From: a virus
Length of the DNA: 64,000 bases
Reading direction: 5' to 3' (one strand)
Virus record (IMG/VR): IMGVR_UViG_3300034096_001618
Span: 1-64,000 of that record
Shown: piece after piece, positions 1 to 64,000 of the stretch
Numbering within the stretch: the first letter of the stretch is position 1
Layout: each line of letters opens with the position of its first letter
The notes under the pieces: generated by a model
Told to the model about the DNA's origin: nothing
Databases searched by the model: none
Seen by the model: the letters and a program-made list of their open reading frames with translations, nothing else
Program-made: the position numbers and the translations under genes

Positions 1-261
1 ATGAATCAACAATTTAACAGGCCTAAATCTGATGAAAAAAAATCTGATATACTTAAGCAACTTTCATCTATGGAGCCTATATGCAGGAAAATAGATGATT
101 GGATAAAAGAATATGGTCAGTTGGTGATAGCATCGACAAATGAAAAATTGACTGATAAGTGGATGAAAAATTTATCTATAGCATCAAGGTGGTTGGGCAT
201 TGAAATTAATTCAAAGGTGATAAATTTCCATGGTCATCAGTTGCATGTTCTGAAAAAATAA
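1..261 (+). CDS. Small hypothetical protein at the window edge
   Basis: An 86-residue reading frame opens with ATG at the first base of the window, so it may be complete or may be the 3' part of a longer gene. The protein is charged and mostly helical (MNQQFNRPKSDEKK start, IDDWIKEYGQ middle) with no motif I recognise. It ends 8 bases before the next start, whose AGGA ribosome site lies just after this stop codon, so the two are probably co-transcribed. Function unknown. Confidence 0.6.
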   Translation: MNQQFNRPKSDEKKSDILKQLSSMEPICRKIDDWIKEYGQLVIASTNEKLTDKWMKNLSIASRWLGIEINSKVINFHGHQLHVLKK

Positions 262-269
262 AGGAACAC

Positions 270-581
270 ATGAAAAGTTACCAAGAATATTTAGCCGAAA
301 ATAATTTGATTAATGAGGCTGCGGCAAAGAAAACACCTGCGGCAAAGAAAAAAGAAGCTGCTAAAAAAGACAAAAGCAGCAACAGAATTAAATGTATACA
401 AGAAATTGTTGATGAATTAAAATCAACTTTTAAAAATTACGATCTTTTCACCAGAAAATTTGTTTGGGAAAAGTTAAATTCGAGTAAAGGCAAGGATTTG
501 ATTCACAAAATGATTCAAAATCCCACATCGTATTTGAGTAAGAGTCCATTTACGCAGCTTGTGACTGGTGATGAAAAATAA
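270..581 (+). CDS. Putative internal head protein with T4-type capsid-targeting sequence
   Basis: A 103-residue lysine-rich protein with the clearest capsid-targeting N-terminus in the window: MKSYQEYLAE, almost identical to the MKTYQEFIAE leader of T4 internal proteins IPI-IPIII. Residues L8-A9-E10 fit the prohead protease gp21 consensus [LI]-x-E, so cleavage after E10 is expected; I14-N15-E16 is a second possible site. An AAK/KKE-rich basic stretch at residues 17-40 would suit DNA association in the head. The rest (KCIQEIVDELKSTFKNYD) looks like a small helical domain of unknown function. An AGGA site lies 5 bases upstream. The packaging role is inferred from the leader. Confidence 0.8.
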   Translation: MKSYQEYLAENNLINEAAAKKTPAAKKKEAAKKDKSSNRIKCIQEIVDELKSTFKNYDLFTRKFVWEKLNSSKGKDLIHKMIQNPTSYLSKSPFTQLVTGDEK

Positions 582-618
582 TATTGACAGTTTATGTTTA
601 TTGGGATATTGTAAATTA

Positions 619-637
619 ACGCACGATTTGTGTGCGT
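619..637 (+). promoter_or_regulatory. Hairpin just upstream of the ribosome site of the next gene
   Basis: ACGCAC and GTGCGT form a perfect 6-bp stem around a 7-base loop, ending 2 bases before the AGGA ribosome site of the gene at 652. It could stabilise or gate the message of the secreted protein; its role is not known. Confidence 0.35.
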
Positions 638-651
638 CGAGGATTTTGGTT

Positions 652-999
652 ATGAAAAAGATGCTTTTTGCTTTTGCTGTTGTTGCATTTTTTGGTCTGG
701 ATGCTCAGGCTGGTATTTTCAACAAGAAATGCCAAAATTGCAGCACTAAGCGAGTTGGTTTATTTGTGAAGAAGTGTGAATCTTGTCCTTCTTCTTGCAC
801 TTCTTGCGCTAGTTCGACGGCGACTGCTGCCAAGACTCAAGCTGCTGCTCCAAAGAAAGTTGAAGCGCCTTCTCCTGTAAAGGTTGCTGCTGCCAAGGCT
901 CAAGCTGCTGCTCCAAAGAAAGTTGAAGCGCCTTCTGCTGTAAAGGAAAAGGCTCCTGTTAAGGCGGCTAAGAAAATTGTTTCGCCTGCACAAAACTAA
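652..999 (+). CDS. Secreted Cys-rich, Ala/Lys-repeat protein
   Basis: A 115-residue protein with a classical signal peptide (MKKMLFAFAVVAFFGLDAQA, cleavage likely after AQA at residue 20). The mature part starts with a Cys-rich segment of several CxxC-type pairs (CQNC, CESC, CTSC) and ends in two copies of a 21-residue Ala/Lys/Pro unit containing AAAPKKVEAPS. The start at 652 is chosen because it begins the signal peptide and follows AGGA by 8 bases; the frame is open further upstream. A strong terminator follows. This composition is unusual for a phage protein, and export to the periplasm or cell surface is the only role I can infer. Confidence 0.75.
   Translation: MKKMLFAFAVVAFFGLDAQAGIFNKKCQNCSTKRVGLFVKKCESCPSSCTSCASSTATAAKTQAAAPKKVEAPSPVKVAAAKAQAAAPKKVEAPSAVKEKAPVKAAKKIVSPAQN
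823..948 (+). repeat. Tandem 63-bp repeat within the secreted protein gene
   Basis: Two near-identical 63-base units (starting at 823 and 886) encode the duplicated Ala/Lys/Pro tail. Only a few bases differ, suggesting a recent in-frame tandem duplication. Confidence 0.8.
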
Positions 1000-1012
1000 G
1001 TTTATTTTTAGT

Positions 1013-1369
1013 TTAATTTGAACCCAAGGAATTTTTTTCTTTGGGTTCTTTTTTAAATCTTTCTATTTTATTTTTTTTATCAGAAGAGCCGAGCAGATGT
1101 CCTTGTCTATATTCTTTACTTAGTGTCCATTTGATTGGTCCTAGCCATTTTCCTTTATATCCGTCCCAGTATCCACGCATAAATTGTTTTGATTTTTCAT
1201 CTTCTTTTGATTCTGGGTTAGTTGGTTTATTTATATTTTCTTTTTCAATAATTTCAATTTGTTCTTCTGTGGGTTCAAAATCAGCAGTTGGAACGTCATC
1301 AAATTTTGCTAATATGATTGCTCCGATTAAAAACAATAGTAATAAAATAGCTAGAAAATATTTATTCAT
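1013..1369 (-). CDS. Membrane-anchored small protein with GYWDGYKG motif
   Basis: A 118-residue protein with an N-terminal transmembrane anchor (residues 4-21, FLAILLLLFLIGAIILA), an acidic linker rich in E/N/P (residues 25-60), and a conserved-looking block FMRGYWDGYKGKWLGP at about 63-78 followed by YRQGHLLG. From memory, the Y-W-D-G-Y-x-G block resembles small proteins of planctomycetes and their phages, but I cannot name a family. The C-terminus is strongly basic. Expected topology is a single-pass inner-membrane protein. Its 3' end overlaps the terminator at 1020-1054. Function unknown. Confidence 0.7.
   Translation of the reverse strand: MNKYFLAILLLLFLIGAIILAKFDDVPTADFEPTEEQIEIIEKENINKPTNPESKEDEKSKQFMRGYWDGYKGKWLGPIKWTLSKEYRQGHLLGSSDKKNKIERFKKEPKEKNSLGSN
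1020..1054 (+). terminator. Rho-independent terminator
   Basis: GAACCCAA (1020-1027) pairs with TTGGGTTC (1041-1048) and is followed by six T. It closes the rightward unit ending with the secreted protein and overlaps the 3' end of the leftward membrane-protein gene. Confidence 0.85.
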
Positions 1370-1385
1370 AATTTATTTATGCTTC

Positions 1386-1395
1386 AATATATAAA
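1386..1395 (-). promoter_or_regulatory. TATATA late-promoter-like element
   Basis: TTTATATATT on the minus strand, 17-26 bases before the membrane-protein start. It matches the TATATA core seen before many virion genes here (compare T4 late TATAAATA, read by gp55). Confidence 0.35.
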
Positions 1396-1398
1396 ATA

Positions 1399-1650
1399 AT
1401 GAATTTTAAAAAATGGCTTTATAATCTAGAAGAAATGTGGTCAGCCAAAGGCAAGGGACATGCTTTTTCGCCAAACACCACTAGTAAACCTGCTGCTAAA
1501 CCGCATCCATCTCCCAAAGATCCTACGCCGAGGTCATTGGCGGGAGAGTTAAAGAAATGTGGTCAAGGTGGTGGACCGGGACCGTGTGATGGTGGAGGTG
1601 GAGGTGGAACAGCACCGGCAGCGGCACCAGCAGCAGCGCCAGCAGGTTGA
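1399..1650 (+). CDS. Small Gly/Ala/Pro-rich protein with capsid-targeting-like N-terminus
   Basis: An 83-residue protein beginning MNFKKWLYNLEE; L10-E11-E12 fits the gp21 cleavage consensus. The remainder is low complexity: basic/Pro (SKPAAKPHPSPKDPTP), then poly-Gly with two cysteines (CGQGGGPGPC) and a poly-Ala/Pro tail. The same Ala/Pro linker type appears in the proteins at 45484, 46215 and 5231. It is probably a head-packaged or scaffold-associated peptide; no enzymatic domain is visible. Confidence 0.65.
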   Translation: MNFKKWLYNLEEMWSAKGKGHAFSPNTTSKPAAKPHPSPKDPTPRSLAGELKKCGQGGGPGPCDGGGGGGTAPAAAPAAAPAG

Positions 1651-1652
1651 TG

Positions 1653-2000
1653 TTAATTTATCCAATCATCAAAATCAGAAAAAGGGCCGTTAAAAACCAA
1701 TAATAAATTATCATTGTTGATTTTCTTTTCGATGCTTGTGATGAAAAAATCATAAATCAAGGTGGTATTTTTTTTATCTTGTTTTAAAATTACGCAAAGT
1801 TGAGAGTTATATTTTTCAAGTTTTGCATATTCCGATATTGCAAAAAACATATTATTTATAATTTTACCTGTCTTACGGCACATTGTTTGATCTATTTGGA
1901 AATCGAATGTTTTTATTTGTGGTAAGATTAATTGCCAAGTGAGTGAGCATCTGAGTTCAATCGTGCTTTCAAACAGTTCTTTTTGCAATGGAATATTCAT
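1653..2000 (-). CDS. Hypothetical protein
   Basis: A 115-residue protein (MNIPLQKELFESTIE start, ending FSDFDDWIN) with a mix of predicted strands and helices and no recognised motif. It converges on the preceding rightward gene with only 2 bases between the two stop codons, and lies 17 bases downstream of the LAGLIDADG endonuclease gene, so it may be the second gene of that leftward unit. No clear ribosome site. Function unknown. Confidence 0.65.
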   Translation of the reverse strand: MNIPLQKELFESTIELRCSLTWQLILPQIKTFDFQIDQTMCRKTGKIINNMFFAISEYAKLEKYNSQLCVILKQDKKNTTLIYDFFITSIEKKINNDNLLLVFNGPFSDFDDWIN

Positions 2001-2017
2001 TCAAATTGAATATCATA

Positions 2018-2590
2018 TTAGTCAAAAAATTGCAACATGCAATTTGGAATTTTTGGTGCAACATATTTTAGCAATTTAAATGCGCCTTTGTTGTTGAAAA
2101 TAATTTCATGCCGATTTCTGCATTGATGTGCGGTGCAATCGCAATCTAAAGAGTTGAAATATTCTGCTATAATTTTAGTACCTTCTTCGCCAAATTTATG
2201 TGTTCTAAGGTAAGCTTTTCTTTTACTTTTTCTGCCAGCGTCTAAGAACCAAGTCATCCAAGCTTCATCGGTTAATATTTCTAAAATTTCACGAGTAACA
2301 ATTTTTTCACCTTCTTTATAAAATTGTTTATAAATTTGATTAAAAACTGGATATGCTATGCTGTAGCATCTATGGGTATTTTTATCTTGTTTTATTGTGC
2401 TGTCGTCTAATTTAAAAAATTCAGAAAAAATTTCCACTTTATATTTTAGCCAAATTTTATTGCTGTCACGCATTGCCAGATAGCAATTTTTGCCTCTTTC
2501 TGGTTTTATGATAGAAGATCCTCCTAAAATTGTTCCATATAAAGTTTGTTTTTGTTGTTCTTTTAGGATTGGTCCATTTTGATAAGTCAT
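2018..2590 (-). CDS. LAGLIDADG-type homing endonuclease
   Basis: A 190-residue protein with two LAGLIDADG-like helices: LYGTILGGSSI near residue 17 and MTWFLDAGRKSKRKAY near residue 112, each followed by a beta segment typical of the fold (CYLAMRDSNKIWLKY; AYLRTHKF). The length suits a two-motif monomeric enzyme. It is free-standing, not inside an intron or intein that I can see. Such enzymes cut a specific site and spread by repair. The aspartate is present in the second motif (FLDAG) but the first has G-G in place of D-G, so catalytic competence of the first half is uncertain. Confidence 0.8.
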   Translation of the reverse strand: MTYQNGPILKEQQKQTLYGTILGGSSIIKPERGKNCYLAMRDSNKIWLKYKVEIFSEFFKLDDSTIKQDKNTHRCYSIAYPVFNQIYKQFYKEGEKIVTREILEILTDEAWMTWFLDAGRKSKRKAYLRTHKFGEEGTKIIAEYFNSLDCDCTAHQCRNRHEIIFNNKGAFKLLKYVAPKIPNCMLQFFD

Positions 2591-2603
2591 GATTACACCT
2601 TAA

Positions 2604-2613
2604 GGTATATATT
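2604..2613 (-). promoter_or_regulatory. TATATA late-promoter-like element
   Basis: AATATATACC on the minus strand, 14-23 bases upstream of the endonuclease start codon. Confidence 0.35.
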
Positions 2614-2662
2614 ATTTTCGCAATATTTTTCCCAGAAATTAACAAGACAATAATTTTAAAAG

Positions 2663-2674
2663 TATATATATATT
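2663..2674 (+). promoter_or_regulatory. TATATA late-promoter-like element
   Basis: A run TATATATATATT ends 28 bases before the start of the virion protein at 2703 and fits the recurring TATATA element; this gene also has a strong AGGAG ribosome site. Confidence 0.45.
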
Positions 2675-2702
2675 TGTTTATTATTCAACAGGAGAAAAAA
2701 AT

Positions 2703-3266
2703 ATGGGCGCATCTACTTCACAGGGAACCGGTCCCGGTTCCGCTTCAAATATCAAACCATTGATTATCAATGGTACTGTAAAAACATTAAATATTGAGCC
2801 TAACGCTGTTACCGCAGCTGGTCTTGACAACAATGCGTTATCAAAGGCTCCAGTCGTTCTTGACACAGCAGCACAAACTATTGATTCCAGTTATGCTAAC
2901 AAGCCTTTGGTTTTCACCAGAGCAGCGGGTGTTGTCGTGACTCTTCCAGCAGCAACTGGTACTGGTGATATCTATAAGTTTTTTGTAAACACCACTGTAA
3001 CTAGCAATAGTTACAAAGTTCAGGTTGCAAATGCAACTGATGTTATTTGCGGTCTTGCATTTGGCGATGACGGCGATGGTGAACCAGCTAATGCTTGGGC
3101 ATCAGGCGCTAGTTCTGACACCATCACAATGGATGGTAGCACACAGGGTGGTCTTAAAGGTGACAGCATTGAAATTATCGACGTAGCGACTGGTCTTTTC
3201 TCATGCAAAGTATTCATTACTCAGACTGGCACTGAAGCTACTCCTTTCAGCGCAGCAGTTTCTTAA
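2703..3266 (+). CDS. Putative virion decoration or fibre protein with QGTGPGSA tag
   Basis: A 187-residue protein rich in Thr, Ala, Ser and Gly, predicted all-beta, with typical phage surface-protein composition. It opens with MGASTSQGTGPGSA, a tag shared with the next gene although the rest differs. The middle (KPLVFTRAAGVVVTLPAATG) resembles repeats found in phage capsid decoration and fibre proteins. Strong AGGAG site, higher GC and good codon quality suggest high expression, as expected for an abundant structural protein. The exact location on the particle is unknown. Confidence 0.8.
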   Translation: MGASTSQGTGPGSASNIKPLIINGTVKTLNIEPNAVTAAGLDNNALSKAPVVLDTAAQTIDSSYANKPLVFTRAAGVVVTLPAATGTGDIYKFFVNTTVTSNSYKVQVANATDVICGLAFGDDGDGEPANAWASGASSDTITMDGSTQGGLKGDSIEIIDVATGLFSCKVFITQTGTEATPFSAAVS

Positions 3267-3317
3267 CTATAATTCCTTGGTATTTGTTATCAAGACATTT
3301 TTATTTTGGAGTTATTG

Positions 3318-3650
3318 ATGGGTGCTACAACCACTCAAGGTACAGGGCCGGGATCGGCTACTGAAAAAACTAAAAAAACTGAGTACCATAGTCTTGGGGT
3401 CAACAAACTTGTTGGCCCCAAGATCGTTTTTTGTAGTCAAGTATTGTTAGAAGGGAAAACAGGATTGGTTTATATTCCATCTCAGTGTGGACAAGTTTCT
3501 GATTATTGTATTTTTTTGACGAATAACAGTTCAAATCACGCATTCATTTCTAGTCCTCTCACATCAATTCCAAACTCAGAAGAATGGAGATTTGGTGTCA
3601 CTGCTGGGGACAATGATATCGTTAATTTTATGATTAGTAAAATAGGCTAG
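3318..3650 (+). CDS. Second QGTGPGSA-tagged putative virion protein
   Basis: A 110-residue protein opening MGATTTQGTGPGSA, matching the tag of the preceding gene. The body (SLGVNKLVGPKIVF, then an all-beta region) resembles small phage structural proteins seen in large myoviruses, from memory. The start is set at the ATG of MGATTTQ, preceded by GGAG at the proper distance, rather than the in-frame TTG at 3306. It overlaps the end of the convergent gene by 4 bases. Likely co-expressed with the first tagged protein. Confidence 0.75.
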   Translation: MGATTTQGTGPGSATEKTKKTEYHSLGVNKLVGPKIVFCSQVLLEGKTGLVYIPSQCGQVSDYCIFLTNNSSNHAFISSPLTSIPNSEEWRFGVTAGDNDIVNFMISKIG

Positions 3651-4210
3651 TCTTCATCTTTTGGCTTAAAAAACTTAATGTTTTTATCTGCCCATTCGAT
3701 TGCCATATGTGAACCCCTGCTTAGCAATCCGACTAATTGAGTTGGATTACCACTTCCTTCTATGGCGATATTGTCTCTTTCTGCGTTTTCGATCCAGACA
3801 AGAGCGAATACAAGACCTGTTCTTTGTTTTAGTTCAGATGCCATTTGACGAATTGTTAAAAGAGAAAGATCTGGCAGGCCCATTTCTTTGTGTTTAGCTT
3901 TTTTTAAATCACCATTATTTTCTAAAATGTTAGCAAGTTTTTTTTGAAGCATTTTAATTGTTTCTTCTTTTTTTAAAAATTCAATTACCAATTGATATGA
4001 ATAATCTTTTGGATCTTTTTGATTAGCTAAAACCAAAATATTGCAAGGATAATATTCTTTTATTTCAGATATTTGATTAGAAATAACATTTAAGGTTGAC
4101 TCATTATTGAGTTTGAAGTGAATCCAAGACTGATCTGCACTTGTGTCTATTAGATTGAAACCCTCAAATTTATTGAGAGTTTTAACAAGACTATCGAATT
4201 CCTTTTCCAT
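3647..4210 (-). CDS. Conserved phage hypothetical protein
   Basis: A 187-residue protein. The C-terminal half (LLTIRQMASELKQRTG, then ALVWIENAERDN, EGSGNPTQLVGLLSRG and MAIEWADKN) looks like a compact conserved domain that I recall from T4-like phages, without a function. The N-terminal half is helical. Its start codon overlaps the stop of the upstream gene by one base (TAATG), so the two are translationally coupled. Confidence 0.75.
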   Translation of the reverse strand: MEKEFDSLVKTLNKFEGFNLIDTSADQSWIHFKLNNESTLNVISNQISEIKEYYPCNILVLANQKDPKDYSYQLVIEFLKKEETIKMLQKKLANILENNGDLKKAKHKEMGLPDLSLLTIRQMASELKQRTGLVFALVWIENAERDNIAIEGSGNPTQLVGLLSRGSHMAIEWADKNIKFFKPKDED

Positions 4211-4743
4211 TACTCCTCCAAAATACCATTATGGTGAAGAGAATTTACAAGTTTTATAAGATGTTTGCACATTCCGGGCATTTCTAATGGATTAGAAGAA
4301 CCCGGATTTATCTTCGCTTCATATTTCTTTCTTACTCTACCGTATAAAGACCTGTCCCTATGGTCTTCAAAGTTAAAACGCCATTTGAAGTCATTGCACT
4401 CGCAACGAAGGACAACCTCTTTTTTAAGATTTAATTTTTCAAAGAAAAACTTTTGACCATTGCTTGCAATCATTTCTGCCCAATTTTCGTTTTTTGAATT
4501 GTGATAAATCACATTCTTAAACAATATCATTGGACGATATTCAGTCTCGTTTTGTTCATTTTTAGCTAATCCTTTTATGAATAAAGTTCTTACGCCTTGA
4601 AAAGGAGTAGCAGAAATATATGCAATTTTTATTTCATCAATTGCATATTGACGCTTCCTAGTTTTAGGAAAAGCAAGAACAGTACTTGTGTAAAGTCCAT
4701 TTAAATTTGACTCATTAATATTGAGCCAATCGTAGAATTTCAT
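4210..4743 (-). CDS. SWIM-like zinc protein with capsid-targeting-like N-terminus
   Basis: A 177-residue protein starting MKFYDWLNINE; I9-N10-E11 fits the gp21 cleavage consensus. The C-terminal half has a SWIM-type zinc pattern: CxC (RCECNDFKWRF, near residue 125) and CxH (PGMCKHLIKLV, near 163), separated by a segment with LYGRV. Similar C-x-C/C-x-H proteins occur among uncharacterised T4-like phage virion proteins, from memory. The leader suggests packaging in the head; the zinc domain could bind DNA or protein. Coupled by TAATG to the following gene. Confidence 0.75.
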   Translation of the reverse strand: MKFYDWLNINESNLNGLYTSTVLAFPKTRKRQYAIDEIKIAYISATPFQGVRTLFIKGLAKNEQNETEYRPMILFKNVIYHNSKNENWAEMIASNGQKFFFEKLNLKKEVVLRCECNDFKWRFNFEDHRDRSLYGRVRKKYEAKINPGSSNPLEMPGMCKHLIKLVNSLHHNGILEE

Positions 4744-4824
4744 GAATATATTTATGTGTTGAATTTTTTTTTTATTTAAACAAAGTACTCTATTATCTTT
4801 GTATTCGGTAATATTTGGTAATTT

Positions 4825-5130
4825 ATGAGTGAATCAAAAGAAAATAAAGATTTAATAAATCCAGAAGATCTTGGTCTTAAGCGATTTGAAGTAAAAACTC
4901 GTGTCGCTAAAGGTGGAGGTTTGGAAAATGCCATTTTTATTGGTGGCGAGCTTCTTGATTGGACTATTGATTTAAATAGTTTGATGGAAGCGTATAAACT
5001 TGGTCCTCATTTTGTTCGTGAAGTTCAAAAAGATATTGAAAAGCATTTTTCAGAATCTGTGTCCGATTTTATTGGTAGGAAAGTTACTACCGAGGACATT
5101 CAGAGAGCCACCAAATTAGGGTGGATTTAA
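4825..5130 (+). CDS. Hypothetical protein
   Basis: A 101-residue protein with an N-terminal beta part (RFEVKTRVAKGGGLENAIFIGGELLDW) and a helical C-terminus (LMEAYKLGPHFVREVQKDIEKHF, VTTEDIQRATKLGWI). I recall no named family. The ribosome site is weak. It is followed by a structured RNA region and a strong terminator, so it may form a single-gene transcript. Confidence 0.75.
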   Translation: MSESKENKDLINPEDLGLKRFEVKTRVAKGGGLENAIFIGGELLDWTIDLNSLMEAYKLGPHFVREVQKDIEKHFSESVSDFIGRKVTTEDIQRATKLGWI

Positions 5131-5137
5131 TTTTCTA

Positions 5138-5179
5138 GTGTCATAGCCCTGATGGGAGGTGATATCAGTTTAATGACAC
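5138..5179 (+). ncRNA. Two-tier stem-loop in the 3' region, possible small RNA or regulatory element
   Basis: GTGTCAT (5138-5144) pairs with ATGACAC (5173-5179), and inside it CTGAT (5149-5153) pairs with ATCAG (5164-5168). The apical loop exposes GGGAGGTGAT, a perfect anti-16S (Shine-Dalgarno-like) sequence. It is followed at once by the terminator at 5193. This could be a regulatory 3' UTR or a short RNA; no convincing ORF uses the exposed site (only a 9-codon frame starting at 5173). Confidence 0.4.
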
Positions 5180-5192
5180 AAAAGGAAATGAA

Positions 5193-5233
5193 AGAGGGCT
5201 GATTGGTTTGTGCCAATCAGCCCTCTTTTTTTA
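5193..5233 (+). terminator. Strong rho-independent terminator
   Basis: AGAGGGCTGATTGG (5193-5206) and CCAATCAGCCCTCT (5213-5226) form a perfect 14-bp stem with a 6-base loop, followed by a run of T. It separates the rightward gene at 4825 from the convergent large gene. Confidence 0.95.
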
Positions 5234-6910
5234 GTTAAGCCAAGTTTTCTTTTTGTCTGAATATCTTCCTAAGATTGATTCTAAGAACTTGTCATTTTCT
5301 TTTTTTGATTCATTCATTGCTTTATTACTGCGGCGTGATTCTTTAAAATCTTGTTCAGTATGACCAAACTCTCTGAGAAATCTAGCAAATTTAAGATGAT
5401 CCGCAGGTTTTCCTGAAAAGTTAGCCATAAAAAATTCTTTGGCCTTTTCTGGTTCTTTGAATTTTTTGAAATCTCCATCAGAACCATTTCCTGATTGACC
5501 ATAAACTTCTTTTTGAATTCTATCGTTCGCTTTTTTTTCTACTGGCCTATTATATTTTTCATCATTATTTTGAACTGGTGCTGGTTGTTGTTCACCTGCT
5601 GGTGCTGCTGGTTTTTCACCTGCTTGTGCTGGCTTTTGTTCTGGGGTTGCTGGTGCTGCTGGTGCTGCTGGTGCTGGAAGTGGTTCTATACCCAAATGTT
5701 TTTGTAGATCTTTCATATAATTTAAAAATTCAGCATCAAAAGTTTGGCCACTGTCTTTGAAAAATTTATTTAAAATATCGATTTTATTTTTAACTTTAGC
5801 AATTAAAGCCGCATCTTCTTGTTGGCTTTTAATCATTACTTGTTGATTTCCTGCACCCCATTGGCCAGTTCTCATCCAGCCACCGATATTGCCAGCTTGT
5901 CTGCCTATAAATCCTGAAATGCTTGATAAAAAGTTTTCATCAAATCTTTCTTTAAGATAAATATCAAAAACATATTCTGGATTAATGCCATGATTGGCCA
6001 TTTCTTGTAAGCATTTGCGAATTTCTTTATAATTTGTTATTTTATTTTTTATTTGAAATTCATTGTAAATGTATGGGTTCATACCATTTGCATTAGATTC
6101 GACACGATTAAAAGTAATGCCAGATGGTAATTTTGAATCAACTGGCAATGCTGGAGTTGTTGCGTTTTTATTTGGCCTAGGCCCTGTCGGAAGTTTAGGA
6201 GGAGCAGGTGCGGCAGCAGGTGTAGGTGCAGCAGCAGGAGCAGCAGGAGCAGCAGGAGCGGTATTTTTACTTGAAGGGACTGCGTGAAGATCTTTCCAAA
6301 AGTCTGCGCCCTCAGGATCAGTCGTATATGATTTATTTTTAAGCATTGATATTACATGCATGAGTGTTTGGCTGAATTTTGGGTCGCCAATTTGCTGTTG
6401 CAGGCTTTGTGATGACTGATGTCTCTTAGAAAGTTCTTCTAAGGCTTGTTGTAATTCTAAAACTGATTTATGAGCATTATTGGCTTGAGCATTATTAGTT
6501 TGATCGGGATATTGGGCTTTAAGTGCATCATATTTTTTCTTAATTGAATCTAATCCACCAGAAATCCCATCTTTATGAGCCATAGCGCCGCCTAATCCGC
6601 CTAAGATAGCACCTGCACCAGCAGTTAATGGTCCTCCTAATGCGCCAACTGCTGCTCCAGCTAGACCGCCACCAATTGCACCAGTTCCAACTGCTGGCCA
6701 AAAACTCATTTCATTTATTCTTACTTCTTTTTTAATCCAATTTTCAGCTTCACTTATCAAGTACCCATGATGCTGATGAATGATTCCATCTTCACAATAC
6801 CATTCTACAAATTTAACAGGACTTATTCCGTTTAAAATCATTAATTTAAATGCTTCTTCAGCAAGTTTCATATTTTTCGTTATTGTTAAACTTTGAGAAA
6901 ATGTTCTCAT
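5231..6910 (-). CDS. Large multi-module virion-like protein with glycine zipper and Ala/Pro linkers
   Basis: A 559-residue protein built as two related helical modules joined by Ala/Pro linkers. Module 1 (residues about 14-65) has AFKLMILNGISPVKFVEWY, and module 2 (about 290-325) has CLQEMANHGINPEYVFDIY, a clear internal duplication. Between them is a Gly/Ala-rich glycine-zipper segment (about 73-110) that could insert into or cross a membrane. The N-terminus MRTFSQSL is capsid-targeting-like, with L16-A17-E18 as a possible protease site. A GAGG ribosome site lies 10 bases before ATG. A head-packaged, membrane-active ejection protein is one reasonable reading; another is a tail structural protein. 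Confidence 0.75.
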   Translation of the reverse strand: MRTFSQSLTITKNMKLAEEAFKLMILNGISPVKFVEWYCEDGIIHQHHGYLISEAENWIKKEVRINEMSFWPAVGTGAIGGGLAGAAVGALGGPLTAGAGAILGGLGGAMAHKDGISGGLDSIKKKYDALKAQYPDQTNNAQANNAHKSVLELQQALEELSKRHQSSQSLQQQIGDPKFSQTLMHVISMLKNKSYTTDPEGADFWKDLHAVPSSKNTAPAAPAAPAAAPTPAAAPAPPKLPTGPRPNKNATTPALPVDSKLPSGITFNRVESNANGMNPYIYNEFQIKNKITNYKEIRKCLQEMANHGINPEYVFDIYLKERFDENFLSSISGFIGRQAGNIGGWMRTGQWGAGNQQVMIKSQQEDAALIAKVKNKIDILNKFFKDSGQTFDAEFLNYMKDLQKHLGIEPLPAPAAPAAPATPEQKPAQAGEKPAAPAGEQQPAPVQNNDEKYNRPVEKKANDRIQKEVYGQSGNGSDGDFKKFKEPEKAKEFFMANFSGKPADHLKFARFLREFGHTEQDFKESRRSNKAMNESKKENDKFLESILGRYSDKKKTWLN

Positions 6911-6927
6911 TATTACTCATTCCTCTT

Positions 6928-7713
6928 TTAATCTGGTAATTTATACTTATAATTCTGTAATTCTATTTTTACAAAAGGAATAACAGGTAAGGATCGCTTT
7001 TCTGTATATATTGGCTCTAAAGCATTATCTAACTCATCATTCCATTTTTTAAGCATTTTTATGTCAGTAAAATAAGATTGATGGTTCATCAACTGATCTT
7101 TGTGCTTTCTAATGGCCCTACATACGCCTATAACCTTAAAATCATTAACTTGGCACAAAGGCCCACCACTGTCTCCAATCATCGAATAGGCGTTAGTTCT
7201 GATCAAATCTTTGAATATTTCAGGTTTACTTGTTTTGGTCTGAGTTATTTGTCCATAATCAATCCTTGCATCATCCATCATTCCAAATCCCACATGAAAA
7301 ATATTGGTTCCCATCATTGTCTTGTGATTAAAATCTAATTCCATAACAGGCATTTTTTCATCTGATTCAAAAACTCCAATTGCTAAATCTAGATTTTCTT
7401 CTAGAGCATAAATGAACATAGGCATTGTTTTTTCTGAGTCAACTTCAGAGATATTCTTGTATTTGAATTGTTTCACCAAGAAAGGACCATTTCCTTCAAC
7501 TGTGTGTTGGGCAGTTATAAGTGCATTCCTATATTTCTGACCATGTTTTGTAGAACGAACTATAAATCCAGTTCCTCCAGTTTGATTTATTGAATCAATA
7601 ATCATAACTGTAGGATAAAGACATGATTCAAAAATCTTAAGATTTGGTTTTTCTTGAGAATAAGAAAAAAGAAGAAATAAGAAAAGACATAGAAGAGAAA
7701 TTATTTTTTTCAT
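6928..7713 (-). CDS. Secreted trypsin-like (S1 family) serine protease
   Basis: A 261-residue protein with a signal peptide (MKKIISLLCLFLFLLFSYSQ) followed by a chymotrypsin-fold protease. The catalytic triad is visible: His in ITAQHTVEG (about residue 70), Asp in ENLDLAIG (about 108) and Ser in IGDSGGPLC (about 182). Expected to act outside the cytoplasm, on host envelope or exported phage proteins. It has GAGGG 4 bases before ATG and lies 17 bases upstream of the large virion-like gene, so they are probably co-transcribed. A secreted S1 protease is rare in phages and may be host-derived. Confidence 0.85.
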   Translation of the reverse strand: MKKIISLLCLFLFLLFSYSQEKPNLKIFESCLYPTVMIIDSINQTGGTGFIVRSTKHGQKYRNALITAQHTVEGNGPFLVKQFKYKNISEVDSEKTMPMFIYALEENLDLAIGVFESDEKMPVMELDFNHKTMMGTNIFHVGFGMMDDARIDYGQITQTKTSKPEIFKDLIRTNAYSMIGDSGGPLCQVNDFKVIGVCRAIRKHKDQLMNHQSYFTDIKMLKKWNDELDNALEPIYTEKRSLPVIPFVKIELQNYKYKLPD

Positions 7714-7743
7714 GCGCCCTCACTTTTTATTTAGTAGGGGCAT

Positions 7744-7778
7744 AAAAAAATCGCCCAGAATGATCTGAGCGACTTTTT
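7744..7778 (-). terminator. Bidirectional rho-independent terminator
   Basis: TCGCCCAGA (7751-7759) pairs with TCTGAGCGA (7764-7772) with one mismatch and is flanked by seven A on the left (the T-run of the leftward transcript) and five T on the right. It ends the leftward unit coming from 8423. Confidence 0.8.
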
Positions 7779-7796
7779 GAAAGATTTTATTTATTA

Positions 7797-8030
7797 TCAG
7801 CCATTAATCCAAGTACCACCAGAACCGTTGGTGTAGTCATCAATTTCCTGAGGAACATCGGTGAAAACTTCGCCATCGATAAGTTGAAGAACTTTGTGAT
7901 TACCAGAATCAACAGTTTCAATATAACCAGTACGCTGGAGTGAAACGCCATTGAGGATTGATGTGTCGAGTGAACCTTCGGTTCCAAGGTTAATTAATGT
8001 CGGAGTGAGAGCAAGAGTGTATGTTGCCAT
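7797..8030 (-). CDS. Small putative virion protein
   Basis: A 77-residue protein (MATYTLALTPTLINLGTEG start, GSGGTWING end), Thr/Gly/Leu-rich and predicted beta, like small phage structural proteins. It has a well-placed late-promoter-like GCATATATAA 31 bases upstream and a terminator directly downstream, forming a tight single-gene unit. Function unknown. Confidence 0.75.
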   Translation of the reverse strand: MATYTLALTPTLINLGTEGSLDTSILNGVSLQRTGYIETVDSGNHKVLQLIDGEVFTDVPQEIDDYTNGSGGTWING

Positions 8031-8060
8031 ATTTATCCCTTTATAAAAGAGGTTTACGAA

Positions 8061-8070
8061 TTATATATGC
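8061..8070 (-). promoter_or_regulatory. TATATA late-promoter-like element (GCATATATAA)
   Basis: The minus-strand decamer GCATATATAA lies 31 bases before the small virion gene at 8030. The same decamer occurs 30 bases before the gene starting at 19491, which supports a real promoter class. Confidence 0.5.
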
Positions 8071-8090
8071 TGCAAAGGGCAAATTATTTA

Positions 8091-8423
8091 TCAAGTTAAA
8101 GGTTGTAAAGTAAAATTAAACCTGATTTTGCCAGAAATCGCAGAAATGTCTACGCAAACATTTCTGCTTGATCCATCAAACGAAACAATCGTCCAATTAG
8201 GATTAGTTAACAGCATTCTCCTTGGGAGTAATAATTCGTAATACACCCAAGTACGATTATTTATGTTCTTATTTATAATATTTTCAGAAACATTGGAAAG
8301 GATTATAACTTCGCCTGTTTCTACGACGATAGCCTTACTATCATCTGCTTTACTATTCAACATTGCTAAAAGGGTTGCTTTAGGCAATGTTTGTAAATTT
8401 GTACATGGTTGTGAAATAATCAT
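8091..8423 (-). CDS. Small hypothetical protein, predicted beta
   Basis: A 110-residue protein starting MIISQPCTNLQTLPKAT, chosen because AGAG sits at the proper distance; an upstream in-frame start at 8459 would overlap the divergent gene. The sequence (AIVVETGEVIILSN, WTIVSFDGSSRN, GKIRFNFTLQPLT) suggests a beta-sandwich, possibly a small structural protein. No family recognised. Confidence 0.65.
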   Translation of the reverse strand: MIISQPCTNLQTLPKATLLAMLNSKADDSKAIVVETGEVIILSNVSENIINKNINNRTWVYYELLLPRRMLLTNPNWTIVSFDGSSRNVCVDISAISGKIRFNFTLQPLT

Positions 8424-8451
8424 AGTTTTTTCTCTATTACCAAAGGTATTT

Positions 8452-8661
8452 ATGAGCAATGATCAACAAAAAGAAGATTGTTATTTTTACACAGACAGTT
8501 CCTTGCCGAAAAATGAGCAGGAAATCAATATTATGTGCATGAATTGTCATAGAAAAAATCAAACAATTGGCTGGTTTTGGGAAGGATCAAAATTGGGTTA
8601 TGGTCCTTACGATTTTATTTGCAAGAAATGTGGCCATGAAGTCCATAAAAAAAGAGGTTGA
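8452..8661 (+). CDS. Zinc-ribbon protein
   Basis: A 69-residue protein with one zinc ribbon: CMNC at about residue 30 and CKKC near residue 59, with GWFWEGSKLGYGPYDFI between. The start at 8452 follows AAAGG; the longer frame upstream lacks support. It ends 1 base before the methylase start and so forms an operon with it. Probably binds nucleic acid or protein through the ribbon; function unknown. Confidence 0.75.
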   Translation: MSNDQQKEDCYFYTDSSLPKNEQEINIMCMNCHRKNQTIGWFWEGSKLGYGPYDFICKKCGHEVHKKRG

Positions 8662-8662
8662 A

Positions 8663-9421
8663 ATGAAAATTATTCGTCCTTTGCTGAAACTATCTAATGA
8701 AAAGTGGTCTGTGAGAGAATGGATTTTATCTAATTTCCCTGAAAATTACGAAAACATGACTTACATAGAGCCTTATGGTGGTGGAGTCAATATGCTTTTC
8801 CACAAAGAAAAATCAAAATTTGAAATAATTAATGATCAAAACATAGAATTAGTGAATATTTTTAGAGCTATTCGTGATGAACCAGAAGAATTTATTCGTA
8901 AAATCAATCTTTACAAATGTACGCAAGAAATATTTGAAAAATCTGAAAACCGTAAGAACTTTGAAGATTATTTAGATCAAGCTGTCAATGATATGTTTCT
9001 CAGAAAAACTAGCAAAAGTGAATTGAAGCAAAAATTTCAAAAGCCAACAAACTTACAATCTTGGAAAAAGAATATATTAGAAATAGACAACTATAACAAA
9101 AGAATTAAAGATATTTTTATATTAAACAAACCAGCATTGGAAATCATCAAATCTTTCGACACTGAAGATTCATTTTTATATTGTGATCCGCCATATTTAC
9201 ATGAAAACAAAGTTTCCAAAATGGTTTACAGCAGTGAAATGACAACAGAATGCCACATGGATTTATATCGTTCTTTAAATAATTTTAATGGAAAAGTAGT
9301 TTTAAGTGGATGTATGTCGCCTCTTTACAATCGTCTTTATAAAAATTGGAATATATCGAAGAAAAGAATAAATAAAACAGAAAAAGAAAAGGCAACTGAA
9401 GTAATTTGGAAAAATTTTTAG
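8663..9421 (+). CDS. dam: Dam-type DNA adenine N6-methyltransferase
   Basis: A 252-residue protein with the layout of class alpha Dam methylases: N-terminal AdoMet motif region (YIEPYGGGVNMLFH, about residues 32-45), a partner-recognition part, and catalytic motif IV as DPPY (FLYCDPPYLHENK, about residue 170). It transfers a methyl group to adenine N6 in DNA, probably protecting phage DNA or marking it for packaging or repair. The length is near the 260-280 typical of the family. The start follows AGAGG and directly abuts the zinc-ribbon gene. The recognised site cannot be read from the sequence. Confidence 0.85.
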   Translation: MKIIRPLLKLSNEKWSVREWILSNFPENYENMTYIEPYGGGVNMLFHKEKSKFEIINDQNIELVNIFRAIRDEPEEFIRKINLYKCTQEIFEKSENRKNFEDYLDQAVNDMFLRKTSKSELKQKFQKPTNLQSWKKNILEIDNYNKRIKDIFILNKPALEIIKSFDTEDSFLYCDPPYLHENKVSKMVYSSEMTTECHMDLYRSLNNFNGKVVLSGCMSPLYNRLYKNWNISKKRINKTEKEKATEVIWKNF

Positions 9422-9429
9422 GATAAACC

Positions 9430-9663
9430 ATGAAGTGCGAAATTCCGAATTGTTCAAACGAAAGCATTAAAAAAATTTCAAAAACTGGTATTTTTTATGG
9501 TGTTTATGTAGATGAAGAAGATATTTTTGTTTGTGATAAGCACAACATAAATGAAATCAATGATTGCATTAACAAAATTTGTACTGAAAAGGCAATTGCC
9601 AATCAAGTTGTCAATCCATTTGCAGAAATTGAAAATTTTAAGAAAAAAACAAATTTTAGATAA
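9430..9663 (+). CDS. Small Cys/His protein
   Basis: A 77-residue protein starting MKCEIPNCSNESIKK with Cys at positions 3 and 8 and a later CDKH (about residue 36), a likely single zinc site. Preceded by AGGAT. It lies 8 bases after the methylase, in the same rightward unit. Function unknown. Confidence 0.7.
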   Translation: MKCEIPNCSNESIKKISKTGIFYGVYVDEEDIFVCDKHNINEINDCINKICTEKAIANQVVNPFAEIENFKKKTNFR

Positions 9664-9671
9664 ATAATGCT

Positions 9672-9869
9672 ATGAAATTAAGTTTTAAAGAATTCATGTC
9701 ATCATCTTTATCCAAAGAGCAACCACAAGGGACAAGTGATTTACGTTCAGATCAATTGGGCGTAGAAATTAGCGGTGAAGATTCAAAAAATAAACCTCCA
9801 GTGAAACCAAATAATATTTCAAGATTTAATCCTGATAAGATATATGGAAAAAAGGGAAAGAAAAGATGA
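9672..9869 (+). CDS. Small protein with capsid-targeting-like N-terminus
   Basis: A 65-residue protein starting MKLSFKEFMSSSLSKE, similar to the capsid-targeting pattern though without a strict [LI]-x-E site. The rest is polar and probably disordered, ending in a Lys-rich tail (KIYGKKGKKR). Its stop overlaps the next start (ATGA). A short packaged or scaffold-linked peptide is the best guess. Confidence 0.65.
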   Translation: MKLSFKEFMSSSLSKEQPQGTSDLRSDQLGVEISGEDSKNKPPVKPNNISRFNPDKIYGKKGKKR

Positions 9870-10186
9870 ACTTTCAAAGGCTTTGGGAAAACATAAAAAA
9901 TAATCATCGATATGGTGAAGAAGTTGACGATCAAGAAATTGATGATCAATCTATATCGGCAATTAAAACTGGTATAGGAATTAATGATACATTTTGGGAT
10001 GATTTTATACAATTGTTAAATAATTCAGAAGGTCTTTCTTCTTTGCTTGATATATCTATAAATGACATTACTTCTTGGCGGAAGAAAATAGAATCTGCCT
10101 TGAAAAAAGTTCAATTAGAAGATGGTGAGGTTGAAACCAAGAAAAATAAAAAGTTGATCAAAACAGGTCAAACAGATGGTGATTGA
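9866..10186 (+). CDS. Small acidic protein with capsid-targeting-like N-terminus
   Basis: A 106-residue protein beginning MNFQRLWENIK; L6-W7-E8 fits [LI]-x-E. An acidic stretch (GEEVDDQEIDDQ) follows, then a helical region (LISIN-type repeats, WRKKIESALKKVQ) and a Lys-rich end. It overlaps the previous gene by ATGA and is 10 bases from the next, all three carrying the leader pattern. Function unknown. Confidence 0.65.
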   Translation: MNFQRLWENIKNNHRYGEEVDDQEIDDQSISAIKTGIGINDTFWDDFIQLLNNSEGLSSLLDISINDITSWRKKIESALKKVQLEDGEVETKKNKKLIKTGQTDGD

Positions 10187-10196
10187 AAGGTGAACA

Positions 10197-10580
10197 ATGA
10201 AAAGTTTTTTGCAATATTTGAAGTTTCGTGAAAATGATGGAGAAGTGCAGAAAGTTGCTTCTCCCGGTGAAATGCCAATGGCAAAAGCTTCTGGCGATGA
10301 TGCTGAACCAATTGTTCCCGGTGATGGAAGCAATCAAAGAGTATTAGAAATGTTGAAAAATTCATTCAATAAATTCTTAGACGAGAAACTACTCAAAGCT
10401 GTAGAAAGAAAAAAAATTACCAAAGAAGACGCTTTGAGTTTACTAAATACAGAAATTTCAAGATTTTCTAACACTATTGGAATAGATGCCAATAGTGTTT
10501 CTCCTACTAATAATAATGCAATGACAACTAACTCAGAACCAATGTCGCCCGTTCCCAATCAACCCAAGGCATCAGGATAA
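10197..10580 (+). CDS. Small protein with capsid-targeting-like N-terminus
   Basis: A 127-residue protein starting MKSFLQYLKFREND, a good match to the leader pattern (M-K-S-F-x-x-Y-L) with F-R-E in place of the strict protease site. A Pro/Ala linker, a helical core (MLKNSFNKFLDEKLLKAVERKKI) and an Asn/Pro-rich tail follow. AGGTGA lies 4 bases before ATG. Third of three adjacent leader-bearing genes. Confidence 0.7.
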   Translation: MKSFLQYLKFRENDGEVQKVASPGEMPMAKASGDDAEPIVPGDGSNQRVLEMLKNSFNKFLDEKLLKAVERKKITKEDALSLLNTEISRFSNTIGIDANSVSPTNNNAMTTNSEPMSPVPNQPKASG

Positions 10581-10582
10581 CC

Positions 10583-11683
10583 GTGAATAACAGAAAAATA
10601 ATCTCTAGCGACTTAACTAGAAAAAAAGTCCAAGAAGCTTTAAAAAATAAAAATCCAATTAACAAAAATTCATTAACAGCGCATCAGATTCATAGTGAGC
10701 GTCAAAATATAAAATCAGCCAATAGAAATGTAGTTAAAAGTAAAATCGAAAGACCTAGAGTAAATCAAGGTAATAAAAGACCATCTTCTCAATATCTTGC
10801 AAAAATAAAATCAAAAACATTAAAACTGAATTTACCTCAAAGCGGAAGTTTTAATGGATCAATATTAAACATAGGAGAAAAATTTCTTTGTGTCTACAGA
10901 CCAAATGAAAGTGAAATAATTGCTTGTTTTTTGAATTATGATTATTCAATAATACCCAAATTATATTACAAATTTAATTTACTTCTTGTTTCGGACCCAC
11001 GAATAATTATAACTCCTGACAATAAAGTGTTAATGTCTTATTCAAAATATTACACAAATAATGATTCTAATGAATATATTGATGGCAATATCATTATGGA
11101 TTTAAATGAATCCAAAAATAAAATATTTCAAGGAGAAACTATAAGGATTAGTCCTGAACATCTGAAAGATAGGCAGAAAAATTGGATGCCATTTGTCCAT
11201 GAAGATAAACTTTATTTTATTGCCAATGTGTGTCCACATCAAATTTATGAAGTGGATTGGACTGGTCAAAAAAAATCAAATTTAATTTATGAGACTTTTT
11301 GGGAAAATCCTTGGTTTGTAAAGGAAAATTTAAGAGGTAATACGAATGCGGTTATGTTGCCAGATGGTAACTATCTTGGGACATTTCACACAGTTACTAG
11401 AAAAAATATCTTACATTATTATGATAATGGTTTTTATATTTTTGAAGGCAAACCTCCATTTACAGTAACGCACATATCTAAACAAACATATTTAAGAGCA
11501 GAAGATGCCATAGAGCCTTACTTTAGAAAGGCTGGTATTATACTTTGTACATTTCCAGTGGGAATGGTTTTGGAAAAAGATAAAATAATTATAAGTTATG
11601 GCGACAATGATTCTTGCGTAAAAATACTCGAAGTATCTTTGAATGATGTTATGGATATTATGGTCAATGTGAAAGAAAAATAG
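10583..11683 (+). CDS. GH130-like glycoside phosphorylase/hydrolase family protein
   Basis: A 366-residue protein. After a basic, probably disordered N-terminus (residues 1-75) comes a five-blade beta-propeller with GH130 hallmarks: VSDPRIIITPDNKVLMSYS (about 132-150), NWMPF and YEVDW (about 195-222), RGNTNAVMLPDGNYLGTFH (about 252-270), and IIISYGDNDSCVKI (about 337-350). GH130 enzymes act on mannosidic and related linkages; exact substrate cannot be inferred. GTG start, preceded by AGGA. It opens the glycan cassette; a degenerate relative of its C-terminus lies at 16030-16164. The general acid residue should be checked before assuming activity. Confidence 0.75.
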   Translation: MNNRKIISSDLTRKKVQEALKNKNPINKNSLTAHQIHSERQNIKSANRNVVKSKIERPRVNQGNKRPSSQYLAKIKSKTLKLNLPQSGSFNGSILNIGEKFLCVYRPNESEIIACFLNYDYSIIPKLYYKFNLLLVSDPRIIITPDNKVLMSYSKYYTNNDSNEYIDGNIIMDLNESKNKIFQGETIRISPEHLKDRQKNWMPFVHEDKLYFIANVCPHQIYEVDWTGQKKSNLIYETFWENPWFVKENLRGNTNAVMLPDGNYLGTFHTVTRKNILHYYDNGFYIFEGKPPFTVTHISKQTYLRAEDAIEPYFRKAGIILCTFPVGMVLEKDKIIISYGDNDSCVKILEVSLNDVMDIMVNVKEK

Positions 11684-11768
11684 ATTCAATTTTAAAGCTA
11701 TGACCTTCCCAACTAGCACCATAAAAGACTCTTTCTGGTGAGTTTTGATCCAAGTTGACAAGGATATA

Positions 11769-12839
11769 ATGATAAATGTAAATAAACCACATCTTCCAAA
11801 TATAGAAAAATATATAGATAAAATAAAAACTATTTGGAATACAAACCATTTGACCAACTATGGTCCATTACATAAAGAACTTGAAGAAAAATTATGTAAA
11901 TACTTAGACATTAAAGACTTATGTTTAATCAACAGTTGTAGCAATGGTTTGTTAATGTGTTTAAATGAGTTTGATGCTGGTGATGAGATTATAACAACGC
12001 CATTTTCTTTTATTGCTACGACATCTTCAATCGTTTGGTCAAAATTGAAACCTGTTTTTTGCGATATAGATCCAGAATATTTGTTTATTGATATAAACAA
12101 GATAGAAAGTTTAATTACACCTAGAACAAAAGCTGTCCTAACGACTCATGTTTATGGCAATACAGGAGACTTAGAAGAACTAGAAGCAATCTGCAAAGAA
12201 AATAATATTAAATTAATTTTTGATGCAGCTCATGCATTTGGTATCAAATACAAAGAAAAATCAATATTAAAATATGGTGATATGTCTATACTTAGCTTCC
12301 ATGCTACAAAAGTTTATCACACTATTGAAGGTGGAGCAATCTATGTAAAAGATGAAACAAAAATAACAGAAATGATAACAAAAGGAAACTTTGGATATAA
12401 AAATTATCAAATAGAATTATTGGGTATAAATTCTAAAATGTCTGAATTCAATGCAGCTATGGGTTTGTGTTTATTAGATGAAATTGATGATATTATAAAT
12501 GACAGAAAAAAATCATGTGAATATTATGATAAGTTATTGTATAATTCATACAAAATAAATTACATCAGGAAGCCAACAAAAAATTTAAATATAAAAGAAA
12601 ATTATTCTTATTATCCAATTATTTTTAACAATGAAAATGATTTGTTAATTTGTGTAGAAAAATTAAATTCTAAGAATATTTTTCCAAGAAGATATTTTTA
12701 TCCTTCATTGAATACAGTTAACTATTTGCAAAATGTAGAAATGCCTATATCTGAAAGCATTTCAAAAAGAATACTTTGTTTGCCTTTATACATGGGAATA
12801 AGCAAAGCTGATATAGAAACTGTAACAGAGCAAATATAA
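11769..12839 (+). CDS. DegT/DnrJ/EryC1-family PLP sugar aminotransferase
   Basis: A 356-residue PLP-dependent enzyme of the type that transaminates nucleotide-linked keto-sugars. Visible features: NTNHLTNYGP N-terminal loop, NSCSNGLLMCL cofactor-phosphate loop, DAAHAFG with the PLP-binding Asp, and SFHATKVYHTIEGG with the Schiff-base Lys. The start is the ATG of MINVNKP after AAGGA; an upstream TTG frame is less likely. With the acetyltransferase at 14662 it could make an N-acetylated amino sugar for phage or host surface glycans. Length matches the family (about 370). Confidence 0.9.
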   Translation: MINVNKPHLPNIEKYIDKIKTIWNTNHLTNYGPLHKELEEKLCKYLDIKDLCLINSCSNGLLMCLNEFDAGDEIITTPFSFIATTSSIVWSKLKPVFCDIDPEYLFIDINKIESLITPRTKAVLTTHVYGNTGDLEELEAICKENNIKLIFDAAHAFGIKYKEKSILKYGDMSILSFHATKVYHTIEGGAIYVKDETKITEMITKGNFGYKNYQIELLGINSKMSEFNAAMGLCLLDEIDDIINDRKKSCEYYDKLLYNSYKINYIRKPTKNLNIKENYSYYPIIFNNENDLLICVEKLNSKNIFPRRYFYPSLNTVNYLQNVEMPISESISKRILCLPLYMGISKADIETVTEQI

Positions 12840-13472
12840 TTACTTTTTCATAATTGCTTTTCTGTAGTTATCAAGTTTCACTTCACAATAATCTGCAAAA
12901 ACTTCAATAAAATAATCAATAGCCATTTGAGGTCTTAATTTTTTGTCAAGATCAGGCATCCATAAATAATCATCAAAAATCAATATGCCATTCTTTTTTA
13001 ATAGATTCCAACAAAATACAGCATCCATCATTACAAATAAAGAAACATGATTTCCATCTATAAAAATAAAATCATATTTTTTCTTTTCCACAAGAAGTTT
13101 GGGAAGAACATTTGTTGATAAGTCATGATGAATTATTACCTGCTTACTTTTGCCAGACAATTCGATATTTTTATCAAAAATTTCCTTAATTTTTAGTGTG
13201 CCAAACTTCCACTGAGCATCAACAGCACCGTAGGAATTTAAACTATTCTCATTTTGAGAATAGTCAAGCCAAGGATCTATACATGTAATAGTTGAATTAA
13301 TATTGTGTAAATAATTTTCTATAAACCAAACAGTACTTCTACCTTCATAAGATCCAATTTCTAAAATATTTATTTCATTGGCTGGGTCTAAATTTATAGT
13401 TTTAATTAAATCATCTTGTGATTCGGTATCACCAAACCAATCTGCTGCAAATTGATATTTCATTTTTATCAT
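12840..13472 (-). CDS. Class I SAM-dependent methyltransferase (Methyltransf_24 type)
   Basis: A 210-residue Rossmann methyltransferase: AdoMet motif I ILEIGSYEGRST (about residue 35), TCIDPWLDY (about 60), YDFIFIDGNHV (about 134) and ILIFDDYLW (about 160). This subgroup often modifies sugars or is encoded beside glycosyltransferases. Its start is close to an AGGAG that overlaps the upstream stop; ATG at 13472 is 2 bases from that site and ATG at 13463 is 11 bases away, so either may be used. It converges on the aminotransferase without a gap. Likely methylates a sugar or glycan intermediate. Confidence 0.8.
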   Translation of the reverse strand: MIKMKYQFAADWFGDTESQDDLIKTINLDPANEINILEIGSYEGRSTVWFIENYLHNINSTITCIDPWLDYSQNENSLNSYGAVDAQWKFGTLKIKEIFDKNIELSGKSKQVIIHHDLSTNVLPKLLVEKKKYDFIFIDGNHVSLFVMMDAVFCWNLLKKNGILIFDDYLWMPDLDKKLRPQMAIDYFIEVFADYCEVKLDNYRKAIMKK

Positions 13473-13477
13473 TTCTC

Positions 13478-14665
13478 CTAAAAGCTATTTAATATATTTA
13501 CTTTTTGTTCAAATGTTTTATTTTTCATCAAAACATTAAGATGATTTAAATCTCTGCCCAATTTATGTTTGCCGATTCCAATATTAGTTAAAGATTGTAT
13601 TCTTGCATTAGGAGATTTTTCATACCAATGAGGAGTTTCTCCTATCAATCCACATTTTAAACACTGAAATCCTATGGTTGCATGATTCTTATCAAGGGCA
13701 TAATTATTATTGCTCCTTACAAAATCTTCTGAATATTTTGTTTCATAAAGTTTTACATATTCTTTTTTATCAATTTTGCTAACAACGTATTCCACAAAAG
13801 CTTTATCATTCATCATTCCTGTGTTTACAAAACAACAATTTTTATGATCTTCATTAATTTTAAAATCTAAAGGAATATTAGATCCTCCAAAATATTGACC
13901 TTTATCGTGCATCATCCTTACCATCACATTTTTTATCATTGGTATTTCAATGACAAGTTTTTTGACTCTAAAATATTCTTGTAATCTTGTATTCAAATCT
14001 AAATCTGCATAGTGTCTTGTGTTTGTCGCAACTTCATCTATGCCGTTTACTGCAAGCCACAAATCTTTATTTATACAATAATGACCCCAACAAGAATTAT
14101 GAAAAGTATTAACACGAGTTGATTCCCAAGGCAAATCATTAAATTTTCCATCTCTATACAAAACATTAGCATCTTCAATTGAAATAGGAATTGTGCTTTT
14201 GCTATGTTCATTTGATTTAATAGGATTCATTCTTCTTGGTTCAAGACCTAAACAATCATCTTTATATAAAACTTGCCAATTAAAGCCAACAAATTTAAAA
14301 TTATCAACCATTTTTAAAATCTTGATAATTCTTGGATGACAAAATCTCCAATCCTGAAATGTAATAATTTTATTTGTAGACGACATCAAAACTGCATTAT
14401 TGAATAAACCATAATCAAATGTCTTAGGCACATTTGGATTAACTATATAAGGGAAATGGACAATATTGTACTGAAGTGTTTTGACAAATTCTGATAACCA
14501 TGCCCTTTTAGGGTAATGCGGATCTGGAATAACAACTTCAAAAGACTTATCTGTTTGATAATTCAAATTCAATAATTGTGATTTTAGTAGCTCATCATCA
14601 CCAATAAGATAAAAAGGAGCCATGACAAAACTGTAATGAGGATTACATAATTTATAATTTATCAT
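13478..14665 (-). CDS. Glycosyltransferase-like protein (GT-A fold)
   Basis: A 395-residue protein whose N-terminus reads like a GT2-type GT-A fold: YSFVMAPFYLIGDDELLKSQLLNL, then FEVVIPDPHYPK and KIITFQDWRFCHPRII (metal-site region around residue 105). A middle HNSCWGHYCINKDLWLAVNG and the acidic DLDLNTRLQEY correspond to acceptor-side motifs. C-terminal segment has CLKCGL. It starts inside the stop of the acetyltransferase gene (ATGA) and is followed by the methyltransferase, forming a three-gene leftward operon for glycan assembly. Donor and acceptor unknown. Confidence 0.7.
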   Translation of the reverse strand: MINYKLCNPHYSFVMAPFYLIGDDELLKSQLLNLNYQTDKSFEVVIPDPHYPKRAWLSEFVKTLQYNIVHFPYIVNPNVPKTFDYGLFNNAVLMSSTNKIITFQDWRFCHPRIIKILKMVDNFKFVGFNWQVLYKDDCLGLEPRRMNPIKSNEHSKSTIPISIEDANVLYRDGKFNDLPWESTRVNTFHNSCWGHYCINKDLWLAVNGIDEVATNTRHYADLDLNTRLQEYFRVKKLVIEIPMIKNVMVRMMHDKGQYFGGSNIPLDFKINEDHKNCCFVNTGMMNDKAFVEYVVSKIDKKEYVKLYETKYSEDFVRSNNNYALDKNHATIGFQCLKCGLIGETPHWYEKSPNARIQSLTNIGIGKHKLGRDLNHLNVLMKNKTFEQKVNILNSF

Positions 14666-15234
14666 TTTATTTTCACCGATGGCGTTCCAACGTATGTGCC
14701 AGATTCTTTAATATTAGTAACAACACCAGAATTTAAACCAATTATCAAATTATCACACACTTGAATCTTTTCTTTAAAAGAAGAATTTGTTCCAATGTAA
14801 ACGCATTCTCCAATGCTATTGTTTCCAGATATTACTGATCCCGGCATCATACTTAAAAAATCTTTGCAAACAACATCATGACCAATACTGTTAAATCTAC
14901 TAATAATACTGTGTTTGCCTATTTTAACATTAGTGGTTATTATGCAATGTGGCCCTACATAAGAACCTTCTCCGATTTTTACATCATTTCCAATAATTGC
15001 TGTTGGATGAATAAATGTAAAATATTTAATGCCATTTATCTTTTCACATATTGATTTCCTTATAACTGGATCAGCTATCGCAATCATTATTTCATATTCA
15101 TCTTTTTCTATAGAAGAAATAGGACGTGCAAGATCATTTGCAAATTCATCACTTACAAAAAATGTCACATCTTCTTGCATCAAAAATGCTACTTCTCTAG
15201 CGTGACCACCATAGCCATATAATGCTTTTTTCAT
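14662..15234 (-). CDS. NeuD/PglD-type sugar O/N-acyltransferase (left-handed beta-helix)
   Basis: A 190-residue protein. The N-terminal subdomain KALYGYGGHAREVAFL is the nucleotide-sugar-binding motif of NeuD/PglD, and residues 85-185 form hexapeptide repeats (IIGNDVKIGEGSYVGPHC, IGKHSIISRF, VVTNIKESGTYVGTPS). The family transfers acetyl groups from acetyl-CoA to amino sugars such as bacillosamine or sialic acid precursors. The PglD catalytic His is replaced or shifted near NSIGHD. First gene of a leftward operon diverging from the pyruvyltransferase-like gene. Confidence 0.85.
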   Translation of the reverse strand: MKKALYGYGGHAREVAFLMQEDVTFFVSDEFANDLARPISSIEKDEYEIMIAIADPVIRKSICEKINGIKYFTFIHPTAIIGNDVKIGEGSYVGPHCIITTNVKIGKHSIISRFNSIGHDVVCKDFLSMMPGSVISGNNSIGECVYIGTNSSFKEKIQVCDNLIIGLNSGVVTNIKESGTYVGTPSVKIK

Positions 15235-15267
15235 GATATTATATATTAGAAATAACTAAATAACATC

Positions 15268-16038
15268 ATGTCGAAAATATTATCTCTATTCTCATTGACT
15301 CCAGAAAATGTTGGCGACATGGCGTGCAGTTGGGGCAACCAATACGAAAATTTCAAGATTTCAAATTTCGGAGAAGATCCACACAATTTGTATGGAATAA
15401 CTACAAAAAATGTAGTTTTTGGTCATATAAACGACCATAGAAGTGATTATGATCAATTTGATTTAATTGTAGTTGGAGGCGGCGGAATAATCAATAAATC
15501 ACACGAAGAAGGCATATGGCGAATAATCAATCAATCAAAAAAATGTATGATACGTTCTGTTGGTGTTAAAGACTGGGATTTTGCTCATAAGATAAGAGAC
15601 ATAATTGGTGACAATTTTACAATAAGACATGTAGTAGACGGTTTCACATATGAAGCTTGTCCTTCTTTAGTTTTTGTAGATAGATACAAAACAGTCCATG
15701 GAGTTAATAAGAAAATTAAAAAGACAGATGATATCCTTTTTGCAGTCCATCAAAATCATAAAAAAGAAATAGAAATTCTGCAAGAAAAAGGATTTAATTA
15801 TATTGTGAACAATTGTGAATTAGAATATGCCTTGCAAAAAATATCTTGCTGTAAAAAAATAGTAACATCTTCATACCATTTCTTATTATGGGCAAATGAA
15901 TTTAATTGTGATATTGAATTGTTTCAAAAAGATTCTGACAAACCTGTTTCAGAATTAGACAAAGACTCTGATATGCTGAAGTTTATAAACATTCCAATAA
16001 AATTTGAAATCATTGATATAAAAAAATATTTAAACTGA
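15268..16038 (+). CDS. Polysaccharide pyruvyltransferase-like protein
   Basis: A 256-residue protein with features of the pyruvyl transferase family: NVGDMACSWGN near the N-terminus, FDLIVVGGGGIINKS (about 71-85), WDFAHKIRDIIG, and a C-terminal KKIVTSSYHFLLWANEF (about 203-218), where the S-Y/R-H-F-x-x-x-W/G pattern matches the family's catalytic-domain end. These enzymes add ketal pyruvate to sugars or act as related glycosyl-phosphate enzymes. The protein is shorter than the usual 300-350 residues. It diverges from the acetyltransferase operon across a short AT-rich promoter region. Confidence 0.65.
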   Translation: MSKILSLFSLTPENVGDMACSWGNQYENFKISNFGEDPHNLYGITTKNVVFGHINDHRSDYDQFDLIVVGGGGIINKSHEEGIWRIINQSKKCMIRSVGVKDWDFAHKIRDIIGDNFTIRHVVDGFTYEACPSLVFVDRYKTVHGVNKKIKKTDDILFAVHQNHKKEIEILQEKGFNYIVNNCELEYALQKISCCKKIVTSSYHFLLWANEFNCDIELFQKDSDKPVSELDKDSDMLKFINIPIKFEIIDIKKYLN

Positions 16039-16164
16039 AACCATGGTGTTGAGTAAATCTTGTAATTTATATTCAGCAATCTTCACTAATGAATCATTGT
16101 CTCCATGACTTATTATAATTTTATCTTTTTTATCACCATTCCAATAAGTAAAATACAAGCAATT
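16030..16164 (-). pseudogene. Decayed fragment of a second GH130-like gene
   Basis: On the minus strand, about 44 codons without a start codon read ...KDKIIISHGDNDSLVKIAEYK... and end NTMVSV then stop. This closely matches the C-terminus of the GH130-like protein at 10583-11683 (KDKIIISYGDNDSCVKI, ending DIMVNV). An in-frame TGA bounds it upstream. It overlaps the 3' end of the pyruvyltransferase-like gene by 9 bases. It is the tail of a lost paralogue or imported relative and shows that the glycan cassette has been remodelled by deletion. Confidence 0.7.
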
Positions 16165-16223
16165 TCATTTTGTTTTCTAAAATATCTTGCCTGAAAACAA
16201 TAAATACAAGACAGGAGGCAGTG

Positions 16224-16658
16224 GTGAAAAAGAATCTCACATCAATTGAAATTCAAGATGATTTAATCAAATTGAACACATTTCTCGAAGAAACTAAACA
16301 AAAATGGGATGTAGAAAATCCACAGCCGAAATCATGGTTTGACAGAAATAAAGTTTATTTGGTTAAAACAACAACATTTCTTATTTCCTGTACTGATAAA
16401 TTAATTAATTTGGCTCAAACTTTTGCAGCAGCTGGGCCAAATAAAAAGATTGCTGTTTTAGCTATTACGGCGCAAATATTTGATTACATAGTTGCCAAAG
16501 CTTTTCCTATTTGGATTTCTCCATTTGTGCCAATGATTAAACAAATAGTCATTACGATTATCATTAGCAATCTGATTGAATTCATTGTTTCTAAATACAA
16601 AGATGGGTCATGGAATATGGAGAAAAAAAATGAGCCAACTGAACCAACAACAATCTGA
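16224..16658 (+). CDS. Small membrane protein, holin-like
   Basis: A 144-residue protein with a polar helical N-terminus (IEIQDDLIKLNTFLEETKQKW) and two or three hydrophobic segments (about residues 75-95, 98-112 and 114-128, including IVITIIISNLIEFIV), then a charged tail. GTG start, chosen because a perfect AGGAGG lies 5 bases upstream. It overlaps the subtilase start by 29 bases. Size, topology and the partner protease recall phage holins or secretion partners, but no holin family is clearly matched. Confidence 0.7.
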   Translation: MKKNLTSIEIQDDLIKLNTFLEETKQKWDVENPQPKSWFDRNKVYLVKTTTFLISCTDKLINLAQTFAAAGPNKKIAVLAITAQIFDYIVAKAFPIWISPFVPMIKQIVITIIISNLIEFIVSKYKDGSWNMEKKNEPTEPTTI

Positions 16659-17592
16659 TACAATTAGTCTTTTACCTTTTGTTCGTGAAGACATTGCAAC
16701 CATTCAAGATGTGAATCAAAAATCGGGATGGGAGATAACTGCATTTGATCTTCCTAAAGCATGGCAATACACACAAGGAGAAGGTGTGATTGTTGCTGTT
16801 TTAGATACTGGTTGTGATTTAGACCATGATGATCTTAAAGAAAATCTTCTTAAAGGTAAAAATTTTGTAAATCCTTCATTGCCCCCAGAAGATGACAATT
16901 CACATGGAAGCCATTGTACTGGAACAATATGTGCTTTGAATAATAATCATGGTATTGTTGGAGTTGCTCCAAAGACTAAGGTTATACCAGTCAAAGTTCT
17001 TGATGGTTCTGGATCTGGAAATCTTGAAGTAGTTGCAGAAGGCATTAGATGGGCTGCGGATCAAGGTGTTGATTTTATAGTTATGTCATTAGGCTCTCCA
17101 ACTCCAACGCCAGTAATTCATGAAGCAGTTAAATATGCTGCTGCAAAAGGTGTGATCACTTGGTGTGCTGCTGGCAATGCAGGTAAAACACGACAAGTTT
17201 TTTATCCAGCTGCATATCCAGAATGCATTGGTATTGGTGCAATAGATCAAAATTTGAATAGAGCAAATTTTAGTTGCACTGGTCCTGATTTAGACTTTAT
17301 GGCCCCGGGAGTAAAGATACTTAGCACTGTTCCAGATAATTGGTATGCATTTCTTTCTGGGACAAGTATGAGCAATCCTTTTGCTGTTGGAGTGGCGTGT
17401 CTTTTACTTTCGCACAAAAGAAAATATAACTTGCCTATAAATCTCAGAAATGCTCAAGATTATATAGACATGCTTAGAAACTATACCATTCCAACTAATG
17501 ATCCTAAATTCGCTGGTGAAAGGTTTTTAGAGGGATTTGGAATTATCGATCCACGCAAAGTCAATGAGTGGTTATCTCAACAAAATTCTTAA
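16630..17592 (+). CDS. Subtilisin-like (S8 family) serine protease
   Basis: A 320-residue subtilase with a complete triad: Asp in VLDTGCDLDH (about residue 59), His in NSHGSHCTGT (about 97), Ser in SGTSMSNPFA (about 248), plus the oxyanion Asn in AAGNAG. A short N-terminal segment precedes the catalytic domain; no signal peptide is visible, so it acts in the cytoplasm or is packaged or released on lysis. It overlaps the membrane protein gene upstream, whose product could help it reach the envelope. The start follows GGAG. Subtilases are uncommon in phages; the source may be a host gene. Confidence 0.9.
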   Translation: MSQLNQQQSDTISLLPFVREDIATIQDVNQKSGWEITAFDLPKAWQYTQGEGVIVAVLDTGCDLDHDDLKENLLKGKNFVNPSLPPEDDNSHGSHCTGTICALNNNHGIVGVAPKTKVIPVKVLDGSGSGNLEVVAEGIRWAADQGVDFIVMSLGSPTPTPVIHEAVKYAAAKGVITWCAAGNAGKTRQVFYPAAYPECIGIGAIDQNLNRANFSCTGPDLDFMAPGVKILSTVPDNWYAFLSGTSMSNPFAVGVACLLLSHKRKYNLPINLRNAQDYIDMLRNYTIPTNDPKFAGERFLEGFGIIDPRKVNEWLSQQNS

Positions 17593-17629
17593 CATTTTCT
17601 GTTACAAAAATTAAAAGCACAATAAGGTT

Positions 17630-18112
17630 TCAAATTTTATTTTTGATCAAATTAATCTTTTCTTTTAAGCAAGCTGCTTTTTCGTAGTCTTCAATTTTAA
17701 TTGCTTCTTGTAATTCAATATTTAAATTTTCAATTTCAGATGCATCGCTTAATTTGAAATTTTTAGGTTTCTTGCCAATATGTTTAAGTGAAATTTGGCA
17801 TCTAAGCAATAGATTTAATATTGTGTCTTTGAATGTATCGTAACATTTATCACATCCCAATCTCGACTTTTCAATTAAATCATCAAATGACGCATTACAT
17901 TGTTGACATTTTTTTGATTCCGTATGTTTTAAAGTTATATCTTCAATTATACTCATTAAAACATCAATATTGTATTCACTAGTTTTTTTTAATGCAGAAA
18001 AAGCACATTTGTCGCAAACATTAATTTGAGCGTAAACTCCATTATGTGCTGTGTTCACTTCATAACACTTTGAATTTGAACATGGTATATTCGTCAAAGG
18101 GCAGCGATCCAC
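17630..18112 (-). CDS. McsA-like zinc protein with UVR motif
   Basis: A 160-residue protein: four CxxC-type pairs or similar (CPLTNIPC, CDKC, CQQC, CDKC) in the first 95 residues, then a C-terminal UVR motif (EIENLNIELQEAIKIEDYEKAA, about 125-147). This is the layout of McsA, the activator of the protein-arginine kinase McsB that marks proteins for ClpCP, and of related UVR adaptors. No McsB is visible here. GTG start after AAGGAG, overlapping the end of the upstream gene. It might modulate a host Clp system or bind the host UvrB/C; both are inference. Confidence 0.65.
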   Translation of the reverse strand: MDRCPLTNIPCSNSKCYEVNTAHNGVYAQINVCDKCAFSALKKTSEYNIDVLMSIIEDITLKHTESKKCQQCNASFDDLIEKSRLGCDKCYDTFKDTILNLLLRCQISLKHIGKKPKNFKLSDASEIENLNIELQEAIKIEDYEKAACLKEKINLIKNKI

Positions 18113-18116
18113 AGCC

Positions 18117-18650
18117 TCACTCCTTTTTTCTATTGATTAATCCTAAACTATCATGAAACTCTTTAATTTTTCTAACTAATATTTTTTTCTCATCATTGGT
18201 AATTTCACTGCTAAATTCTACCAACATTTTATCAATAAAATCTTCATATTTCAAGGCAAAATTTTTCCTTATTTTCAACAATTCATTGTAATACGCTTCT
18301 ACATCTTCTTTTTTGGTAAGATTCTCGTCTTTACTTTTATATTCTTGATTATTGAATTTATTTATTTCTTCTTGCCAAATAGATTGCAGTCTTAATGATT
18401 CATGACTTAATTGATTTGAAAAAGATAAAATAAATACTTTTTTTTCAATTTCTGTAAGCAAAGAAAAACTTTTAGATTCCTTTGTCTTCTTGTCATAAAT
18501 TATAATTTTCCCCCAATATTCTTTATCAAATAAAGATTCTGCGTGCTTCTTATGAAAAATAATTGATTTTTTATAAGTTTCATGAGACTTTGGTTTTTCT
18601 GGTTCATTAAAAAATGAAAAAATCAATAAAACACCAAATAAGAATTTCAT
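18117..18650 (-). CDS. Exported or membrane-anchored helical protein
   Basis: A 177-residue protein with a short hydrophobic N-terminus (MKFLFGVLLIFSFFNEP) and a charged, helical body (EEINKFNNQEYKSKDENLTK; MLVEFSSEITNDEKK). It has AGGGTG before ATG, 7 bases after the upstream stop. Part of a three-gene leftward unit with a tail-like protein and the McsA-like protein. No family recognised. Confidence 0.7.
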   Translation of the reverse strand: MKFLFGVLLIFSFFNEPEKPKSHETYKKSIIFHKKHAESLFDKEYWGKIIIYDKKTKESKSFSLLTEIEKKVFILSFSNQLSHESLRLQSIWQEEINKFNNQEYKSKDENLTKKEDVEAYYNELLKIRKNFALKYEDFIDKMLVEFSSEITNDEKKILVRKIKEFHDSLGLINRKKE

Positions 18651-18657
18651 GGCACCC

Positions 18658-19491
18658 TTATGGAGAAATGGCTTGGCCTCGCATTCTCACAGTAAAACCA
18701 TCAATCTCTATAGGAATGGAATTTTTAGGAACAATTCTTTTTATCCATACAGGAATAACATCTAATGCCCTAAAGGTTCCAAGAGAGTAGCTACTGTTAG
18801 AAAAAACAACATTGGCTGGAGGAGTGGTTTCAAAATCAATTAATTCTGCTTCACGGTTTATTGGTCCGCCATTAACACTTTTAATGAAAGAAATTAATGG
18901 TACTCCTCCAGTATATGTTAAATTATTTACATTTAAAGAAATTGTTTCATGATATCTACTGCTTGCATCGCCAACGAAGTTAATTTCAAAGGTTAATATG
19001 TCTGTTCCAGAGTCATATGTCGCAGAAACTGTGACATCTTCAAGATAAGTAATTGCTCTAATGGCAGTTTGAAAATTACTTGCAAAAGTTGCAACGGAAG
19101 AATTATAATTAAATGTAAAATTGTGAACACTTGTATCTTCGTATGCAAATGTTATTGACCCGCCAGTACAGGTATTGAAATTTGTAATATTTATATATTG
19201 CCTATCATTTTGCACTTGGTATCCAAGATAAGCATAAACATTACTTTCAATATTTGTAGTGGAAATATAAATAGATGTACTATAAAGATTTTCAGTTGAA
19301 CTATCATTTGATATATAAATGCATCTATAATCAGTCATTCCATTAATTGATTGTTCGCTGGTGACTGTGTCGAATAATTGATTGTTCAAAATTTGATGAA
19401 CAGATGGACTACCTCCTAATGATAAGTCAGGAATGAGATTAGCTGCTCCACCTGAGTATAGATATGTTATATCACCGTAGCCTATTGTCAT
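18658..19491 (-). CDS. Putative tail-fibre or virion surface protein
   Basis: A 277-residue protein rich in Thr, Ser, Asn and Tyr, predicted all-beta (YSTSIYISTTNIESNVYAY; GGSITFAYEDTSVHNFTF; NVNNLTYTGGVPLISFI), ending in a compact EIDGFTVRMRGQAISP. This composition is typical of phage baseplate or fibre proteins; no enzymatic motif. A GCATATATAA promoter-like element lies 30 bases upstream. First gene of its leftward unit. Confidence 0.7.
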   Translation of the reverse strand: MTIGYGDITYLYSGGAANLIPDLSLGGSPSVHQILNNQLFDTVTSEQSINGMTDYRCIYISNDSSTENLYSTSIYISTTNIESNVYAYLGYQVQNDRQYINITNFNTCTGGSITFAYEDTSVHNFTFNYNSSVATFASNFQTAIRAITYLEDVTVSATYDSGTDILTFEINFVGDASSRYHETISLNVNNLTYTGGVPLISFIKSVNGGPINREAELIDFETTPPANVVFSNSSYSLGTFRALDVIPVWIKRIVPKNSIPIEIDGFTVRMRGQAISP

Positions 19492-19520
19492 CTATCCCTC
19501 ACTTTGAGTATTGTCTGTTT

Positions 19521-19530
19521 TTATATATGC
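19521..19530 (-). promoter_or_regulatory. TATATA late-promoter-like element (GCATATATAA)
   Basis: Same decamer as at 8061-8070, at the same distance (30 bases) from the start codon of the putative surface protein. Confidence 0.5.
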
Positions 19531-19642
19531 TTTAATCCAGAAAACCCCGACTTTTTCAGGGTTATGATAAAGTGAAATCATATTAGCTCAGTTAGATTAG
19601 AGAAAAAAATATTTTTTAATCAAAAGTGGTTGTTTTGTTTTG

Positions 19643-19650
19643 AATATATG
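19643..19650 (+). promoter_or_regulatory. TATATA late-promoter-like element
   Basis: AATATATG lies 40 bases before the ATG at 19690 and would start the amidoligase operon transcript if that is the true start codon. Confidence 0.3.
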
Positions 19651-19689
19651 CTTAAAATTTCTTGCCACATAAAATGGAAATTATTTTAT

Positions 19690-20517
19690 ATGCAGGCCGA
19701 CAACAACAATTTGCCCAGAGTTGATTCGCAAAAATCCAAGCGAATCAATAAGAAGCGTGTTGTTTGGCAAGATGTGAGCAACAAAACAAAAATCCTTCAA
19801 GTTTATAATAAAGGATTGGAATATTGTTTACTTTCAAGTAATTACGAGCAATGTCATCAGTTTGTTTGGTGCAAAGATTTTTTGCATGATGTTGTCCAGT
19901 CTTCTCTTCATAATAAAAAGTTTGAAATTTATAAATTCAATTATGATCCAACGCATGATCCAAATCCGTGTATAAGGGAAATTAGAATTGCTGTTGCCAA
20001 TAGTTGTGATGCTAAACTTGGCAAAAAGATTTTATCTTGTGTTGATTTTATTAATCAAATTGAATTAAAATTGAATATTCCACTGACCAAAGTACGCATT
20101 TGTTTGAATCCATTAGAATGTTATAAAAAATCAGGGGTTTTTATATTTCAAGGCAATAAAAGGTGGATTAATTCACCACCGATGTTGTCTCTTTTCAGCT
20201 TGCTTATTAGAGTTGGTTTTTCACATTCAAAAGGACAAGAATATCAAAAAACTATTCGCTCTTTAAAAAATGGTTTTTTCAAACCATATCAAAAAAAAGA
20301 TGCTCGTTGGATTAATGAAATTGAACCAGCTTTACATAAAATAATCAGAATCGGTGATCGCAAAATATTTTATAAGGACATTAAACTTAATTATCCAGCT
20401 TCCATTAACATTGACGCAATGCATAATAGAATGGGAATCGTTGGTTTCGCCTGTGATCTTATAGCTAAGAATGCTGGTCAATCAGTAACGATGCCTTATT
20501 GGCACTTGATCAAGTAA
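19690..20517 (+). CDS. Unknown protein in amidoligase operon
   Basis: A 275-residue protein from the ATG at 19690 (MQADNNNLPRVDSQ); the frame is open upstream to 19630 but that part looks non-coding and no start has a good ribosome site. Visible segments: KRINKKRVVWQDVSNK, EIRIAVANSCDAKLGKKI, VRICLNPLECYKKSG, MLSLFSLLIRVGFSHSK, and a Cys/His content that does not form a clear zinc site. No family recognised. It is 18 bases upstream of the GCS-like amidoligase, so a role in the same pathway, perhaps as substrate-binding or partner enzyme, is possible. Confidence 0.65.
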   Translation: MQADNNNLPRVDSQKSKRINKKRVVWQDVSNKTKILQVYNKGLEYCLLSSNYEQCHQFVWCKDFLHDVVQSSLHNKKFEIYKFNYDPTHDPNPCIREIRIAVANSCDAKLGKKILSCVDFINQIELKLNIPLTKVRICLNPLECYKKSGVFIFQGNKRWINSPPMLSLFSLLIRVGFSHSKGQEYQKTIRSLKNGFFKPYQKKDARWINEIEPALHKIIRIGDRKIFYKDIKLNYPASINIDAMHNRMGIVGFACDLIAKNAGQSVTMPYWHLIK

Positions 20518-20535
20518 TTTTTCTATGGAGGCTCT

Positions 20536-21453
20536 ATGAATTTTACATTTGGCAGCGATCCTGAATTCATGATTTCTCGTTGGGACGAATTGCAAAGTGC
20601 TATTCCCTTGCTTCCTAAAAAAGAACAAGCACTTATTAGAAATGGCAGTAAATTTTATTACGACAATGTTCTTGCTGAAATTGCTGTTAAGCCAGCATCT
20701 TCAAAAGAAGATCTTCAGAAAAATATAGAAAACTCTTTGCAACAACTTTGTAAATTAATTAAGCCAGCAAGATTCATTATTCAAGCTTCTGCCAAATATC
20801 CATCTAAGCAACTAAATGATAAAGATGCTAAAATTGCTGGATGTAATCCAGAATGGAACGCTTATACTTTGCGTTGTGTATTGCCACCTGAAGAAATAAT
20901 TTCAAAAACCCCTTTCCGAACAGCAGGTGGACATATTCATATAGGTGCAGAAGGTCTCAACGACCCAATTAAAGCATTTGATGTCATTAGAATGATGGAT
21001 CTTTTTATAGGCATACCTTCTATATTCTTGGATACTGACGAAACATCAAAAGAACGAAGAAAAATATATGGTCATGCTGGAAGCCATCGGATGACTGATT
21101 ATGGTTTTGAATATCGTTCGTTGGGTAATTTTTGGTATGGATCTCCAGAATATGTTTCGTTAATCTATGATCTTACGAATTTCGTTCTTGAATTCGTCTC
21201 TGCCGACAACCACAAGAAGTTTTGGACAATCAATGAAAAGCTTCTACAAAGTAGTGATCCGAGCCGTGCTTACAATTGCATTGGATATGATGCTAAATCA
21301 CTTTGCAAGACGATTGATTCTTGCGACAAGAAACAAGCTTCCAAATTCATGATGTTCATTACAAATTATTTACCTAAAAACCTAGTAGAAAAGATTGAGC
21401 AACTATCTGACAAACCTTTGCCAGATCCATATGATGCTTGGAACCTTGCATGA
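20536..21453 (+). CDS. Phage COOH-NH2 ligase (GCS-like amidoligase, phiEco32 type 2)
   Basis: A 305-residue protein of the glutamate-cysteine ligase/glutamine synthetase-like fold. Markers: FTFGSDPEFMIS at the N-terminus (nucleotide/metal Glu), NVLAEIAVKPASS, TAGGHIHIGAEG (about residue 133, conserved His pair), and GFEYRSLGNFWYG (about 192). The family makes amide bonds between carboxylates and amines using ATP and was predicted to modify peptides or cell-wall material in phage infection. Excellent GGAGG site. It overlaps the hydrolase start by ATGA. A class II glutamine amidotransferase, which could supply ammonia, lies far away at 61579. Substrate unknown. Confidence 0.85.
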   Translation: MNFTFGSDPEFMISRWDELQSAIPLLPKKEQALIRNGSKFYYDNVLAEIAVKPASSKEDLQKNIENSLQQLCKLIKPARFIIQASAKYPSKQLNDKDAKIAGCNPEWNAYTLRCVLPPEEIISKTPFRTAGGHIHIGAEGLNDPIKAFDVIRMMDLFIGIPSIFLDTDETSKERRKIYGHAGSHRMTDYGFEYRSLGNFWYGSPEYVSLIYDLTNFVLEFVSADNHKKFWTINEKLLQSSDPSRAYNCIGYDAKSLCKTIDSCDKKQASKFMMFITNYLPKNLVEKIEQLSDKPLPDPYDAWNLA

Positions 21454-22082
21454 TGTTTGACTATAATTGTATAATAAGTCATTCTAAATTGACTAAAGAT
21501 AAGCCAACACATGCAGTGATTTTATTAGCTGGCAGAGGATTTTCTAACAAATATATGTTTGACATTTTCAATAGTCTTCATGATATTTGTAATGTCATCA
21601 TATTTTCAATAGAACCAGAAAATGAATGGTATCCAATTCCAAACGGCTTTTCTGATCAAGAAAACGCCGTTGTTGGGTTGAAACAAAATATCCCAATTTT
21701 GCGTGAATATGTCAAAAATCTACTCGATGAAAATAAGATAGAATTAAATAATACTATTTTAGTGGGATTTTCAGCAGGTGCAGTTGTGGCGCTAGAATTA
21801 GCAACACGATTTCAAGATAATTATAATCTTGTTGTATGTCACAGCGGAGCGATTCTTTGTCCTGATAAATTAACAAAATGCACGATATCAACAAATATTT
21901 TATTGTTTCATAACGAAGATGATGTTTGCTTTAGTTGGAATGAAAGGTATTTACCAATGCGTGATGCGTTGATTGCCAATAAATACAATGTCATTACCGA
22001 AGAAAAATCATTAGGTGGACATTTGATGTGCAAAAATGAAATTGATCTTGTGGTTAAAATTATTCACCAAGTTGTCGCCTGA
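21450..22082 (+). CDS. Alpha/beta-hydrolase, esterase/phospholipase type
   Basis: A 210-residue alpha/beta-hydrolase of the carboxylesterase/phospholipase-like group. Nucleophile elbow VGFSAGAVVAL (about residue 110), acid region FHNEDDVCFSW (about 155) and catalytic His in SLGGHLMC (about 190) are all present; HAVILLAGRGFSN holds the oxyanion region. The start overlaps the amidoligase stop (ATGA), so the two are translationally coupled. A hydrolase coupled to an amide-bond former suggests making or trimming of one conjugate, or processing of an acyl substrate. Confidence 0.8.
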   Translation: MMFDYNCIISHSKLTKDKPTHAVILLAGRGFSNKYMFDIFNSLHDICNVIIFSIEPENEWYPIPNGFSDQENAVVGLKQNIPILREYVKNLLDENKIELNNTILVGFSAGAVVALELATRFQDNYNLVVCHSGAILCPDKLTKCTISTNILLFHNEDDVCFSWNERYLPMRDALIANKYNVITEEKSLGGHLMCKNEIDLVVKIIHQVVA

Positions 22083-22764
22083 TTCTGCGGCAATCTTCTC
22101 GTATGTCAATTTTTCTACAATTGCGACACATCCATAAAAAACCATGTTCACGAAACGCATTGACTTCTAAAATAAGTCTTGTTCTATTAATTGAATAACG
22201 ACAATTACACTTTTTGCATATTGTTTTTATAATCCCCTTTATTTTTTTAGGCTTAGGAACTTTACCTTTAACTTTATGAACTTTCCTAGAAAATTTGTTT
22301 TTAAAATAGAATGTTTTTAATTCTTCTGGCATTGGAGGGATTGGAAATTGACTGCCTTTAATCCATTGATATTTAGTTCCATCTAGATGCGTACTTGGCG
22401 GAACAACAGATTGATGCAAATTACCACGAAATTCAATTCCATCAAAAACGAATCTCGTTAATTCTGGATCAGGGCTTAGGAAAAGATTATGAATTGATTT
22501 TGCACTACGAAACATTGGTCTGGGAAATCCATCAATCATTCTTTCCAATAAATCATTGGCCTGTTCAGAATCTCCTTCAACATCAACAATCTCACCCAGA
22601 AGTATTCCCATGTTGTATTCTTCTGTTAAAAAACAAGACCTCCATCTTTCCACGCTCCAATCTTTATTCCAATTACTGGATATTGGACACTTACTGTTTA
22701 AGTGTACAGCTATGGGCTTGAAACCAATTTTTACATACCCATCGAAATATTGAATTAGTTTCAT
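22060..22764 (-). CDS. Prim-pol (archaeo-eukaryotic primase) domain protein with zinc ribbon
   Basis: A 234-residue protein with the N-terminal fold of bifunctional primase/polymerases: KPIAVHLNSKCPISSNW (about 16-32), GILLGEIVDVEGDSE (catalytic acids D60/E62 region), SAKSIHNLFLS (motif with His), FDGIEFRGNLHQSVVPPSTH (about 127-146). The C-terminus has a zinc ribbon (CKKCNC and CRNC). It lacks an adjacent helicase domain. A role in priming or recombination-linked DNA synthesis is expected. It overlaps the convergent hydrolase gene by 23 bases. Confidence 0.75.
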   Translation of the reverse strand: MKLIQYFDGYVKIGFKPIAVHLNSKCPISSNWNKDWSVERWRSCFLTEEYNMGILLGEIVDVEGDSEQANDLLERMIDGFPRPMFRSAKSIHNLFLSPDPELTRFVFDGIEFRGNLHQSVVPPSTHLDGTKYQWIKGSQFPIPPMPEELKTFYFKNKFSRKVHKVKGKVPKPKKIKGIIKTICKKCNCRYSINRTRLILEVNAFREHGFLWMCRNCRKIDIREDCRRIRRQLGE

Positions 22765-22886
22765 GTGTAAAGCTCTTGTAGTGCCTGAACCATGTCCTTA
22801 AAAGTCATACGTTCGACAGTTGTTTCATTCTTGCGTGCCCATTCTATTAACCTTATAAGCAGTTCTTGTCTGCTTTTTACTATACT
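22761..22886 (-). CDS. Possible short ORF coupled to the prim-pol gene
   Basis: A minus-strand frame of roughly 40 codons reads SRQELLIRLIEWARKNE then MTFKDMVQALQELYT and stops inside the prim-pol start (ATGA). It looks protein-like and helical but has no ATG near its beginning; the 5' end given here is approximate. If real it would use a rare start or begin at the internal ATG near 22805. Confidence 0.3.
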   Translation of the reverse strand, partial: SIVKSRQELLIRLIEWARKNETTVERMTFKDMVQALQELYT

Positions 22887-22906
22887 GGAATTAAGAGGAA
22901 CCAACA

Positions 22907-23812
22907 ATGAAGACTGTAGCATTAGTCACCGGAGGAACAGGTTTTATTGGATATCACTTATGTAAATGGCTATACGAAAACGATTATCATGTCATAGCAA
23001 CTGGAATTAATGGAGAAAATAAACCTTTATGTCATGATTTACATTTGTTGCCATTGAATCAACTGCCATTTGACAAAATGCCTAATGTTGATATATGTTT
23101 TCATCAAGCTGCAAACAATGATACAACTGAAAGCAACTATGAAAAAATGTATGAAACAAATGTCATACATTCATCTACACTATTTCGTAAACTTTCGCAA
23201 GAAAATAATTGTAAGAATTTTGTCTATGCTTCTAGCTGTTCAATCTATGGAGACAGACCAATTCCTTTCAATGAAATTGAAACTGAGCCAAAGCCATTAA
23301 ATCCATATGCAGTTTCAAAGTTAGAGTTTGAAAATTTCGCAAAAGATTTCGCAGCACTAAACGGAGTAAAAACAATTGGCCTGCGATACACAAATGTTTA
23401 TGGTCCTTTTGAAGTTCATAAAGGCAAAAGAGCCAGCATGATAAGTCAGTTATTATTTCAAATCGAACAAGGAGAAAATCCTATTCTTTTCAAGAATGGC
23501 GAACAAATGCGTGATTGGATTTATGTTGCAGATGTAGTAAGAGCAAATGTTCTTGCGAGTAAGGCCAATACACAAGGCATATACAATGTTGGCTACAGCA
23601 TACCATATTCATTTAATTCATTGGTCAGAATGATATGTGAAAAGTTAAACAAAAAAGTTGAAATTCAGTATGTTGATTGTCCATTCTTGGACAAATATCA
23701 GTCTCATACTTCCGTAGACATATCTAGGTCCAGAATAGATTTAGGATTTATGCCTAGATGGTCAATAAGAGAAGTATTGCCAGAAATGATTCAACAAAAA
23801 AACCGCTCCTAG
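22907..23812 (+). CDS. NAD-dependent epimerase/dehydratase (extended SDR), heptose-epimerase-like
   Basis: A 301-residue extended short-chain dehydrogenase: TGGTGFIG NAD-binding loop at residues 8-15, YASSCSIYG with the catalytic Ser (about 110-118), YAVSK catalytic Tyr/Lys (about 140), GLRYTNVYGP and DWIYVADVVRAN typical of nucleotide-sugar epimerases. The overall pattern is nearest RfaD/GalE-type enzymes. It probably makes a nucleotide sugar for the glycan pathway encoded elsewhere in the window. AGAGG site upstream and a terminator overlapping its stop codon make it a single-gene unit. Confidence 0.9.
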   Translation: MKTVALVTGGTGFIGYHLCKWLYENDYHVIATGINGENKPLCHDLHLLPLNQLPFDKMPNVDICFHQAANNDTTESNYEKMYETNVIHSSTLFRKLSQENNCKNFVYASSCSIYGDRPIPFNEIETEPKPLNPYAVSKLEFENFAKDFAALNGVKTIGLRYTNVYGPFEVHKGKRASMISQLLFQIEQGENPILFKNGEQMRDWIYVADVVRANVLASKANTQGIYNVGYSIPYSFNSLVRMICEKLNKKVEIQYVDCPFLDKYQSHTSVDISRSRIDLGFMPRWSIREVLPEMIQQKNRS

Positions 23813-23826
23813 TGGAACGGTTTTTT
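23796..23826 (+). terminator. Rho-independent terminator
   Basis: AAAAAACCGCTCC and GGAACGGTTTTTT form a stem with one mismatch around the loop TAGT, which contains part of the epimerase stop codon. Active for the rightward epimerase transcript and probably also leftward. Confidence 0.85.
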
Positions 23827-23852
23827 AAAATTTTTCAAAAAATTACTTTTAT

Positions 23853-25217
23853 TTATGATTCACTTCTTAATGCCTGATAGAGATTATTGGTATCAATCGT
23901 CTTGAACAATGATTCACAACCAGTACTGTATTTTGAAGCTGGGTCTCCTTCTCCGATCATGCTGTTGACGCTCTTCCACCAAGACGATTCTTCCTTGGTG
24001 ACTTTTTCATTTTCGCCATGATGTTTCTTTTTAGATTTTAAATTTCTAAGTTTTTCAAAGTCGTGATGTGTAATCTTGCCATCTGGTTTGCTTTCTGGCC
24101 CCGATACATCTAACTTTTTCTGCCCACCTTTTAACATTTTCTTCATAGAACCCATAGAACTCTTAACAGCATCTTCGCCGTCTTCTTTACCACAGCCCAT
24201 TTTCTTTTTGCCATGTTTCATATACTTCATGCCTTCGTCGTCTTCTTTACCACAGCCCATTTTCTTTTTGCCATGTTTCATATACTTCATGCCTTCGTCG
24301 TCTTCTTTACCACAGCCCATTTTCTTTTTGCCATGTTTCATATACTTCATGTTTTTTTTGCTATGTTTGACAGATTCTGTTTTATTGTGACCCATTTCTT
24401 CATCATCATGTCTAGAATGCATATCACTCATGTCATCACTCATGTCATCACTCATGTCATCGCTCATGTCATCGCTCATGTCATCACCCATGTCTTCATC
24501 TTCATCTTCATGGCGACGATGGCGCATATCACCCATGTCTTCATCTTCATCTTCATGGCGACGATGGCGACGATGGCGCATATCACCCATGTCTTCGTCA
24601 TCATCTTCGTCATCATCTTCGTCATCATGGTGCATATCGCCCATTTCTTCGTCTTCGTCTTCGTCTTCGTCATCATCTTCGTCATCATGGTGCATATCAC
24701 CCATTTCATCGTCATCATGATCCATGTCGCTCATTTCATCGTCATCATGATCCATGTCATCATGATCCATGTCATCATGATCCATGTCATCATGATCCAT
24801 GTCGCTCATTTCATCGTCATCATGATCATCTCTAGGAAGATCTTCATCTTCAAAGAATCTGAAGGTATTTTCGTTTTTAAGTTCTTCGTTCTTACACATT
24901 TTGCATTTTGATTTTTTCTTTTTAGAACTTGTACTATGCATAGCGCCACATTCGGGGCAAACAGACATCTTTATTTTTTTGCCTTTGTGTTTTTTATGGC
25001 CAACTTTAATTGATGGCATGTCTTTTATTTCTGCTGGCTCAACAAGGCTTGCGTCACCATACATTTTCTTGACTTTTTTCTTCATTGACTTTCCAACTTT
25101 GGCTTCCTCGAAGCCAAATTGTGATTGTATGCCAAGATTAGAAGGTTTTCCAAAACCAAGGTTAAAACTTGGAAGCACCGATTCGTTGACCATCTTCCAC
25201 TGTTTGTATGACAGCAT
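23853..25217 (-). CDS. Repeat-rich acidic His/Asp/Met protein with zinc finger and capsid-targeting-like N-terminus
   Basis: A 454-residue protein starting MLSYKQWKMVNES, a leader-like N-terminus with V-N-E as a near match to the protease site. Residues 87-108 hold a zinc pair (CPECGAMH and CKMC). Residues about 125-270 are almost only D, E, H, M and S (DMDHDD units, then MGDMRHRRHEDED, then SDDM repeats). Three copies of a 20-residue unit with MKYMKHGKKKMGCGKE follow, then an EF-hand-like PDGKITHHDFEKLR (about 388). Abundant His/Asp/Met/Cys suggests metal binding. Extreme composition bias suggests a disordered, possibly head-packaged polyanion. Function unknown. Confidence 0.75.
   Translation of the reverse strand: MLSYKQWKMVNESVLPSFNLGFGKPSNLGIQSQFGFEEAKVGKSMKKKVKKMYGDASLVEPAEIKDMPSIKVGHKKHKGKKIKMSVCPECGAMHSTSSKKKKSKCKMCKNEELKNENTFRFFEDEDLPRDDHDDDEMSDMDHDDMDHDDMDHDDMDHDDDEMSDMDHDDDEMGDMHHDDEDDDEDEDEDEEMGDMHHDDEDDDEDDDEDMGDMRHRRHRRHEDEDEDMGDMRHRRHEDEDEDMGDDMSDDMSDDMSDDMSDDMSDMHSRHDDEEMGHNKTESVKHSKKNMKYMKHGKKKMGCGKEDDEGMKYMKHGKKKMGCGKEDDEGMKYMKHGKKKMGCGKEDGEDAVKSSMGSMKKMLKGGQKKLDVSGPESKPDGKITHHDFEKLRNLKSKKKHHGENEKVTKEESSWWKSVNSMIGEGDPASKYSTGCESLFKTIDTNNLYQALRSES
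24181..24350 (+). repeat. Tandem 60-bp repeat, three copies
   Basis: Units at 24181-24240 and 24241-24300 are identical and a third at 24301-24350 matches over 50 bases. They encode the MKYMKHGKKKMGCGKEDDEG repeats of the acidic protein. Perfect identity indicates very recent duplication or gene conversion. Confidence 0.95.
24420..24830 (+). repeat. Short tandem repeats coding the acidic low-complexity region
   Basis: Repeated units of about 12-15 bases (for example CATCATGATCCATGT, CATCACTCATGT) encode DHDDMD and SDDM runs. This is a slippage-prone, fast-evolving tract within the gene. Confidence 0.85.
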
Positions 25218-25257
25218 GGCATTCCTCTTTCATTAAAATAGAACACGACTCATAAAA

Positions 25258-25267
25258 CTATATATGT
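25258..25267. promoter_or_regulatory. TATATA late-promoter-like element between divergent genes
   Basis: CTATATATGT is nearly palindromic and lies 32 bases before the rightward gene at 25299 and about 41 bases before the leftward gene at 25217; it could serve either direction. Confidence 0.35.
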
Positions 25268-25298
25268 GGAGCATTTATATTTTCATTAAGGATTTACC

Positions 25299-26093
25299 AT
25301 GAGAAAACTGTTAATTTCGACAGTAATTCTTTTTGGATTTTTCATTATGTTCTTAATATTGAAAAATAATCATAATAATATACCAGAAATTGATGTTTTA
25401 AATCCAAATTTAATTGAAATTCCAGTTAGTAAAAACGAAATAGTAAATAGAATAAACAACAAAAATAAAAAAATTAATTCTATTTTAATTAAAAATATGC
25501 CAATAAAAGCAAAAAATGGTAGAATGACATTTAAACTTACTGGTGATTTGGCTCATAGTAAAGATAAATTTTTTCGTTTCATTGTTACCAGTAAAATTAC
25601 TGGCAAAGAAATGGATATCGGATCAAACAATGATATATTTTGGTTTTGGTCTAAAAGAATAAGTCCGCCAGCACTTTATTTTAGCAAACACGAAGACTTA
25701 TGGAAGACAAATTTAAAAACGCCATTAAATCCAGCTTGGATGATTGAGTCTCTTAACATTAATTTAATTGATCAAAATAATATTTCATCAATTTCAGAAG
25801 ATGGTGTTTACTTGTATTTACGAGAAAAAAGAAAAACAGCCGCAGGAGATGATTGTGTATTCATAACTGTTATTCATAAAAAATCTGAAACTGTATGGGC
25901 TAGAAAGCTTATTGATTTAAATGGCAATGGAATAGTTAGTACATTTTACAGTGGTGAAAATATAATTATTGACTGGAAAGATGAAAATGCCAGCATGGAA
26001 TGGGACACAACAAATAAAGAATTAAATGTCAATTTGTCTAATTCCATGTGGCAACTACCAAAATATAAAAACAAAATAAATATGGGTGAATAA
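25299..26093 (+). CDS. LolA/lipoprotein-like exported protein with planctomycete-type signature
   Basis: A 264-residue protein with an N-terminal hydrophobic anchor (residues 4-21, LLISTVILFGFFIMFLIL) and a LolA-like beta-sheet domain. The stretch MTFKLTGDLAHSKDKFFRF, then MDIGSNNDIFWFWSKR and PPALYFSKHEDLW, follows the [DV]-x-G-S-N-[DN]-x-x-F-W-F-W ... P-P-A-L-Y pattern that I recall from planctomycete envelope proteins. It is expected in the host periplasm or inner membrane. AAGGA site upstream. Such a gene probably came from the host, and its role in infection is unknown. Confidence 0.7.
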   Translation: MRKLLISTVILFGFFIMFLILKNNHNNIPEIDVLNPNLIEIPVSKNEIVNRINNKNKKINSILIKNMPIKAKNGRMTFKLTGDLAHSKDKFFRFIVTSKITGKEMDIGSNNDIFWFWSKRISPPALYFSKHEDLWKTNLKTPLNPAWMIESLNINLIDQNNISSISEDGVYLYLREKRKTAAGDDCVFITVIHKKSETVWARKLIDLNGNGIVSTFYSGENIIIDWKDENASMEWDTTNKELNVNLSNSMWQLPKYKNKINMGE

Positions 26094-26094
26094 T

Positions 26095-26328
26095 TTATTT
26101 GTTTAGTGATTTTCTAATTGCGTCTCTTCTCAATGCTTGAGTTTTACGCTTTTCCGCATTGATTCCACCTGAATTTAAAGGTTGTACAGGTGTCATTGAT
26201 TGATTTCTAACTTCTGTTGGCGCTCTAGTTGCGGCAATTCCTCCAGTTGCTGACCTTGCAGAAGTTATCGGTCTAATAATTGGAGTTTTGCTTCTATTAG
26301 ATATACCTTTATTACAACCACATGCCAT
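26095..26328 (-). CDS. Small protein with N-terminal CGCN motif
   Basis: A 77-residue basic protein starting MACGCNKGISNRSKTP and otherwise polar, probably disordered (Thr/Arg/Pro-rich), ending in a basic helix (RRDAIRKSLNK). GGAGG lies 5 bases upstream. The N-terminal C-G-C-N motif recurs in the gene just upstream (26345-26521). Possibly metal binding; function unknown. Confidence 0.7.
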   Translation of the reverse strand: MACGCNKGISNRSKTPIIRPITSARSATGGIAATRAPTEVRNQSMTPVQPLNSGGINAEKRKTQALRRDAIRKSLNK

Positions 26329-26344
26329 TTTACCTCCATATCAC

Positions 26345-26521
26345 TTACAACGGATGTTGAAAGCGTGTTTTTGATATTTTACTCTTTCTTTTATGAACGG
26401 ATTTAATCAATTCAGCCAATTCCATTTGACTATTGCTTAAAGACCGTTGTTTAAATACAATATCATTAGGTGATTTTGAGTCACCATTGCAACCACAGCC
26501 TTTTTTTTGTTCTGGTTCCAT
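26345..26521 (-). CDS. Small Cys-containing protein, CGCN family
   Basis: A 58-residue frame starting MEPEQKKGCGCNGDSKSP and continuing SNSQMELAELIKSVHKRK. The GCGCN motif matches that of the next gene, which starts 17 bases downstream. The pair probably forms an operon. It is short but has coding character and no competing gene on the other strand. Function unknown. Confidence 0.6.
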   Translation of the reverse strand: MEPEQKKGCGCNGDSKSPNDIVFKQRSLSNSQMELAELIKSVHKRKSKISKTRFQHPL

Positions 26522-26549
26522 ACTCTATTTATACTGCTGGGTCATAATT

Positions 26550-28055
26550 ATGAACAAAGAAGAAGAAGTAAAACAGCTTATAAAGCAAGCCTATGAAAAG
26601 GCTTATGAAAAATTTCAAGAAAAAAAATATGAAATTGTTTGTGTTATAGCGGAGCAAATTTTAAAAGTAAGTCCCAATGAATGGCAGGCCATGCAAATTC
26701 TTGGTTTGTCTTATAGTGCGTTAAATCGTTTCGATGATTCTATCATCATATTGAAAAGATGTTTAGAATTAAATTCTGACAATGCAGAAACACTTAATGA
26801 TTTGGCTTTGGCTTATTCTGGTAAATATGATTATGATAATTCTATAAAATATTTAGAAAAAGCGATTGATGTGAAGCCAGACATGGCAGTTTTTCACAGC
26901 AACCTTGGTCTTCAATATCGGCACAAGAAAAATAATGACAAGGCAATAGAATCTTTTAAAAAATCTATTTCCTTGTCAGAAAAACCTGAAACATTGGCTA
27001 TGCTTGGCGGATGTTATGGTGAAAAAAAACAACTTGACGAAGCTGAGAAATATATTTTAAAAGCATTAGAGTTAAATCCTAACTTTGCTGCTGCTCATGT
27101 TGATTTGTCCTCTATTCTTAAATTGCAAGGAAAATGGAAAGAAGGCTTCTCTGAATATGAATGGCGATCTGATGTTTATGATCAATTGCAAATATGGAAA
27201 AAGATATACAATCCTGCTAAAAAATGGCGTGGAGAAGACATTAGCGGCAAAAGAATTGTCATCCATACTGAACAAGGGCATGGTGATGCAATTCAATTTA
27301 TTAGGTATTTAAAACCATTAAAAAATAAAGGCGCATATATCATATTGCATTGCGCTGAATCTCTCAAATCAATATTTTTTAATCTTGCTGATGAATTTTA
27401 TACAACTGAACCAAATACTGTTGCAAATTGGGATGTAGGAAACAACATACCAGAACATGACTATCATTGTTCTGTTATGAGTTTACCTAATATATTACAG
27501 TCAATTTTTACATATTATTCATATATTAAAGTTGATCGAAATTTTGATTTAAGCAATTATAAAAACAATAAAAAAATTGGAATTGTTTGGGCAGGTAATC
27601 CACAACATCCCAATGACAGAGAAAGATCTTGTAGATTAGAATTATTTAGAAAAATATCTAAAATAGACGGCGTTAAGCTTTTTAGTTTAATGAAAGACAC
27701 TCGACCCAGAGCGTATAAAGACAATGGTATATCTGTTGATTTAACAATAGGATCAGAAGATATAAAAGTTGTTGATCTTTGCGAATACATCAATGACTTC
27801 GAGGACACTGCCTCTATAATAAATTCTTTAGACTTAATAATTAGCGTTGATTCATCCGTAATTCATTTGGCAGGGGCCATGGGGAAACCTTGTTTTGGTT
27901 TGATTTCATGGAATCCTGATTGGAGATGGGAAGTAGAAGGCGATTGCACAGTTTGGTATCCAAGCGTTTCATTGGTTAGGCAAAAAGAACGTGGAAATTG
28001 GGATTCTGTTTTTGAAGAAGTTGAAATTTTAGTTGAAAAGTTTTTCAATGAATGA
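26550..28055 (+). CDS. TPR-domain glycosyltransferase (GT41/GT9-like)
   Basis: A 501-residue protein: about five tetratricopeptide repeats (residues 10-215; for example AETLNDLALAYSGKYDYDNSI and AAHVDLSSILKLQGKWKEGF) and a C-terminal GT-B domain. The latter has RIVIHTEQGHGDAIQFIRY (about 237), IGIVWAGNPQHPNDRERS (about 350) and LIISVDSSVIHLAGAMGKP (about 440), diagnostic of TPR-linked transferases related to O-GlcNAc transferase. These enzymes glycosylate proteins or glycans. The start is the ATG of MNKEEEVK; the frame extends upstream without support. A strong terminator follows. Confidence 0.9.
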   Translation: MNKEEEVKQLIKQAYEKAYEKFQEKKYEIVCVIAEQILKVSPNEWQAMQILGLSYSALNRFDDSIIILKRCLELNSDNAETLNDLALAYSGKYDYDNSIKYLEKAIDVKPDMAVFHSNLGLQYRHKKNNDKAIESFKKSISLSEKPETLAMLGGCYGEKKQLDEAEKYILKALELNPNFAAAHVDLSSILKLQGKWKEGFSEYEWRSDVYDQLQIWKKIYNPAKKWRGEDISGKRIVIHTEQGHGDAIQFIRYLKPLKNKGAYIILHCAESLKSIFFNLADEFYTTEPNTVANWDVGNNIPEHDYHCSVMSLPNILQSIFTYYSYIKVDRNFDLSNYKNNKKIGIVWAGNPQHPNDRERSCRLELFRKISKIDGVKLFSLMKDTRPRAYKDNGISVDLTIGSEDIKVVDLCEYINDFEDTASIINSLDLIISVDSSVIHLAGAMGKPCFGLISWNPDWRWEVEGDCTVWYPSVSLVRQKERGNWDSVFEEVEILVEKFFNE

Positions 28056-28059
28056 AAAA

Positions 28060-28094
28060 GCGTGTCGTATTAACGACACGCCTTATTTTTTTTT
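28060..28094 (+). terminator. Bidirectional rho-independent terminator
   Basis: GCGTGTCGT (28060-28068) and ACGACACGC (28073-28081) form a perfect 9-bp stem with loop ATTA, flanked by an A-run on the left and a T-run on the right; it serves both converging genes. Confidence 0.95.
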
Positions 28095-28106
28095 AAATCA
28101 ATTATA

Positions 28107-28487
28107 TTAGCGGCTGGCGGTTGGACGACTAATCGTTGTACCATTGCTAGCTTGCGTTGATGGAGGAGTTGCAGGACGAGCAGTAGCCTTAGAAGCAACT
28201 GAAGACTTCTTAGCCGCCTTCTTGGTGGCAGTTGCCTTTGCAGCAACCTTTGTTGTCTTAGCAGCTGTTGTGTTGTCAGAAACTTCTACATCGCTGAAGC
28301 CTAGAGCCTTGGCAACATTCCGTGCAGTCCCAAGTACTGCCGAACGGGTAGGGAACTGTGTGCTGTTGTCAGCACGACGACGAAGCTTGGTTGGCACCAA
28401 ATTAGCGGAAATGGTAACAGTGCCTTCAAAGATTTCGCCATCGGCGGTCTTGCGGCTAACTAGGCGGACAGGTAGGGTATTGCTCAT
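28107..28487 (-). CDS. Small basic protein with histone-like Ala/Lys tail
   Basis: A 126-residue protein: an N-terminal beta-rich domain (residues 1-70, VRLVSRKTADGEIFEGTVT; RSAVLGTARNVAKALGF) and an Ala/Lys/Thr-rich basic tail (KVAAKATATKKAAKKSS) like histone H1 or bacterial DNA-binding tails. It could bind phage DNA or the nucleoid. AAGGA lies about 11 bases upstream and a short hairpin (ACCGTC/GACGGT, 28507-28525) is in the leader. Higher GC than its neighbours suggests high expression. Confidence 0.7.
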   Translation of the reverse strand: MSNTLPVRLVSRKTADGEIFEGTVTISANLVPTKLRRRADNSTQFPTRSAVLGTARNVAKALGFSDVEVSDNTTAAKTTKVAAKATATKKAAKKSSVASKATARPATPPSTQASNGTTISRPTASR

Positions 28488-28590
28488 AAGAAACTTTTCC
28501 TTTCATTACCGTCAACTAATGACGGTTTACAAGTTGCGGCACAATCAATCGATGCGCCGATATAAATTATAAAAATAAGTAAGTAAAAAG

Positions 28591-29277
28591 TCAAGAATAT
28601 TTCTTACATTCCATGTTAATAAAACTAAAATTTTTCAATTTTTCCGTAGAAATCTTGAAATCACCATCAAAACAATCATTGAATGTAGGGTCAAGTATCA
28701 TCTTACCATTAGGAATTTCTTTGATTTTGTAAAATTTATCAATACACTTTTTATATTTTGAAATAAATTTACCAACATTTAATGACTTTACATTTTTTTC
28801 TAAATCAAATACAGACAAAATTTCTACAACTGTTTTTTTAATTTCAGAAAAATTAATTTTATTGCCATCAACTCCAATTCGATTGAAATCAATAAACCAA
28901 AGCATTGTTTGCTCATCGTAAACAAACAAAGGATTTTTCAACCCAACAAATTTATGTTTTTCAATATAATCAATAATATCATGAAACCACATCTTTGAAC
29001 CATAATTACTCAAATAATTTTGATAATAATACCAAGCAATTATTGTCTTGAAAGTTAAAATCAAAATATTATTCTTTTTTCGTCTTTGAAAATTATTACG
29101 CAAACAAAATTCACAAAAATGAACATCATCTCCACTTAATTTTTTGCAAATATTATAGTTTTGATCTTCATTTGAACATTTTTTAAAACAAAATTCACAA
29201 AAATGAATAAATATTTCAGATAACTCTCCTGAAGATGGACTCGACAGGCTTTGTATCTGAATTTTATTTACATTCAT
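28591..29277 (-). CDS. Cys/His-rich hypothetical protein
   Basis: A 228-residue protein from the ATG of MNVNKIQIQSLSSPSSG; an upstream TTG in frame (29352) lacks support. It has two HFCEFC motifs (about residues 24 and 54), each with nearby Cys (CFKKC; NICKK), likely two zinc knuckles. The rest is charged and aromatic (WYYYQNYL; MWFHDIIDYIEKHKF; LWFIDFNRIGVDGN). Family not recognised. No clear ribosome site. Upstream it diverges from the two tandem small genes. Confidence 0.65.
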   Translation of the reverse strand: MNVNKIQIQSLSSPSSGELSEIFIHFCEFCFKKCSNEDQNYNICKKLSGDDVHFCEFCLRNNFQRRKKNNILILTFKTIIAWYYYQNYLSNYGSKMWFHDIIDYIEKHKFVGLKNPLFVYDEQTMLWFIDFNRIGVDGNKINFSEIKKTVVEILSVFDLEKNVKSLNVGKFISKYKKCIDKFYKIKEIPNGKMILDPTFNDCFDGDFKISTEKLKNFSFINMECKKYS

Positions 29278-29361
29278 ATTTTGCTGTTTCTTAATTAAAT
29301 TATACGGAACTGCATAGATAATACTAAGTGAGTCAGACCAACTCAAGTACAAGAGGAAATT

Positions 29362-29580
29362 ATGAATACATTTGTGAAATGGGCAGAAAAAACCAAGAAG
29401 GAGCTTCCAATTTACAGAACCGAAGAAGCTGGATCACAGAGAAGAGCAGGAATTGCATATTGGGCGTATCCTGATGCTTATGTTCGCAATCAATATCCAG
29501 ACGCATATTTCACTCCTTATGCTGCTGATGCACTATTTAAATTGGGTTATGGTAAGGGCGGACCAAAGGCAGGAAAATAA
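29362..29580 (+). CDS. Small YPDAY-repeat protein, paralogue 1, with capsid-targeting-like start
   Basis: A 72-residue protein starting MNTFVKWAEKTKKELP, followed by AGIAYWAYPDAYVRNQYPDAY. It is about half identical to the next gene's product over its whole length, so the two are tandem paralogues. The leader resembles the capsid-targeting pattern. AGAGG precedes ATG. Small virion-associated proteins are the best guess. Confidence 0.75.
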   Translation: MNTFVKWAEKTKKELPIYRTEEAGSQRRAGIAYWAYPDAYVRNQYPDAYFTPYAADALFKLGYGKGGPKAGK

Positions 29581-29582
29581 TA

Positions 29583-29813
29583 ATGAAAAGCTTTATTCAA
29601 TGGGCTGGTGACAATAAGGCAGAATTACCAGTTTATAAACAAGATGAAGGTGGCAGTATCGTAAGGAACGGTATTGCCTATTGGGCTTATCCTGATGGAT
29701 ACATAAGAAGCCATTATCCTGACGCATACTTTATGAGTCGTGCTGCTGATGCACTATGGAAGATGTCACCCGGACCTCCTATTACAAAGCACAAGCATCA
29801 TGTTAGTCACTAA
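29583..29813 (+). CDS. Small YPDAY-repeat protein, paralogue 2, with capsid-targeting-like start
   Basis: A 76-residue paralogue of the preceding gene: MKSFIQWAGDNKAELPVY, then GIAYWAYPDGYIRSHYPDAYF, with a His-rich tail (KHKHHVSH). It starts 2 bases after the preceding stop and has an AGGA site inside the preceding coding region. After its TAA the same frame stays open for 24 more codons (DYALGTNGELEYEKGKDYE), which may mark an eroded C-terminus. Confidence 0.75.
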   Translation: MKSFIQWAGDNKAELPVYKQDEGGSIVRNGIAYWAYPDGYIRSHYPDAYFMSRAADALWKMSPGPPITKHKHHVSH

Positions 29814-29900
29814 ACTCCACCTGATTATGCACTTGGGACTAATGGCGAACTAGAGTATGAAAAGGGAAAAGACTACGAGACAGATTGAAAAATTAATTTT

Positions 29901-29945
29901 TCTAGTTCAAGTCGATATCAACAAAGACTTGAACTAGAAATTTTT
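29901..29945 (+). terminator. Bidirectional rho-independent terminator
   Basis: TCTAGTTCAAGTC (29901-29913) pairs perfectly with GACTTGAACTAGA (29926-29938) and lies between convergent genes, with T-rich flanks on both sides. Confidence 0.9.
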
Positions 29946-29948
29946 ATA

Positions 29949-30269
29949 TCATTTCGCTTTTTTGACTCTATTTTTATGATCTTCTTCGTTTATGCTTTGA
30001 ACATCGTTTGGAACCATTTGCGGCACTCTTTCCCAATAAGCCCATTGATCTTCATTTTGAGGATTCTGGAAAATCATACCTTTTTTCCAGTACTTATTGA
30101 GCAGTTCTTCAACTCTTTCTTTTGAAAGTCCTGATTCTTTAGCAATTGCAGCTACACTTCGCCATTGCCATTTAGGATTACGGCCAAGAGCAATAAAAAA
30201 TTCTTGTTCTTCATCGCCAGCTTTACATCCTTGTGGATAGACATCCGTCCATTTTGGAAGTTTTTTCAT
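29949..30269 (-). CDS. Winged-helix-like small protein
   Basis: A 106-residue protein: PQGCKAGDEEQEFFIALG, then WQWRSVAAIAKESGLSKERVEELLNKY (a helix-turn-helix, residues about 34-60) and GMIFQNPQNEDQWAYWER (wing). Similar small winged-helix proteins occur in large phages, from memory. Likely DNA-binding or a subunit of a DNA-associated complex. AGGAGA site upstream. Confidence 0.75.
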   Translation of the reverse strand: MKKLPKWTDVYPQGCKAGDEEQEFFIALGRNPKWQWRSVAAIAKESGLSKERVEELLNKYWKKGMIFQNPQNEDQWAYWERVPQMVPNDVQSINEEDHKNRVKKAK

Positions 30270-30365
30270 AAGTTCTCCTAAAAAACTATAAGTACAACAT
30301 ACTATAATATCAAGAAGTTTAGATAAATTCTAAATTTTCTAAACATAGCACGAACCGAGGAAAAA

Positions 30366-30854
30366 ATGAAATATGCACCAAGAGCCAATCGATACGAACG
30401 CCGTCAGATGCACGCAGCTAAACTTGCTAGCGACATGGGCGGAACTGGTATTTACGTTTTTGAAAATAACACCGATGGCGACCTGAAGCTTCCTAAAGCA
30501 ACAGTAGGGGGACTCAAAACAATAGGTCCAAGGAAAAGATTTCAAGGTGACAGTTATTTTCTTAAATGGGTTGGGTCACCGATGAATCTTTTACGTTTAA
30601 TTGAGGAAATTAAACCTAAAATGACCACCCAAGAAATTGCAGATAAAATTTCTCAAGAACAAGGAACAGTCATGACGGAACAGAAACTTATTCTCGATCA
30701 GCCCGATACCATTACAAATAAAGGCAAAATAGAACATGTGGTTGCTAATGATCAGCCACTACAGTCTCTTAATGATGCTTGTGCAGCAAAACCAAACAAA
30801 GACATTTTGATCAGCGAAAATCCTCTTGATGGCATCGCTATCATTAAAGGATAA
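30366..30854 (+). CDS. Hypothetical protein
   Basis: A 162-residue protein starting MKYAPRANRYERRQMH, with MGGTGIYVFENNTDGDLKLP (about 25-45) and a helical part (LLRLIEEIKPKMTTQEIADKI). The second half is variable and may bind partners. AGGA lies 5 bases before ATG. No family recognised. It is a single gene bounded by two terminators. Confidence 0.75.
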   Translation: MKYAPRANRYERRQMHAAKLASDMGGTGIYVFENNTDGDLKLPKATVGGLKTIGPRKRFQGDSYFLKWVGSPMNLLRLIEEIKPKMTTQEIADKISQEQGTVMTEQKLILDQPDTITNKGKIEHVVANDQPLQSLNDACAAKPNKDILISENPLDGIAIIKG

Positions 30855-30871
30855 AATTTATTGTAAGAACA

Positions 30872-30914
30872 AATAATCCTAGTTGAATTTTAGCTTAACT
30901 AGGATTATTTAATT
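30872..30914 (+). terminator. Bidirectional rho-independent terminator
   Basis: AATAATCCTAGTT (30872-30884) and AACTAGGATTATT (30897-30909) form a perfect 13-bp stem between convergent genes, followed by a T-rich tract. Confidence 0.9.
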
Positions 30915-30923
30915 TTATAAAAA

Positions 30924-31517
30924 TCAACGCTTTGGCCCACGTTTAAGAGGTACGGGCTTAAGCTTATCCTGATGCTTATCAGGCTGAGATTTTAGATTAT
31001 GCATAATATTGATCAATTCTTTTGATATTTCAGATGCAGAATTTCCATTACATTTTTCTGATTTAACAATTGAAATTGTGCCTCTGTCTCTATTGTAATT
31101 GCCCTTGCTCAATACAAAGCATTTATGTCCTGCGTGCCAAGTGATGCAGCCGACCCATTCTCCATTATCCCAATTTCTCGATGAAACCAATAACCTTAAA
31201 GGTGTTTCTGTATAAACATGTTTCGTGTGATAACCAGCATTTTTAAGAGCAGCACTAACATAACCCAAACAAATTTTAGCAAAACCATCAAGCGCCTCAT
31301 CGCTGTTTGTTCTATAATTTACTTCAATAGAATATCTTGATCTTTCAGATGCTTCGGTCAAATTTTGCTGCTTGTGTTCTCTAAATGTCTTCATGTTTCC
31401 ACATAAAGTGGCACCAAAATATTCAAGACAAACATCGAGAAATTCAGCCTTGCTCAAAGAAACAAGTTGAGTTCCATCTAAATTTTGTTGTCTGCGCCAA
31501 TCATCAAATTTTTTCAT
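30924..31517 (-). CDS. Protein with two capsid-targeting-like segments
   Basis: A 197-residue protein starting MKKFDDWRRQQNLDG after a good AGGT site. At residue 42 an internal methionine begins MKTFREHKQQNLTEASE, an even better match to a T4-type leader with L-T-E as the cleavage motif. Either the gene has two translation starts or the N-terminal 55 residues form an extended pro-segment removed by the prohead protease. The body (RYSIEVNYRTNSDEALDGF; WVGCITWHAGHKCFVLS) is probably an alpha/beta domain of unknown function. It diverges from the leader-bearing metallopeptidase-like gene at 31541. Confidence 0.7.
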   Translation of the reverse strand: MKKFDDWRRQQNLDGTQLVSLSKAEFLDVCLEYFGATLCGNMKTFREHKQQNLTEASERSRYSIEVNYRTNSDEALDGFAKICLGYVSAALKNAGYHTKHVYTETPLRLLVSSRNWDNGEWVGCITWHAGHKCFVLSKGNYNRDRGTISIVKSEKCNGNSASEISKELINIMHNLKSQPDKHQDKLKPVPLKRGPKR

Positions 31518-31528
31518 GTGACCTCATG

Positions 31529-31538
31529 CTTATATAGT
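31529..31538. promoter_or_regulatory. TATATA-type element between divergent leader-bearing genes
   Basis: CTTATATAGT sits in the 23-base gap between divergent starts at 31517 and 31541; only the leftward gene has room for a ribosome site. Confidence 0.3.
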
Positions 31539-31540
31539 AC

Positions 31541-32188
31541 ATGATACGACTAGATTTCTCAAAATGGCTAATGGCATTAGAATCTTCTACAGTTGGAACA
31601 GAAGAAGTTAATGCTCAACAAGTAATTAGTATTTATAATAGAGTTAAAGATAGTATAGAAATTGTTAGAATGTATGATCAAACACTTCCAGATGATAGAA
31701 AATTATTGAAAAATATATCAACAATTGTAAATTTATCTTCTGGCGCAGCATTTGGTATGTTTATAAACACTGATAATAACAATGTTATTGGTCAAGATGT
31801 TATGCAAAAAATTCAGTCCATTTATCCTAACGACCCAATTATTGGCAAAAAGGTGCAGAAGCTGTCTAGAAAAGAAATTTTGGATCATTTGCCAGAAGAC
31901 TTAAAAAAACAAATAGATCCACGCAAAATTCAGCCAAGCGATGTCATTAAAATAAATGTACGAGGACATCTTCAGAAATATGGCGACAGTCCAGCAGCTA
32001 TAATAGAAATTGCTAGCACTATTGTTCATGAGTCAACACATGTTATAGAATATGTTGAAAAAGGTGAAACATTTGATGGCCCCGGAACTATGGTTGAAAA
32101 AGCTGAAGATGCTTTTAAATCATGGGCTAAACAAAACTGGCCAATCATTTCCAAAAAATTTAATTTACAAGGATCATTCCCTTTTTAA
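31541..32188 (+). CDS. Putative zinc metallopeptidase with capsid-targeting-like N-terminus
   Basis: A 215-residue protein starting MIRLDFSKWLMALESS, a leader-like N-terminus followed by a helical region. At about residue 165 it carries a zincin signature: STIVHESTHVIEYVEKGE (HExxH, with a possible third ligand Glu/Asp downstream in MVEKAEDAF). No signal peptide. If the leader targets it to the prohead, the phage would inject a protease at infection or use it in head maturation. The HExxH could be fortuitous, but the hydrophobic/amphipathic context fits a true zincin helix. Confidence 0.7.
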   Translation: MIRLDFSKWLMALESSTVGTEEVNAQQVISIYNRVKDSIEIVRMYDQTLPDDRKLLKNISTIVNLSSGAAFGMFINTDNNNVIGQDVMQKIQSIYPNDPIIGKKVQKLSRKEILDHLPEDLKKQIDPRKIQPSDVIKINVRGHLQKYGDSPAAIIEIASTIVHESTHVIEYVEKGETFDGPGTMVEKAEDAFKSWAKQNWPIISKKFNLQGSFPF

Positions 32189-32230
32189 TTTTCACTTTAC
32201 AAGAAACATTTTCCAATATACTTTGAAAGT

Positions 32231-32818
32231 ATGAAAAACACAAATTTTGAAGCTTGGCGTGCTCGTCTCAACTGGTTCAAAGACGAGTTCCCTTTTGGCC
32301 CAATTCAACGCTTCAGGAATGAAGACGGACGGCTACATCGTGATGATGGGCCAGCACTCATTAGCCCAACTCGTATCACATACTACCAGAACGGTAGGAA
32401 ACACGGAATTGATGCCGATAAATTCGGCTCGATCAACTTTTATTACGAAAACATCAGGATTCCACCTCATTTTCATCACAAGCCTGAAAGCTTGACTATT
32501 GATGAGGTTTTTTCTCATAGCAATGCCGAAGTTCGGTATGTGGGAATGAAAATAATTGGTTTTGATAAGGTCATGGAAGACTCAAGAACCAAAATCATTG
32601 ATCAGTGCGATGACACAGGAATGGTTCTTTTCCAAATCAGTGGTATTTTTGATGAACCAATAAGTTATCTTAAAGTTATAAATAGCACACAGGAACCAGA
32701 CGGTAGTTATAAAAATTACTATCTATGCATTCCTCCTGAAGCAAAAAAATGCAAAGAAGCTGTTGCATGGACATTCGGAATGAGTGCAGATGAATATCAG
32801 CCAGAACAAGAAACTTAA
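32231..32818 (+). CDS. Hypothetical protein with HRDDGPA motif (DUF6745-like C-terminus)
   Basis: A 195-residue protein starting MKNTNFEAWRARLNW, a weak leader-like N-terminus. Residues about 25-60 contain RFRNEDGRLHRDDGPALIS and YYQNGRKHGIDAD, the repeat type found in many phage proteins of unknown role. The C-terminal part (ISYLKVINSTQEPDGS, CIPPEAKKCKEAVAWTFGMS) resembles DUF6745-type proteins, from memory. Function unknown. Confidence 0.7.
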   Translation: MKNTNFEAWRARLNWFKDEFPFGPIQRFRNEDGRLHRDDGPALISPTRITYYQNGRKHGIDADKFGSINFYYENIRIPPHFHHKPESLTIDEVFSHSNAEVRYVGMKIIGFDKVMEDSRTKIIDQCDDTGMVLFQISGIFDEPISYLKVINSTQEPDGSYKNYYLCIPPEAKKCKEAVAWTFGMSADEYQPEQET

Positions 32819-32826
32819 GATATTTG

Positions 32827-32836
32827 AATATATATC
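32827..32836 (+). promoter_or_regulatory. TATATA late-promoter-like element
   Basis: AATATATATC lies 12 bases before the start of the membrane protein at 32849 and just upstream of its AGGAG site; the spacing is short for a promoter of that gene. Confidence 0.25.
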
Positions 32837-32848
32837 GCAAGGAGAATC

Positions 32849-33613
32849 ATGAAAAAATTAAACGAAATGAGATATTTGGCTGGAATACTTGATCAAAACC
32901 ATTATTATGGCGAAAGCTATGATAAGGCATCAATTAAAAAAATTACTCGTAGAATTAACAGAATTATTGAAAATATTGACAATGCAATAGAAGATGCAGC
33001 AAAATCAAAAGATCCTATTGATGATTCAAAGGAAACATCTTCTGCTGAGAGTTTTTTTCAAAAACTAAAAAAAGGAATCGGAACTCCAGATAAAAATAAT
33101 CTTAGTGGCGAATCACCAAGTGGAATCGAAAGAAAAGCAGACGCAGTTAGAAGCAAACTGGCTGAATTCAAAATAAAATTTGAACAAGCTAATCCAAAAG
33201 TTGCTAATCAATTGGAAGAAGAAGCATCAAAAGATGCTAGTATGCTAAAAGGAGAGCTTCCCGTCAAAGCAGAAAGCATTCTAGGAGTGCTTGGCAAAGG
33301 CGCTGCAATGATTGGGGGAACTATATTATGGGCAGCATGGAAAACAATTAAATTTGTATTGTTTCAAACAGTAAGATTAATCATAAGAATTGGTAGATCA
33401 CTTACCTCAGAAAAAGATCCTAAGAAGGTTTTAGGCTGGAACGTAGAAGGATTACCAAGCATGGCAACAGCTTGCTTTGCACTATTGTTTCCTTTCCTAA
33501 GTTTCTTCGCCTATGGAACTGGCCATATTGCACTTGGCGGTGGACTTCTCATTCCTTCTGGAATTTATTACGTTTATCTTATACTTACACAATTGTTGGA
33601 TTCTAAATATTAA
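32849..33613 (+). CDS. YLAG-type membrane protein, probable packaged protein
   Basis: A 254-residue protein starting MKKLNEMRYLAGILDQN. The YLAG-[IV] start is shared with the convergent gene at 33689-34543. After a coiled region (residues 25-145) come two hydrophobic blocks (about 152-180 and 208-250, including FALLFPFLSFFAYG). The overall layout (leader, helical stalk, amphipathic helix, C-terminal hairpin of membrane segments) is the same as its neighbour, so they are likely diverged paralogues. Candidate membrane-active ejection proteins. AGGAG site upstream. Confidence 0.75.
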   Translation: MKKLNEMRYLAGILDQNHYYGESYDKASIKKITRRINRIIENIDNAIEDAAKSKDPIDDSKETSSAESFFQKLKKGIGTPDKNNLSGESPSGIERKADAVRSKLAEFKIKFEQANPKVANQLEEEASKDASMLKGELPVKAESILGVLGKGAAMIGGTILWAAWKTIKFVLFQTVRLIIRIGRSLTSEKDPKKVLGWNVEGLPSMATACFALLFPFLSFFAYGTGHIALGGGLLIPSGIYYVYLILTQLLDSKY

Positions 33614-33628
33614 TTTGAAAAACTTTTT

Positions 33629-33665
33629 CCTCGATTTTCTTTTAGTTAATCGAGGCAAAAATTTT
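33629..33665 (+). terminator. Bidirectional rho-independent terminator
   Basis: CCTCGATT (33629-33636) and AATCGAGG (33648-33655) form an 8-bp stem between the two convergent YLAG genes; T-rich on both sides. Confidence 0.8.
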
Positions 33666-33688
33666 TAATTTATATGAAGCGCAATTGA

Positions 33689-34543
33689 CTAAGTTTCAGG
33701 GCGAAGGAATGGCTGTCCTGAAACCTGTTCATAGATAGATTTAAGAACCTGAACAATATAGAAAAGACCAGTTGCAATTAATAACTCTGATCCTGTTGAT
33801 CCGTAAATAACACCCAAAGGGATAATAACAGCAATCATTAAGTTAATCATGAATTTTATTCCCTTCCCTTCTGGCGTGAACATTTGACGCATCGTATTAA
33901 GAACAGTTCTGATTGCAACACTCAAAACGTCAATAAGAATAAATTTAATTAGTTTGAAAACTGCCATCTTTGCAAAACTTCCGATTGCCCCGATGACTGA
34001 TTCGCCAAGTCGTGGATCTCTGTCAGTCATTAAGACTTTATCAAGGAAATTTGGCTCAGTACGGGAACTAGTATAATCATTTTTTGCAATTTGGGGGTCT
34101 CTATCAAGCATCAAGGCTTTTTCCCAAAAACTTGGCACATAAGCTTTGGCATCCATTCTTGCCATTCTTTTAATAAATTCTGCTTCTCTTTTATTGTCGG
34201 CTTCCCAATCATAAGCTTCTTCTAAAACCTTATTGACTTTATTGTTTATTTGATCTTCTCCCTTTTTGAAATATTCTGATACAGATTGCTTTATTGAGTT
34301 AATTCTATTTTTAAACCAACCAATAACACCAATAGCTTCTTTTTTTTCTTCAGGAGTAACTGATTCATCTTGTTCTATCAACCTAAGCCATTTATTTGAA
34401 TTTTTTGCTACAGATTCTTCAAAAAGGAACGCAATTTTTTCAATAACTTCTCTTTCCCCATTCAGTTCATGTACGATATATTCTTCTTCGTTGATGACGC
34501 CAGCAAGATAAAGAGAATAATTTTTATTTTTTTTACCTAACAT
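33689..34543 (-). CDS. YLAG-type membrane protein, probable packaged protein (paralogue)
   Basis: A 284-residue protein starting MLGKKNKNYSLYLAGVINEEEY; I17-N18-E19 fits the gp21 cleavage consensus. Residues 30-185 are helical and charged, with an imperfect internal repeat (ALMLDRDPQIAKND / KVLMTDRDPRLGES). The C-terminal 95 residues hold an amphipathic helix and two membrane segments (about 232-268, FMINLMIAVIIPLGVIYG). Same plan as the convergent gene at 32849. GAGG site upstream. Likely packaged or membrane-acting during infection. Confidence 0.75.
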   Translation of the reverse strand: MLGKKNKNYSLYLAGVINEEEYIVHELNGEREVIEKIAFLFEESVAKNSNKWLRLIEQDESVTPEEKKEAIGVIGWFKNRINSIKQSVSEYFKKGEDQINNKVNKVLEEAYDWEADNKREAEFIKRMARMDAKAYVPSFWEKALMLDRDPQIAKNDYTSSRTEPNFLDKVLMTDRDPRLGESVIGAIGSFAKMAVFKLIKFILIDVLSVAIRTVLNTMRQMFTPEGKGIKFMINLMIAVIIPLGVIYGSTGSELLIATGLFYIVQVLKSIYEQVSGQPFLRPET

Positions 34544-34632
34544 GAAAACCTCACTTATAGGAAACCAACATATCTACTTTACATTCATCAATTTTTAGTA
34601 TACCATAATTTTGTCCAAGTAATCTGTCTCCA

Positions 34633-34659
34633 AGTGACAGAAGTGACAGAACTGACAGG
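34633..34659 (+). repeat. Three tandem 9-bp repeats upstream of gene 34674
   Basis: AGTGACAGA, AGTGACAGA and ACTGACAGG follow each other without gaps and end 14 bases before the start codon, just ahead of the GGAG site. They could be operator sites for a phage or host regulator, or an mRNA-binding site. Confidence 0.55.
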
Positions 34660-34673
34660 AAACGGAGAAACTC

Positions 34674-34994
34674 ATGCAGGCAAGACAAGGTGACATTTTT
34701 TTCAAGTCGGTAAAAGACATCCCATCCAAGACTAAACCACATGAAACCAATATCCTAGCCTACGGCGAGGTTACTGGTCATAGCCACAAAATTTCTTCTC
34801 CATCAATTAGCGAGATGGAATCTGTAGTAGACGAAAAGGGCGACATCTATGTCCGCTCACTAAAATGTGATGTTACTATCACTCACGATGAACATAATTC
34901 CATCACACTCCCAATGGGAGAATGGATCTGTATTTCCCGCCAAAAGGAATATGATCCCCTTTCGGCAAATCGTGAACGTCAAGTGGCCGATTAA
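34674..34994 (+). CDS. Conserved phage hypothetical protein (beta domain)
   Basis: A 106-residue protein: MQARQGDIFFKSVKDIPS, then ILAYGEVTGHSHKIS and ITHDEHNSITLPMGEWICIS, and a tail with REYDPL-like QKEYDPLSANRERQVAD. I recall this arrangement from phages and planctomycete genomes as a small cupin-like protein of unknown function. The His residues (HSH, H-D-E-H) could bind a metal. GGAG before ATG. Followed at 33 bases by another small gene. Confidence 0.75.
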   Translation: MQARQGDIFFKSVKDIPSKTKPHETNILAYGEVTGHSHKISSPSISEMESVVDEKGDIYVRSLKCDVTITHDEHNSITLPMGEWICISRQKEYDPLSANRERQVAD

Positions 34995-35027
34995 TCAATA
35001 GTTATCACCATAAAGGAAGGATCTATC

Positions 35028-35342
35028 ATGGCTGTTAAGCGAAGCTTTGCCCGTGTCTCGCCAGAAAAGTCTACAGGCAGCAATATGGCTGCAATTATGC
35101 AAGAGTACATTGGACAGCCTGTGGCTATTCTCTGCGCTCGTTTTAATTATCGGGGAATCCTGAGTAAGGTGACAGATGATTGTGTCATCCTAGCCCAAGC
35201 TAGGGCCGTAGAAAGCAGCGGCGCTAGCAACAGCGAAAAACCAAACTCAGAAGATCCAATCGGAAGCTCAGTTATCATCAGCTTAAATGCTGTAGAACTA
35301 ATTTATCAGCCTGAATGGTGTCGGTTTGAAATGGATAATTAA
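35028..35342 (+). CDS. Small Sm-like (LSm-fold) hypothetical protein
   Basis: A 104-residue protein. The core IGQPVAILCARFNYRGILSK and DDCVILAQARAVE resembles an Sm-type beta-barrel (Sm1-like), followed by a Ser/Asn loop and ISLNAVELIYQPEW. It could bind RNA or act in a small complex; this fold call is inference. Strong AAGGAAGG site. A terminator follows, so 34674 and 35028 form a two-gene operon. Confidence 0.65.
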   Translation: MAVKRSFARVSPEKSTGSNMAAIMQEYIGQPVAILCARFNYRGILSKVTDDCVILAQARAVESSGASNSEKPNSEDPIGSSVIISLNAVELIYQPEWCRFEMDN

Positions 35343-35377
35343 TGCATCAAATAGGCTGTTAAACAAACAATCATTCA

Positions 35378-35407
35378 CCACTCGCAATAAATGTGAGTGG
35401 TTTTTTT
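35378..35407 (+). terminator. Rho-independent terminator
   Basis: CCACTCGCA (35378-35386) pairs with TGTGAGTGG (35392-35400) with one G-T pair and is followed by seven T. Ends the two-gene unit from 34674. Confidence 0.9.
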
Positions 35408-35466
35408 GTTGATTTAATCTATAATTAAAGGTGATCAATTCAGTTGCTATTTCTAATTGTTGGTTT

Positions 35467-35604
35467 ATGCAATGTAACATTTGTCAAAACATTTCTTTCT
35501 GTTGGGAGCTAAATTGGAGTGTTTCGATGATTGGCAAAGATGATTGGAAAAGAAATAGTTTTATGAGTAGTTGTTTCAAAGGCGATAAATGTTATTTCAA
35601 ATAA
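35467..35604 (+). CDS. Possible small Cys-rich protein
   Basis: A 45-codon frame: MQCNICQNISFCWELNW... ending SCFKGDKCYFK, with five Cys in a short peptide. No clear ribosome site. It lies in a 420-base stretch without larger genes. The Cys and aromatic content is above chance, but homologues are needed to accept it. Confidence 0.35.
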   Translation: MQCNICQNISFCWELNWSVSMIGKDDWKRNSFMSSCFKGDKCYFK

Positions 35605-35606
35605 TC

Positions 35607-35792
35607 ATGAAAAAGAAATATTTCAATAAAAATTGGCCAAACACTTGGTGTCACAGTAGATCATTTTCTTTTGATGCTAATTTATCTTCTGCTATATTAG
35701 TTCGATACTCAGGAAACTTTAAGTGGGATGATGTCAGGAGCAGTGATTGGAGTATGTTGTGGTCTAGCTCAGAATGTTGGCAGAGTCATTAA
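35607..35792 (+). CDS. Possible small Trp/Ser-rich protein
   Basis: A 61-codon frame from ATG at 35607 (MKKKYFNKNWPNTWCHSRSF) with the segment KWDDVRSSDWSMLW. It ends inside the convergent GT8 gene by 29 bases. It starts 2 bases after the Cys-rich frame, which may support both as a pair. Coding status uncertain. Confidence 0.35.
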   Translation: MKKKYFNKNWPNTWCHSRSFSFDANLSSAILVRYSGNFKWDDVRSSDWSMLWSSSECWQSH

Positions 35793-36519
35793 TTTCCCAC
35801 CATAATTTATTTATTTCTGTGTCTTCACGTTTTTTCCAAGGCTTCTCAAGAGTATAGTGGATGACACAAATTTCGTTCCTTAGTTCTCTCCACTTAATTG
35901 GAGCGACATCAAAAACTCTGCGTGTGAAATTATAGATTGGTTTTAGTCTAAACCATTTTTTAAAAAAATAATGGTTTAGAAGGCCTTGGTCTGATGGATC
36001 TTTCGGTGTTTCAATTATATCTTTCATTTTGACAAGTTCTTCAAATATTTTCTTATCAGGCTTGAGAATCATCACGCCTGAATTAAAATAATCCCCTCTC
36101 CATCCTGCTCTGGTTGGTTTTCTGGTTTTTGCATCTAAAATAGTTTGAAAGCTTGCGCCTGCTGCAAAATCTGCTTCTATTTCAAAAAGATGATCGATGT
36201 TTTTAATTACTACGGTATCTGCATCAAAATAAATTATTTTATCAAAATCTTGGTTCCACAGATGAATTTTGTTGTAACAATTATTGGCAAAGTTTGGATT
36301 TTCTCTATAAGGTTGTGGCTTACAGGTTTTTGATCCAAGATATTCTGTGTCGATTATATTACAACCAACAAGCTGAAGCTTTTTTTTGTTTTCTTCAGTA
36401 ATGTTAATGCTGATTACATGAAATGGATATTGTGTTATTTTTTTCAATGACTTTGCAAGGCAGTATACTCCGGGCGTAAAGTCATCACTCGCAACAGTAA
36501 AGTATGCAAATTTCTTCAT
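35764..36519 (-). CDS. Glycosyltransferase family 8 (glycogenin-like)
   Basis: A 251-residue GT-A enzyme of the GT8 type: FAYFTVASDDFTPGVYCLAKSL at the N-terminus, IIYFDADTVVIKNID (DxD metal site, about residue 98), YFNSGVMILKP (about 145) and DQGLLNHYFFKKW (about 178), with a C-terminal IHYTLEKPWKK metal/His motif. GT8 members transfer glucose, galactose and related sugars with retention. It likely adds a sugar to a phage or host surface glycan, complementing the 10-16 kb cassette. Confidence 0.9.
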   Translation of the reverse strand: MKKFAYFTVASDDFTPGVYCLAKSLKKITQYPFHVISINITEENKKKLQLVGCNIIDTEYLGSKTCKPQPYRENPNFANNCYNKIHLWNQDFDKIIYFDADTVVIKNIDHLFEIEADFAAGASFQTILDAKTRKPTRAGWRGDYFNSGVMILKPDKKIFEELVKMKDIIETPKDPSDQGLLNHYFFKKWFRLKPIYNFTRRVFDVAPIKWRELRNEICVIHYTLEKPWKKREDTEINKLWWEINDSANILS

Positions 36520-36633
36520 ACTGAATTATATCATTATTTTTCAAAGAAAATGATTGTTTATGAAAACATTTAAAAGAACTATCATTTCTCATAATTCAAC
36601 ATGAGTCTAATAAGAGATAATTTTTTTAAATGA

Positions 36634-37503
36634 TTACATCATTTTCATTGGCAACAAATCTCCGTAGCGGACTAAAAGATTTGCTTCCCAATCTTTTTTG
36701 TCTTGAATTCCTTCTGCGAGTATGGTTGCTCCATCTAATTGGACACCGCCACCGGGTCCGGGTGGATTGGAAATTCTACTACGAATTCTTCCCAGAATTA
36801 TTTTAGCAAAAGCTAAAGCGCCTTCTTGCATGGCTTGAGTTACTAGTTGAAAGTCTGGTTTTCTTTGTAGATAGCGAACAATAACTGGATATGTTCTATA
36901 AGGAACTGGGTATATTTTAACGTGTCTATAGCCGCCTAAAAACTCCCATCCGCCTTGTTGTCCAGAGATGCGGTTATACATATCTTCATATTGTTTATAG
37001 AGAACCCAATCGCTCATTTTTCCCCAGACAGGTTGTTGTGGGTTGATGCCACCTGCGATTGATCCATAAGCTCCTGCTCCCATGTATTCTAGAGGAATTA
37101 CACCGCCAAGGTCAGATGCTGAGAATGCATAATTTGCAGTTTCTTTATAAGAAATTTGACGAATAAATCCCACATCAGGAGGAAGTTCATATACACTTTG
37201 GCCGGGAGAAGTAACAAATGAATAATATTGAAAATACTCAGACGGAGCATAATCTTCAAATATCTGCAAAGCAAAATCTATGCAGTTATCTAATTGCTGG
37301 TCATCTAGTTCAAGTGGGAGAACAGGCGCACCAAGCATTGTCAGAACATAATCTTTAATTTGTTCACGAACTTTTTCACGATTTTTGCGTGGTCCGATAG
37401 TAATTAATGGGTCTGTTGGCCCTAAATTATTACATCCAGATCCACAAGAAAGTTGATTATATTGATCTTTTGTTGGCCTCGGAATGTAAAGAGTATTATT
37501 CAT
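36634..37503 (-). CDS. 13: T4 gp13-like neck protein
   Basis: A 289-residue protein matching T4 gp13 (309 residues): VREQIKDYVLTMLGAPVLPLE (T4: ELKDVILRRLGAPIINVEL), LDDQQLDNCIDFALQIFEDY, and the C-terminal EGALAFAKIILGRIRS, GGGVQLDGATILAEGIQDKK (T4: GGVTIDGQRLIEEARLEKE). gp13 forms the neck with gp14, sealing the filled head and providing the tail docking site. It is inverted relative to gp14 and the tail genes and separated from them by 7.4 kb. Confidence 0.85.
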   Translation of the reverse strand: MNNTLYIPRPTKDQYNQLSCGSGCNNLGPTDPLITIGPRKNREKVREQIKDYVLTMLGAPVLPLELDDQQLDNCIDFALQIFEDYAPSEYFQYYSFVTSPGQSVYELPPDVGFIRQISYKETANYAFSASDLGGVIPLEYMGAGAYGSIAGGINPQQPVWGKMSDWVLYKQYEDMYNRISGQQGGWEFLGGYRHVKIYPVPYRTYPVIVRYLQRKPDFQLVTQAMQEGALAFAKIILGRIRSRISNPPGPGGGVQLDGATILAEGIQDKKDWEANLLVRYGDLLPMKMM

Positions 37504-37538
37504 GTGCCGCCCTGCTTAAAAAATGATTAGTATTATTG

Positions 37539-37548
37539 TTATATATTG
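37539..37548 (-). promoter_or_regulatory. TATATA late-promoter-like element upstream of gp13
   Basis: CAATATATAA on the minus strand, 36 bases before the gp13 start, fits the recurring element expected for a gp55-dependent late promoter. Confidence 0.45.
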
Positions 37549-37598
37549 TAAATGATAGTGTATTTATTTTTTCACTGTATTAATAAAAAGAGGAATAA

Positions 37599-40520
37599 AT
37601 GTCGAAGTCTTTTAGAGAATACTTTATTCGTAAAATTAAAAAAGAAAATCTTAGTAGATTTTTTGGTTTTCGCATTGATGAAATGGCCAAAGAACAGCAA
37701 CGTGTAAGAAAGTCTGTTCAGTTCGACAAAGATGATATTGAATTTTTGTATCAATTTCCTCATAATTTATGGTCACAAGCCATGAATAAACGCTATGATT
37801 TACTTTTTGATGAAATTGAAAAGCTTCACAAAATTAAAGATGTACGACAATTTCGTGACTTAATAAAAGCAATAGAGAATTATTTAAAAGACAGAACAAG
37901 AGAAAATGCTGAAGTCCTTAAAGACATTGAAGAACCATTTGGAATGAGAGATGATGAAATTGAAACATTAAGCAATAGCAATCCAATACAAGGCATTAGA
38001 GAATTAAGCGCCTATGAGTTAAGCGTTTTGGCAGAAAAAATTGCCAATGATCACTTTGATTCAAATAAAGAATCACTTGTAGATGTTATTAATGATCCTA
38101 AATCAGTGATCTTTACTTTTAAAAATGTCGAATATGTTGCTGGTTCTGATAAGAAAAAAGGTGGACATAGAAGTAAAGATACGATTGATATTAAAGCTAA
38201 TCCTTATTTGCTTCGTCTTTATCATAAATTAGAAAAAACTGAAGGTGAAAAGCATAATTTTCCTGAATTTTCTGGTCAGGTAGGCAAATATGGTATTGAA
38301 CTAAGAGATCCTGTCAGAAATTTAACTGGCAGTGGCCCTCATTTGACTAGAAACACACAATTCCCAACAGAAAAAAACATTAGAATTTCCATAAAAAGAT
38401 TTATGGAATTAAATGGTCATAGAATGTTTGGAAATTTCGATCCTACAGATTCGACCATAAGATGGATGAATTCAGGTTATAAAGACACTAGAACACGAGC
38501 TTTTGCTGTTAAAGAATACAAAGACAATGCAAAAGTTAATTTGTATTTACGAAGAGCACTTGAATTGGCTCCAGATGTCGATTTGAGTGAAGAAGAAGTA
38601 ACTAGTGCCTTTCAAAATGCCAATGCTTTGTCTGTTGTTAGAATATTTAACAATCTTTTCGGAAAAGATCCATTGCATAGTGCTCGTGATGTGACATCAG
38701 ACGCAATAGAAACAGAAGCAATTCGTAATCTTGTGGATGATGTGCGTAGCGGTAGGCTTGATCTTCGTGGACCACCTTCTCCAAGTCATCCTGATGGCAT
38801 TCCTGTTAAAATTCGACGTATTACTGTAAAAGGGGTAACTCGTGAAGACATTGATAATCCACCTCTTTTTCTGCCATTCAAGAAAAAAATTGTAAATGTA
38901 AATGGAGTTGATCAAGAGAAATGGATTCCTTTAGTTAATCCTGCTCATTTTTACAGAAAACTCAAAGATGGAGAAAGTGCGCCAGAAGAAATGCTTCGTG
39001 GTCATAATAAAAAATTTGTCAAATCTGATGTTTATGACCCAAGTGGGAAGTCAGTTTATAGCGATGGTGGTATTTTCTTTAATCGTAACACACCCGCACA
39101 AAGAAGACTCATTAAGGGAAGACAAGAATATACGGATGCTTATCAAAAAATAATTGAAAACCAAAGACTTGTTGGATATTCTATCGAAAAAGGCAAAGCA
39201 GTCATAAACGATGATTCTAGCCATAATATGAGAGAAGATATTTTGAGGGGTGTTTTACGTTGTGTTAATAGTCCTGACTGTGGCGGAAAAACAGATCACG
39301 AAATAGCAATAATGTTACGTCATATTCCTCTGATTTATAAATTTTGTTTTAATCTTATTTTAAACAATCTAGATAATAAATTACTTGAGAACCCAAAAAA
39401 TATTGAGAGAGAATCCTTTAAGAATGCAAGTTTACTTTCTCAAAAAAACTGGGATCAAGGGGCTGGAACCAGAAGAACAAGAGCATTTACAGATGAAACA
39501 AGGGCAGCAAGACAACAGCAGCCACTAAGACAGACTAGAACTCAAAACACAGGCACTAATACACATTTTCCTTATACTACGGATAATCTTTTGGCATTCA
39601 CCGATAGATTAAATCAAATAGAAAATAATGCAATAGAAGCAACAAGAAAAAAACAGCAAGCAAACATGAGGCGTAGTGAGACAGAATTAACAAAAGGAGA
39701 AATTTCCAATTTATTTGGAGATTTGATAAGAAGCGAATCTATGGTTTATGAAGATCTCATTATGATGTTAGCAACAATAATTAGAACTAAAAATAGAAAA
39801 GAAAAAGAAGCAAGAGAAAATGCTGAATCTATTGTAAGAAATTGGTTAGATCAAAATCTAAGCATGACTGAAATGGTTTCTGCTTTTAAGAATTTAGAAA
39901 TAGTTAAAAACTTTATGAATGCTTCAAAAGTTGCCACACCAGAAGCCACACCTATTTCAAAAAGACCAAATTTGATTATTCAAAATAAAATCGATGCGGC
40001 ATTGGCAGAACTTGATAAAGATGCTGGTCCTGAAGGCAATATGAAAAATCCAAAAATTATGGGTAAATTTACTTCAAGGTCAACAGGAGAATATAGTCCT
40101 TATGTTTCGACAATAAAATCAGATCTTGAGACAGATCCAGTTTTTTCCAATGATCCAGAAAATTTAACGATTGTATTGAATCAAGTTCAAGATGCCTTAA
40201 ATAAGAAAATAGGCATTTCAGCAACTGGTGCTGCTCCTACGGCTCCTCCTACTGCTCCTGTAACTGGTACTTCTTCTTCTCCAGATAAAATTGAAATAAT
40301 ACCAAATGCTGATTGGCGTAGTTTATTTTCTGATGTAAATCCAAAAAATTACTATAATATTGTGTTCTCCAATAATTTTAAAACTGGGGCAACAAACAAT
40401 ATTATTTTAAATGTAAAATCTAGAATTCAAAAAATGCGCCCAGAATTTAACGAAGAACAATATAAAAAAATGATGGATGAAATTTCTAAAATTCAAGAAG
40501 AAAGAAGAAAAGAGGAATAG
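37599..40520 (+). CDS. Giant helical protein with capsid-targeting-like N-terminus (973 residues)
   Basis: A 973-residue, highly charged, mostly helical protein starting MSKSFREYFIRKIKKENL, a leader-like N-terminus. It has no recognised enzymatic motif. Identifiable parts: LKDIEEPFGMRDDEIETLS (about 107), a basic beta region ending PVRNLTGSGPHL, GKSVYSDGGIFFNRN, a Gln/Arg-rich helical span, and an Ala/Pro-linked C-terminal domain (about 885-970). It lies between gp13 and gp14, where T4 has no such gene. Size, leader and charge suit a head-internal or ejected protein. AGAGG site upstream; followed by a small gene after 1 base. Confidence 0.8.
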   Translation: MSKSFREYFIRKIKKENLSRFFGFRIDEMAKEQQRVRKSVQFDKDDIEFLYQFPHNLWSQAMNKRYDLLFDEIEKLHKIKDVRQFRDLIKAIENYLKDRTRENAEVLKDIEEPFGMRDDEIETLSNSNPIQGIRELSAYELSVLAEKIANDHFDSNKESLVDVINDPKSVIFTFKNVEYVAGSDKKKGGHRSKDTIDIKANPYLLRLYHKLEKTEGEKHNFPEFSGQVGKYGIELRDPVRNLTGSGPHLTRNTQFPTEKNIRISIKRFMELNGHRMFGNFDPTDSTIRWMNSGYKDTRTRAFAVKEYKDNAKVNLYLRRALELAPDVDLSEEEVTSAFQNANALSVVRIFNNLFGKDPLHSARDVTSDAIETEAIRNLVDDVRSGRLDLRGPPSPSHPDGIPVKIRRITVKGVTREDIDNPPLFLPFKKKIVNVNGVDQEKWIPLVNPAHFYRKLKDGESAPEEMLRGHNKKFVKSDVYDPSGKSVYSDGGIFFNRNTPAQRRLIKGRQEYTDAYQKIIENQRLVGYSIEKGKAVINDDSSHNMREDILRGVLRCVNSPDCGGKTDHEIAIMLRHIPLIYKFCFNLILNNLDNKLLENPKNIERESFKNASLLSQKNWDQGAGTRRTRAFTDETRAARQQQPLRQTRTQNTGTNTHFPYTTDNLLAFTDRLNQIENNAIEATRKKQQANMRRSETELTKGEISNLFGDLIRSESMVYEDLIMMLATIIRTKNRKEKEARENAESIVRNWLDQNLSMTEMVSAFKNLEIVKNFMNASKVATPEATPISKRPNLIIQNKIDAALAELDKDAGPEGNMKNPKIMGKFTSRSTGEYSPYVSTIKSDLETDPVFSNDPENLTIVLNQVQDALNKKIGISATGAAPTAPPTAPVTGTSSSPDKIEIIPNADWRSLFSDVNPKNYYNIVFSNNFKTGATNNIILNVKSRIQKMRPEFNEEQYKKMMDEISKIQEERRKEE

Positions 40521-40521
40521 A

Positions 40522-40800
40522 ATGTCAAGTTGGATGGATATGTTGGTTAATCCAAAAAATAATCATATTAAAAAAGCAATGTTTCAAGTTCTCAAAGAGA
40601 GATATGCTGAAAATGAAAATATAATTGAAAGAATTGGAGCATCTCTCGTTACGGATGGAGATTCCAAGGCATTTTTCAAATTAGTTGCCGATCTTTATGA
40701 GATGGGTTATTTAAAATCAGTTAATGATCATCGTGAGCAACTTGTTAAATTAGGTTTCATTGCTACTGTTGTTCCTGAAAATAAATCAAACATCGAATGA
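40522..40800 (+). CDS. Small helical protein
   Basis: A 92-residue protein starting MSSWMDMLVNPKNNHI; the start is set by AGAGGA just upstream, overlapping the previous stop. Predicted helical (FFKLVADLYEMGYLKSVND). It may be coupled to the giant protein gene and could be its partner or chaperone. It overlaps the convergent gene by 15 bases. Family not recognised. Confidence 0.7.
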   Translation: MSSWMDMLVNPKNNHIKKAMFQVLKERYAENENIIERIGASLVTDGDSKAFFKLVADLYEMGYLKSVNDHREQLVKLGFIATVVPENKSNIE

Positions 40801-41385
40801 TGGTTGGAAATCTGAGGTAATTGAGTATAAAATCCAACCATTGGCTTTTTTTTCTTTATTTTTAATTCTCCACCATCTTTTAGTATTAATTTTGGGGAAA
40901 ATAACTGATCCAATTGTAATTGTGTCTGTGTCCGTCCATATTTCGCAAGATAGATCATCTTGTTTTAACATAACAGCTTCAAAGCTTGTAGGTGACCCAT
41001 ATTGAATAGTTTGATAGCTATCTCCATACAAATCATCGGTTTTTATTTTGATCGTTGCTGGCAAGCAATGAACGAATATTTTGTTTATTTCTGACTTTTT
41101 CTCTTCTTCTTTTTTTGTATCAGTTTGAACTACAGTTTTTTGTTCAAATATGTTTTCTGTTATTTTTTCTAATTCTGGTTTTGTTTGCTTTAATTCTTCT
41201 ATGAAGCTACTTTCCACTTGATTTTCTTCGATTGCATTTGAATCATTTTCATCAACAAATACTTCAACTTTCCATTTCATGTTATGGAGTAAATATTTTT
41301 CATTTGCCCACAAACTTTGGTGCTTCATAATTGGGTTTGGTTTTGCGAGAGTGTATGTACTCCCGTCCTTGTTTTTAAGAGCCAT
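40786..41385 (-). CDS. Conserved virion-associated protein with MAL-x-N-x-DG start
   Basis: A 199-residue protein starting MALKNKDGSTYTLAKPNPIMKHQSLW, a start that resembles the gp14-like protein (MALSNLDGTPYQL). After an acidic linker (residues 50-105) comes a domain with VHCLPATIKIKTDDLYGDSY, then YGSPTSFEAVML and FPKINTKRWWRIKN. I recall this domain from T4-like phages as a structural protein of unknown position. Probably part of the neck or tail. Confidence 0.7.
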   Translation of the reverse strand: MALKNKDGSTYTLAKPNPIMKHQSLWANEKYLLHNMKWKVEVFVDENDSNAIEENQVESSFIEELKQTKPELEKITENIFEQKTVVQTDTKKEEEKKSEINKIFVHCLPATIKIKTDDLYGDSYQTIQYGSPTSFEAVMLKQDDLSCEIWTDTDTITIGSVIFPKINTKRWWRIKNKEKKANGWILYSITSDFQPSFDV

Positions 41386-41428
41386 AAATTATAGTAGTGA
41401 AAAAACAATTCTATTTTTAAGAAATTAC

Positions 41429-41438
41429 TCTATATACA
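41429..41438 (+). promoter_or_regulatory. TATATA late-promoter-like element
   Basis: TCTATATACA, 23 bases before the start of the virion protein at 41461, fits the recurring element. Confidence 0.4.
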
Positions 41439-41460
41439 TCGGACGCAAAATGAGGTTTTT

Positions 41461-41889
41461 ATGGCTTTAGTAGTTCCGAATAATAGTGATGTGTTGATGT
41501 TGAAATATATTGTCAACCAACTTGCTCAGGATGGTGGTTCTGGCCCCGCTGGGGGAGAACGTATTTTGCGTTTATATACCAATAATTTAGTCCCGTCAAA
41601 AACAACAATCATATCTAATATAACTGAAACGACCATTTCTGGTTACACAGCAATTACACTTGCTGGTACTAGCTGGACAGTTTCCACTTCAACAGCGGGA
41701 ACTAATTCAGCCGTTTATAGCGAGCAGACTTTCAACTTCTCTACAGCAGTTACAATTTATGGTTACTATGTTACTACAACAGAAATGTCACCTAGTTTAT
41801 TGTGGGTGGAAAGATTTTCCTCGGCTCCGTTCATTTTACCCTCCGGTGGTGGCGAGATCGCAATAATCCCACGACTTACTCTTGATTAA
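41461..41889 (+). CDS. Small virion structural protein, beta-rich
   Basis: A 142-residue protein starting MALVVPNNSDVLML. The pattern LRLYTNNLVPSKTTIISNIT and ETTISGYTAITLAGTSWTV followed by beta strands and FILPSGGGEIAIIPRL is typical of small phage tail or head fibre-like structural proteins, from memory. GAGG site upstream and a strong terminator downstream; it appears to be a single-gene late unit. Confidence 0.75.
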   Translation: MALVVPNNSDVLMLKYIVNQLAQDGGSGPAGGERILRLYTNNLVPSKTTIISNITETTISGYTAITLAGTSWTVSTSTAGTNSAVYSEQTFNFSTAVTIYGYYVTTTEMSPSLLWVERFSSAPFILPSGGGEIAIIPRLTLD

Positions 41890-41911
41890 AAATTTATAAA
41901 TTAATTTAATG

Positions 41912-41947
41912 GGCTTCGATTTGCAATGAATCGAAGCCTATTTTTTT
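41912..41947 (+). terminator. Strong rho-independent terminator
   Basis: GGCTTCGATT (41912-41921) and AATCGAAGCC (41929-41938) form a perfect 10-bp stem with a 7-base loop and a run of T. Confidence 0.95.
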
Positions 41948-42004
41948 AAAAATATAATTTAAAAATAAAACTTATTTAGTAAATAAATATTAGAGGTAAT
42001 AAAA

Positions 42005-44908
42005 ATGGTTGTTCTAAGTTTTAAGAATTTTTTTGAATATTCAAATAAAAAAAATCACGAATTAAATGTCGTAAGATTCATGGAATCAATCTTAGGTTCA
42101 GATTCAAAAGAATTTAAAAAGATATTAAGCAAGGAAGCATTTGAAGACTTAAGAAGAAAATTTGGACCAAATTTTTTAACTCATATTAGAAAAATGCAAA
42201 AAGAATTCGGCGACAAAGACTGGCGAGATACAATTAAAAGGCTATATTTCGACAATAAAGACTGGCGAGATACAATTAAAAAGCTATATTCTCCAAAAAA
42301 AGTTGGCATAAGAACTCCATATTTAACACCATCAGAAAAAGATAGTTCTATGAAATCACAATGGCAATATGGCCATGATGATGATGATACACTTATGCCA
42401 AAATATGTTGGCCCATTCAGTGCAGATAAGGGCAAAGATAGTGCAGATGAAGACGAAATTGAAAATGAAATTGAAGATGAAATTGAAGATGAAATTGAAG
42501 ATGAAATTGAAGATGAAGATGAAACACCATCATCTCAATCTAAAGAGGAATCTCCAGAAGACACTCGTGGTTTTGCTGGACAAATAGGTGGAATGAATTC
42601 TGTTGACAGAGCAACTATTGCTAGAATGAAAAAATATTTTAATGATGACTTTGGAATTACCAGTGATCATATTGATATAGTTGACGAAATTATTACAACC
42701 ATCAAAAGCGTTAGAAAAAACAATGGCCTTCAGCAAAAAATTCCTTTAGATGAGCTTTTTGTTGACACTTTATATAAAATGCATGTTGTTGGTAATGGAG
42801 CTTTCAATAAAGAAAGTGATTATTACAAAAGAATCATTAGCCTACGAGGAACTGATGGTAAAATTTCTTCTGATAACATGAAAGAAGTAAAATATATTGT
42901 CAAATCATCCGCTGAAAGTGCTGCTATAGATTCAATAAGAGATAACAAAAGAGCCACTGGAAAAGCAGTTTCTGGCGACCAAAAAAAAGGCGAAGACGAA
43001 GGAGAGCTAAGCATATTTGACTTAGAAGGCAAGAAAAGAGATTACAGCAAGGCTAGAAAATCAGATCTTGTCGGAGCAAAAGACCGACTTGGACCAGTAG
43101 AGCCTAATATAGATTTGTATAGCCTTGTATCACAATACTTAAGAACTAAAAATGATAATGATCTCAAAAATGCTAGAATCCATTTAAGACAAGAAATACA
43201 AAACGCAAGAAGAAATGGTAAAAGATTAGCAAATGAAGAAAGTTGGGTAGAAATTATTAATCAATTAATTTCTATGAAATTTTCTTTACTTGTAAAAAAA
43301 TATATAGAAAAAAGTCCCAAACAATATAAAGATTTTTTAAATCTTGAATCAGAATTTAAAAAAGAACATGAAGAAATTTATATCGGGGGGCCAGCAGCTG
43401 CACCAGAAAAAATTGGCAAGATACTTTCCAAAATAGATAAAGGTGCCATTTTAAAGCCAAAAGAAGAACATGGATATCTACGAAACAAAAAACAATGGGA
43501 AAGTATTATAAATACATTACCAATGAAAGACGAGGAAGACAAAGAAAAAGTCAAAGAAATTCTTGATAAATTGTCTCCTCAAAGCGAACAAGATATTGAA
43601 AAATCTTTAAAAGATATTTCTCTGTTAAGACCAATTTCGTATATGAGCAATAAAGAATCAAAAATTACAAAAGAATTTATTGATAAAGTTGTTAATGAGT
43701 TAGAAATAGAAGCTGAAGCTACAACAAAGAAGGTTCCAAAAACAGCACTTTTAAGAGCAGCAGAAATAGCTAGTTTGGTATTAGACACAAACACTAAATA
43801 TAATGCGGAAAAAATTGTTCAACATTTCAAAAAACAAGGCGAAGGAAAATACGCCAGTAGAGAACCTGTGGACATAACTCCTCTTACTGCCAATAATTAC
43901 ATAAAAAAGATTTATGATATAGTTGAAGAAACGCCATTTGAAATTCGTTCTGGATTTCCACCACCAAATTATGCGGGACGTGAAGGACAAGGTCGTAGAA
44001 CTAAAAAGACTGATCCTGTATACCCCAACGCTCCATTTGAGTTGTCACTTAAAAATTATATCAAAAAACGAAAAGATATGGCGCAATCAGACAGTGAATA
44101 TGTAAAAAATGAAATAAAAAATACTATTGATAAAATCAAAAAACTTGAAGCAGAAGACGAAGCTTTAGTTAAAGCAAATGGAAAAAGAAAGTATGTTGTT
44201 TCAGATGGTAAAAATAGTACAGAAGTGACAATATCAGATGCAGAGGGATATCTTGGCGATCTAAGTCAATATACTTTACTGGAGCCTCTTAGAAGTCTAA
44301 AACTAAGACTTTTCAATCTACAAAGGCATCCTTCAGTTTCTATAGACGATGATGATTTTTTCAATTCTCGTCATGCAGCGGCAATTGCTCCAGAAACTTC
44401 ACCTGAAGAACTAAAAAAAATCTATCCAGTTCGTGAGCCACAAACTAGAACTAACATTCCTTTAGGTGATATTAAACAAAGAAATGAACCTATAAAAGCG
44501 CCAACAGATTATTCATCAATTCACCCAATTTATAGACAAAGACCTGATCAGGCCTCTTTACGAAAGGCCGCAATGAATAAATATCTTTCTGGAGACGTGG
44601 ACATTGATAAATATCTTTCTGGAGATGTGGGTACTCCTCCTCCTTCTTCAGGTCGAAGAAAACTTTTCCCTCAATTAACTTTCCCGAGCAAAGATGATTT
44701 AGAAAACTTTAAAAAGAATAGAAATGTTCCACCAAAATCAGACAATTTTGACATAGGTGATGATGCTCATGTGGCACGAACATTACGGGATCTTCCTATA
44801 TTTCCGACCTCGAAGACTAAATCACCTCCTATACCAGAACAATTTACAAGTCAAAGATTGCGAGGTTGGATTAGTTTGTCTGAGCATTTAAGCAGGATAT
44901 ATCGTTAA
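42005..44908 (+). CDS. Giant helical protein with capsid-targeting-like N-terminus (967 residues)
   Basis: A 967-residue, highly charged, helical protein starting MVVLSFKNFFEYSNKK, with F-M-E at residues 25-27 and F-F-E at 9-11 as imperfect protease sites. It contains a duplicated 12-residue unit (KDWRDTIKRLY/KDWRDTIKKLY, about residue 75-100), an acidic EIED repeat (about 155-175), and a C-terminal duplicated NKYLSGDVD/DKYLSGDVG. A region near 285-325 (YIVKSSAESAAIDSIRDNKR) loosely recalls sigma region 2 but this is weak. Size, charge and position match the giant protein at 37599; the two are probably functional partners in the head. Confidence 0.75.
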   Translation: MVVLSFKNFFEYSNKKNHELNVVRFMESILGSDSKEFKKILSKEAFEDLRRKFGPNFLTHIRKMQKEFGDKDWRDTIKRLYFDNKDWRDTIKKLYSPKKVGIRTPYLTPSEKDSSMKSQWQYGHDDDDTLMPKYVGPFSADKGKDSADEDEIENEIEDEIEDEIEDEIEDEDETPSSQSKEESPEDTRGFAGQIGGMNSVDRATIARMKKYFNDDFGITSDHIDIVDEIITTIKSVRKNNGLQQKIPLDELFVDTLYKMHVVGNGAFNKESDYYKRIISLRGTDGKISSDNMKEVKYIVKSSAESAAIDSIRDNKRATGKAVSGDQKKGEDEGELSIFDLEGKKRDYSKARKSDLVGAKDRLGPVEPNIDLYSLVSQYLRTKNDNDLKNARIHLRQEIQNARRNGKRLANEESWVEIINQLISMKFSLLVKKYIEKSPKQYKDFLNLESEFKKEHEEIYIGGPAAAPEKIGKILSKIDKGAILKPKEEHGYLRNKKQWESIINTLPMKDEEDKEKVKEILDKLSPQSEQDIEKSLKDISLLRPISYMSNKESKITKEFIDKVVNELEIEAEATTKKVPKTALLRAAEIASLVLDTNTKYNAEKIVQHFKKQGEGKYASREPVDITPLTANNYIKKIYDIVEETPFEIRSGFPPPNYAGREGQGRRTKKTDPVYPNAPFELSLKNYIKKRKDMAQSDSEYVKNEIKNTIDKIKKLEAEDEALVKANGKRKYVVSDGKNSTEVTISDAEGYLGDLSQYTLLEPLRSLKLRLFNLQRHPSVSIDDDDFFNSRHAAAIAPETSPEELKKIYPVREPQTRTNIPLGDIKQRNEPIKAPTDYSSIHPIYRQRPDQASLRKAAMNKYLSGDVDIDKYLSGDVGTPPPSSGRRKLFPQLTFPSKDDLENFKKNRNVPPKSDNFDIGDDAHVARTLRDLPIFPTSKTKSPPIPEQFTSQRLRGWISLSEHLSRIYR
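42216..42293 (+). repeat. Tandem 39-bp duplication in the giant protein gene
   Basis: A unit encoding KDWRDTIK[RK]LY is duplicated (copies begin near 42216 and 42255), with high nucleotide identity, so the duplication is recent. Confidence 0.7.
42455..42520 (+). repeat. Tandem 12-bp repeat GATGAAATTGAA
   Basis: About five nearly identical 12-base units encode EIED repeats in the acidic linker of the giant protein; slippage-prone. Confidence 0.85.
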
Positions 44909-44931
44909 TTTATTGTAGGAAGGGAGGGATC

Positions 44932-45474
44932 TTGGCTTTATCTAATTTGGATGGAACTCCATATCAATTAAGAGGTAGTACTCAAATGTTCGATCCATTG
45001 GATCGAACACACGACCTTTTTAATTTGTGGGATCAGGAAGCGATCAAGAGAGGTGGATCTCCGATTTATTATTATGAAGTAATTATTACTAAAGATATGA
45101 TTGACCCAATTTATTTGGAAGCGAGAAATAAATTATTTTCAAATAATCCTGTTGAGTTGTGGTGTACTTATGAGCCTATACCTTCACAGAACTTATTGAA
45201 TCAGTTTGGAATTGATGCTCCAGATGAAATGAAGTTTGAACTTAATTATCGTGCTGTTTTGCAAAATGTAGGACATCCTCCTAAAATTGGTTCGAGATTG
45301 TTTACTCCACATCTTAGAGAAAACTGGGTTGTTATTCAAAGAAACTTAGGTGAATTCAAGATGTGGGGAGCTTTGAGATTGGAATTAATTTGTCAGAGAT
45401 TCCAAGAAGATGTTGTTACTGGAGAAGGTAAGGTTACAGAAAAACAACCTGATATTAAAATTAAAATTGTTTAA
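44932..45474 (+). CDS. 14: T4 gp14-like neck protein
   Basis: A 180-residue protein corresponding to T4 gp14 (256 residues): IYYYEVIITKDMIDPIY (T4: CYYVPREYVSPDLIF), FGIDAPDEMKFELNY (T4: FGMQVQDEVTLSIN), PPKIGSRLFTP (T4: PKEGDLIYFP), and a C-terminal GALRLELICQRFQED matching the T4 RKITAGKFIYSGEEI region. gp14 joins gp13 to close the head after packaging. Shorter than T4. It starts with TTG after a strong GGAGGG site, an unusual start that may lower expression. Begins the rightward tail operon. Confidence 0.8.
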   Translation: MALSNLDGTPYQLRGSTQMFDPLDRTHDLFNLWDQEAIKRGGSPIYYYEVIITKDMIDPIYLEARNKLFSNNPVELWCTYEPIPSQNLLNQFGIDAPDEMKFELNYRAVLQNVGHPPKIGSRLFTPHLRENWVVIQRNLGEFKMWGALRLELICQRFQEDVVTGEGKVTEKQPDIKIKIV

Positions 45475-45483
45475 GGAAATATT

Positions 45484-46128
45484 ATGAAGTCTTTCTATGA
45501 GTTTTATCTTCATATTCAAAGAGAAGCAGCGACAACAACAACCAGTTATTCTTCCTCTATCGTCACAGGAAATCCAACAAATAATCCAGATATGCAAAGA
45601 AAACTTGATATTATGAAAAGAATGGAAGACCCGAATTGGGACCCTAATAAGGAAGCACAAAGAAAAGCACCAGCAGCACAAGCACAAAGACAAGCACCAA
45701 CAACACCAACAGCGCCAGCAAAAACAGCACCAACGGGAATGGATGTTCAAAAAACATTATCTGCAAAAACAGATCAAGAATTTTGGAATGCATTGGGACC
45801 AAAAATGCAAAAATCGATAGTTGATTATACTAAGTCTGGTAGATCACAAGAAATAGAAAAAAAATGGACTGATAATTATAAAAATTATCCCAATGCAGTC
45901 GTAGTATTAAAGCGAATGTTTGCATCAGTAGCAAGAAAATATGCCCCAAACAATGCAACGAATGCAAATAATGCTTCCTCGCAACAAAAAGCACAACAAC
46001 AAGCAGCGCCACAACAACAAGCAGCGCCACAACAACAAGCAGTGCCACAACAAGCAACACCGACCAATCAAAGAAATTCATTCTTAAATCGAGCAGCGAA
46101 TATGATTGGATTAGGCAGAAAAAAATAA
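45484..46128 (+). CDS. Ala/Gln/Pro-rich protein with capsid-targeting-like N-terminus, paralogue 1
   Basis: A 214-residue protein starting MKSFYEFYLHIQREAAT, near-identical at its start to the next gene (MKSFYEFYLQIQREAAT). The I-Q-R-E-A segment is the likely processing site. The rest has a central helical domain (DQEFWNALGPKMQKSIVDY; about residues 85-150) between Ala/Gln/Pro linkers (QQQAAPQQQAAPQQ), ending in a basic tail. AAGGAA site 6 bases upstream. Probably packaged; inserted between gp14 and gp15. Confidence 0.75.
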   Translation: MKSFYEFYLHIQREAATTTTSYSSSIVTGNPTNNPDMQRKLDIMKRMEDPNWDPNKEAQRKAPAAQAQRQAPTTPTAPAKTAPTGMDVQKTLSAKTDQEFWNALGPKMQKSIVDYTKSGRSQEIEKKWTDNYKNYPNAVVVLKRMFASVARKYAPNNATNANNASSQQKAQQQAAPQQQAAPQQQAVPQQATPTNQRNSFLNRAANMIGLGRKK

Positions 46129-46214
46129 AAATTACATCAATAAATCATAATTATTAGATATGGTCAATAAGTATATGGTCAAAAACATTGGAATTGAATT
46201 TAAAGAGGTGATAT

Positions 46215-46550
46215 ATGAAATCTTTCTATGAGTTTTATCTTCAGATTCAAAGAGAAGCGGCAACGGCCCCTGCTGCCCCTGCTGCTGCTGGTGCTGCTCC
46301 TGCGGCTGCTCCTGCTGCTGGTGCCGCTCCTGCTGCTGGTGCTGCCCCTGCTGCTGGTGCGGCTCCTGCGGCTCCTGCTGCTGCTGGCACAGCGAAGCCT
46401 GTTCCTCCACAAGACCCGGGAGTTGCTGCTTTCATAACTGCTGTTGGCAAAAACACAAAGGTTTATCAGGATGCATTGTCCCAAATTAAAGATCCTAAGT
46501 TGAAGCCAGCGGCAGATGCGATATCTGCTCTTCTTAATCCTCCAAAATAA
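46215..46550 (+). CDS. Ala/Pro-rich protein with capsid-targeting-like N-terminus, paralogue 2
   Basis: A 111-residue protein whose first 17 residues are almost those of the preceding gene, followed by a long Ala/Pro-only linker (residues 18-60) and a helical C-terminus (VAAFITAVGKNTKVYQDALS). AGAGGTGAT ribosome site. The Ala/Pro tract is coded by GCTGCTCCT-type repeats that are prone to slippage. Possibly a small head-internal or spacer protein. Confidence 0.75.
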   Translation: MKSFYEFYLQIQREAATAPAAPAAAGAAPAAAPAAGAAPAAGAAPAAGAAPAAPAAAGTAKPVPPQDPGVAAFITAVGKNTKVYQDALSQIKDPKLKPAADAISALLNPPK

Positions 46551-46593
46551 AATTTTGTCTTTTGAATAAATTTGGCTTATGAATTTTTGAGAA

Positions 46594-46680
46594 GTAGCAA
46601 AGAGGAAATTTAGGCTTTTGAAAAGAAGTCACAGGTTCACCTGCGATATAGGGGATGAATCTTTGGCTTCTTTTTTTAAT
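46594..46680 (+). ncRNA. Structured intergenic RNA with terminator, candidate small RNA
   Basis: The segment has a possible closing stem (GAAG..GCAAAGA near 46594 with TCTTTGGCTTC ending near 46671, with an internal loop), an inner hairpin CAGGTTCACCTG (46631-46642), and a run of T after 46671. The whole looks like a folded transcript end rather than a simple terminator. It may be a 3' UTR-derived RNA; no known family is recognised. Confidence 0.35.
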
Positions 46681-46681
46681 T

Positions 46682-47521
46682 TTATATGATTTCATTTTTT
46701 GCCTTTTTGGGGAAAAATATTTTTTTCTTGGTTATTTTTTTACATTTTTCATAAACTTTTTGATTTGTTTTTTCTAAAAATTGTTTGACCCCATCGTTTC
46801 CTTTTCTGGTATAAATTTTATTAAGCACTTTATATTTATCATCAAAGTTATTTCCTTTGTGGTCATGCCAATTGTTTTCAACAAATTCTTTACAATTTTT
46901 GTTGATTGATTCTTCTGCATTAACTCGTGCAAAAATTTCAGAAGATGTCATTGGATTTATCTCATAAAAAACTTTTCTAGGCAAGATTAATATTTGTGCA
47001 TATGGTTCATCTTTTCTAAAGATATAAGTTTGTTCTGGCATTGGGTTTTTAAAAACAACAAAAAATATTTTTGGCCACATGCTGGTATTTATATGGCCGG
47101 GTATTACCAATGGCACAGTATAGGTGTGATCAGTGTAGTATTTTGGATGTGGTTCGATGCGAAGAATATAATTGTCTGGAACTTGAATATCGAGACATGA
47201 AGTCATTCCGAAGTGTCCCGGTGCAAAACTTGAAAAAGGTGGAAGAAGCACACTGGGAAAAGATTTATTTTCAATGGTAAAATCACCTAAAAAATTTACT
47301 TGATTGTTAATCATTTTCACATGGCACTCTGTATTAAAAGAATACAGAAGCTCTAATCCATATGTAGATCCTTCAACGAAAGGGACGCAATGCCAAGGTT
47401 GTGGAATATCGCCTTCTTTATGTTCATTTGGTTCGCCAGACCATCCCGGTATTTGCAAACGAATAGGTTTGGGAGGCTGTCCTTGATACCAAGACCTGTA
47501 TTTTACCAATATTTTTTCCAC
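46682..47521 (-). CDS. DUF6065-like protein
   Basis: A 279-residue protein with a segment that recalls DUF6065 from memory: PWHCVPFVEGSTYGLELLYS, then PGHFGMTSCLDI, VPLVIPGHINTSMWPKIFF, VFKNPMPEQTYIFRKDEPYA and ILILPRK. The family is of unknown function; the fold may be a beta-barrel. The C-terminus is a lysine-rich helical tail. It is leftward within the otherwise rightward neck-tail region and so may be a later insertion. Confidence 0.65.
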   Translation of the reverse strand: MEKILVKYRSWYQGQPPKPIRLQIPGWSGEPNEHKEGDIPQPWHCVPFVEGSTYGLELLYSFNTECHVKMINNQVNFLGDFTIENKSFPSVLLPPFSSFAPGHFGMTSCLDIQVPDNYILRIEPHPKYYTDHTYTVPLVIPGHINTSMWPKIFFVVFKNPMPEQTYIFRKDEPYAQILILPRKVFYEINPMTSSEIFARVNAEESINKNCKEFVENNWHDHKGNNFDDKYKVLNKIYTRKGNDGVKQFLEKTNQKVYEKCKKITKKKIFFPKKAKNEII

Positions 47522-47560
47522 AATTTCACCTCGAATGAATAATTAGAACAGGAGTTAAAA

Positions 47561-48547
47561 ATGAATCCAGACGCAGGAAATCATCAACAAAGACCACTAG
47601 ATCAATGCAATGACGTTGGTGGTTTGCCTGATCCAAACCTTGATCAATCGCCTCCATATTGCGAACCAGATTATAGCAGCAATTTGAGAAAAATCAATGA
47701 TGACAGCATGAATTGGCTGAAAGACCAATCCATGAAAAAAACAGGTTTTGGTGCAAAATCTGATGGCGATCCTATGCAGCGTGGTAAAATTCTGAATGAT
47801 CCTGACAATCCCGACAAAACAATTTTGTATCGATATTCAAAATCTTTGCGTGGCAACGATGAAGCCATGCTTGATATGTTTAGAAACGTGGTTGTAATTG
47901 ATGAAGATGGTAAAGCTTGGCCGATTCCAATTATGCTTGGCCCTCCAGAAAAAGCTGTTGCTGCCATGATTCAAGAAAATGTTCGCAAAGATGAAACATT
48001 GGTTGTTAATAGATTACGCCTTCCAATGATGGCGCTTACACAATCAGGCATTGAGTATGATTTAAATCGTTACACATATCACAAGGCATTGAATTTATTT
48101 AGAAACGAGCTAGGAAAACCCAGCATAACAATTAGCGAAAAGTATAACAAAGACACAATTCTTGGTTTTGCTAGAGGCATACCAGTGAACATGACTTATA
48201 CATTGACTGCTTGGACAATGTACAGAGAAGATATGAATCAAATAATAGAGCAAATAATGACAAAATTTAGTCAAGTTGCATACATAACAGTGACTGGTGT
48301 ACAGTGGGAAGTAATTGTTAAGTTGGACTCAATTGCAAATAATTTAAATAATGAGCCGGGAGATCAGCAAATTAGAGTAATTAAATACGAATTTAATATG
48401 ACGGCGCAAACATATATACCGCAGCCAATTGAAAGAAAGAAGGCCGTCCTCAAAATGAAGATTGACTTTGTTGATGGTCTAAAAGAAGAAGAAATAACAG
48501 AAGTTTTGATGAGAATTGAACAGTCAGTAAAGGAACTAGAATGCTAG
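47561..48547 (+). CDS. 15: T4 gp15-like tail sheath terminator/stabiliser
   Basis: A 328-residue protein matching T4 gp15 (272 residues): VVNRLRLPMMALTQSGIEYD (T4: ILPRINLHLVDFSYNA) and MTYTLTAWTMYREDMNQIIE (T4: MIYELSIFTRYEDDMFQIVE), followed by an alpha/beta region ending EFNMTAQTYIPQPI. gp15 caps the tail at the neck end, stabilises the sheath and joins it to the head. The N-terminal 100 residues are an extension absent from T4 (NHQQRPLDQCNDVGGLPDP). AGGAG site. It overlaps the next gene by 7 bases. Confidence 0.9.
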   Translation: MNPDAGNHQQRPLDQCNDVGGLPDPNLDQSPPYCEPDYSSNLRKINDDSMNWLKDQSMKKTGFGAKSDGDPMQRGKILNDPDNPDKTILYRYSKSLRGNDEAMLDMFRNVVVIDEDGKAWPIPIMLGPPEKAVAAMIQENVRKDETLVVNRLRLPMMALTQSGIEYDLNRYTYHKALNLFRNELGKPSITISEKYNKDTILGFARGIPVNMTYTLTAWTMYREDMNQIIEQIMTKFSQVAYITVTGVQWEVIVKLDSIANNLNNEPGDQQIRVIKYEFNMTAQTYIPQPIERKKAVLKMKIDFVDGLKEEEITEVLMRIEQSVKELEC

Positions 48548-48762
48548 AAATAACGAATAGAAAAAGACACCCAGTGCAATTGATCATTAGGTCTAGGAGA
48601 GCCACTAAGTCTTTCACAACTTTGAATCTACCGGGAGTTGGTAAAGGAAAAAATATTTTAGTTTTGGAAGATGAAAGATCAACACCATATATAGATAGAG
48701 CAGAAAAAGATGGATTAATTTCCATAAGGCAAATAACAAACAAGTTACGAAAGGGAGAATAA
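48541..48762 (+). CDS. Small basic protein between gp15 and sheath genes
   Basis: A 73-residue basic protein starting MLEITNRKRHPVQLIIRSRR, with FTTLNLPGVGKGKNILVLEDER and DGLISIRQITNKL. It overlaps gp15 by 7 bases and ends 4 bases before the sheath gene, so expression is coupled to both. The position suggests a minor tail or assembly protein; I know no T4 equivalent. Confidence 0.75.
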   Translation: MLEITNRKRHPVQLIIRSRRATKSFTTLNLPGVGKGKNILVLEDERSTPYIDRAEKDGLISIRQITNKLRKGE

Positions 48763-48766
48763 GACT

Positions 48767-51151
48767 ATGGCGATTCTTAAAGGTTTTCCACCATCTAATA
48801 CAATCAGCCCAAGTGTTAGAATTGCTGAAAAAGACTTGAGCTTCATCGCACCTGAACAGTCAACGCATACAGCAGGATTGGTTGGATTTGCCTCTAAAGG
48901 CCCAATCAATCTTCCTATTGCGATTGCTACTTCACGTCAGTTGCACACTATTTTCGGAAATCCACATCCAGATGTAGGTGATCCTTTCCTCATTTATGCA
49001 GCCGATCAGTATCTTCTTGTAGCTAACACTCTTTATGTAGTGCGTGTTGCAGATACCGATCCAGTAAGTGATGAGCAGGCATTGACCGCTAGCGTTGATG
49101 TTCCAGCAGCAGGTACAATAATTGAAATTCAGTCAGCGACTGCTGGCCCTTACACTTTTGACGAAGACTCATTCTTCCGTTGGAAGCTTAACGGCGAACT
49201 TTCAACTAAGACATTGGTTGTTCTTGCTGACACTTACACAACTGAGGAACTTGAAACGGCTTTGAATGATCAGTTGGATTTTCAGAATGATGGTATCGAA
49301 TTTTATACTTACACTGATTCACCCGATGATTTCATTGGAGTTAAAACCGTTTGGGCCTATGGATCTAGTTCCAGCCTTGAACTGGTTTCAATTCAAAATG
49401 CAATTTACGGTGGCGAGGTTGACGATAGTTCCGATCTGACAGATGGTGACATTCGTAACAACCCTACTGGTCTTGGCACAGGCATGACCCGTGCTATAGT
49501 AACAGGTGTTAATGATCGTTGGCCAACCAATGGTTATCAGACTGTTGGAAACTATGATTTTGCAGGTTTAGTTGATCAGTTTATTGAAATTGTTGTTGAC
49601 GGAACTGATAATGTTTTGATTGATCAAGTTGTTCAGACCATTACATTCGTGGATGGAGCTTCATACACAAGCATCGGCGATGTTGTGACTGATATTAATG
49701 ATCAGAAGACTGAAAACGGCGGAACTCTTCCCGGTGGTTGGACAGCAATTGCGCTAGGAAATCAACTTCGCTTTGTGACTAATCATCACGGTGAAGATGC
49801 TCGTCTTCGCATTAAGCCTACTAGCACCGAAGTTTTTGGCCTTACAACTCTTACCGTAACTGGCACAAGTCCTGAAGGCGTAAGTGGCGCAATTGACATT
49901 GAAACTTTTGGTTTGGTTGTTGGCGGCGCTAATACTCTTGAAGACGTATCTTTCACTATTAATGCTGATTCACCCGGTATTGATGGAAACTACACTGAAG
50001 TAAGAGTAACAAACGACATTTATACTAAGTTCTTTGATGTAGAAGTATTTACAAATGGCGTTCAGGTAGAATCTTGGGGTAATCTGACAAAAGACGCAGC
50101 AAGTCGTTTCTATGTTGAAACATATCTTGCCCTTGTTTCTGATTACATTAGAGTTACCGACAATACTTCTATTTTAGCAGGCCCTGCAAATGGGACTTAT
50201 GAATTAGCAGATGGCACTGACGGTATTCCCTCAGATCCTGACCAGCAAGATGTTCTTTTGATGGGTAGCCCTCTTGGCTACACAGGCATTTATACTCTCA
50301 GTGAACCTGAACAAGTAAACATCGATCTTATCGCAGTTCCCGGGCACAGCAGTACTGCTGTTGTTCAAGAACTACTAATGTTTTGTCGTGATTATCGTCA
50401 AGACTGCCTTGCAATTATTGATGCTCCATTCGGTTTAACCGTTAAGGAAGTTGTTGCATGGCAGAACGGTACTCATCCACTTAACAATACTAGATTTGAT
50501 AGCGATTTCGGAGCATTGTACTGGCCTTGGGTTAAGCTATATGATGCTTATAACAAGGTAGACGTATGGTGTCCACCAAGCGGATCAGTTATGGCAGTCA
50601 TTGCAAGAAGCGATTTTCTTTCTGCTCCTTGGTTTGCTCCAGCAGGTCTTAATCGTGGTGTTGTTCCAAACATAACAGATGTATACATTCGTCCAACTTT
50701 GGAAGAACGTGATACAATGTATGGCAACCGAAACTGCGTAAATCCAATTATTCAATTCGCTGATGTTCAGGGATTTGTGGTATTTGGACAAAAAACACTC
50801 CAGCGCACTCCAACCGCTCTTGACCGTGTTAATGTTCGCCGTCTGATGTTTTACATCGAGAAGGCAATTCGCTCTGCTAGCCGTGGTCTGTTGTTCGATC
50901 CTAATGATGAAACTTTCAGAAGGCAATTCATCACCTTATCAGAAAACATTCTGCGTCAAGTACAAGTTGGGCGTGGTCTTACTGCATTCATTATTAAAGC
51001 TGATGAAGAACTTAATACGCCAGATGTAATTGACCGCAATGAATTCCGTGCTAGAATTGGCGTTCAACCAACTCGTGCTGCTGAGTTCATGTTTATTGAA
51101 TTCTCTATTCACCGTACTGGCAGCTTCCAGCAAGGTGCTGAAACATTCTAA
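48767..51151 (+). CDS. 18: Tail sheath protein gp18
   Basis: A 794-residue contractile sheath subunit, longer than T4 gp18 (659). Signature segments: SPSVRIAEKDLSFIAPEQST near the N-terminus, LVGFASKGPINLPI (about 35), a variable beta-rich middle (residues 100-470, probable insertion domain), and the conserved C-terminal sheath domain with VNVRRLMFYIEKAIRSASRG (about 685), TFRRQF, and FRARIGVQPTRAAEFMFIEF (about 755). It polymerises around the tube and contracts to drive it into the host. Codon and GC quality are high, as expected for an abundant protein. GGAG site upstream. Confidence 0.95.
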   Translation: MAILKGFPPSNTISPSVRIAEKDLSFIAPEQSTHTAGLVGFASKGPINLPIAIATSRQLHTIFGNPHPDVGDPFLIYAADQYLLVANTLYVVRVADTDPVSDEQALTASVDVPAAGTIIEIQSATAGPYTFDEDSFFRWKLNGELSTKTLVVLADTYTTEELETALNDQLDFQNDGIEFYTYTDSPDDFIGVKTVWAYGSSSSLELVSIQNAIYGGEVDDSSDLTDGDIRNNPTGLGTGMTRAIVTGVNDRWPTNGYQTVGNYDFAGLVDQFIEIVVDGTDNVLIDQVVQTITFVDGASYTSIGDVVTDINDQKTENGGTLPGGWTAIALGNQLRFVTNHHGEDARLRIKPTSTEVFGLTTLTVTGTSPEGVSGAIDIETFGLVVGGANTLEDVSFTINADSPGIDGNYTEVRVTNDIYTKFFDVEVFTNGVQVESWGNLTKDAASRFYVETYLALVSDYIRVTDNTSILAGPANGTYELADGTDGIPSDPDQQDVLLMGSPLGYTGIYTLSEPEQVNIDLIAVPGHSSTAVVQELLMFCRDYRQDCLAIIDAPFGLTVKEVVAWQNGTHPLNNTRFDSDFGALYWPWVKLYDAYNKVDVWCPPSGSVMAVIARSDFLSAPWFAPAGLNRGVVPNITDVYIRPTLEERDTMYGNRNCVNPIIQFADVQGFVVFGQKTLQRTPTALDRVNVRRLMFYIEKAIRSASRGLLFDPNDETFRRQFITLSENILRQVQVGRGLTAFIIKADEELNTPDVIDRNEFRARIGVQPTRAAEFMFIEFSIHRTGSFQQGAETF

Positions 51152-51184
51152 AAATTAAAAGGAACCATATAAAAGGAGAAAACA

Positions 51185-51778
51185 ATGGCAATAGTAGGTG
51201 GTAATATGGGCTTGAGTACTCTCGGTGGATCATCCATCGTGTTCAAGCGCAAGTATAGATGGACGTTTGATGTGACTTGGAACAAACAGCAAATTCCAAG
51301 CGCATTTGTTAAGGTGGCAAACCGTCCAAGTTTAACAATTGAAGAAACTGAAATTAACTATCTACACGGAAAAATGTGGATTCCCGGTAAAGGTAGTTGG
51401 GAAACACTAAGTGTAACCTATTACGATATCGGTGGTGCTGGCGCTGCTGGTATGAAGGGTCTATGGGACTGGTTAGCTTCAGTTTACAACTTTACTGATC
51501 CGAACAGTCTTTCGCAGACTTCTCGTAGAGGTAATGATGGAAATGAGGCTGGTTGGGCAGCAGTTGGACTTCTTACCATGTATGATGGTACAGGCGCAAC
51601 TATGGAAACTTGGAAGCTTAAAAATCTTTGGCCAAGTGCTATCAACTTTGGCGATTTGGATTACGGCAACTCTGAAGAAGCCACTCTTGAATTAACCTTA
51701 AGGTTTAGCGAAGCTGAATACACGCCCTCTTGCGGTATCGGTGCTCCACAAGCAAGCAAACTTGGTTGCAACGCATAA
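51185..51778 (+). CDS. 19: Tail tube protein gp19 (copy 1)
   Basis: A 197-residue T4 gp19-type tube subunit: FKRKYRWTFDVTW, ASRP-type segment NRPSLTIEETEINYLHGKMW, and VTYYDIGGAGAAGMKGLWDW, GLLTMYDGTGATMETWKLKN, NFGDLDYGNSEEATLELTLRFSEAEY. These form the tube beta-barrel. Slightly longer than T4 gp19 (163) through an internal insertion near residue 100. It follows the sheath by 34 bases with GGAG upstream and precedes a second copy. Confidence 0.95.
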   Translation: MAIVGGNMGLSTLGGSSIVFKRKYRWTFDVTWNKQQIPSAFVKVANRPSLTIEETEINYLHGKMWIPGKGSWETLSVTYYDIGGAGAAGMKGLWDWLASVYNFTDPNSLSQTSRRGNDGNEAGWAAVGLLTMYDGTGATMETWKLKNLWPSAINFGDLDYGNSEEATLELTLRFSEAEYTPSCGIGAPQASKLGCNA

Positions 51779-51804
51779 TATTAAAATTAAAATTTCAATT
51801 TTTG

Positions 51805-51833
51805 GCCTCGTATATAAAATACGAGGCTTTTTT
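51805..51833 (+). terminator. Rho-independent terminator between the two tube genes
   Basis: GCCTCGTAT (51805-51813) and ATACGAGGC (51819-51827) form a perfect 9-bp stem followed by six T. It would set the ratio of sheath/tube 1 to tube 2. Confidence 0.9.
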
Positions 51834-51849
51834 ATTATCGAGGTTATAA

Positions 51850-52353
51850 ATGGCGCAGCAAATGGGATGGGGTGATAGTTTTGGTTTAGTGGATGGTTGC
51901 TTCAAAAGAAAAAATCGTTGGCTTTTAACGATTCCAGATATAAGCGCAGAGGGAATTAATTCTTTGCCTCCATCGAAAGCATCCAGACCTTCGCTTTCAT
52001 TCAAAGAACTAAGTTTGGAACATTTAAATGAAACAATTTATTTCCCCGGAAAACCAGAATGGAAGCCAATAACATTAACATTATATGACATGGCTAAACC
52101 AACTCACAAAATTTGGGAGTGGATTTATTCATATTATGATTTAGAAAATGATAAATTTAAATTTTCAGTTGGATTTAAAAAACCTGAAGCTCGGTTGACT
52201 TTATATGATGGTACTGGCTTAGAGCTTGAAACATGGTACATGAAGAATGTTTGGTGCCAAGACATTCAATTTGGCGACCTAGACATGGGAGATTCTGGTA
52301 TTGTAACAGTAGATTTAACTTTAAGATATGATAGAGCATATTTTTCATTTTAA
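51850..52353 (+). CDS. 19: Tail tube protein gp19 paralogue (copy 2)
   Basis: A 167-residue gp19 family member, close in length to T4 gp19: FKRKNRWLLTIPDI, KASRPSLSFKELSLEHLNE, PEWKPITLTLYDMAKPT, EARLTLYDGTGLELETWYMK and QFGDLDMGDSGIVTVDLTLR. It is clearly paralogous to copy 1 but diverged. T4 has a second gp19-like ring-forming protein gp54 (tube initiator) and gp3; this copy may play such a specialised part, or be a minor tube subunit. Separated from copy 1 by a terminator. Confidence 0.9.
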   Translation: MAQQMGWGDSFGLVDGCFKRKNRWLLTIPDISAEGINSLPPSKASRPSLSFKELSLEHLNETIYFPGKPEWKPITLTLYDMAKPTHKIWEWIYSYYDLENDKFKFSVGFKKPEARLTLYDGTGLELETWYMKNVWCQDIQFGDLDMGDSGIVTVDLTLRYDRAYFSF

Positions 52354-52404
52354 GAATTTCTGCTGGCATATTAGATGCTTGAATCAACCGTTACGGAATT
52401 AGAT

Positions 52405-52656
52405 TCACTCTGAATCTTCGACCTTTAATTCCTTTTTTAAAAGTTCTTGACAAGCTATAATTGCATCTTCAAGTTCTTTTGGCTTGCACTTCATTACACG
52501 GCAAGCGCCGCTTTTATTTAAGCGGCCTTTTTTTGTATAAACTTTTGTATCATTTAACAAAAAAGCATCAACCAGTCTAGAGTATCCGCTGTCAATCAAT
52601 TTTTGAATTAATTCTTGGTTTTCAATATTATCAAAAAGATTTGTTTGTTTTGTCAT
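52405..52656 (-). CDS. Small hypothetical protein
   Basis: An 83-residue protein starting MTKQTNLFDNIENQELI with a helix-rich body (LIDSGYSRLVDAFLLND) and the segment GRLNKSGACRVMKCKPKELE, shaped like a small HTH or DNA-associated protein. It is next to the gp55 gene on the same strand; a co-regulator role is conceivable, but there is no clear match to T4 gp33. Confidence 0.7.
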   Translation of the reverse strand: MTKQTNLFDNIENQELIQKLIDSGYSRLVDAFLLNDTKVYTKKGRLNKSGACRVMKCKPKELEDAIIACQELLKKELKVEDSE

Positions 52657-52734
52657 TTTACCAACTTTTATAAAATTAACCTAGCAATTTATTCGACAAG
52701 GCTGTTTTAATTATAATAAATAATAAACATAATA

Positions 52735-53280
52735 TCAAGTATCGCTAACTATATTATGCCTCCTGTATAAACTTTTTGTTTTTAAAGCAGGAATTTTTTG
52801 ATCAAGTTGAATTTGGATGAAATCAAGATATTTTCTTTTTAATTCATTATAATTTCTAGCTGTTCGATAAAGTTGTCGAAAATGATTTAATATACATGTT
52901 GTCATATAATTAAAAGCTTTGCCTTTTTTTGGATCAAAGCGATCAATTTTTTCAAAACATATCATTACGCCTTCTTGAACTGCATCATCTTGATCAATCA
53001 AATTAAATTTAGCGTATCTAACTATATTTTCAGAAAGAGTATAGAAGGCTATTGCCAATTCGTCTTGTGATTCTTGAAATTGAGAAGATATAATCTTAAA
53101 TTCTTTTTCAGTAACAAGCCAAGATTCGGGTTTTTTAAATTGTCCACGCTTTAATACTCTTGCTTGTGTTTCAATAATATCATCCATGAATAATTGGTAT
53201 TTGATTTTTTCTTTTTTGGTTTGCTGGAATTGGACGATCAATGTTTCAAATGTTTTGTTATTAAGATATTCAGTTGCCAT
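52735..53280 (-). CDS. 55: T4 gp55-like late sigma factor
   Basis: A 181-residue sigma-70-type factor of the T4 gp55 class (185 residues in T4): region 2 is visible as LSENIVRYAKFNLIDQDDAVQEGV, FEKIDRFDPKKGKAFNYMTT and CILNHFRQLYRTARNY. gp55 directs host RNA polymerase to late promoters with TATA-type -10 boxes and no -35 element, working with gp33 and the sliding clamp. AGGAGA site upstream. It supports the TATATA elements listed here as late promoters. Confidence 0.9.
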   Translation of the reverse strand: MATEYLNNKTFETLIVQFQQTKKEKIKYQLFMDDIIETQARVLKRGQFKKPESWLVTEKEFKIISSQFQESQDELAIAFYTLSENIVRYAKFNLIDQDDAVQEGVMICFEKIDRFDPKKGKAFNYMTTCILNHFRQLYRTARNYNELKRKYLDFIQIQLDQKIPALKTKSLYRRHNIVSDT

Positions 53281-53310
53281 CGATCTCCTTTTGCGTGCAT
53301 ATAATTAAAT

Positions 53311-53502
53311 ATGGAAATATTACAAATTTTCGGTGCATTAATTGATAAGCCAGATGTTCCTAGGTTCTATCGTGAACTACAACATTACTATCAAAAAAAC
53401 AATATGTTGCACGAAGCATCATCAGTTAGTTTTTTAATAGAGAATAAATTTGGTAAAAATAATGAAAACCCCATTGACAATTCAACTTATAGTGAAGAAT
53501 AA
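53311..53502 (+). CDS. Small conserved-looking helical protein
   Basis: A 63-residue protein MEILQIFGALIDKPDVPRFY then LQHYYQKNNMLHEASSVSFL. It looks like a compact helical unit of the kind seen in T4-like phages, from memory. It overlaps the next gene by 41 bases and starts 30 bases from the divergent gp55 gene. No clear ribosome site. Function unknown. Confidence 0.6.
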   Translation: MEILQIFGALIDKPDVPRFYRELQHYYQKNNMLHEASSVSFLIENKFGKNNENPIDNSTYSEE

Positions 53503-54424
53503 CGAAGAAACAATTGATTTTTTTCTAGAATCAATTGCCCCATTGGGATGTAATATAATTGCAGCAGATCTTGGTTGCAAAGATGGAACTATTAAAAAAT
53601 TAGAAAATAAGAATGCGACCATAATAAAAACATTAAATTACGAAGATATGTCTAAGGTTAGGAATAAATTAATTCTTGAAATAAATTCTGAATGGATTTT
53701 GCATCTTGAGCCATATGAAACACTGATTTCTGATTCAAAAATAATTAAAGAAGCTATAAAGGGACCACCATCTTCGTTTAATTTTGGCGTATTACAAGGT
53801 GATATGCTTACCAGACAAACACGATTGTGGCATAAGTCTCTTAATTTATCTTATGTAAATCCAATATATGAAACAATTGAAAGAAAATCAAATTTTATGA
53901 ATTTTTTCATAAATGTCAATAAATTTCAACCTCAAGTTGATGTTAAATCAATAGCAAAAAATTGGCATGATAAAAATCCATTACTTGCAGATGCAACGTA
54001 TTATGTTGCCTGTAATGAGCTTATATCTAAAAATTGGGATGCCTTTATAAATTTTGCTGATCTTTATTTACATCAACAGAAAAAGCAAACAATGTCTTAT
54101 TTTATGATTCAATATTACATGGCTATGGTTCAATGTTATATAAAGAAAAATTATCAAATTGCGCTGCAAAGAATTAGCATGTGTGTTTTAAAAAATCCAA
54201 CTTTAGCTGAATTTTGGTGTTTGTTGGGTGATATTTTTTATGCAATAAAGCAATATGATAAATCATATTGCTTTTATGAAAACGCCAAAATCATAGGATC
54301 TAGAAGATTACAAGAATGTGATTGGCCTATGGAGATTTCAAAATATCATGATTATCCAACTAAAATGATGGAATCATGCAGAAAAATTTTAAATAATACC
54401 CAGACTTATTTAAGCAATCAATAA
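53462..54424 (+). CDS. GT2-like glycosyltransferase with C-terminal TPR-like helices
   Basis: A 320-residue protein from ATG at 53462 (MKTPLTIQLIVKNNEE); an in-frame TTG at 53450 is also possible. The N-terminal 85 residues resemble a GT2 domain (ETIDFFLESIAPLGCNIIAADLG; WILHLEPYETL). The C-terminal half has TPR-like helices (MVQCYIKKNYQIALQRISMC; DIFYAIKQYDKSYCFYENA). It probably transfers a sugar to a phage or host protein or glycan. It overlaps the convergent gene by 7 bases. Confidence 0.7.
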   Translation: MKTPLTIQLIVKNNEETIDFFLESIAPLGCNIIAADLGCKDGTIKKLENKNATIIKTLNYEDMSKVRNKLILEINSEWILHLEPYETLISDSKIIKEAIKGPPSSFNFGVLQGDMLTRQTRLWHKSLNLSYVNPIYETIERKSNFMNFFINVNKFQPQVDVKSIAKNWHDKNPLLADATYYVACNELISKNWDAFINFADLYLHQQKKQTMSYFMIQYYMAMVQCYIKKNYQIALQRISMCVLKNPTLAEFWCLLGDIFYAIKQYDKSYCFYENAKIIGSRRLQECDWPMEISKYHDYPTKMMESCRKILNNTQTYLSNQ

Positions 54425-54798
54425 ATAATATCAAGCTCATTAACAACAACAGTAACCATATTTTCATATCGTGCAACTGCAATTTGTTTTCTTCCGCTTG
54501 GCAATTTCATCAGTTCTTTTTCTAAGTCTTCTGCCTTGCAATTTATTACACGCCAATGGTTTTCAGCTAATTTTTTGACTTCTTCATCAAGATTTGTAAT
54601 TATGCGATTTGGAAAATATTCTTGCAATTGTTTTCTTGCATCGGTCATAATTTTTTTGTAAAGAGGAATATTGCAGGCGCAACCCGGGTTATTGAGATAT
54701 TTTTGCAAGTCTTCTCGAAAACCAATAGGCAAGCTTTCATGAAACCGACTATCTCTAAGGGCTTGTTTAACATCCATCAATCCTATAGGTCTACTCAT
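54418..54798 (-). CDS. Conserved T4-like phage hypothetical protein
   Basis: A 126-residue protein (MSRPIGLMDVKQALRD...) with FREDLQKYLNNPGCACNIPLY and a C-terminal NHWRVINCKAEDLEKELM, LPSGRKQIAVARYENMVTVV. I recall both blocks from uncharacterised T4-like marine phage proteins. The Cys pair in the first block might bind metal. ATG at 54798 is preferred over 54801 for its spacing from AGGAGG. It overlaps the upstream zinc-ribbon gene's stop. Function unknown. Confidence 0.8.
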   Translation of the reverse strand: MSRPIGLMDVKQALRDSRFHESLPIGFREDLQKYLNNPGCACNIPLYKKIMTDARKQLQEYFPNRIITNLDEEVKKLAENHWRVINCKAEDLEKELMKLPSGRKQIAVARYENMVTVVVNELDIIY

Positions 54799-55060
54799 CA
54801 TCTTCCTCCTGAATTTCTTCTGGTTTGTTATATTTAAAGGCTTTTACAGTAAATCCACATTTAGGACACCTAAAAACTTTAGTTCTTTTTTTATCAGGAA
54901 ATTTTATTGTTTTCTTTTTAATTATATCTAATTTTGGTATATTTCTGGGTATATCGCTAAGATTCAATGGCAACATATCTTCAATATCATTGCCATTTGA
55001 AAATCGCTTGAAATTGCATTTATTGCAATGTAAAACATAAATTATTTTTTCATCATCCAT
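54791..55060 (-). CDS. Zinc-ribbon protein
   Basis: An 89-residue protein from MDDEKIIYVLHCNKCNFKR with two CxxC pairs: CNKC near residue 12 and CPKC near residue 67, enough for one zinc ribbon. The intervening 50 residues include LSDIPRNIPKLDIIKKKTIK. Its start overlaps the upstream stop (ATGGATGA); an ATG 6 bases earlier is possible. C-terminus acidic. Part of a four-gene leftward unit. Confidence 0.75.
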   Translation of the reverse strand: MDDEKIIYVLHCNKCNFKRFSNGNDIEDMLPLNLSDIPRNIPKLDIIKKKTIKFPDKKRTKVFRCPKCGFTVKAFKYNKPEEIQEEDDE

Positions 55061-55388
55061 TGTCATCTTCCGTTGGCAAATTGACAATGGTGGCTGATTC
55101 AATCCAATTTAAAAACACTGCTGCTAAGTTAGATAAAAAACCTCCTGCACAACCACAAGCGAAAATTTCCCAAAAATTTTGTGAAATCCACACCCATCCC
55201 ATGAAAAAACCACACCAAGTTCCGCAACAAAGGTAGCAATCAACAATGCCTCCAAGTTTAGGGACATTGATTTTTTCCGCTAAATTTTTGACTAATGTTC
55301 TGAACCAAGCAAGTATTGAGCCATCAACAATAATATGACTCATACCAATAGTGCCGACTACAAAAAGAAACAGGCTAGCAATATTCAT
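55053..55388 (-). CDS. Small membrane protein (DUF1360-like)
   Basis: A 111-residue integral membrane protein from MNIASLFLFVVGTIGMSH (ATG at 55388, preceded by AGGAA). It has three hydrophobic segments, and a central Cys block GGIVDCYLCCGTWCGFFMGW, reminiscent of DUF1360-type inner-membrane proteins (C-x-x-C near a W-x-G) that occur in T4-like phages, from memory. The frame continues upstream to 55427 without a ribosome site. Function unknown; inner-membrane location expected. Confidence 0.75.
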   Translation of the reverse strand: MNIASLFLFVVGTIGMSHIIVDGSILAWFRTLVKNLAEKINVPKLGGIVDCYLCCGTWCGFFMGWVWISQNFWEIFACGCAGGFLSNLAAVFLNWIESATIVNLPTEDDNG

Positions 55389-55398
55389 GTTAAATTCC

Positions 55399-55758
55399 TT
55401 ATCGCCAAAAGGTTGCTGATAATCCATCTTTATTACAAGTCAAACAAAATTCCATAAATTCTGTATATTTACAGAGCTTATCATGTTCATCTGTTGTAAA
55501 ATTATAATGTTCAACGATTCTATTATTCAATCGTTCTATAGTTACAGGTTGATTGAAATATATACTTAATTTTTCTAAATGACTTGTTTCCAAATTATTC
55601 AAAACTTCAAACAAACTTTTTTGTCCTAAAGGCCTTAGCCCGGGAACCATTTGTGACAAACGCCAAGAATCAAATTGTTGTCTAAATTCAGGCAATAATT
55701 CCTGAACTTTCTTATCAAGAAAAAAATGTTCTTCAATATTTTGGAAATTTATTTTCAT
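55399..55758 (-). CDS. Hypothetical helical protein
   Basis: A 119-residue protein with EEHFFLDKKVQELLPEFRQQF, FDSWRLSQMVPGLRPLGQKS and HLEKLSIYFNQPVTIERLNN. Helical and compact; I recall similar small proteins in T4-like phages beside the membrane protein gene. It leads the four-gene leftward unit ending at 54418. Function unknown. Confidence 0.75.
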   Translation of the reverse strand: MKINFQNIEEHFFLDKKVQELLPEFRQQFDSWRLSQMVPGLRPLGQKSLFEVLNNLETSHLEKLSIYFNQPVTIERLNNRIVEHYNFTTDEHDKLCKYTEFMEFCLTCNKDGLSATFWR

Positions 55759-55838
55759 TATACTATGACAAATTTAAGTTTATATTAACTCTATTGTTTT
55801 GGCTAACAAATCATAAAGAGTAATAATAGGAGAAAAAA

Positions 55839-56984
55839 ATGTCAGACGAGACTTTTCGCCCAAGAAGACCAAATCAAACAGGCGAATCTAATACAACAAA
55901 TCAGGAGAATATTCCATTGAGCAATCCACTAGATTCAGTCAATCAGGTACGTCAACAGGTCAATGAAGGCAATAATCCTAATGATATGCCGGGTGGAGGC
56001 GCATTCAACATTCAAGGTAATGTTCCACCAGCATTTGCTGCTGCTATTCAGGCAGCAAAAAGTGGTCAGCAACCACAGAGCCAGCCACAGAGCCAGCCAA
56101 AACGGGGCCTTAACATGAGTGCTGGTGGCGAATCAACTGCCTATCAGCAGGCTCCTGCTAGTTCTTTGTCAAACGCTTCTGCCAGTGGACACCTTAAGGA
56201 ACTTCTTGAAGGTCTTCGTGGATCGACCACTATTTATGAAGAGCTTCAACTTCCATCAAAGGGAAGGTTCTATAATGGCGAAGATGGACCTATCAATGGC
56301 GTTGTTTCAATTCGACCAATGACTGGTGAAGAAGAACAAATTCTTGCCACTCCAAGATTTGTTAAGAAGGGTCAAGCGATCAACATGATTTTCCAAAAGT
56401 GCCTTAAGGAAGGCTTCCGTGCTGAAAATCTTTTGACAATTGACAGAACTTATCTTCTAATTTATCTTCGTGGTATTTCATACGGTCCAAATTATGACGT
56501 TGAAATCAAGTGTCCAGAATGCGAAACTAAGTTCAGCACAAGCATTGATCTTAACAGTCTATATGTTGAATATACTCCTGATGAATATGGACCAATTCTT
56601 CAAGATGTTTTGCCAAACACAAAGTTGCCATTCAGTTATCGCCTATCAACAGGAAAAGATGAACAAGAAATTCAGGACCATCGTGATCGACGAATCAAGG
56701 CATTCGGAGATAATGGCACAGATGACAGCCTTACCTATCGCACTGCACAACTTTTGAACGACATCGATGGAATCGATAGCAAGACTGAACTTCAGATTCT
56801 CTTGAAAAATCTTCCAATCAATGATGTTTCATATATTCGCAACTGTATTAACGAACCTCCTTTCGGCGTTGACACAAATACAGAAATTGTTTGCCCAAGC
56901 TGTTTATCAGAATTCAGTCTCGATCTGCCTCTTGAAGCAAATTTTTTCTTCCCCAGACGGAAGAAGGCAAAGACGCAAGTCTAG
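55839..56984 (+). CDS. 26: Baseplate hub assembly protein, T4 gp26-like (PF12322 type), 0-frame product
   Basis: A 381-residue protein. The first 115 residues are a disordered Asn/Gln/Pro region absent from T4 gp26. The core starts ELQLPSKGRFYNGEDG and VVSIRPMTGEEEQILATPRF, the hallmark of the gp26-type baseplate family, followed by LLIYLRGISYGPNYDVEIKC. Two zinc pairs (CPEC about 226, CPSC about 356) are present. T4 gp26 helps build the hub. The gene ends at a likely -1 frameshift site at 56939-56948; 381 residues is the unshifted form and about 442 the shifted form. AGGAG site upstream. Confidence 0.85.
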   Translation: MSDETFRPRRPNQTGESNTTNQENIPLSNPLDSVNQVRQQVNEGNNPNDMPGGGAFNIQGNVPPAFAAAIQAAKSGQQPQSQPQSQPKRGLNMSAGGESTAYQQAPASSLSNASASGHLKELLEGLRGSTTIYEELQLPSKGRFYNGEDGPINGVVSIRPMTGEEEQILATPRFVKKGQAINMIFQKCLKEGFRAENLLTIDRTYLLIYLRGISYGPNYDVEIKCPECETKFSTSIDLNSLYVEYTPDEYGPILQDVLPNTKLPFSYRLSTGKDEQEIQDHRDRRIKAFGDNGTDDSLTYRTAQLLNDIDGIDSKTELQILLKNLPINDVSYIRNCINEPPFGVDTNTEIVCPSCLSEFSLDLPLEANFFFPRRKKAKTQV

Positions 56985-57166
56985 CAATCTGGGAAGGACT
57001 AGCAGAAGAGATTTTCTTCTTCCAATATCACATGCATCTAGATATGTCGGGATCAATGAGCTTGCCTATCAATCTTAGAAAATGGATGATCGAAAGATTT
57101 ATTCAGCAAAAGGAAAGCGAAAATAAAGCAATGGATGCACAACAACGCAAGGCAAGAAAAAGGTAG
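56936..57166 (+). CDS. -1 frame extension of the gp26-like protein (probable programmed frameshift product)
   Basis: The -1 frame opens at 56936, inside the gp26-like gene, and runs 76 codons to TAG at 57164-57166, reading KFFLPQTEEGKDASLAIWEG, then AEEIFFFQYHMHLDMSG and SLPINLRKWMIERFIQQKE, with strong coding character. It has no ATG, GTG, TTG or CTG before codon 33, so independent initiation of the whole segment is unlikely. The reader-frame slips at A_AAT_TTT (56939-56945) or T_TTT_TTC (56942-56948). The shifted product would be about 442 residues. It ends 6 bases before the next gene. Confidence 0.75.
   Translation, partial: SKFFLPQTEEGKDASLAIWEGLAEEIFFFQYHMHLDMSGSMSLPINLRKWMIERFIQQKESENKAMDAQQRKARKR
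56939..56948 (+). promoter_or_regulatory. Tandem slippery sequence for -1 frameshifting (AAATTTTTTC)
   Basis: A_AAT_TTT and T_TTT_TTC, both in the zero frame of the gp26-like gene (codons AAT at 56940, TTT at 56943, TTC at 56946), are canonical X_XXY_YYZ heptamers. Downstream structure was not assessed by folding. Confidence 0.65.
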
Positions 57167-57172
57167 ATATAA

Positions 57173-57913
57173 ATGACTAAAGAAAGATATCAAAATCCAA
57201 ATTGCGGTGATACCATCAATCTACGACTGTTTACTTATAACAGCAACAGTCGTAGAGATGTTAAAGAAATTACCCAAGTACAAATCTTTACTATTGATCC
57301 AACTTTAAAAAGTGAATCCAATCCTGAAGGCCTAAGACTGGTAGAAACAATTTCTGGAGCCAGTGTTGTTAAATCTAATACAGGCGAATATATCTTGTCA
57401 GTTTTTCTTGACCAAGAAATTTATGGCGTAGGATCATATTATGATGTATGGAATGTAGTTTTTGAAAATGGCGATTGCCTAAGTAATAGTATAAATAATA
57501 AATTTAACATTTATGCTGATCTTTGGTTTACTACGCCAACGCCAATAATTTATGATTTTAATTTTGCATTTAGACCCAATCGAATCAGAAAAGGCACTAA
57601 ACGCTACATTCAGATTGCGGTCACACCAAATGTTCCACGAGGTGCCGATCTATTAAAGTATTACGAAAATATCGCCATAGTCTCCGATATTAAGATATCA
57701 ATGGAAATGTACTGCGGGGAATGTGTACCAGCAGAAAATGACCTAAGATTGATTATAGATCGGCACCTAGTGGACTATCGTGAAGATAGCTATGCATATT
57801 GGTTTTTAGATACAACTCAATATGATGAAGGAATTTATAACATTTGGTTTGAAACTACTTCTGGCGAAAGCACATATGTTTCAGAAAAATATGCTCTTCA
57901 AATCTACAACTAA
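57173..57913 (+). CDS. Putative tail or baseplate structural protein
   Basis: A 246-residue protein, predicted largely beta: CGDTINLRLFTYNSNSRRD, VQIFTIDPTLKSESN, GEYILSVFLDQEIYGVGSYY, WFTTPTPIIYDFNFAFRPNR, and a C-terminal ESTYVSEKYALQIYN. The pattern (repeated beta-sandwich, PNRIRKGTKRYIQIAVTPNV) resembles phage tail structural proteins. Starts 6 bases after the frameshift product's stop, so it is coupled to the gp26-like gene. No family name recognised. Confidence 0.75.
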   Translation: MTKERYQNPNCGDTINLRLFTYNSNSRRDVKEITQVQIFTIDPTLKSESNPEGLRLVETISGASVVKSNTGEYILSVFLDQEIYGVGSYYDVWNVVFENGDCLSNSINNKFNIYADLWFTTPTPIIYDFNFAFRPNRIRKGTKRYIQIAVTPNVPRGADLLKYYENIAIVSDIKISMEMYCGECVPAENDLRLIIDRHLVDYREDSYAYWFLDTTQYDEGIYNIWFETTSGESTYVSEKYALQIYN

Positions 57914-57990
57914 CTGATTTTTTCTTTACAAGTTTAATTTTTTCCTGTACATTTCTCCTAGATAGCATCCGATCAAAGAGAAACAATACT

Positions 57991-59610
57991 ATGTCTGTTT
58001 CGACCACAAAGCTTGATTTTTGGATCGTCAACAAAATCAATGTAATGTTTATCGGTCGCCATGGCGTTGGAAAAACAGCCATGGTAAAAGAATCTTTTGA
58101 TAGACACAAGCTCAAATGGCAATATTTTAGTGCTAGCACCATGGACCCATGGTGCGATTTCATTGGCGTTCCTCGTGAACGTACTGAAAATAAAATTTCC
58201 ACAGCCTTTGAAATCGTTCGTGATATAGCCAAAGTTGAACCAACTGCTGCTATAACCTATGTGGTGGAAAATTGGAAACTTGATGTAAATCAAGCAAAAT
58301 TAATGGTTGAACATGCTTTAAGACCTGAGGGACAAACATTTCTTGACATTGTTCGACCACAACTTTTTGCAAGTGGTGACATTGAAGCATTGTTTTTTGA
58401 TGAATTTAATCGTAGCCCTAAAAAAGTTCGTAACGCTGTAATGGAACTGATTCAATTTGGCTCAATTAATGGTCATAAATTTCCAAAACTTAGATTTGTT
58501 TGGGCCGCTATTAATCCAGATGATGATGAACAAGAAAAATATGATGTAGAAGTTCTAGACGCAGCGCACAAAGACCGTTTTCCTGTTCAAGAATATATTC
58601 CTTACAAACCAAATGCTGAATGGTTTAGGAAGAATTATGGTCAGCGTCTTGCTGATTCGGCTCTCATTTGGTGGGATGAACTCACTGATGAAGTAAAGCG
58701 TAACGTAAGTCCTCGCAGACTCCAATATGCCATGGACATGTACAAATTAAAAGGTGACGTTAGAGACGTATTACCAATCAACTGTAATGTCAACAAATTG
58801 CTAACTGCTCTAAAAACTGGCCCAATTACTGAGAAATTAGAAGAATTAATCTCTACTCGTGACGAGGCAGAAACCAGTAAGTTTCTCGAAAATGAAAATA
58901 ATTTCTCTTCAGCAATTAAACATATTATTAAATCTGAAAGCTTCTTGGAATTTTTTGTTCCTCTTATGCCTAATGAAAAAATTAGCAGCCTTATGGCTAC
59001 AGATGAAAAAATCTGCAACCATATCATCAATAATTTAGACAAGGTCCCAGCCTTTCATAAAATTAGTAAAGAAATTATGAAAGCCAATCTTGATGCCTCG
59101 CTCGTAAAAAAGCTTCGTAGATCTTTGACAGAAAACGAAAATTTAGCCAAGGCCTTCGCAAAAGATGCAATTGAATGTCCCAAAGCGCCTATCCAAATTC
59201 ATTTCAACAAAAGAAAAACTAATTGGACCAATGATTTAGTTCTGATTAAATCAATGCCAATAGATAGCGTCAACCAAAGATTTGCAGTTTACGAAAAAAT
59301 AAAAAATGGTATCCCTGAAAAAATAACACAAGAAGAATCTATTGAAACTTTAAAAATAATCAACAATATATTTTCAAATAACAATATTATAGGAACAACA
59401 CAAGAACGAGATCGTTGGCAATTTGCTTCAATTGTAGCAGATTCAGCTTTCGATAAAATTTTCGGCATCATAAATCATTGCCTGCATAATATGCACAAAG
59501 AAAGCAAACTCTCTATTGATGAGATTATTAAAAACAATGACAACAATTTTAATGAATTGTTTAAAACAATTAATCAATTGGGCCTCAATTTCAAGCTATC
59601 TGTTTCATAA
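57991..59610 (+). CDS. MoxR-type AAA+ ATPase
   Basis: A 539-residue AAA+ ATPase. Walker A: FIGRHGVGKTAMVKES (about residue 22); Walker B: IEALFFDEFNRSPKKVRNAV (about 131); sensor I WAAINPDD; arginine finger DAAHKDRFP; sensor II NVSPRRLQYA. The layout matches MoxR-family chaperone ATPases. The C-terminal 250 residues (helical, ending FKTINQLGLNFKLSVS) are an extension. It is followed after 36 bases by a VWA-domain partner, the usual MoxR arrangement. Expected role: ATP-driven remodelling or loading of a target by the VWA partner. Confidence 0.9.
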   Translation: MSVSTTKLDFWIVNKINVMFIGRHGVGKTAMVKESFDRHKLKWQYFSASTMDPWCDFIGVPRERTENKISTAFEIVRDIAKVEPTAAITYVVENWKLDVNQAKLMVEHALRPEGQTFLDIVRPQLFASGDIEALFFDEFNRSPKKVRNAVMELIQFGSINGHKFPKLRFVWAAINPDDDEQEKYDVEVLDAAHKDRFPVQEYIPYKPNAEWFRKNYGQRLADSALIWWDELTDEVKRNVSPRRLQYAMDMYKLKGDVRDVLPINCNVNKLLTALKTGPITEKLEELISTRDEAETSKFLENENNFSSAIKHIIKSESFLEFFVPLMPNEKISSLMATDEKICNHIINNLDKVPAFHKISKEIMKANLDASLVKKLRRSLTENENLAKAFAKDAIECPKAPIQIHFNKRKTNWTNDLVLIKSMPIDSVNQRFAVYEKIKNGIPEKITQEESIETLKIINNIFSNNNIIGTTQERDRWQFASIVADSAFDKIFGIINHCLHNMHKESKLSIDEIIKNNDNNFNELFKTINQLGLNFKLSVS

Positions 59611-59646
59611 ATGAGAAAAATTAGTTGTCATCGTTGAGGAATAATT

Positions 59647-60984
59647 ATGAGTGTTCTGGATATTGCAGTATCAGAAAAAAATGATGTTAAAATAACCAAT
59701 GAAGAGTGGTTTGAAATTAGCAGCGCACTAGAGCCTCATCATGCCGTTTTCTATAAAGTCTGGCAGATGGGCAAACCAATATTCAATGAAGAAATTTCAA
59801 CCGCTGCCGTTCAATTTGACGAAGAAGGAAAATTTATATTGTTTTATTTTAATCCTAAATTTTGGAAGTCTCTAGATCTTTACAATCGTTTATTTGTCAT
59901 TTGCCATGAAGCATTGCATATTGTTCTTAATCATGGCATTAGATCAAAAGATGATAAAATTAATCGACAAGCATGTAATACTGCTATGGATATTGTTGTA
60001 AATCACACACTTATTCGTAACTTTGGATTTGAACGAAATAAAATTACAAATGGAGAAGAATACTGCTGGGTCGATACAGTATTTAAGGATCATGAAACAT
60101 TACCACCAAGCAACAATCAATTTGAATTTTATTATAATCTTTTTGAAAAATTTTATGGTGACGGCAATATGGGCGATGGTGAAGGAGGTGGACCAAAAAC
60201 TGTTGATGATCATGAATCCATGGGAGAAAAATCTGGGAATTGGAACAAATTTATCGATCAATTAAATAATGGTCTTTCAGATGAAGAAAAAGAAAGTCTA
60301 AAATCAACAGTAGATAAACATTTTCAAAAAGAACCACCAAAAAATGATAACTCAAATCTAAATTCACCCGCTGGTTCCAATACTGGCGGTCTGTGGACTT
60401 TTGCAAGTGCTAAGAAATATAAAAAAATTCTTAAATGGGAAACTGTTATCAAAAAATGGGCGCAAAAAAGAATAATAGAAAGTTATCGTGATGTTGAACA
60501 ATGGGCAAGAACCAATAGACGCATGACGCTTCTCCCTAAAGAAATGATTCTACCAAGCGAAATGGAAGTCGATGAACGTGATTATGTTGAAAATAAAATT
60601 GATGTTTGGTTTTTTCTTGATACAAGTGGATCATGCTGGACTCTAAAAGATAGATTTTTTGCTGCTGCTGAATCTTTGCCAGAAAAAAGATTCAATGTAA
60701 GACTATTTTGCTTTGATACGAATGTGCAAGAAACCAACTTAAAAGAAAGAAAGATATATGGAGGCGGAGGCACTTCTTTCAGCATCATTGAACAATATAT
60801 TCAAAGAACTATGCAAAATGAAAATGTTAAATACCCCAACGCTGTTTGGATTTTAACAGATGGTTATGGAAATCAAGTGAAACCATTGCATCCTGAAAAA
60901 TGGCATTGGTTCTTAACAGAAGGTGGAGTTAAAAATTACATTGACGAAAAATCAAATGTCTTTAGTCTTAAAGATTTTGAATAA
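59647..60984 (+). CDS. VWA-domain protein with HExxH metallopeptidase-like N-terminus (DUF2201/COG3864 type)
   Basis: A 445-residue protein with two domains. The N-terminal part (residues about 70-130) has a metallopeptidase-like signature LFVICHEALHIVLNHGIRSK and CNTAMDIVVNHTL. The C-terminal VWA domain (about 318-430) has a MIDAS-like loop FFLDTSGSCWTLKDRF, GGGGTSFSIIEQYI and VWILTDGYGN. The predicted-metallopeptidase plus VWA arrangement is typical of partners of MoxR-type ATPases; whether the HExxH is catalytic is uncertain. Starts after GAGGAA. It converges with the nuclease-like gene. Confidence 0.85.
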   Translation: MSVLDIAVSEKNDVKITNEEWFEISSALEPHHAVFYKVWQMGKPIFNEEISTAAVQFDEEGKFILFYFNPKFWKSLDLYNRLFVICHEALHIVLNHGIRSKDDKINRQACNTAMDIVVNHTLIRNFGFERNKITNGEEYCWVDTVFKDHETLPPSNNQFEFYYNLFEKFYGDGNMGDGEGGGPKTVDDHESMGEKSGNWNKFIDQLNNGLSDEEKESLKSTVDKHFQKEPPKNDNSNLNSPAGSNTGGLWTFASAKKYKKILKWETVIKKWAQKRIIESYRDVEQWARTNRRMTLLPKEMILPSEMEVDERDYVENKIDVWFFLDTSGSCWTLKDRFFAAAESLPEKRFNVRLFCFDTNVQETNLKERKIYGGGGTSFSIIEQYIQRTMQNENVKYPNAVWILTDGYGNQVKPLHPEKWHWFLTEGGVKNYIDEKSNVFSLKDFE

Positions 60985-60989
60985 TTGAC

Positions 60990-61562
60990 TTAATTATTTT
61001 CGTCTAATTTCAATTGTTCTTTATCAATGAAAAATGAATCATCAAGCTTAAGAAGCTGTTCAAGCGCAACTGCTGTCCACTCACGATACTTCATTGAATA
61101 ATTGAATTGATTCCCTGCTAATTCTTCTGTTAATACAAATGCCAACCAAGGCTTTCTTGTCTTTTTCCAACACATCATAGGCTTACGACCACAACGCTCA
61201 CTATCACTTGTCGCTTGCTTTAAAAAATTATCTAATTCACTATTGCCATTTATAAAAACAGAACTCATGTCAATACCATCGTATCCGCCTTTGGATTCAA
61301 TCACAAACTTGAATCCTTTCATGACTACGATATCACCAGAGAAAACCTCTCTTGCGTGAGCAGGAAGAACAGCTTGGCTCCATCTTGCCCCTGATCCAAC
61401 AGTTCTGCTAAAAGGTTGACCAAATCGTTCAGTTAAAATCTTAGTTAAGTCTAGTTCTGTGCGACTGCCTTTTTTCTTGCCATTTACTTTTTTCTTTTTC
61501 TTGTTCGCAAGAAGGCTGTCGTCTTGAACAAAATCATCATATTCTTCAAAGTCATGTTTCAT
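60990..61562 (-). CDS. PD-(D/E)XK nuclease-like protein (Holliday junction resolvase-like)
   Basis: A 190-residue protein with an acidic and then basic N-terminus (KKKKKVNGKKKGSRTELDLTK) and a core TERFGQPFSRTVGSGARWSQ, VFSGDIVVMKGFKFVIESKGG. The order E(R..E), G-S-G, D-I-V and E-S-K fits the PD-(D/E)XK nuclease pattern used by archaeal-type Hjc resolvases and other phage nucleases. It would act in phage DNA recombination or repair. It lies 16 bases after the amidotransferase gene and may be its operon partner. Confidence 0.75.
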   Translation of the reverse strand: MKHDFEEYDDFVQDDSLLANKKKKKVNGKKKGSRTELDLTKILTERFGQPFSRTVGSGARWSQAVLPAHAREVFSGDIVVMKGFKFVIESKGGYDGIDMSSVFINGNSELDNFLKQATSDSERCGRKPMMCWKKTRKPWLAFVLTEELAGNQFNYSMKYREWTAVALEQLLKLDDSFFIDKEQLKLDENN

Positions 61563-61578
61563 AATTTAATTGAGTAGA

Positions 61579-62715
61579 TCATCGATTTATAATTACACTC
61601 ATATCTTCTAATTCTTTTCTTTTACATTCTAAATCTGCTAAAAGTTCTTCAAATTCATTTTTACTAATTGAATTTTCTTGAGTCAATTGCTCACAATATT
61701 GTCTGATGTTATTGACGACATCTATAATTTCATCACACTTTTTATTCAAAAGATCTAACCTAAAATTACTCATGACTTCAATTTCCTCTACTTTTTCATA
61801 CTGTTCACATTCATTCAGTTCACTAATAATGTTAAAATTTGAAGAATATGATTTAATTTTAAAATGCTTTCCATCATATTGCCAAGGTTTCATTTCCCCT
61901 TTTTGAATTTCATATTTGTTAACTTTTCTTATATGATTTTGCTTTTCATCAGTTTGGAAACACCAAATTTGGTTTTCTGGTATTTCAATTAATTTTTGAG
62001 ATTTAGGGAATCCTTTTATTAAACCAAATTCTTTAATTGATTCTTCCCAAATATTAGGCTCTGAAATAAAGAAAATTTGTCCCAAATATTCCCGACAATC
62101 CACTATCCATAAAGGTCTATGTTGATTTCTAAAAAGCCACAACCATCTCTCGCCAATTGGACCTCGTTTTCCAACAGCGACAGCCATATGGCCTTCATTT
62201 ATCAAACTAAATGCTTCTTTAATTCCAGAAAGAATATCAGAACAATATTCCGAATCAAATATATCATCTGTGTTTTGAGAATTTTCAATTATTCTCAATA
62301 GTATTTCTGAATCACAATTTGATTTTACTTCATATTTTTGTCTGAGAGATTGATACTCACAATCATCAATTCTGCCATTGTGAATTAAACCTAAAGATTT
62401 GTCTGAACTTGTAAATGGATGATTGTTAAAATTATGAATTGGTTCGCCAACACCCTTAGAAGCGCCACGAGAATGACAAAGTAAAATATTTAAATTATAT
62501 TTTGACAGATTTTGCCAAACATCTTTTTTTACAAAATCTTTTGATCTTGTTGGTTCTTTGTGAAAAACAACATGACCTTCAATGCCTTTTTCTACACCCC
62601 AGAAACCACTTGCATCAATTCCACGAGATTCACTTTTCTCAAATAACTTAGAGATAATTTTAAAACTTATAATCGGTTTTTTGGATTCACCAATAAACCC
62701 AGCTACACCACAAAT
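61579..62715 (-). CDS. Class II glutamine amidotransferase (GATase), ATT start codon
   Basis: A 378-residue protein. Using an ATT at 62713-62715 as start gives [M]CGVAGFIGES, the exact N-terminus of class II amidotransferases, whose catalytic Cys must be residue 2. Downstream: FEKSESRGIDASGFWG, ILLCHSRGASKGVGEPIHNF, SLGLIHNGRIDDCEYQSLRQ and NCDSEILLRII, all class II landmarks. An in-frame TGA is two codons upstream and AGGTGA lies 3 bases before ATT, so no other start fits. The C-terminal third is a coiled coil (KCDEIIDVVNNIRQYCEQL). It likely supplies ammonia from glutamine to a partner; the partner is not evident, though an amidoligase is encoded at 20536. See the leader ORF at 62703. Confidence 0.85.
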   Translation of the reverse strand: MCGVAGFIGESKKPIISFKIISKLFEKSESRGIDASGFWGVEKGIEGHVVFHKEPTRSKDFVKKDVWQNLSKYNLNILLCHSRGASKGVGEPIHNFNNHPFTSSDKSLGLIHNGRIDDCEYQSLRQKYEVKSNCDSEILLRIIENSQNTDDIFDSEYCSDILSGIKEAFSLINEGHMAVAVGKRGPIGERWLWLFRNQHRPLWIVDCREYLGQIFFISEPNIWEESIKEFGLIKGFPKSQKLIEIPENQIWCFQTDEKQNHIRKVNKYEIQKGEMKPWQYDGKHFKIKSYSSNFNIISELNECEQYEKVEEIEVMSNFRLDLLNKKCDEIIDVVNNIRQYCEQLTQENSISKNEFEELLADLECKRKELEDMSVIINR

Positions 62716-62765
62716 ATGTCACCTGATTTACCAAACTTGTAAAAGATTGGAATGGCACCTTTCAT
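62703..62765 (-). CDS. Possible 20-codon leader ORF overlapping the amidotransferase start
   Basis: MKGAIPIFYKFGKSGDIFVV then stop, in another frame, ends 13 bases inside the amidotransferase gene. Its translation would bring ribosomes to the ATT start and could allow reinitiation. It has a poor ribosome site (AAAGG only 2 bases away), so it may be chance. Confidence 0.35.
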   Translation of the reverse strand: MKGAIPIFYKFGKSGDIFVV

Positions 62766-62788
62766 TGCCTTTAAATAAAATTTACTTT

Positions 62789-63367
62789 TTACATTGCATC
62801 TAATTGACCTGTACTTCCGCCAAGTGGAGGTGCGGCCATGTCTTGTCCAGTTCCACCTACTGGCGGAGTACCCTGCTGCGCTTGATCCATTGTTTCTGGA
62901 GTTGGAGGTGCGCCTGCTGCTGCTGGCGATGCTGCTGGCTCAGACTGCGGTGGTTTTTCTGGTTTATTTTCTGTTGCCGCCGTAGTTTTAGTTTCTTTGT
63001 TTTGATCTTTAGGTGATTCAGTAGGCGTCAATTTGTTGATTGGCACACCCATATCTGCAACTAATTTTTCTAAAAGTGTAGAAACAGCACTTATTGTTCC
63101 GGGTAAATCGTTTTTTTCATCAATCGATTTCATTATTGCAACGCCTGCCTTTTGAAGAACCACAAGATTCTCTCGTTCATCTTTAGGCCAACTACTGTGC
63201 AATACACGACGAATCAAATTAACAATACGCATAGAATATTGAGTTAAATCTCGTGATCCCATATTCTGAGCATCATCACGCAATTCTTGCAAAGCAGCAA
63301 GAATATCTCCTACTTTTTGTGCTAAATAGGCTTGTGTTTCAAATAATAAAAAATCTTTAAATCTCAT
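62789..63367 (-). CDS. Protein with capsid-targeting-like N-terminus
   Basis: A 192-residue protein starting MRFKDFLLFETQAYL; L8-F9-E10 matches the T4 leader and gp21 site in both sequence and position. A helical core (DILAALQELRDDAQNM; YSMRIVNLIRRVLHSS; residues 20-110) and a Pro/Ala/Gln-rich tail (PPQSEPAASPAAAGAPP) follow. Its start overlaps the CTP synthase stop (ATGA), an odd coupling of a packaged-type protein to a nucleotide enzyme. Probably enters the head. Confidence 0.8.
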   Translation of the reverse strand: MRFKDFLLFETQAYLAQKVGDILAALQELRDDAQNMGSRDLTQYSMRIVNLIRRVLHSSWPKDERENLVVLQKAGVAIMKSIDEKNDLPGTISAVSTLLEKLVADMGVPINKLTPTESPKDQNKETKTTAATENKPEKPPQSEPAASPAAAGAPPTPETMDQAQQGTPPVGGTGQDMAAPPLGGSTGQLDAM

Positions 63368-64000
63368 AGTTTATCTATAGTTGCTCCAACATTTTTATTT
63401 TTAACAGCAGCCGCTATTAATCCCTTAAAAAGAGGCGAAGCTGATAACAAACGAGACTTAAATTCAGGATGCGCCTGAGCGCCAATAAAATAAGGATGAA
63501 TAGAATTATCCATTTCCATGATTTCTACCAGCCCCGATCCTGTACTTGCTCCAGAAACATGAAATCCTTTTTTTGAATACTGCTCAATAAACTCGGGATT
63601 TACCTCATACCTGTGCCTATGACGCTCATTAATTATTTTATTTCCATACAACTCTAAAGCCAAACTTTCTTTCTTTAATTCACATTCATAAGAGCCAAGC
63701 CTCATATTAGCCGACTTCTTCTCTAATTTTTCCTGACCATCAACAAAATGAACAACAGGATATTTGGTTTCTTTGTTAAACTCTAAACTGTTGGCATCTT
63801 CCATTAAACAAACATGTCTCGCAAATTCAATAACTGCCATTTGTAAACCCAAACAAATCCCCAAGAAAGGAATTTTTCTTTCTCGAACATATTGTATAGC
63901 TTTAATTTTTCCTTCTGTACCACGGTTATCAAAGCCACCGGGAACAACTATCCCATCCAATCCTTCAAAATACTTATGAAGACCACGACTGTCTTTGTAT
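63364..64000 (-). CDS. pyrG: CTP synthase, C-terminal glutaminase part (truncated by window end)
   Basis: About 211 residues of a CTP synthase: the glutaminase domain with DGIVVPGGFDNRGTEGK, catalytic Cys in FLGICLGLQMAV, and the His/Glu pair in IGAQAHPEFKSR, plus NERHRHRYEVNP. The N-terminal synthetase domain lies beyond the window. The enzyme makes CTP from UTP, ATP and glutamine; it would enlarge the host's pyrimidine pool for phage DNA/RNA synthesis. It appears not to be a truncated GATase-only gene because the frame is open to the end. Coupled to the downstream leader-bearing gene. Confidence 0.9.
   Translation of the reverse strand, partial: YKDSRGLHKYFEGLDGIVVPGGFDNRGTEGKIKAIQYVRERKIPFLGICLGLQMAVIEFARHVCLMEDANSLEFNKETKYPVVHFVDGQEKLEKKSANMRLGSYECELKKESLALELYGNKIINERHRHRYEVNPEFIEQYSKKGFHVSGASTGSGLVEIMEMDNSIHPYFIGAQAHPEFKSRLLSASPLFKGLIAAAVKNKNVGATIDKL

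What the first reader, a model, noticed from the sequence alone, without database searches (positions are those of the whole stretch)
56931..57166. Likely programmed -1 frameshift extending the gp26-like hub protein
A coding-quality -1 frame of 76 codons starts inside the gp26-like gene and has no usable start codon for 32 codons. Exactly at the overlap are two canonical slippery heptamers in the zero frame (A_AAT_TTT and T_TTT_TTC, 56939-56948). Tail assembly proteins with a frameshifted second form are well known in long-tailed phages (the gpG/gpGT arrangement); here it would yield 381- and 442-residue forms of a hub assembly protein.
Basis: partly seen in the sequence, partly recalled or inferred. 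Interest (0 to 1): 0.75.

Follow-up and report, generated by a model that had tools for sequence, protein, structure and literature searches.

The report
Frameshift-made tail chaperone in T4-type phages
Near the end of this phage's gp26-like tail gene, ribosomes very probably slip back one base on a run of six U's to make a second, longer protein; this is the well-known two-form tail-assembly chaperone trick, here in an uncultured group of T4-type phages, and the same layout recurs in many of its relatives.

Summary
The gp26-like gene (55839-56984, 381 codons) ends in frame 0, while a -1 frame is open from 56936 to 57163 with no ATG/GTG/TTG until 57032. The slip site is T_TTT_TTC (56942-56948). 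In 52 non-redundant relatives and 77 non-redundant marine T4-type (cyanophage-like) loci, every one reads NNT_TTT_TTC. Among 60 comparable columns at the gp26 end, the third codon base is invariant only in those three codons, a constraint that downstream initiation cannot explain. The 72-codon extension is under purifying selection (median dN/dS 0.17), and most of its invariant core lies upstream of the first start codon. It links, by a chain of profile matches, to the small 'gp51' of cyanophages and to the C-terminus of T4 gp51, itself a gp26-like domain plus such a tail in one gene. In some relatives the pair sits between tail tube and tape measure, as lambda G/GT does. A 2022 paper already assigned the T4-like tail assembly chaperone genes, so this is a new, unusually well-constrained member of a known kind. 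Expression, slippage efficiency and chaperone activity are untested.

The parts
55839..56984 (+). gp26-like gene, short form (381 aa; PF12322 T4_baseplate / phrog_150); by inference the short tail assembly chaperone (TAC-N). Residues 1 to about 115 are low-complexity and poorly conserved; the family domain is about 135-374.
   Evidence: PF12322 E=8e-19; phrog_150 E=3e-23
56942..56948 (+). Slippery heptamer T_TTT_TTC (zero frame AAT TTT TTC), proposed -1 frameshift site
   Evidence: NNT_TTT_TTC in 52/52 clade and 77/77 cyanophage-type representatives; third base invariant only here among 60 columns
56939..56945 (+). Second, overlapping heptamer A_AAT_TTT; present here but in only 38 of 52 representatives, so probably not the essential site
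56982..56984 (+). Zero-frame stop codon TAG of the short form
56948..57166 (+). -1 frame extension, 72 codons plus TAG; by inference TAC-C, the C-terminal part of the 442-residue long form; three predicted helices
   Evidence: dN/dS 0.17; 17 invariant columns; pLDDT 88
57032..57166 (+). 44-codon ORF from the first start codon in the -1 frame; the rival independent product; lacks most of the conserved core of the extension

Best explanation
The gene makes two proteins. Most ribosomes read 55839-56984 and release the 381-residue gp26-like short form. A minority, with tRNA-Phe in both P and A sites on U_UUU_UUC (56942-56948), slip back one base, pass the UAG at 56982 and continue in the -1 frame to 57166, giving a 442-residue long form with a 72-residue helical C-terminal domain. 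By homology and by the gene order in relatives, the two forms are the short and long tail assembly chaperones (TAC-N and TAC-NC, as lambda gpG and gpGT, or T4 gp26 and gp51). They coat the tape measure protein and recruit tube subunits during tail assembly. Shown here: sequence conservation, slip-site constraint, coding constraint and homology. Inferred: slippage, its efficiency, and the chaperone role.
For: (1) All 52 non-redundant clade members and all 77 non-redundant cyanophage-type loci read NNT_TTT_TTC. Preceding codons vary (AAT, AGT, TCT, GGT) but always end in T; elsewhere in the clade's gp26 genes TTT is only 47% of Phe codons and T ends 56% of NNY codons. (2) Of 60 comparable columns at the gp26 C-terminus the third base is invariant in exactly the three slippery codons; elsewhere the commonest base reaches at most 0.69, apart from the two flanking columns at 0.90 and 0.96. 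(3) The -1 frame is open across the gp26 stop in 62/62 relatives found through gp26 alone; the extension after the stop has median dN/dS 0.17 over the 134 of 1326 pairs with usable dS, synonymous sites otherwise being saturated. (4) The invariant core W..L.EE.FFF.YH lies before the first start codon of the window, and 22/52 representatives have no ATG/GTG/TTG before the FFF block. (5) The same arrangement with TTTTTTC or TTTTTTT occurs in PA5oct, RaK2, Atu_ph07, XaC1, XacN1, RAS14, Phosso, Vibrio 2.275.O, SynMITS9220M01, phiM19 and the KVP40 relative V09. (6) Extension homology by profile: clade to SP-15-like E=4.5e-12, SP-15-like to RaK2-like 1.9e-7, cyanophage-type to T4 gp51 C-terminus 1.7e-5. 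T4 gp51 matches phrog_150 over 13-280 of 282, gp26 over 14-235. (7) Sheath-tube-gp26-tape measure order in LIS04 and immuto as annotated; SP-15 and Mel-JY01 have a long tail/hypothetical ORF in that place.
Against: No product has been seen. No conserved 3' stimulatory structure: 19 consensus pairs without one compensatory change; window z-scores -1.0 to +0.2, though three relatives fold better than shuffles (z -2.2 to -3.9). The tape measure gene is not next to this gene and was not recognised in the tail region or in the end of the record that were scanned. The clade's extension does not match T4 gp51 or the cyanophage extension directly, only through intermediates. Fold matches to named tail assembly chaperones are below significance. 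In many cyanophage-type loci an ATG lies just after the gp26 stop, so re-initiation could add product there.
Confidence: 0.87

Rival explanations
1. The downstream ORF is a separate small gene, translated from its own start codon by coupled re-initiation after the gp26 stop.
For: Small separate CDS are annotated at this place in cyanophages, XacN1, RAS14, Vibrio 2.275.O, phiM19 and Mel-JY01; many cyanophage-type loci have an ATG within 5-14 nt of the stop. T4 gene 26 has an annotated internal product 26'.
Against: In the window the first ATG/GTG/TTG (57032) lies after the invariant W..L.EE.FFF.YH core; 22/52 representatives have no usable start before the FFF block. It does not explain the invariant third bases of the slippery codons.
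Confidence: 0.06
2. Transcriptional slippage on the T6 run adds or removes a base in a share of the mRNAs, rather than ribosomal slippage.
For: A T6 run is present in every representative.
Against: Six T's is short for efficient polymerase slippage (general knowledge). The run keeps one fixed phase, NNT_TTT_TTC, as tandem tRNA slippage requires; common descent could also keep the phase.
Confidence: 0.04
3. A sequencing error, or a recent frameshift mutation splitting one long gene.
For: Homopolymer runs are error-prone.
Against: Identical protein in three other metagenome assemblies (L002-L004); the same split in all 52 representatives and across distant phages; the zero-frame stop always lies 31-49 nt after the start of the T run in the clade.
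Confidence: 0.005
4. The frameshift is real, but the two forms are structural baseplate hub subunits rather than tape-measure chaperones.
For: The family is named baseplate hub subunit; in this clade the gene is not beside a recognisable tape measure gene.
Against: Gene order in LIS04 and immuto; T4 gp51 is annotated as a chaperone; the 2022 assignment of T4-like chaperone genes (cited in PMC10885494 and PMC12846349).
Confidence: 0.1

Closest known systems
Tail assembly chaperones of T4-like phages (T4 gp26 and gp51; Vladimirov, Gautam & Davidson 2022, Virology 566:9-15, known here only through citations)
   Same: gp26-like short form and a long form with a small C-terminal helical domain; other T4-type groups use a T-rich slip site near the gp26 end (PMC12846349).
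   Different: T4 encodes the two forms as two genes on opposite strands; here one gene with a -1 slip. This clade has a long low-complexity N-terminus and no tape measure gene alongside.
Phage lambda gpG/gpGT (and P2 gpE/E+E')
   Different: No sequence relation tested or found; different slip sequence; position next to the tape measure gene not met in this record.
Vandenendeviridae/Andersonviridae TAC locus with invariant GTTTTT (PMC12846349)
   Same: T-run slip site, -1 frame open for over 200 bp in every genome, extension usually annotated as a hypothetical protein.
   Different: Different phage families; homology with the present proteins not tested.

Membership tests
gp26 / T4_baseplate family (PF12322, phrog_150) | Match to the family profile above the curated cut-off | tested here: met
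   PF12322 68.6 bits against a cut-off of 24.5; phrog_150 E=3e-23
Frameshifted tail assembly chaperone (G/GT type) | -1 ORF overlapping the 3' end of the short-form gene, with an in-frame X_XXY_YYZ heptamer in the overlap | tested here: met
   T_TTT_TTC at 56942-56948; conserved in 52/52 representatives
Frameshifted tail assembly chaperone (G/GT type) | The extension is a real, selected coding sequence | tested here: met
   median dN/dS 0.17 over 134 usable pairs; 17 invariant columns
Frameshifted tail assembly chaperone (G/GT type) | Gene lies between major tail tube gene and tape measure gene | tested here: not met
   Window: two tail tube genes at 51185-52353, gp26-like gene 3.5 kb further on, no tape measure gene recognised nearby. 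Met in relatives LIS04 and immuto as annotated. The record is probably a fragment of a larger genome.
Frameshifted tail assembly chaperone (G/GT type) | Both forms bind the tape measure protein, the long form recruits tube subunits, and neither is in the virion | not testable with these tools
   needs biochemistry
Frameshifted tail assembly chaperone (G/GT type) | Short form has the fold of known tail assembly chaperones | tested here: inconclusive
   gp26-like model weak (pLDDT 61); named chaperones appear only at E=0.5-2
T4 gp51-type long form | gp26-like domain plus a C-terminal helical domain homologous to the gp51 C-terminus | tested here: inconclusive
   No direct match of the clade extension to T4 gp51 (E=0.07); linked through SP-15-like, RaK2-like and cyanophage-type extensions

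The most novel reading that the evidence does not exclude
Within one homologous gp26-gp51 family the route to the long form has changed: -1 slip on U_UUU_UUC in most lineages (this clade, cyanophages, RaK2, PA5oct, KVP40 type), a +1 (or -2) shift in SP-15, LIS04, SagM-GXN1, immuto, Mel-JY01 and LR756508, and two separate genes in T4, while the two-form product is kept.
Probability: 0.5. Interest if true: 0.5.

Novelty: new member of a known kind. Interest (0 to 1): 0.4.

Why it matters
A 2016 review still named T4 as the exception to the near-universal G/GT frameshift (PMC5009743). The pattern here supports the view that the T4 type has the same two-form chaperone, by frameshift in many lineages and by two genes in T4. 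Practically, the long form is invisible to ordinary annotation: the extension is called a separate small hypothetical or 'hub assembly catalyst' gene, or missed, in the relatives examined. A single codon-level test, NNT_TTT_TTC, finds it.

Tried and rejected
Conserved 3' pseudoknot or hairpin: none supported by covariation. A_AAT_TTT as the main site: broken in 14 of 52 representatives. Own start codon: see rivals. Sequencing error: rejected by relatives. Tape measure gene in the record: no convincing family match; eight long ORFs of the window have no strongly hydrophobic segment. Fold search of the extension against solved structures: nothing; against viral models: nothing significant. Sequence search of solved structures: only chance zinc-finger matches for gp26 and none for the extension. 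The 2022 Virology paper could not be read; its content is taken from its title and two citing papers. I also recall from memory its abstract saying that frameshifting is conserved in several T4-like groups; that is not checked here. A first attempt at profile comparison failed on a script error and was repeated.

Full report
What is there. The window is part of a 78,476-base virus record that encodes a contractile-tail phage: T4-type tail sheath stabiliser and sheath, two tube paralogues, and, after a sigma-like gene, a glycosyltransferase-like gene and four small minus-strand ORFs, a gp26-like gene at 55839-56984 (PF12322 E=8e-19, phrog_150 E=3e-23). The gene ends with ...GCA AAT TTT TTC TTC CCC... 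and a TAG at 56982. The -1 frame is open from 56936 to 57163 and has no ATG, GTG or TTG before 57032. Relatives sit on contigs of up to 532 kb in the viral collection and 595 kb in the phage collection, so the source is probably a jumbo phage.

Is it more than chance? A search with the gp26-like protein alone, which cannot favour loci that keep the extension, returned 63 loci. In all 62 whose gp26 stop is on the contig, the -1 frame runs on for 58-80 codons. A search with the extension itself gave 45 loci, all with the T6 run at the same place. After removing near-duplicates, 52 representatives remain, all with NNT_TTT_TTC; so have all 77 non-redundant cyanophage-type loci found with the gp26 of SynMITS9220M01.

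The sharpest test is at codon level. In the last 115 codons of gp26, 60 alignment columns hold amino acids that allow a choice of third base. In 55 of them the commonest third base reaches at most 69%. The three slippery codons are invariant (T, T, C in 52 of 52). The two flanking columns are intermediate: GCA before it (90%), which would favour A_AAT_TTT, and TTC after it (96%), whose third base is the first base of a conserved proline codon in the -1 frame. The first two of the slippery positions, T3 and T6, carry no coding constraint in the -1 frame, because the shifted ribosome begins new reading only at position 9. A downstream start codon would not need them. This is the classical signature of a frameshift site.

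The extension. Beyond the zero-frame stop, synonymous sites are close to saturated while nonsynonymous change is limited: median dN/dS 0.17 over the 134 of 1326 pairs with usable dS; mean pN 0.27 against pS 0.92 over all pairs. Seventeen columns are invariant among 22 diverse members, including W, L.EE and FFF.YH, and these named ones lie before ATG 57032. AlphaFold2 on the alignment gives three helices at mean pLDDT 88. The gp26-like part models poorly (61), and Foldseek finds its own family first (SP-15 'baseplate hub subunit', E=4e-12) with named tail assembly chaperones only below significance.

Relatives. In cultured phages the same layout recurs: PA5oct, RaK2, Atu_ph07, XaC1, Phosso, Vibrio 2.275.O, SynMITS9220M01 and the KVP40 relative V09 have TTTTTTC at the end of gp26 with an open -1 extension; XacN1, RAS14 and phiM19 have TTTTTTT. 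The extension is annotated as a separate small gene in cyanophages ('putative baseplate hub assembly catalyst'), phiM19 and others, and as nothing in RaK2. Two further groups (D508, Sajous1) keep the -1 layout without a perfect heptamer. In SP-15, LIS04, SagM-GXN1, immuto, Mel-JY01 and LR756508 the matching extension lies in the +1 frame. Profile comparison links these extensions in a chain that ends at the C-terminus of T4 gp51. T4 gp51 aligns along nearly all of phrog_150, T4 gp26 only to position 235: T4 has the long and short forms as two genes, on opposite strands.

How it works. The best reading is a programmed -1 frameshift on U_UUU_UUC producing a short chaperone and a minor long form with a small helical C-terminal domain, in the manner of lambda gpG/gpGT (PMC5009743). 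Gene order supports the chaperone role in LIS04 and immuto, where the gene sits between tube and annotated tape measure; in SP-15 and Mel-JY01 a long ORF stands in that place. In the present record the gene is not beside any recognisable tape measure gene, so this membership feature is not met locally. No stimulatory RNA structure shared by the clade was found, so efficiency cannot be guessed.

What is known. [quoted passage not shown] the first says that some T4-like phages carry a short gene and a separate long fused gene, the second that poly-T sequences are known -1 signals in the TAC-N genes of T4-like phages. The original was not readable here. The finding is therefore a new member of a known kind.

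Noticed in passing
L113 (SP-15), L115 (LIS04), L114 (SagM-GXN1), L123 (immuto), L111 (Mel-JY01), L116 (LR756508): The extension homologous to the -1 extension lies in the +1 frame, open across the gp26 stop. No ATG lies between the gp26 stop and the conserved block in any but SagM-GXN1; candidate +1 slips such as UUU_C or CUU_U are present in some, but no single site is conserved.
   Followed up: partly
L129:2803-4229 (T4 genes 26 and 51): T4 gp51 is a gp26-like domain plus the small C-terminal domain in one ORF, while T4 gp26 ends ...EFFELL with GAG TTC TTT GAG, without the slip site.
   Followed up: yes
L218 (Vibrio phage D508), L219 (Salmonella phage Sajous1): -1 extension kept directly after the gp26 end, but without a perfect X_XXY_YYZ heptamer (CTT TTC AAG TAA; ATT TTC ATT TAA).
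   Followed up: no
window 51185-51778 and 51850-52353: Two adjacent tail tube paralogues (both phrog_4542, E about 1e-23) after a 794-aa sheath.
   Followed up: no
window 52735-53280 (-): Protein with a sigma-70 region 2 match (E=1.7e-7) inside the tail gene region; possibly a phage late-gene sigma factor.
   Followed up: no
window 57173-57913: 246-aa protein directly downstream of the extension with no Pfam match; the only phage-collection match is in the 595-kb uncultured phage LR756511, where it also follows the gp26-like gene.
   Followed up: no
window 57991-60984: AAA ATPase (phrog_1297) followed by a DUF2201 (metallopeptidase plus VWA-like) protein, a chaperone-like pair next to the tail assembly gene.
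   Followed up: no
window 55839-56190: The N-terminal 115 or so residues of the gp26-like protein are Gln/Asn/Pro/Ser-rich and poorly conserved; T4 and cyanophage gp26 lack them.
   Followed up: no
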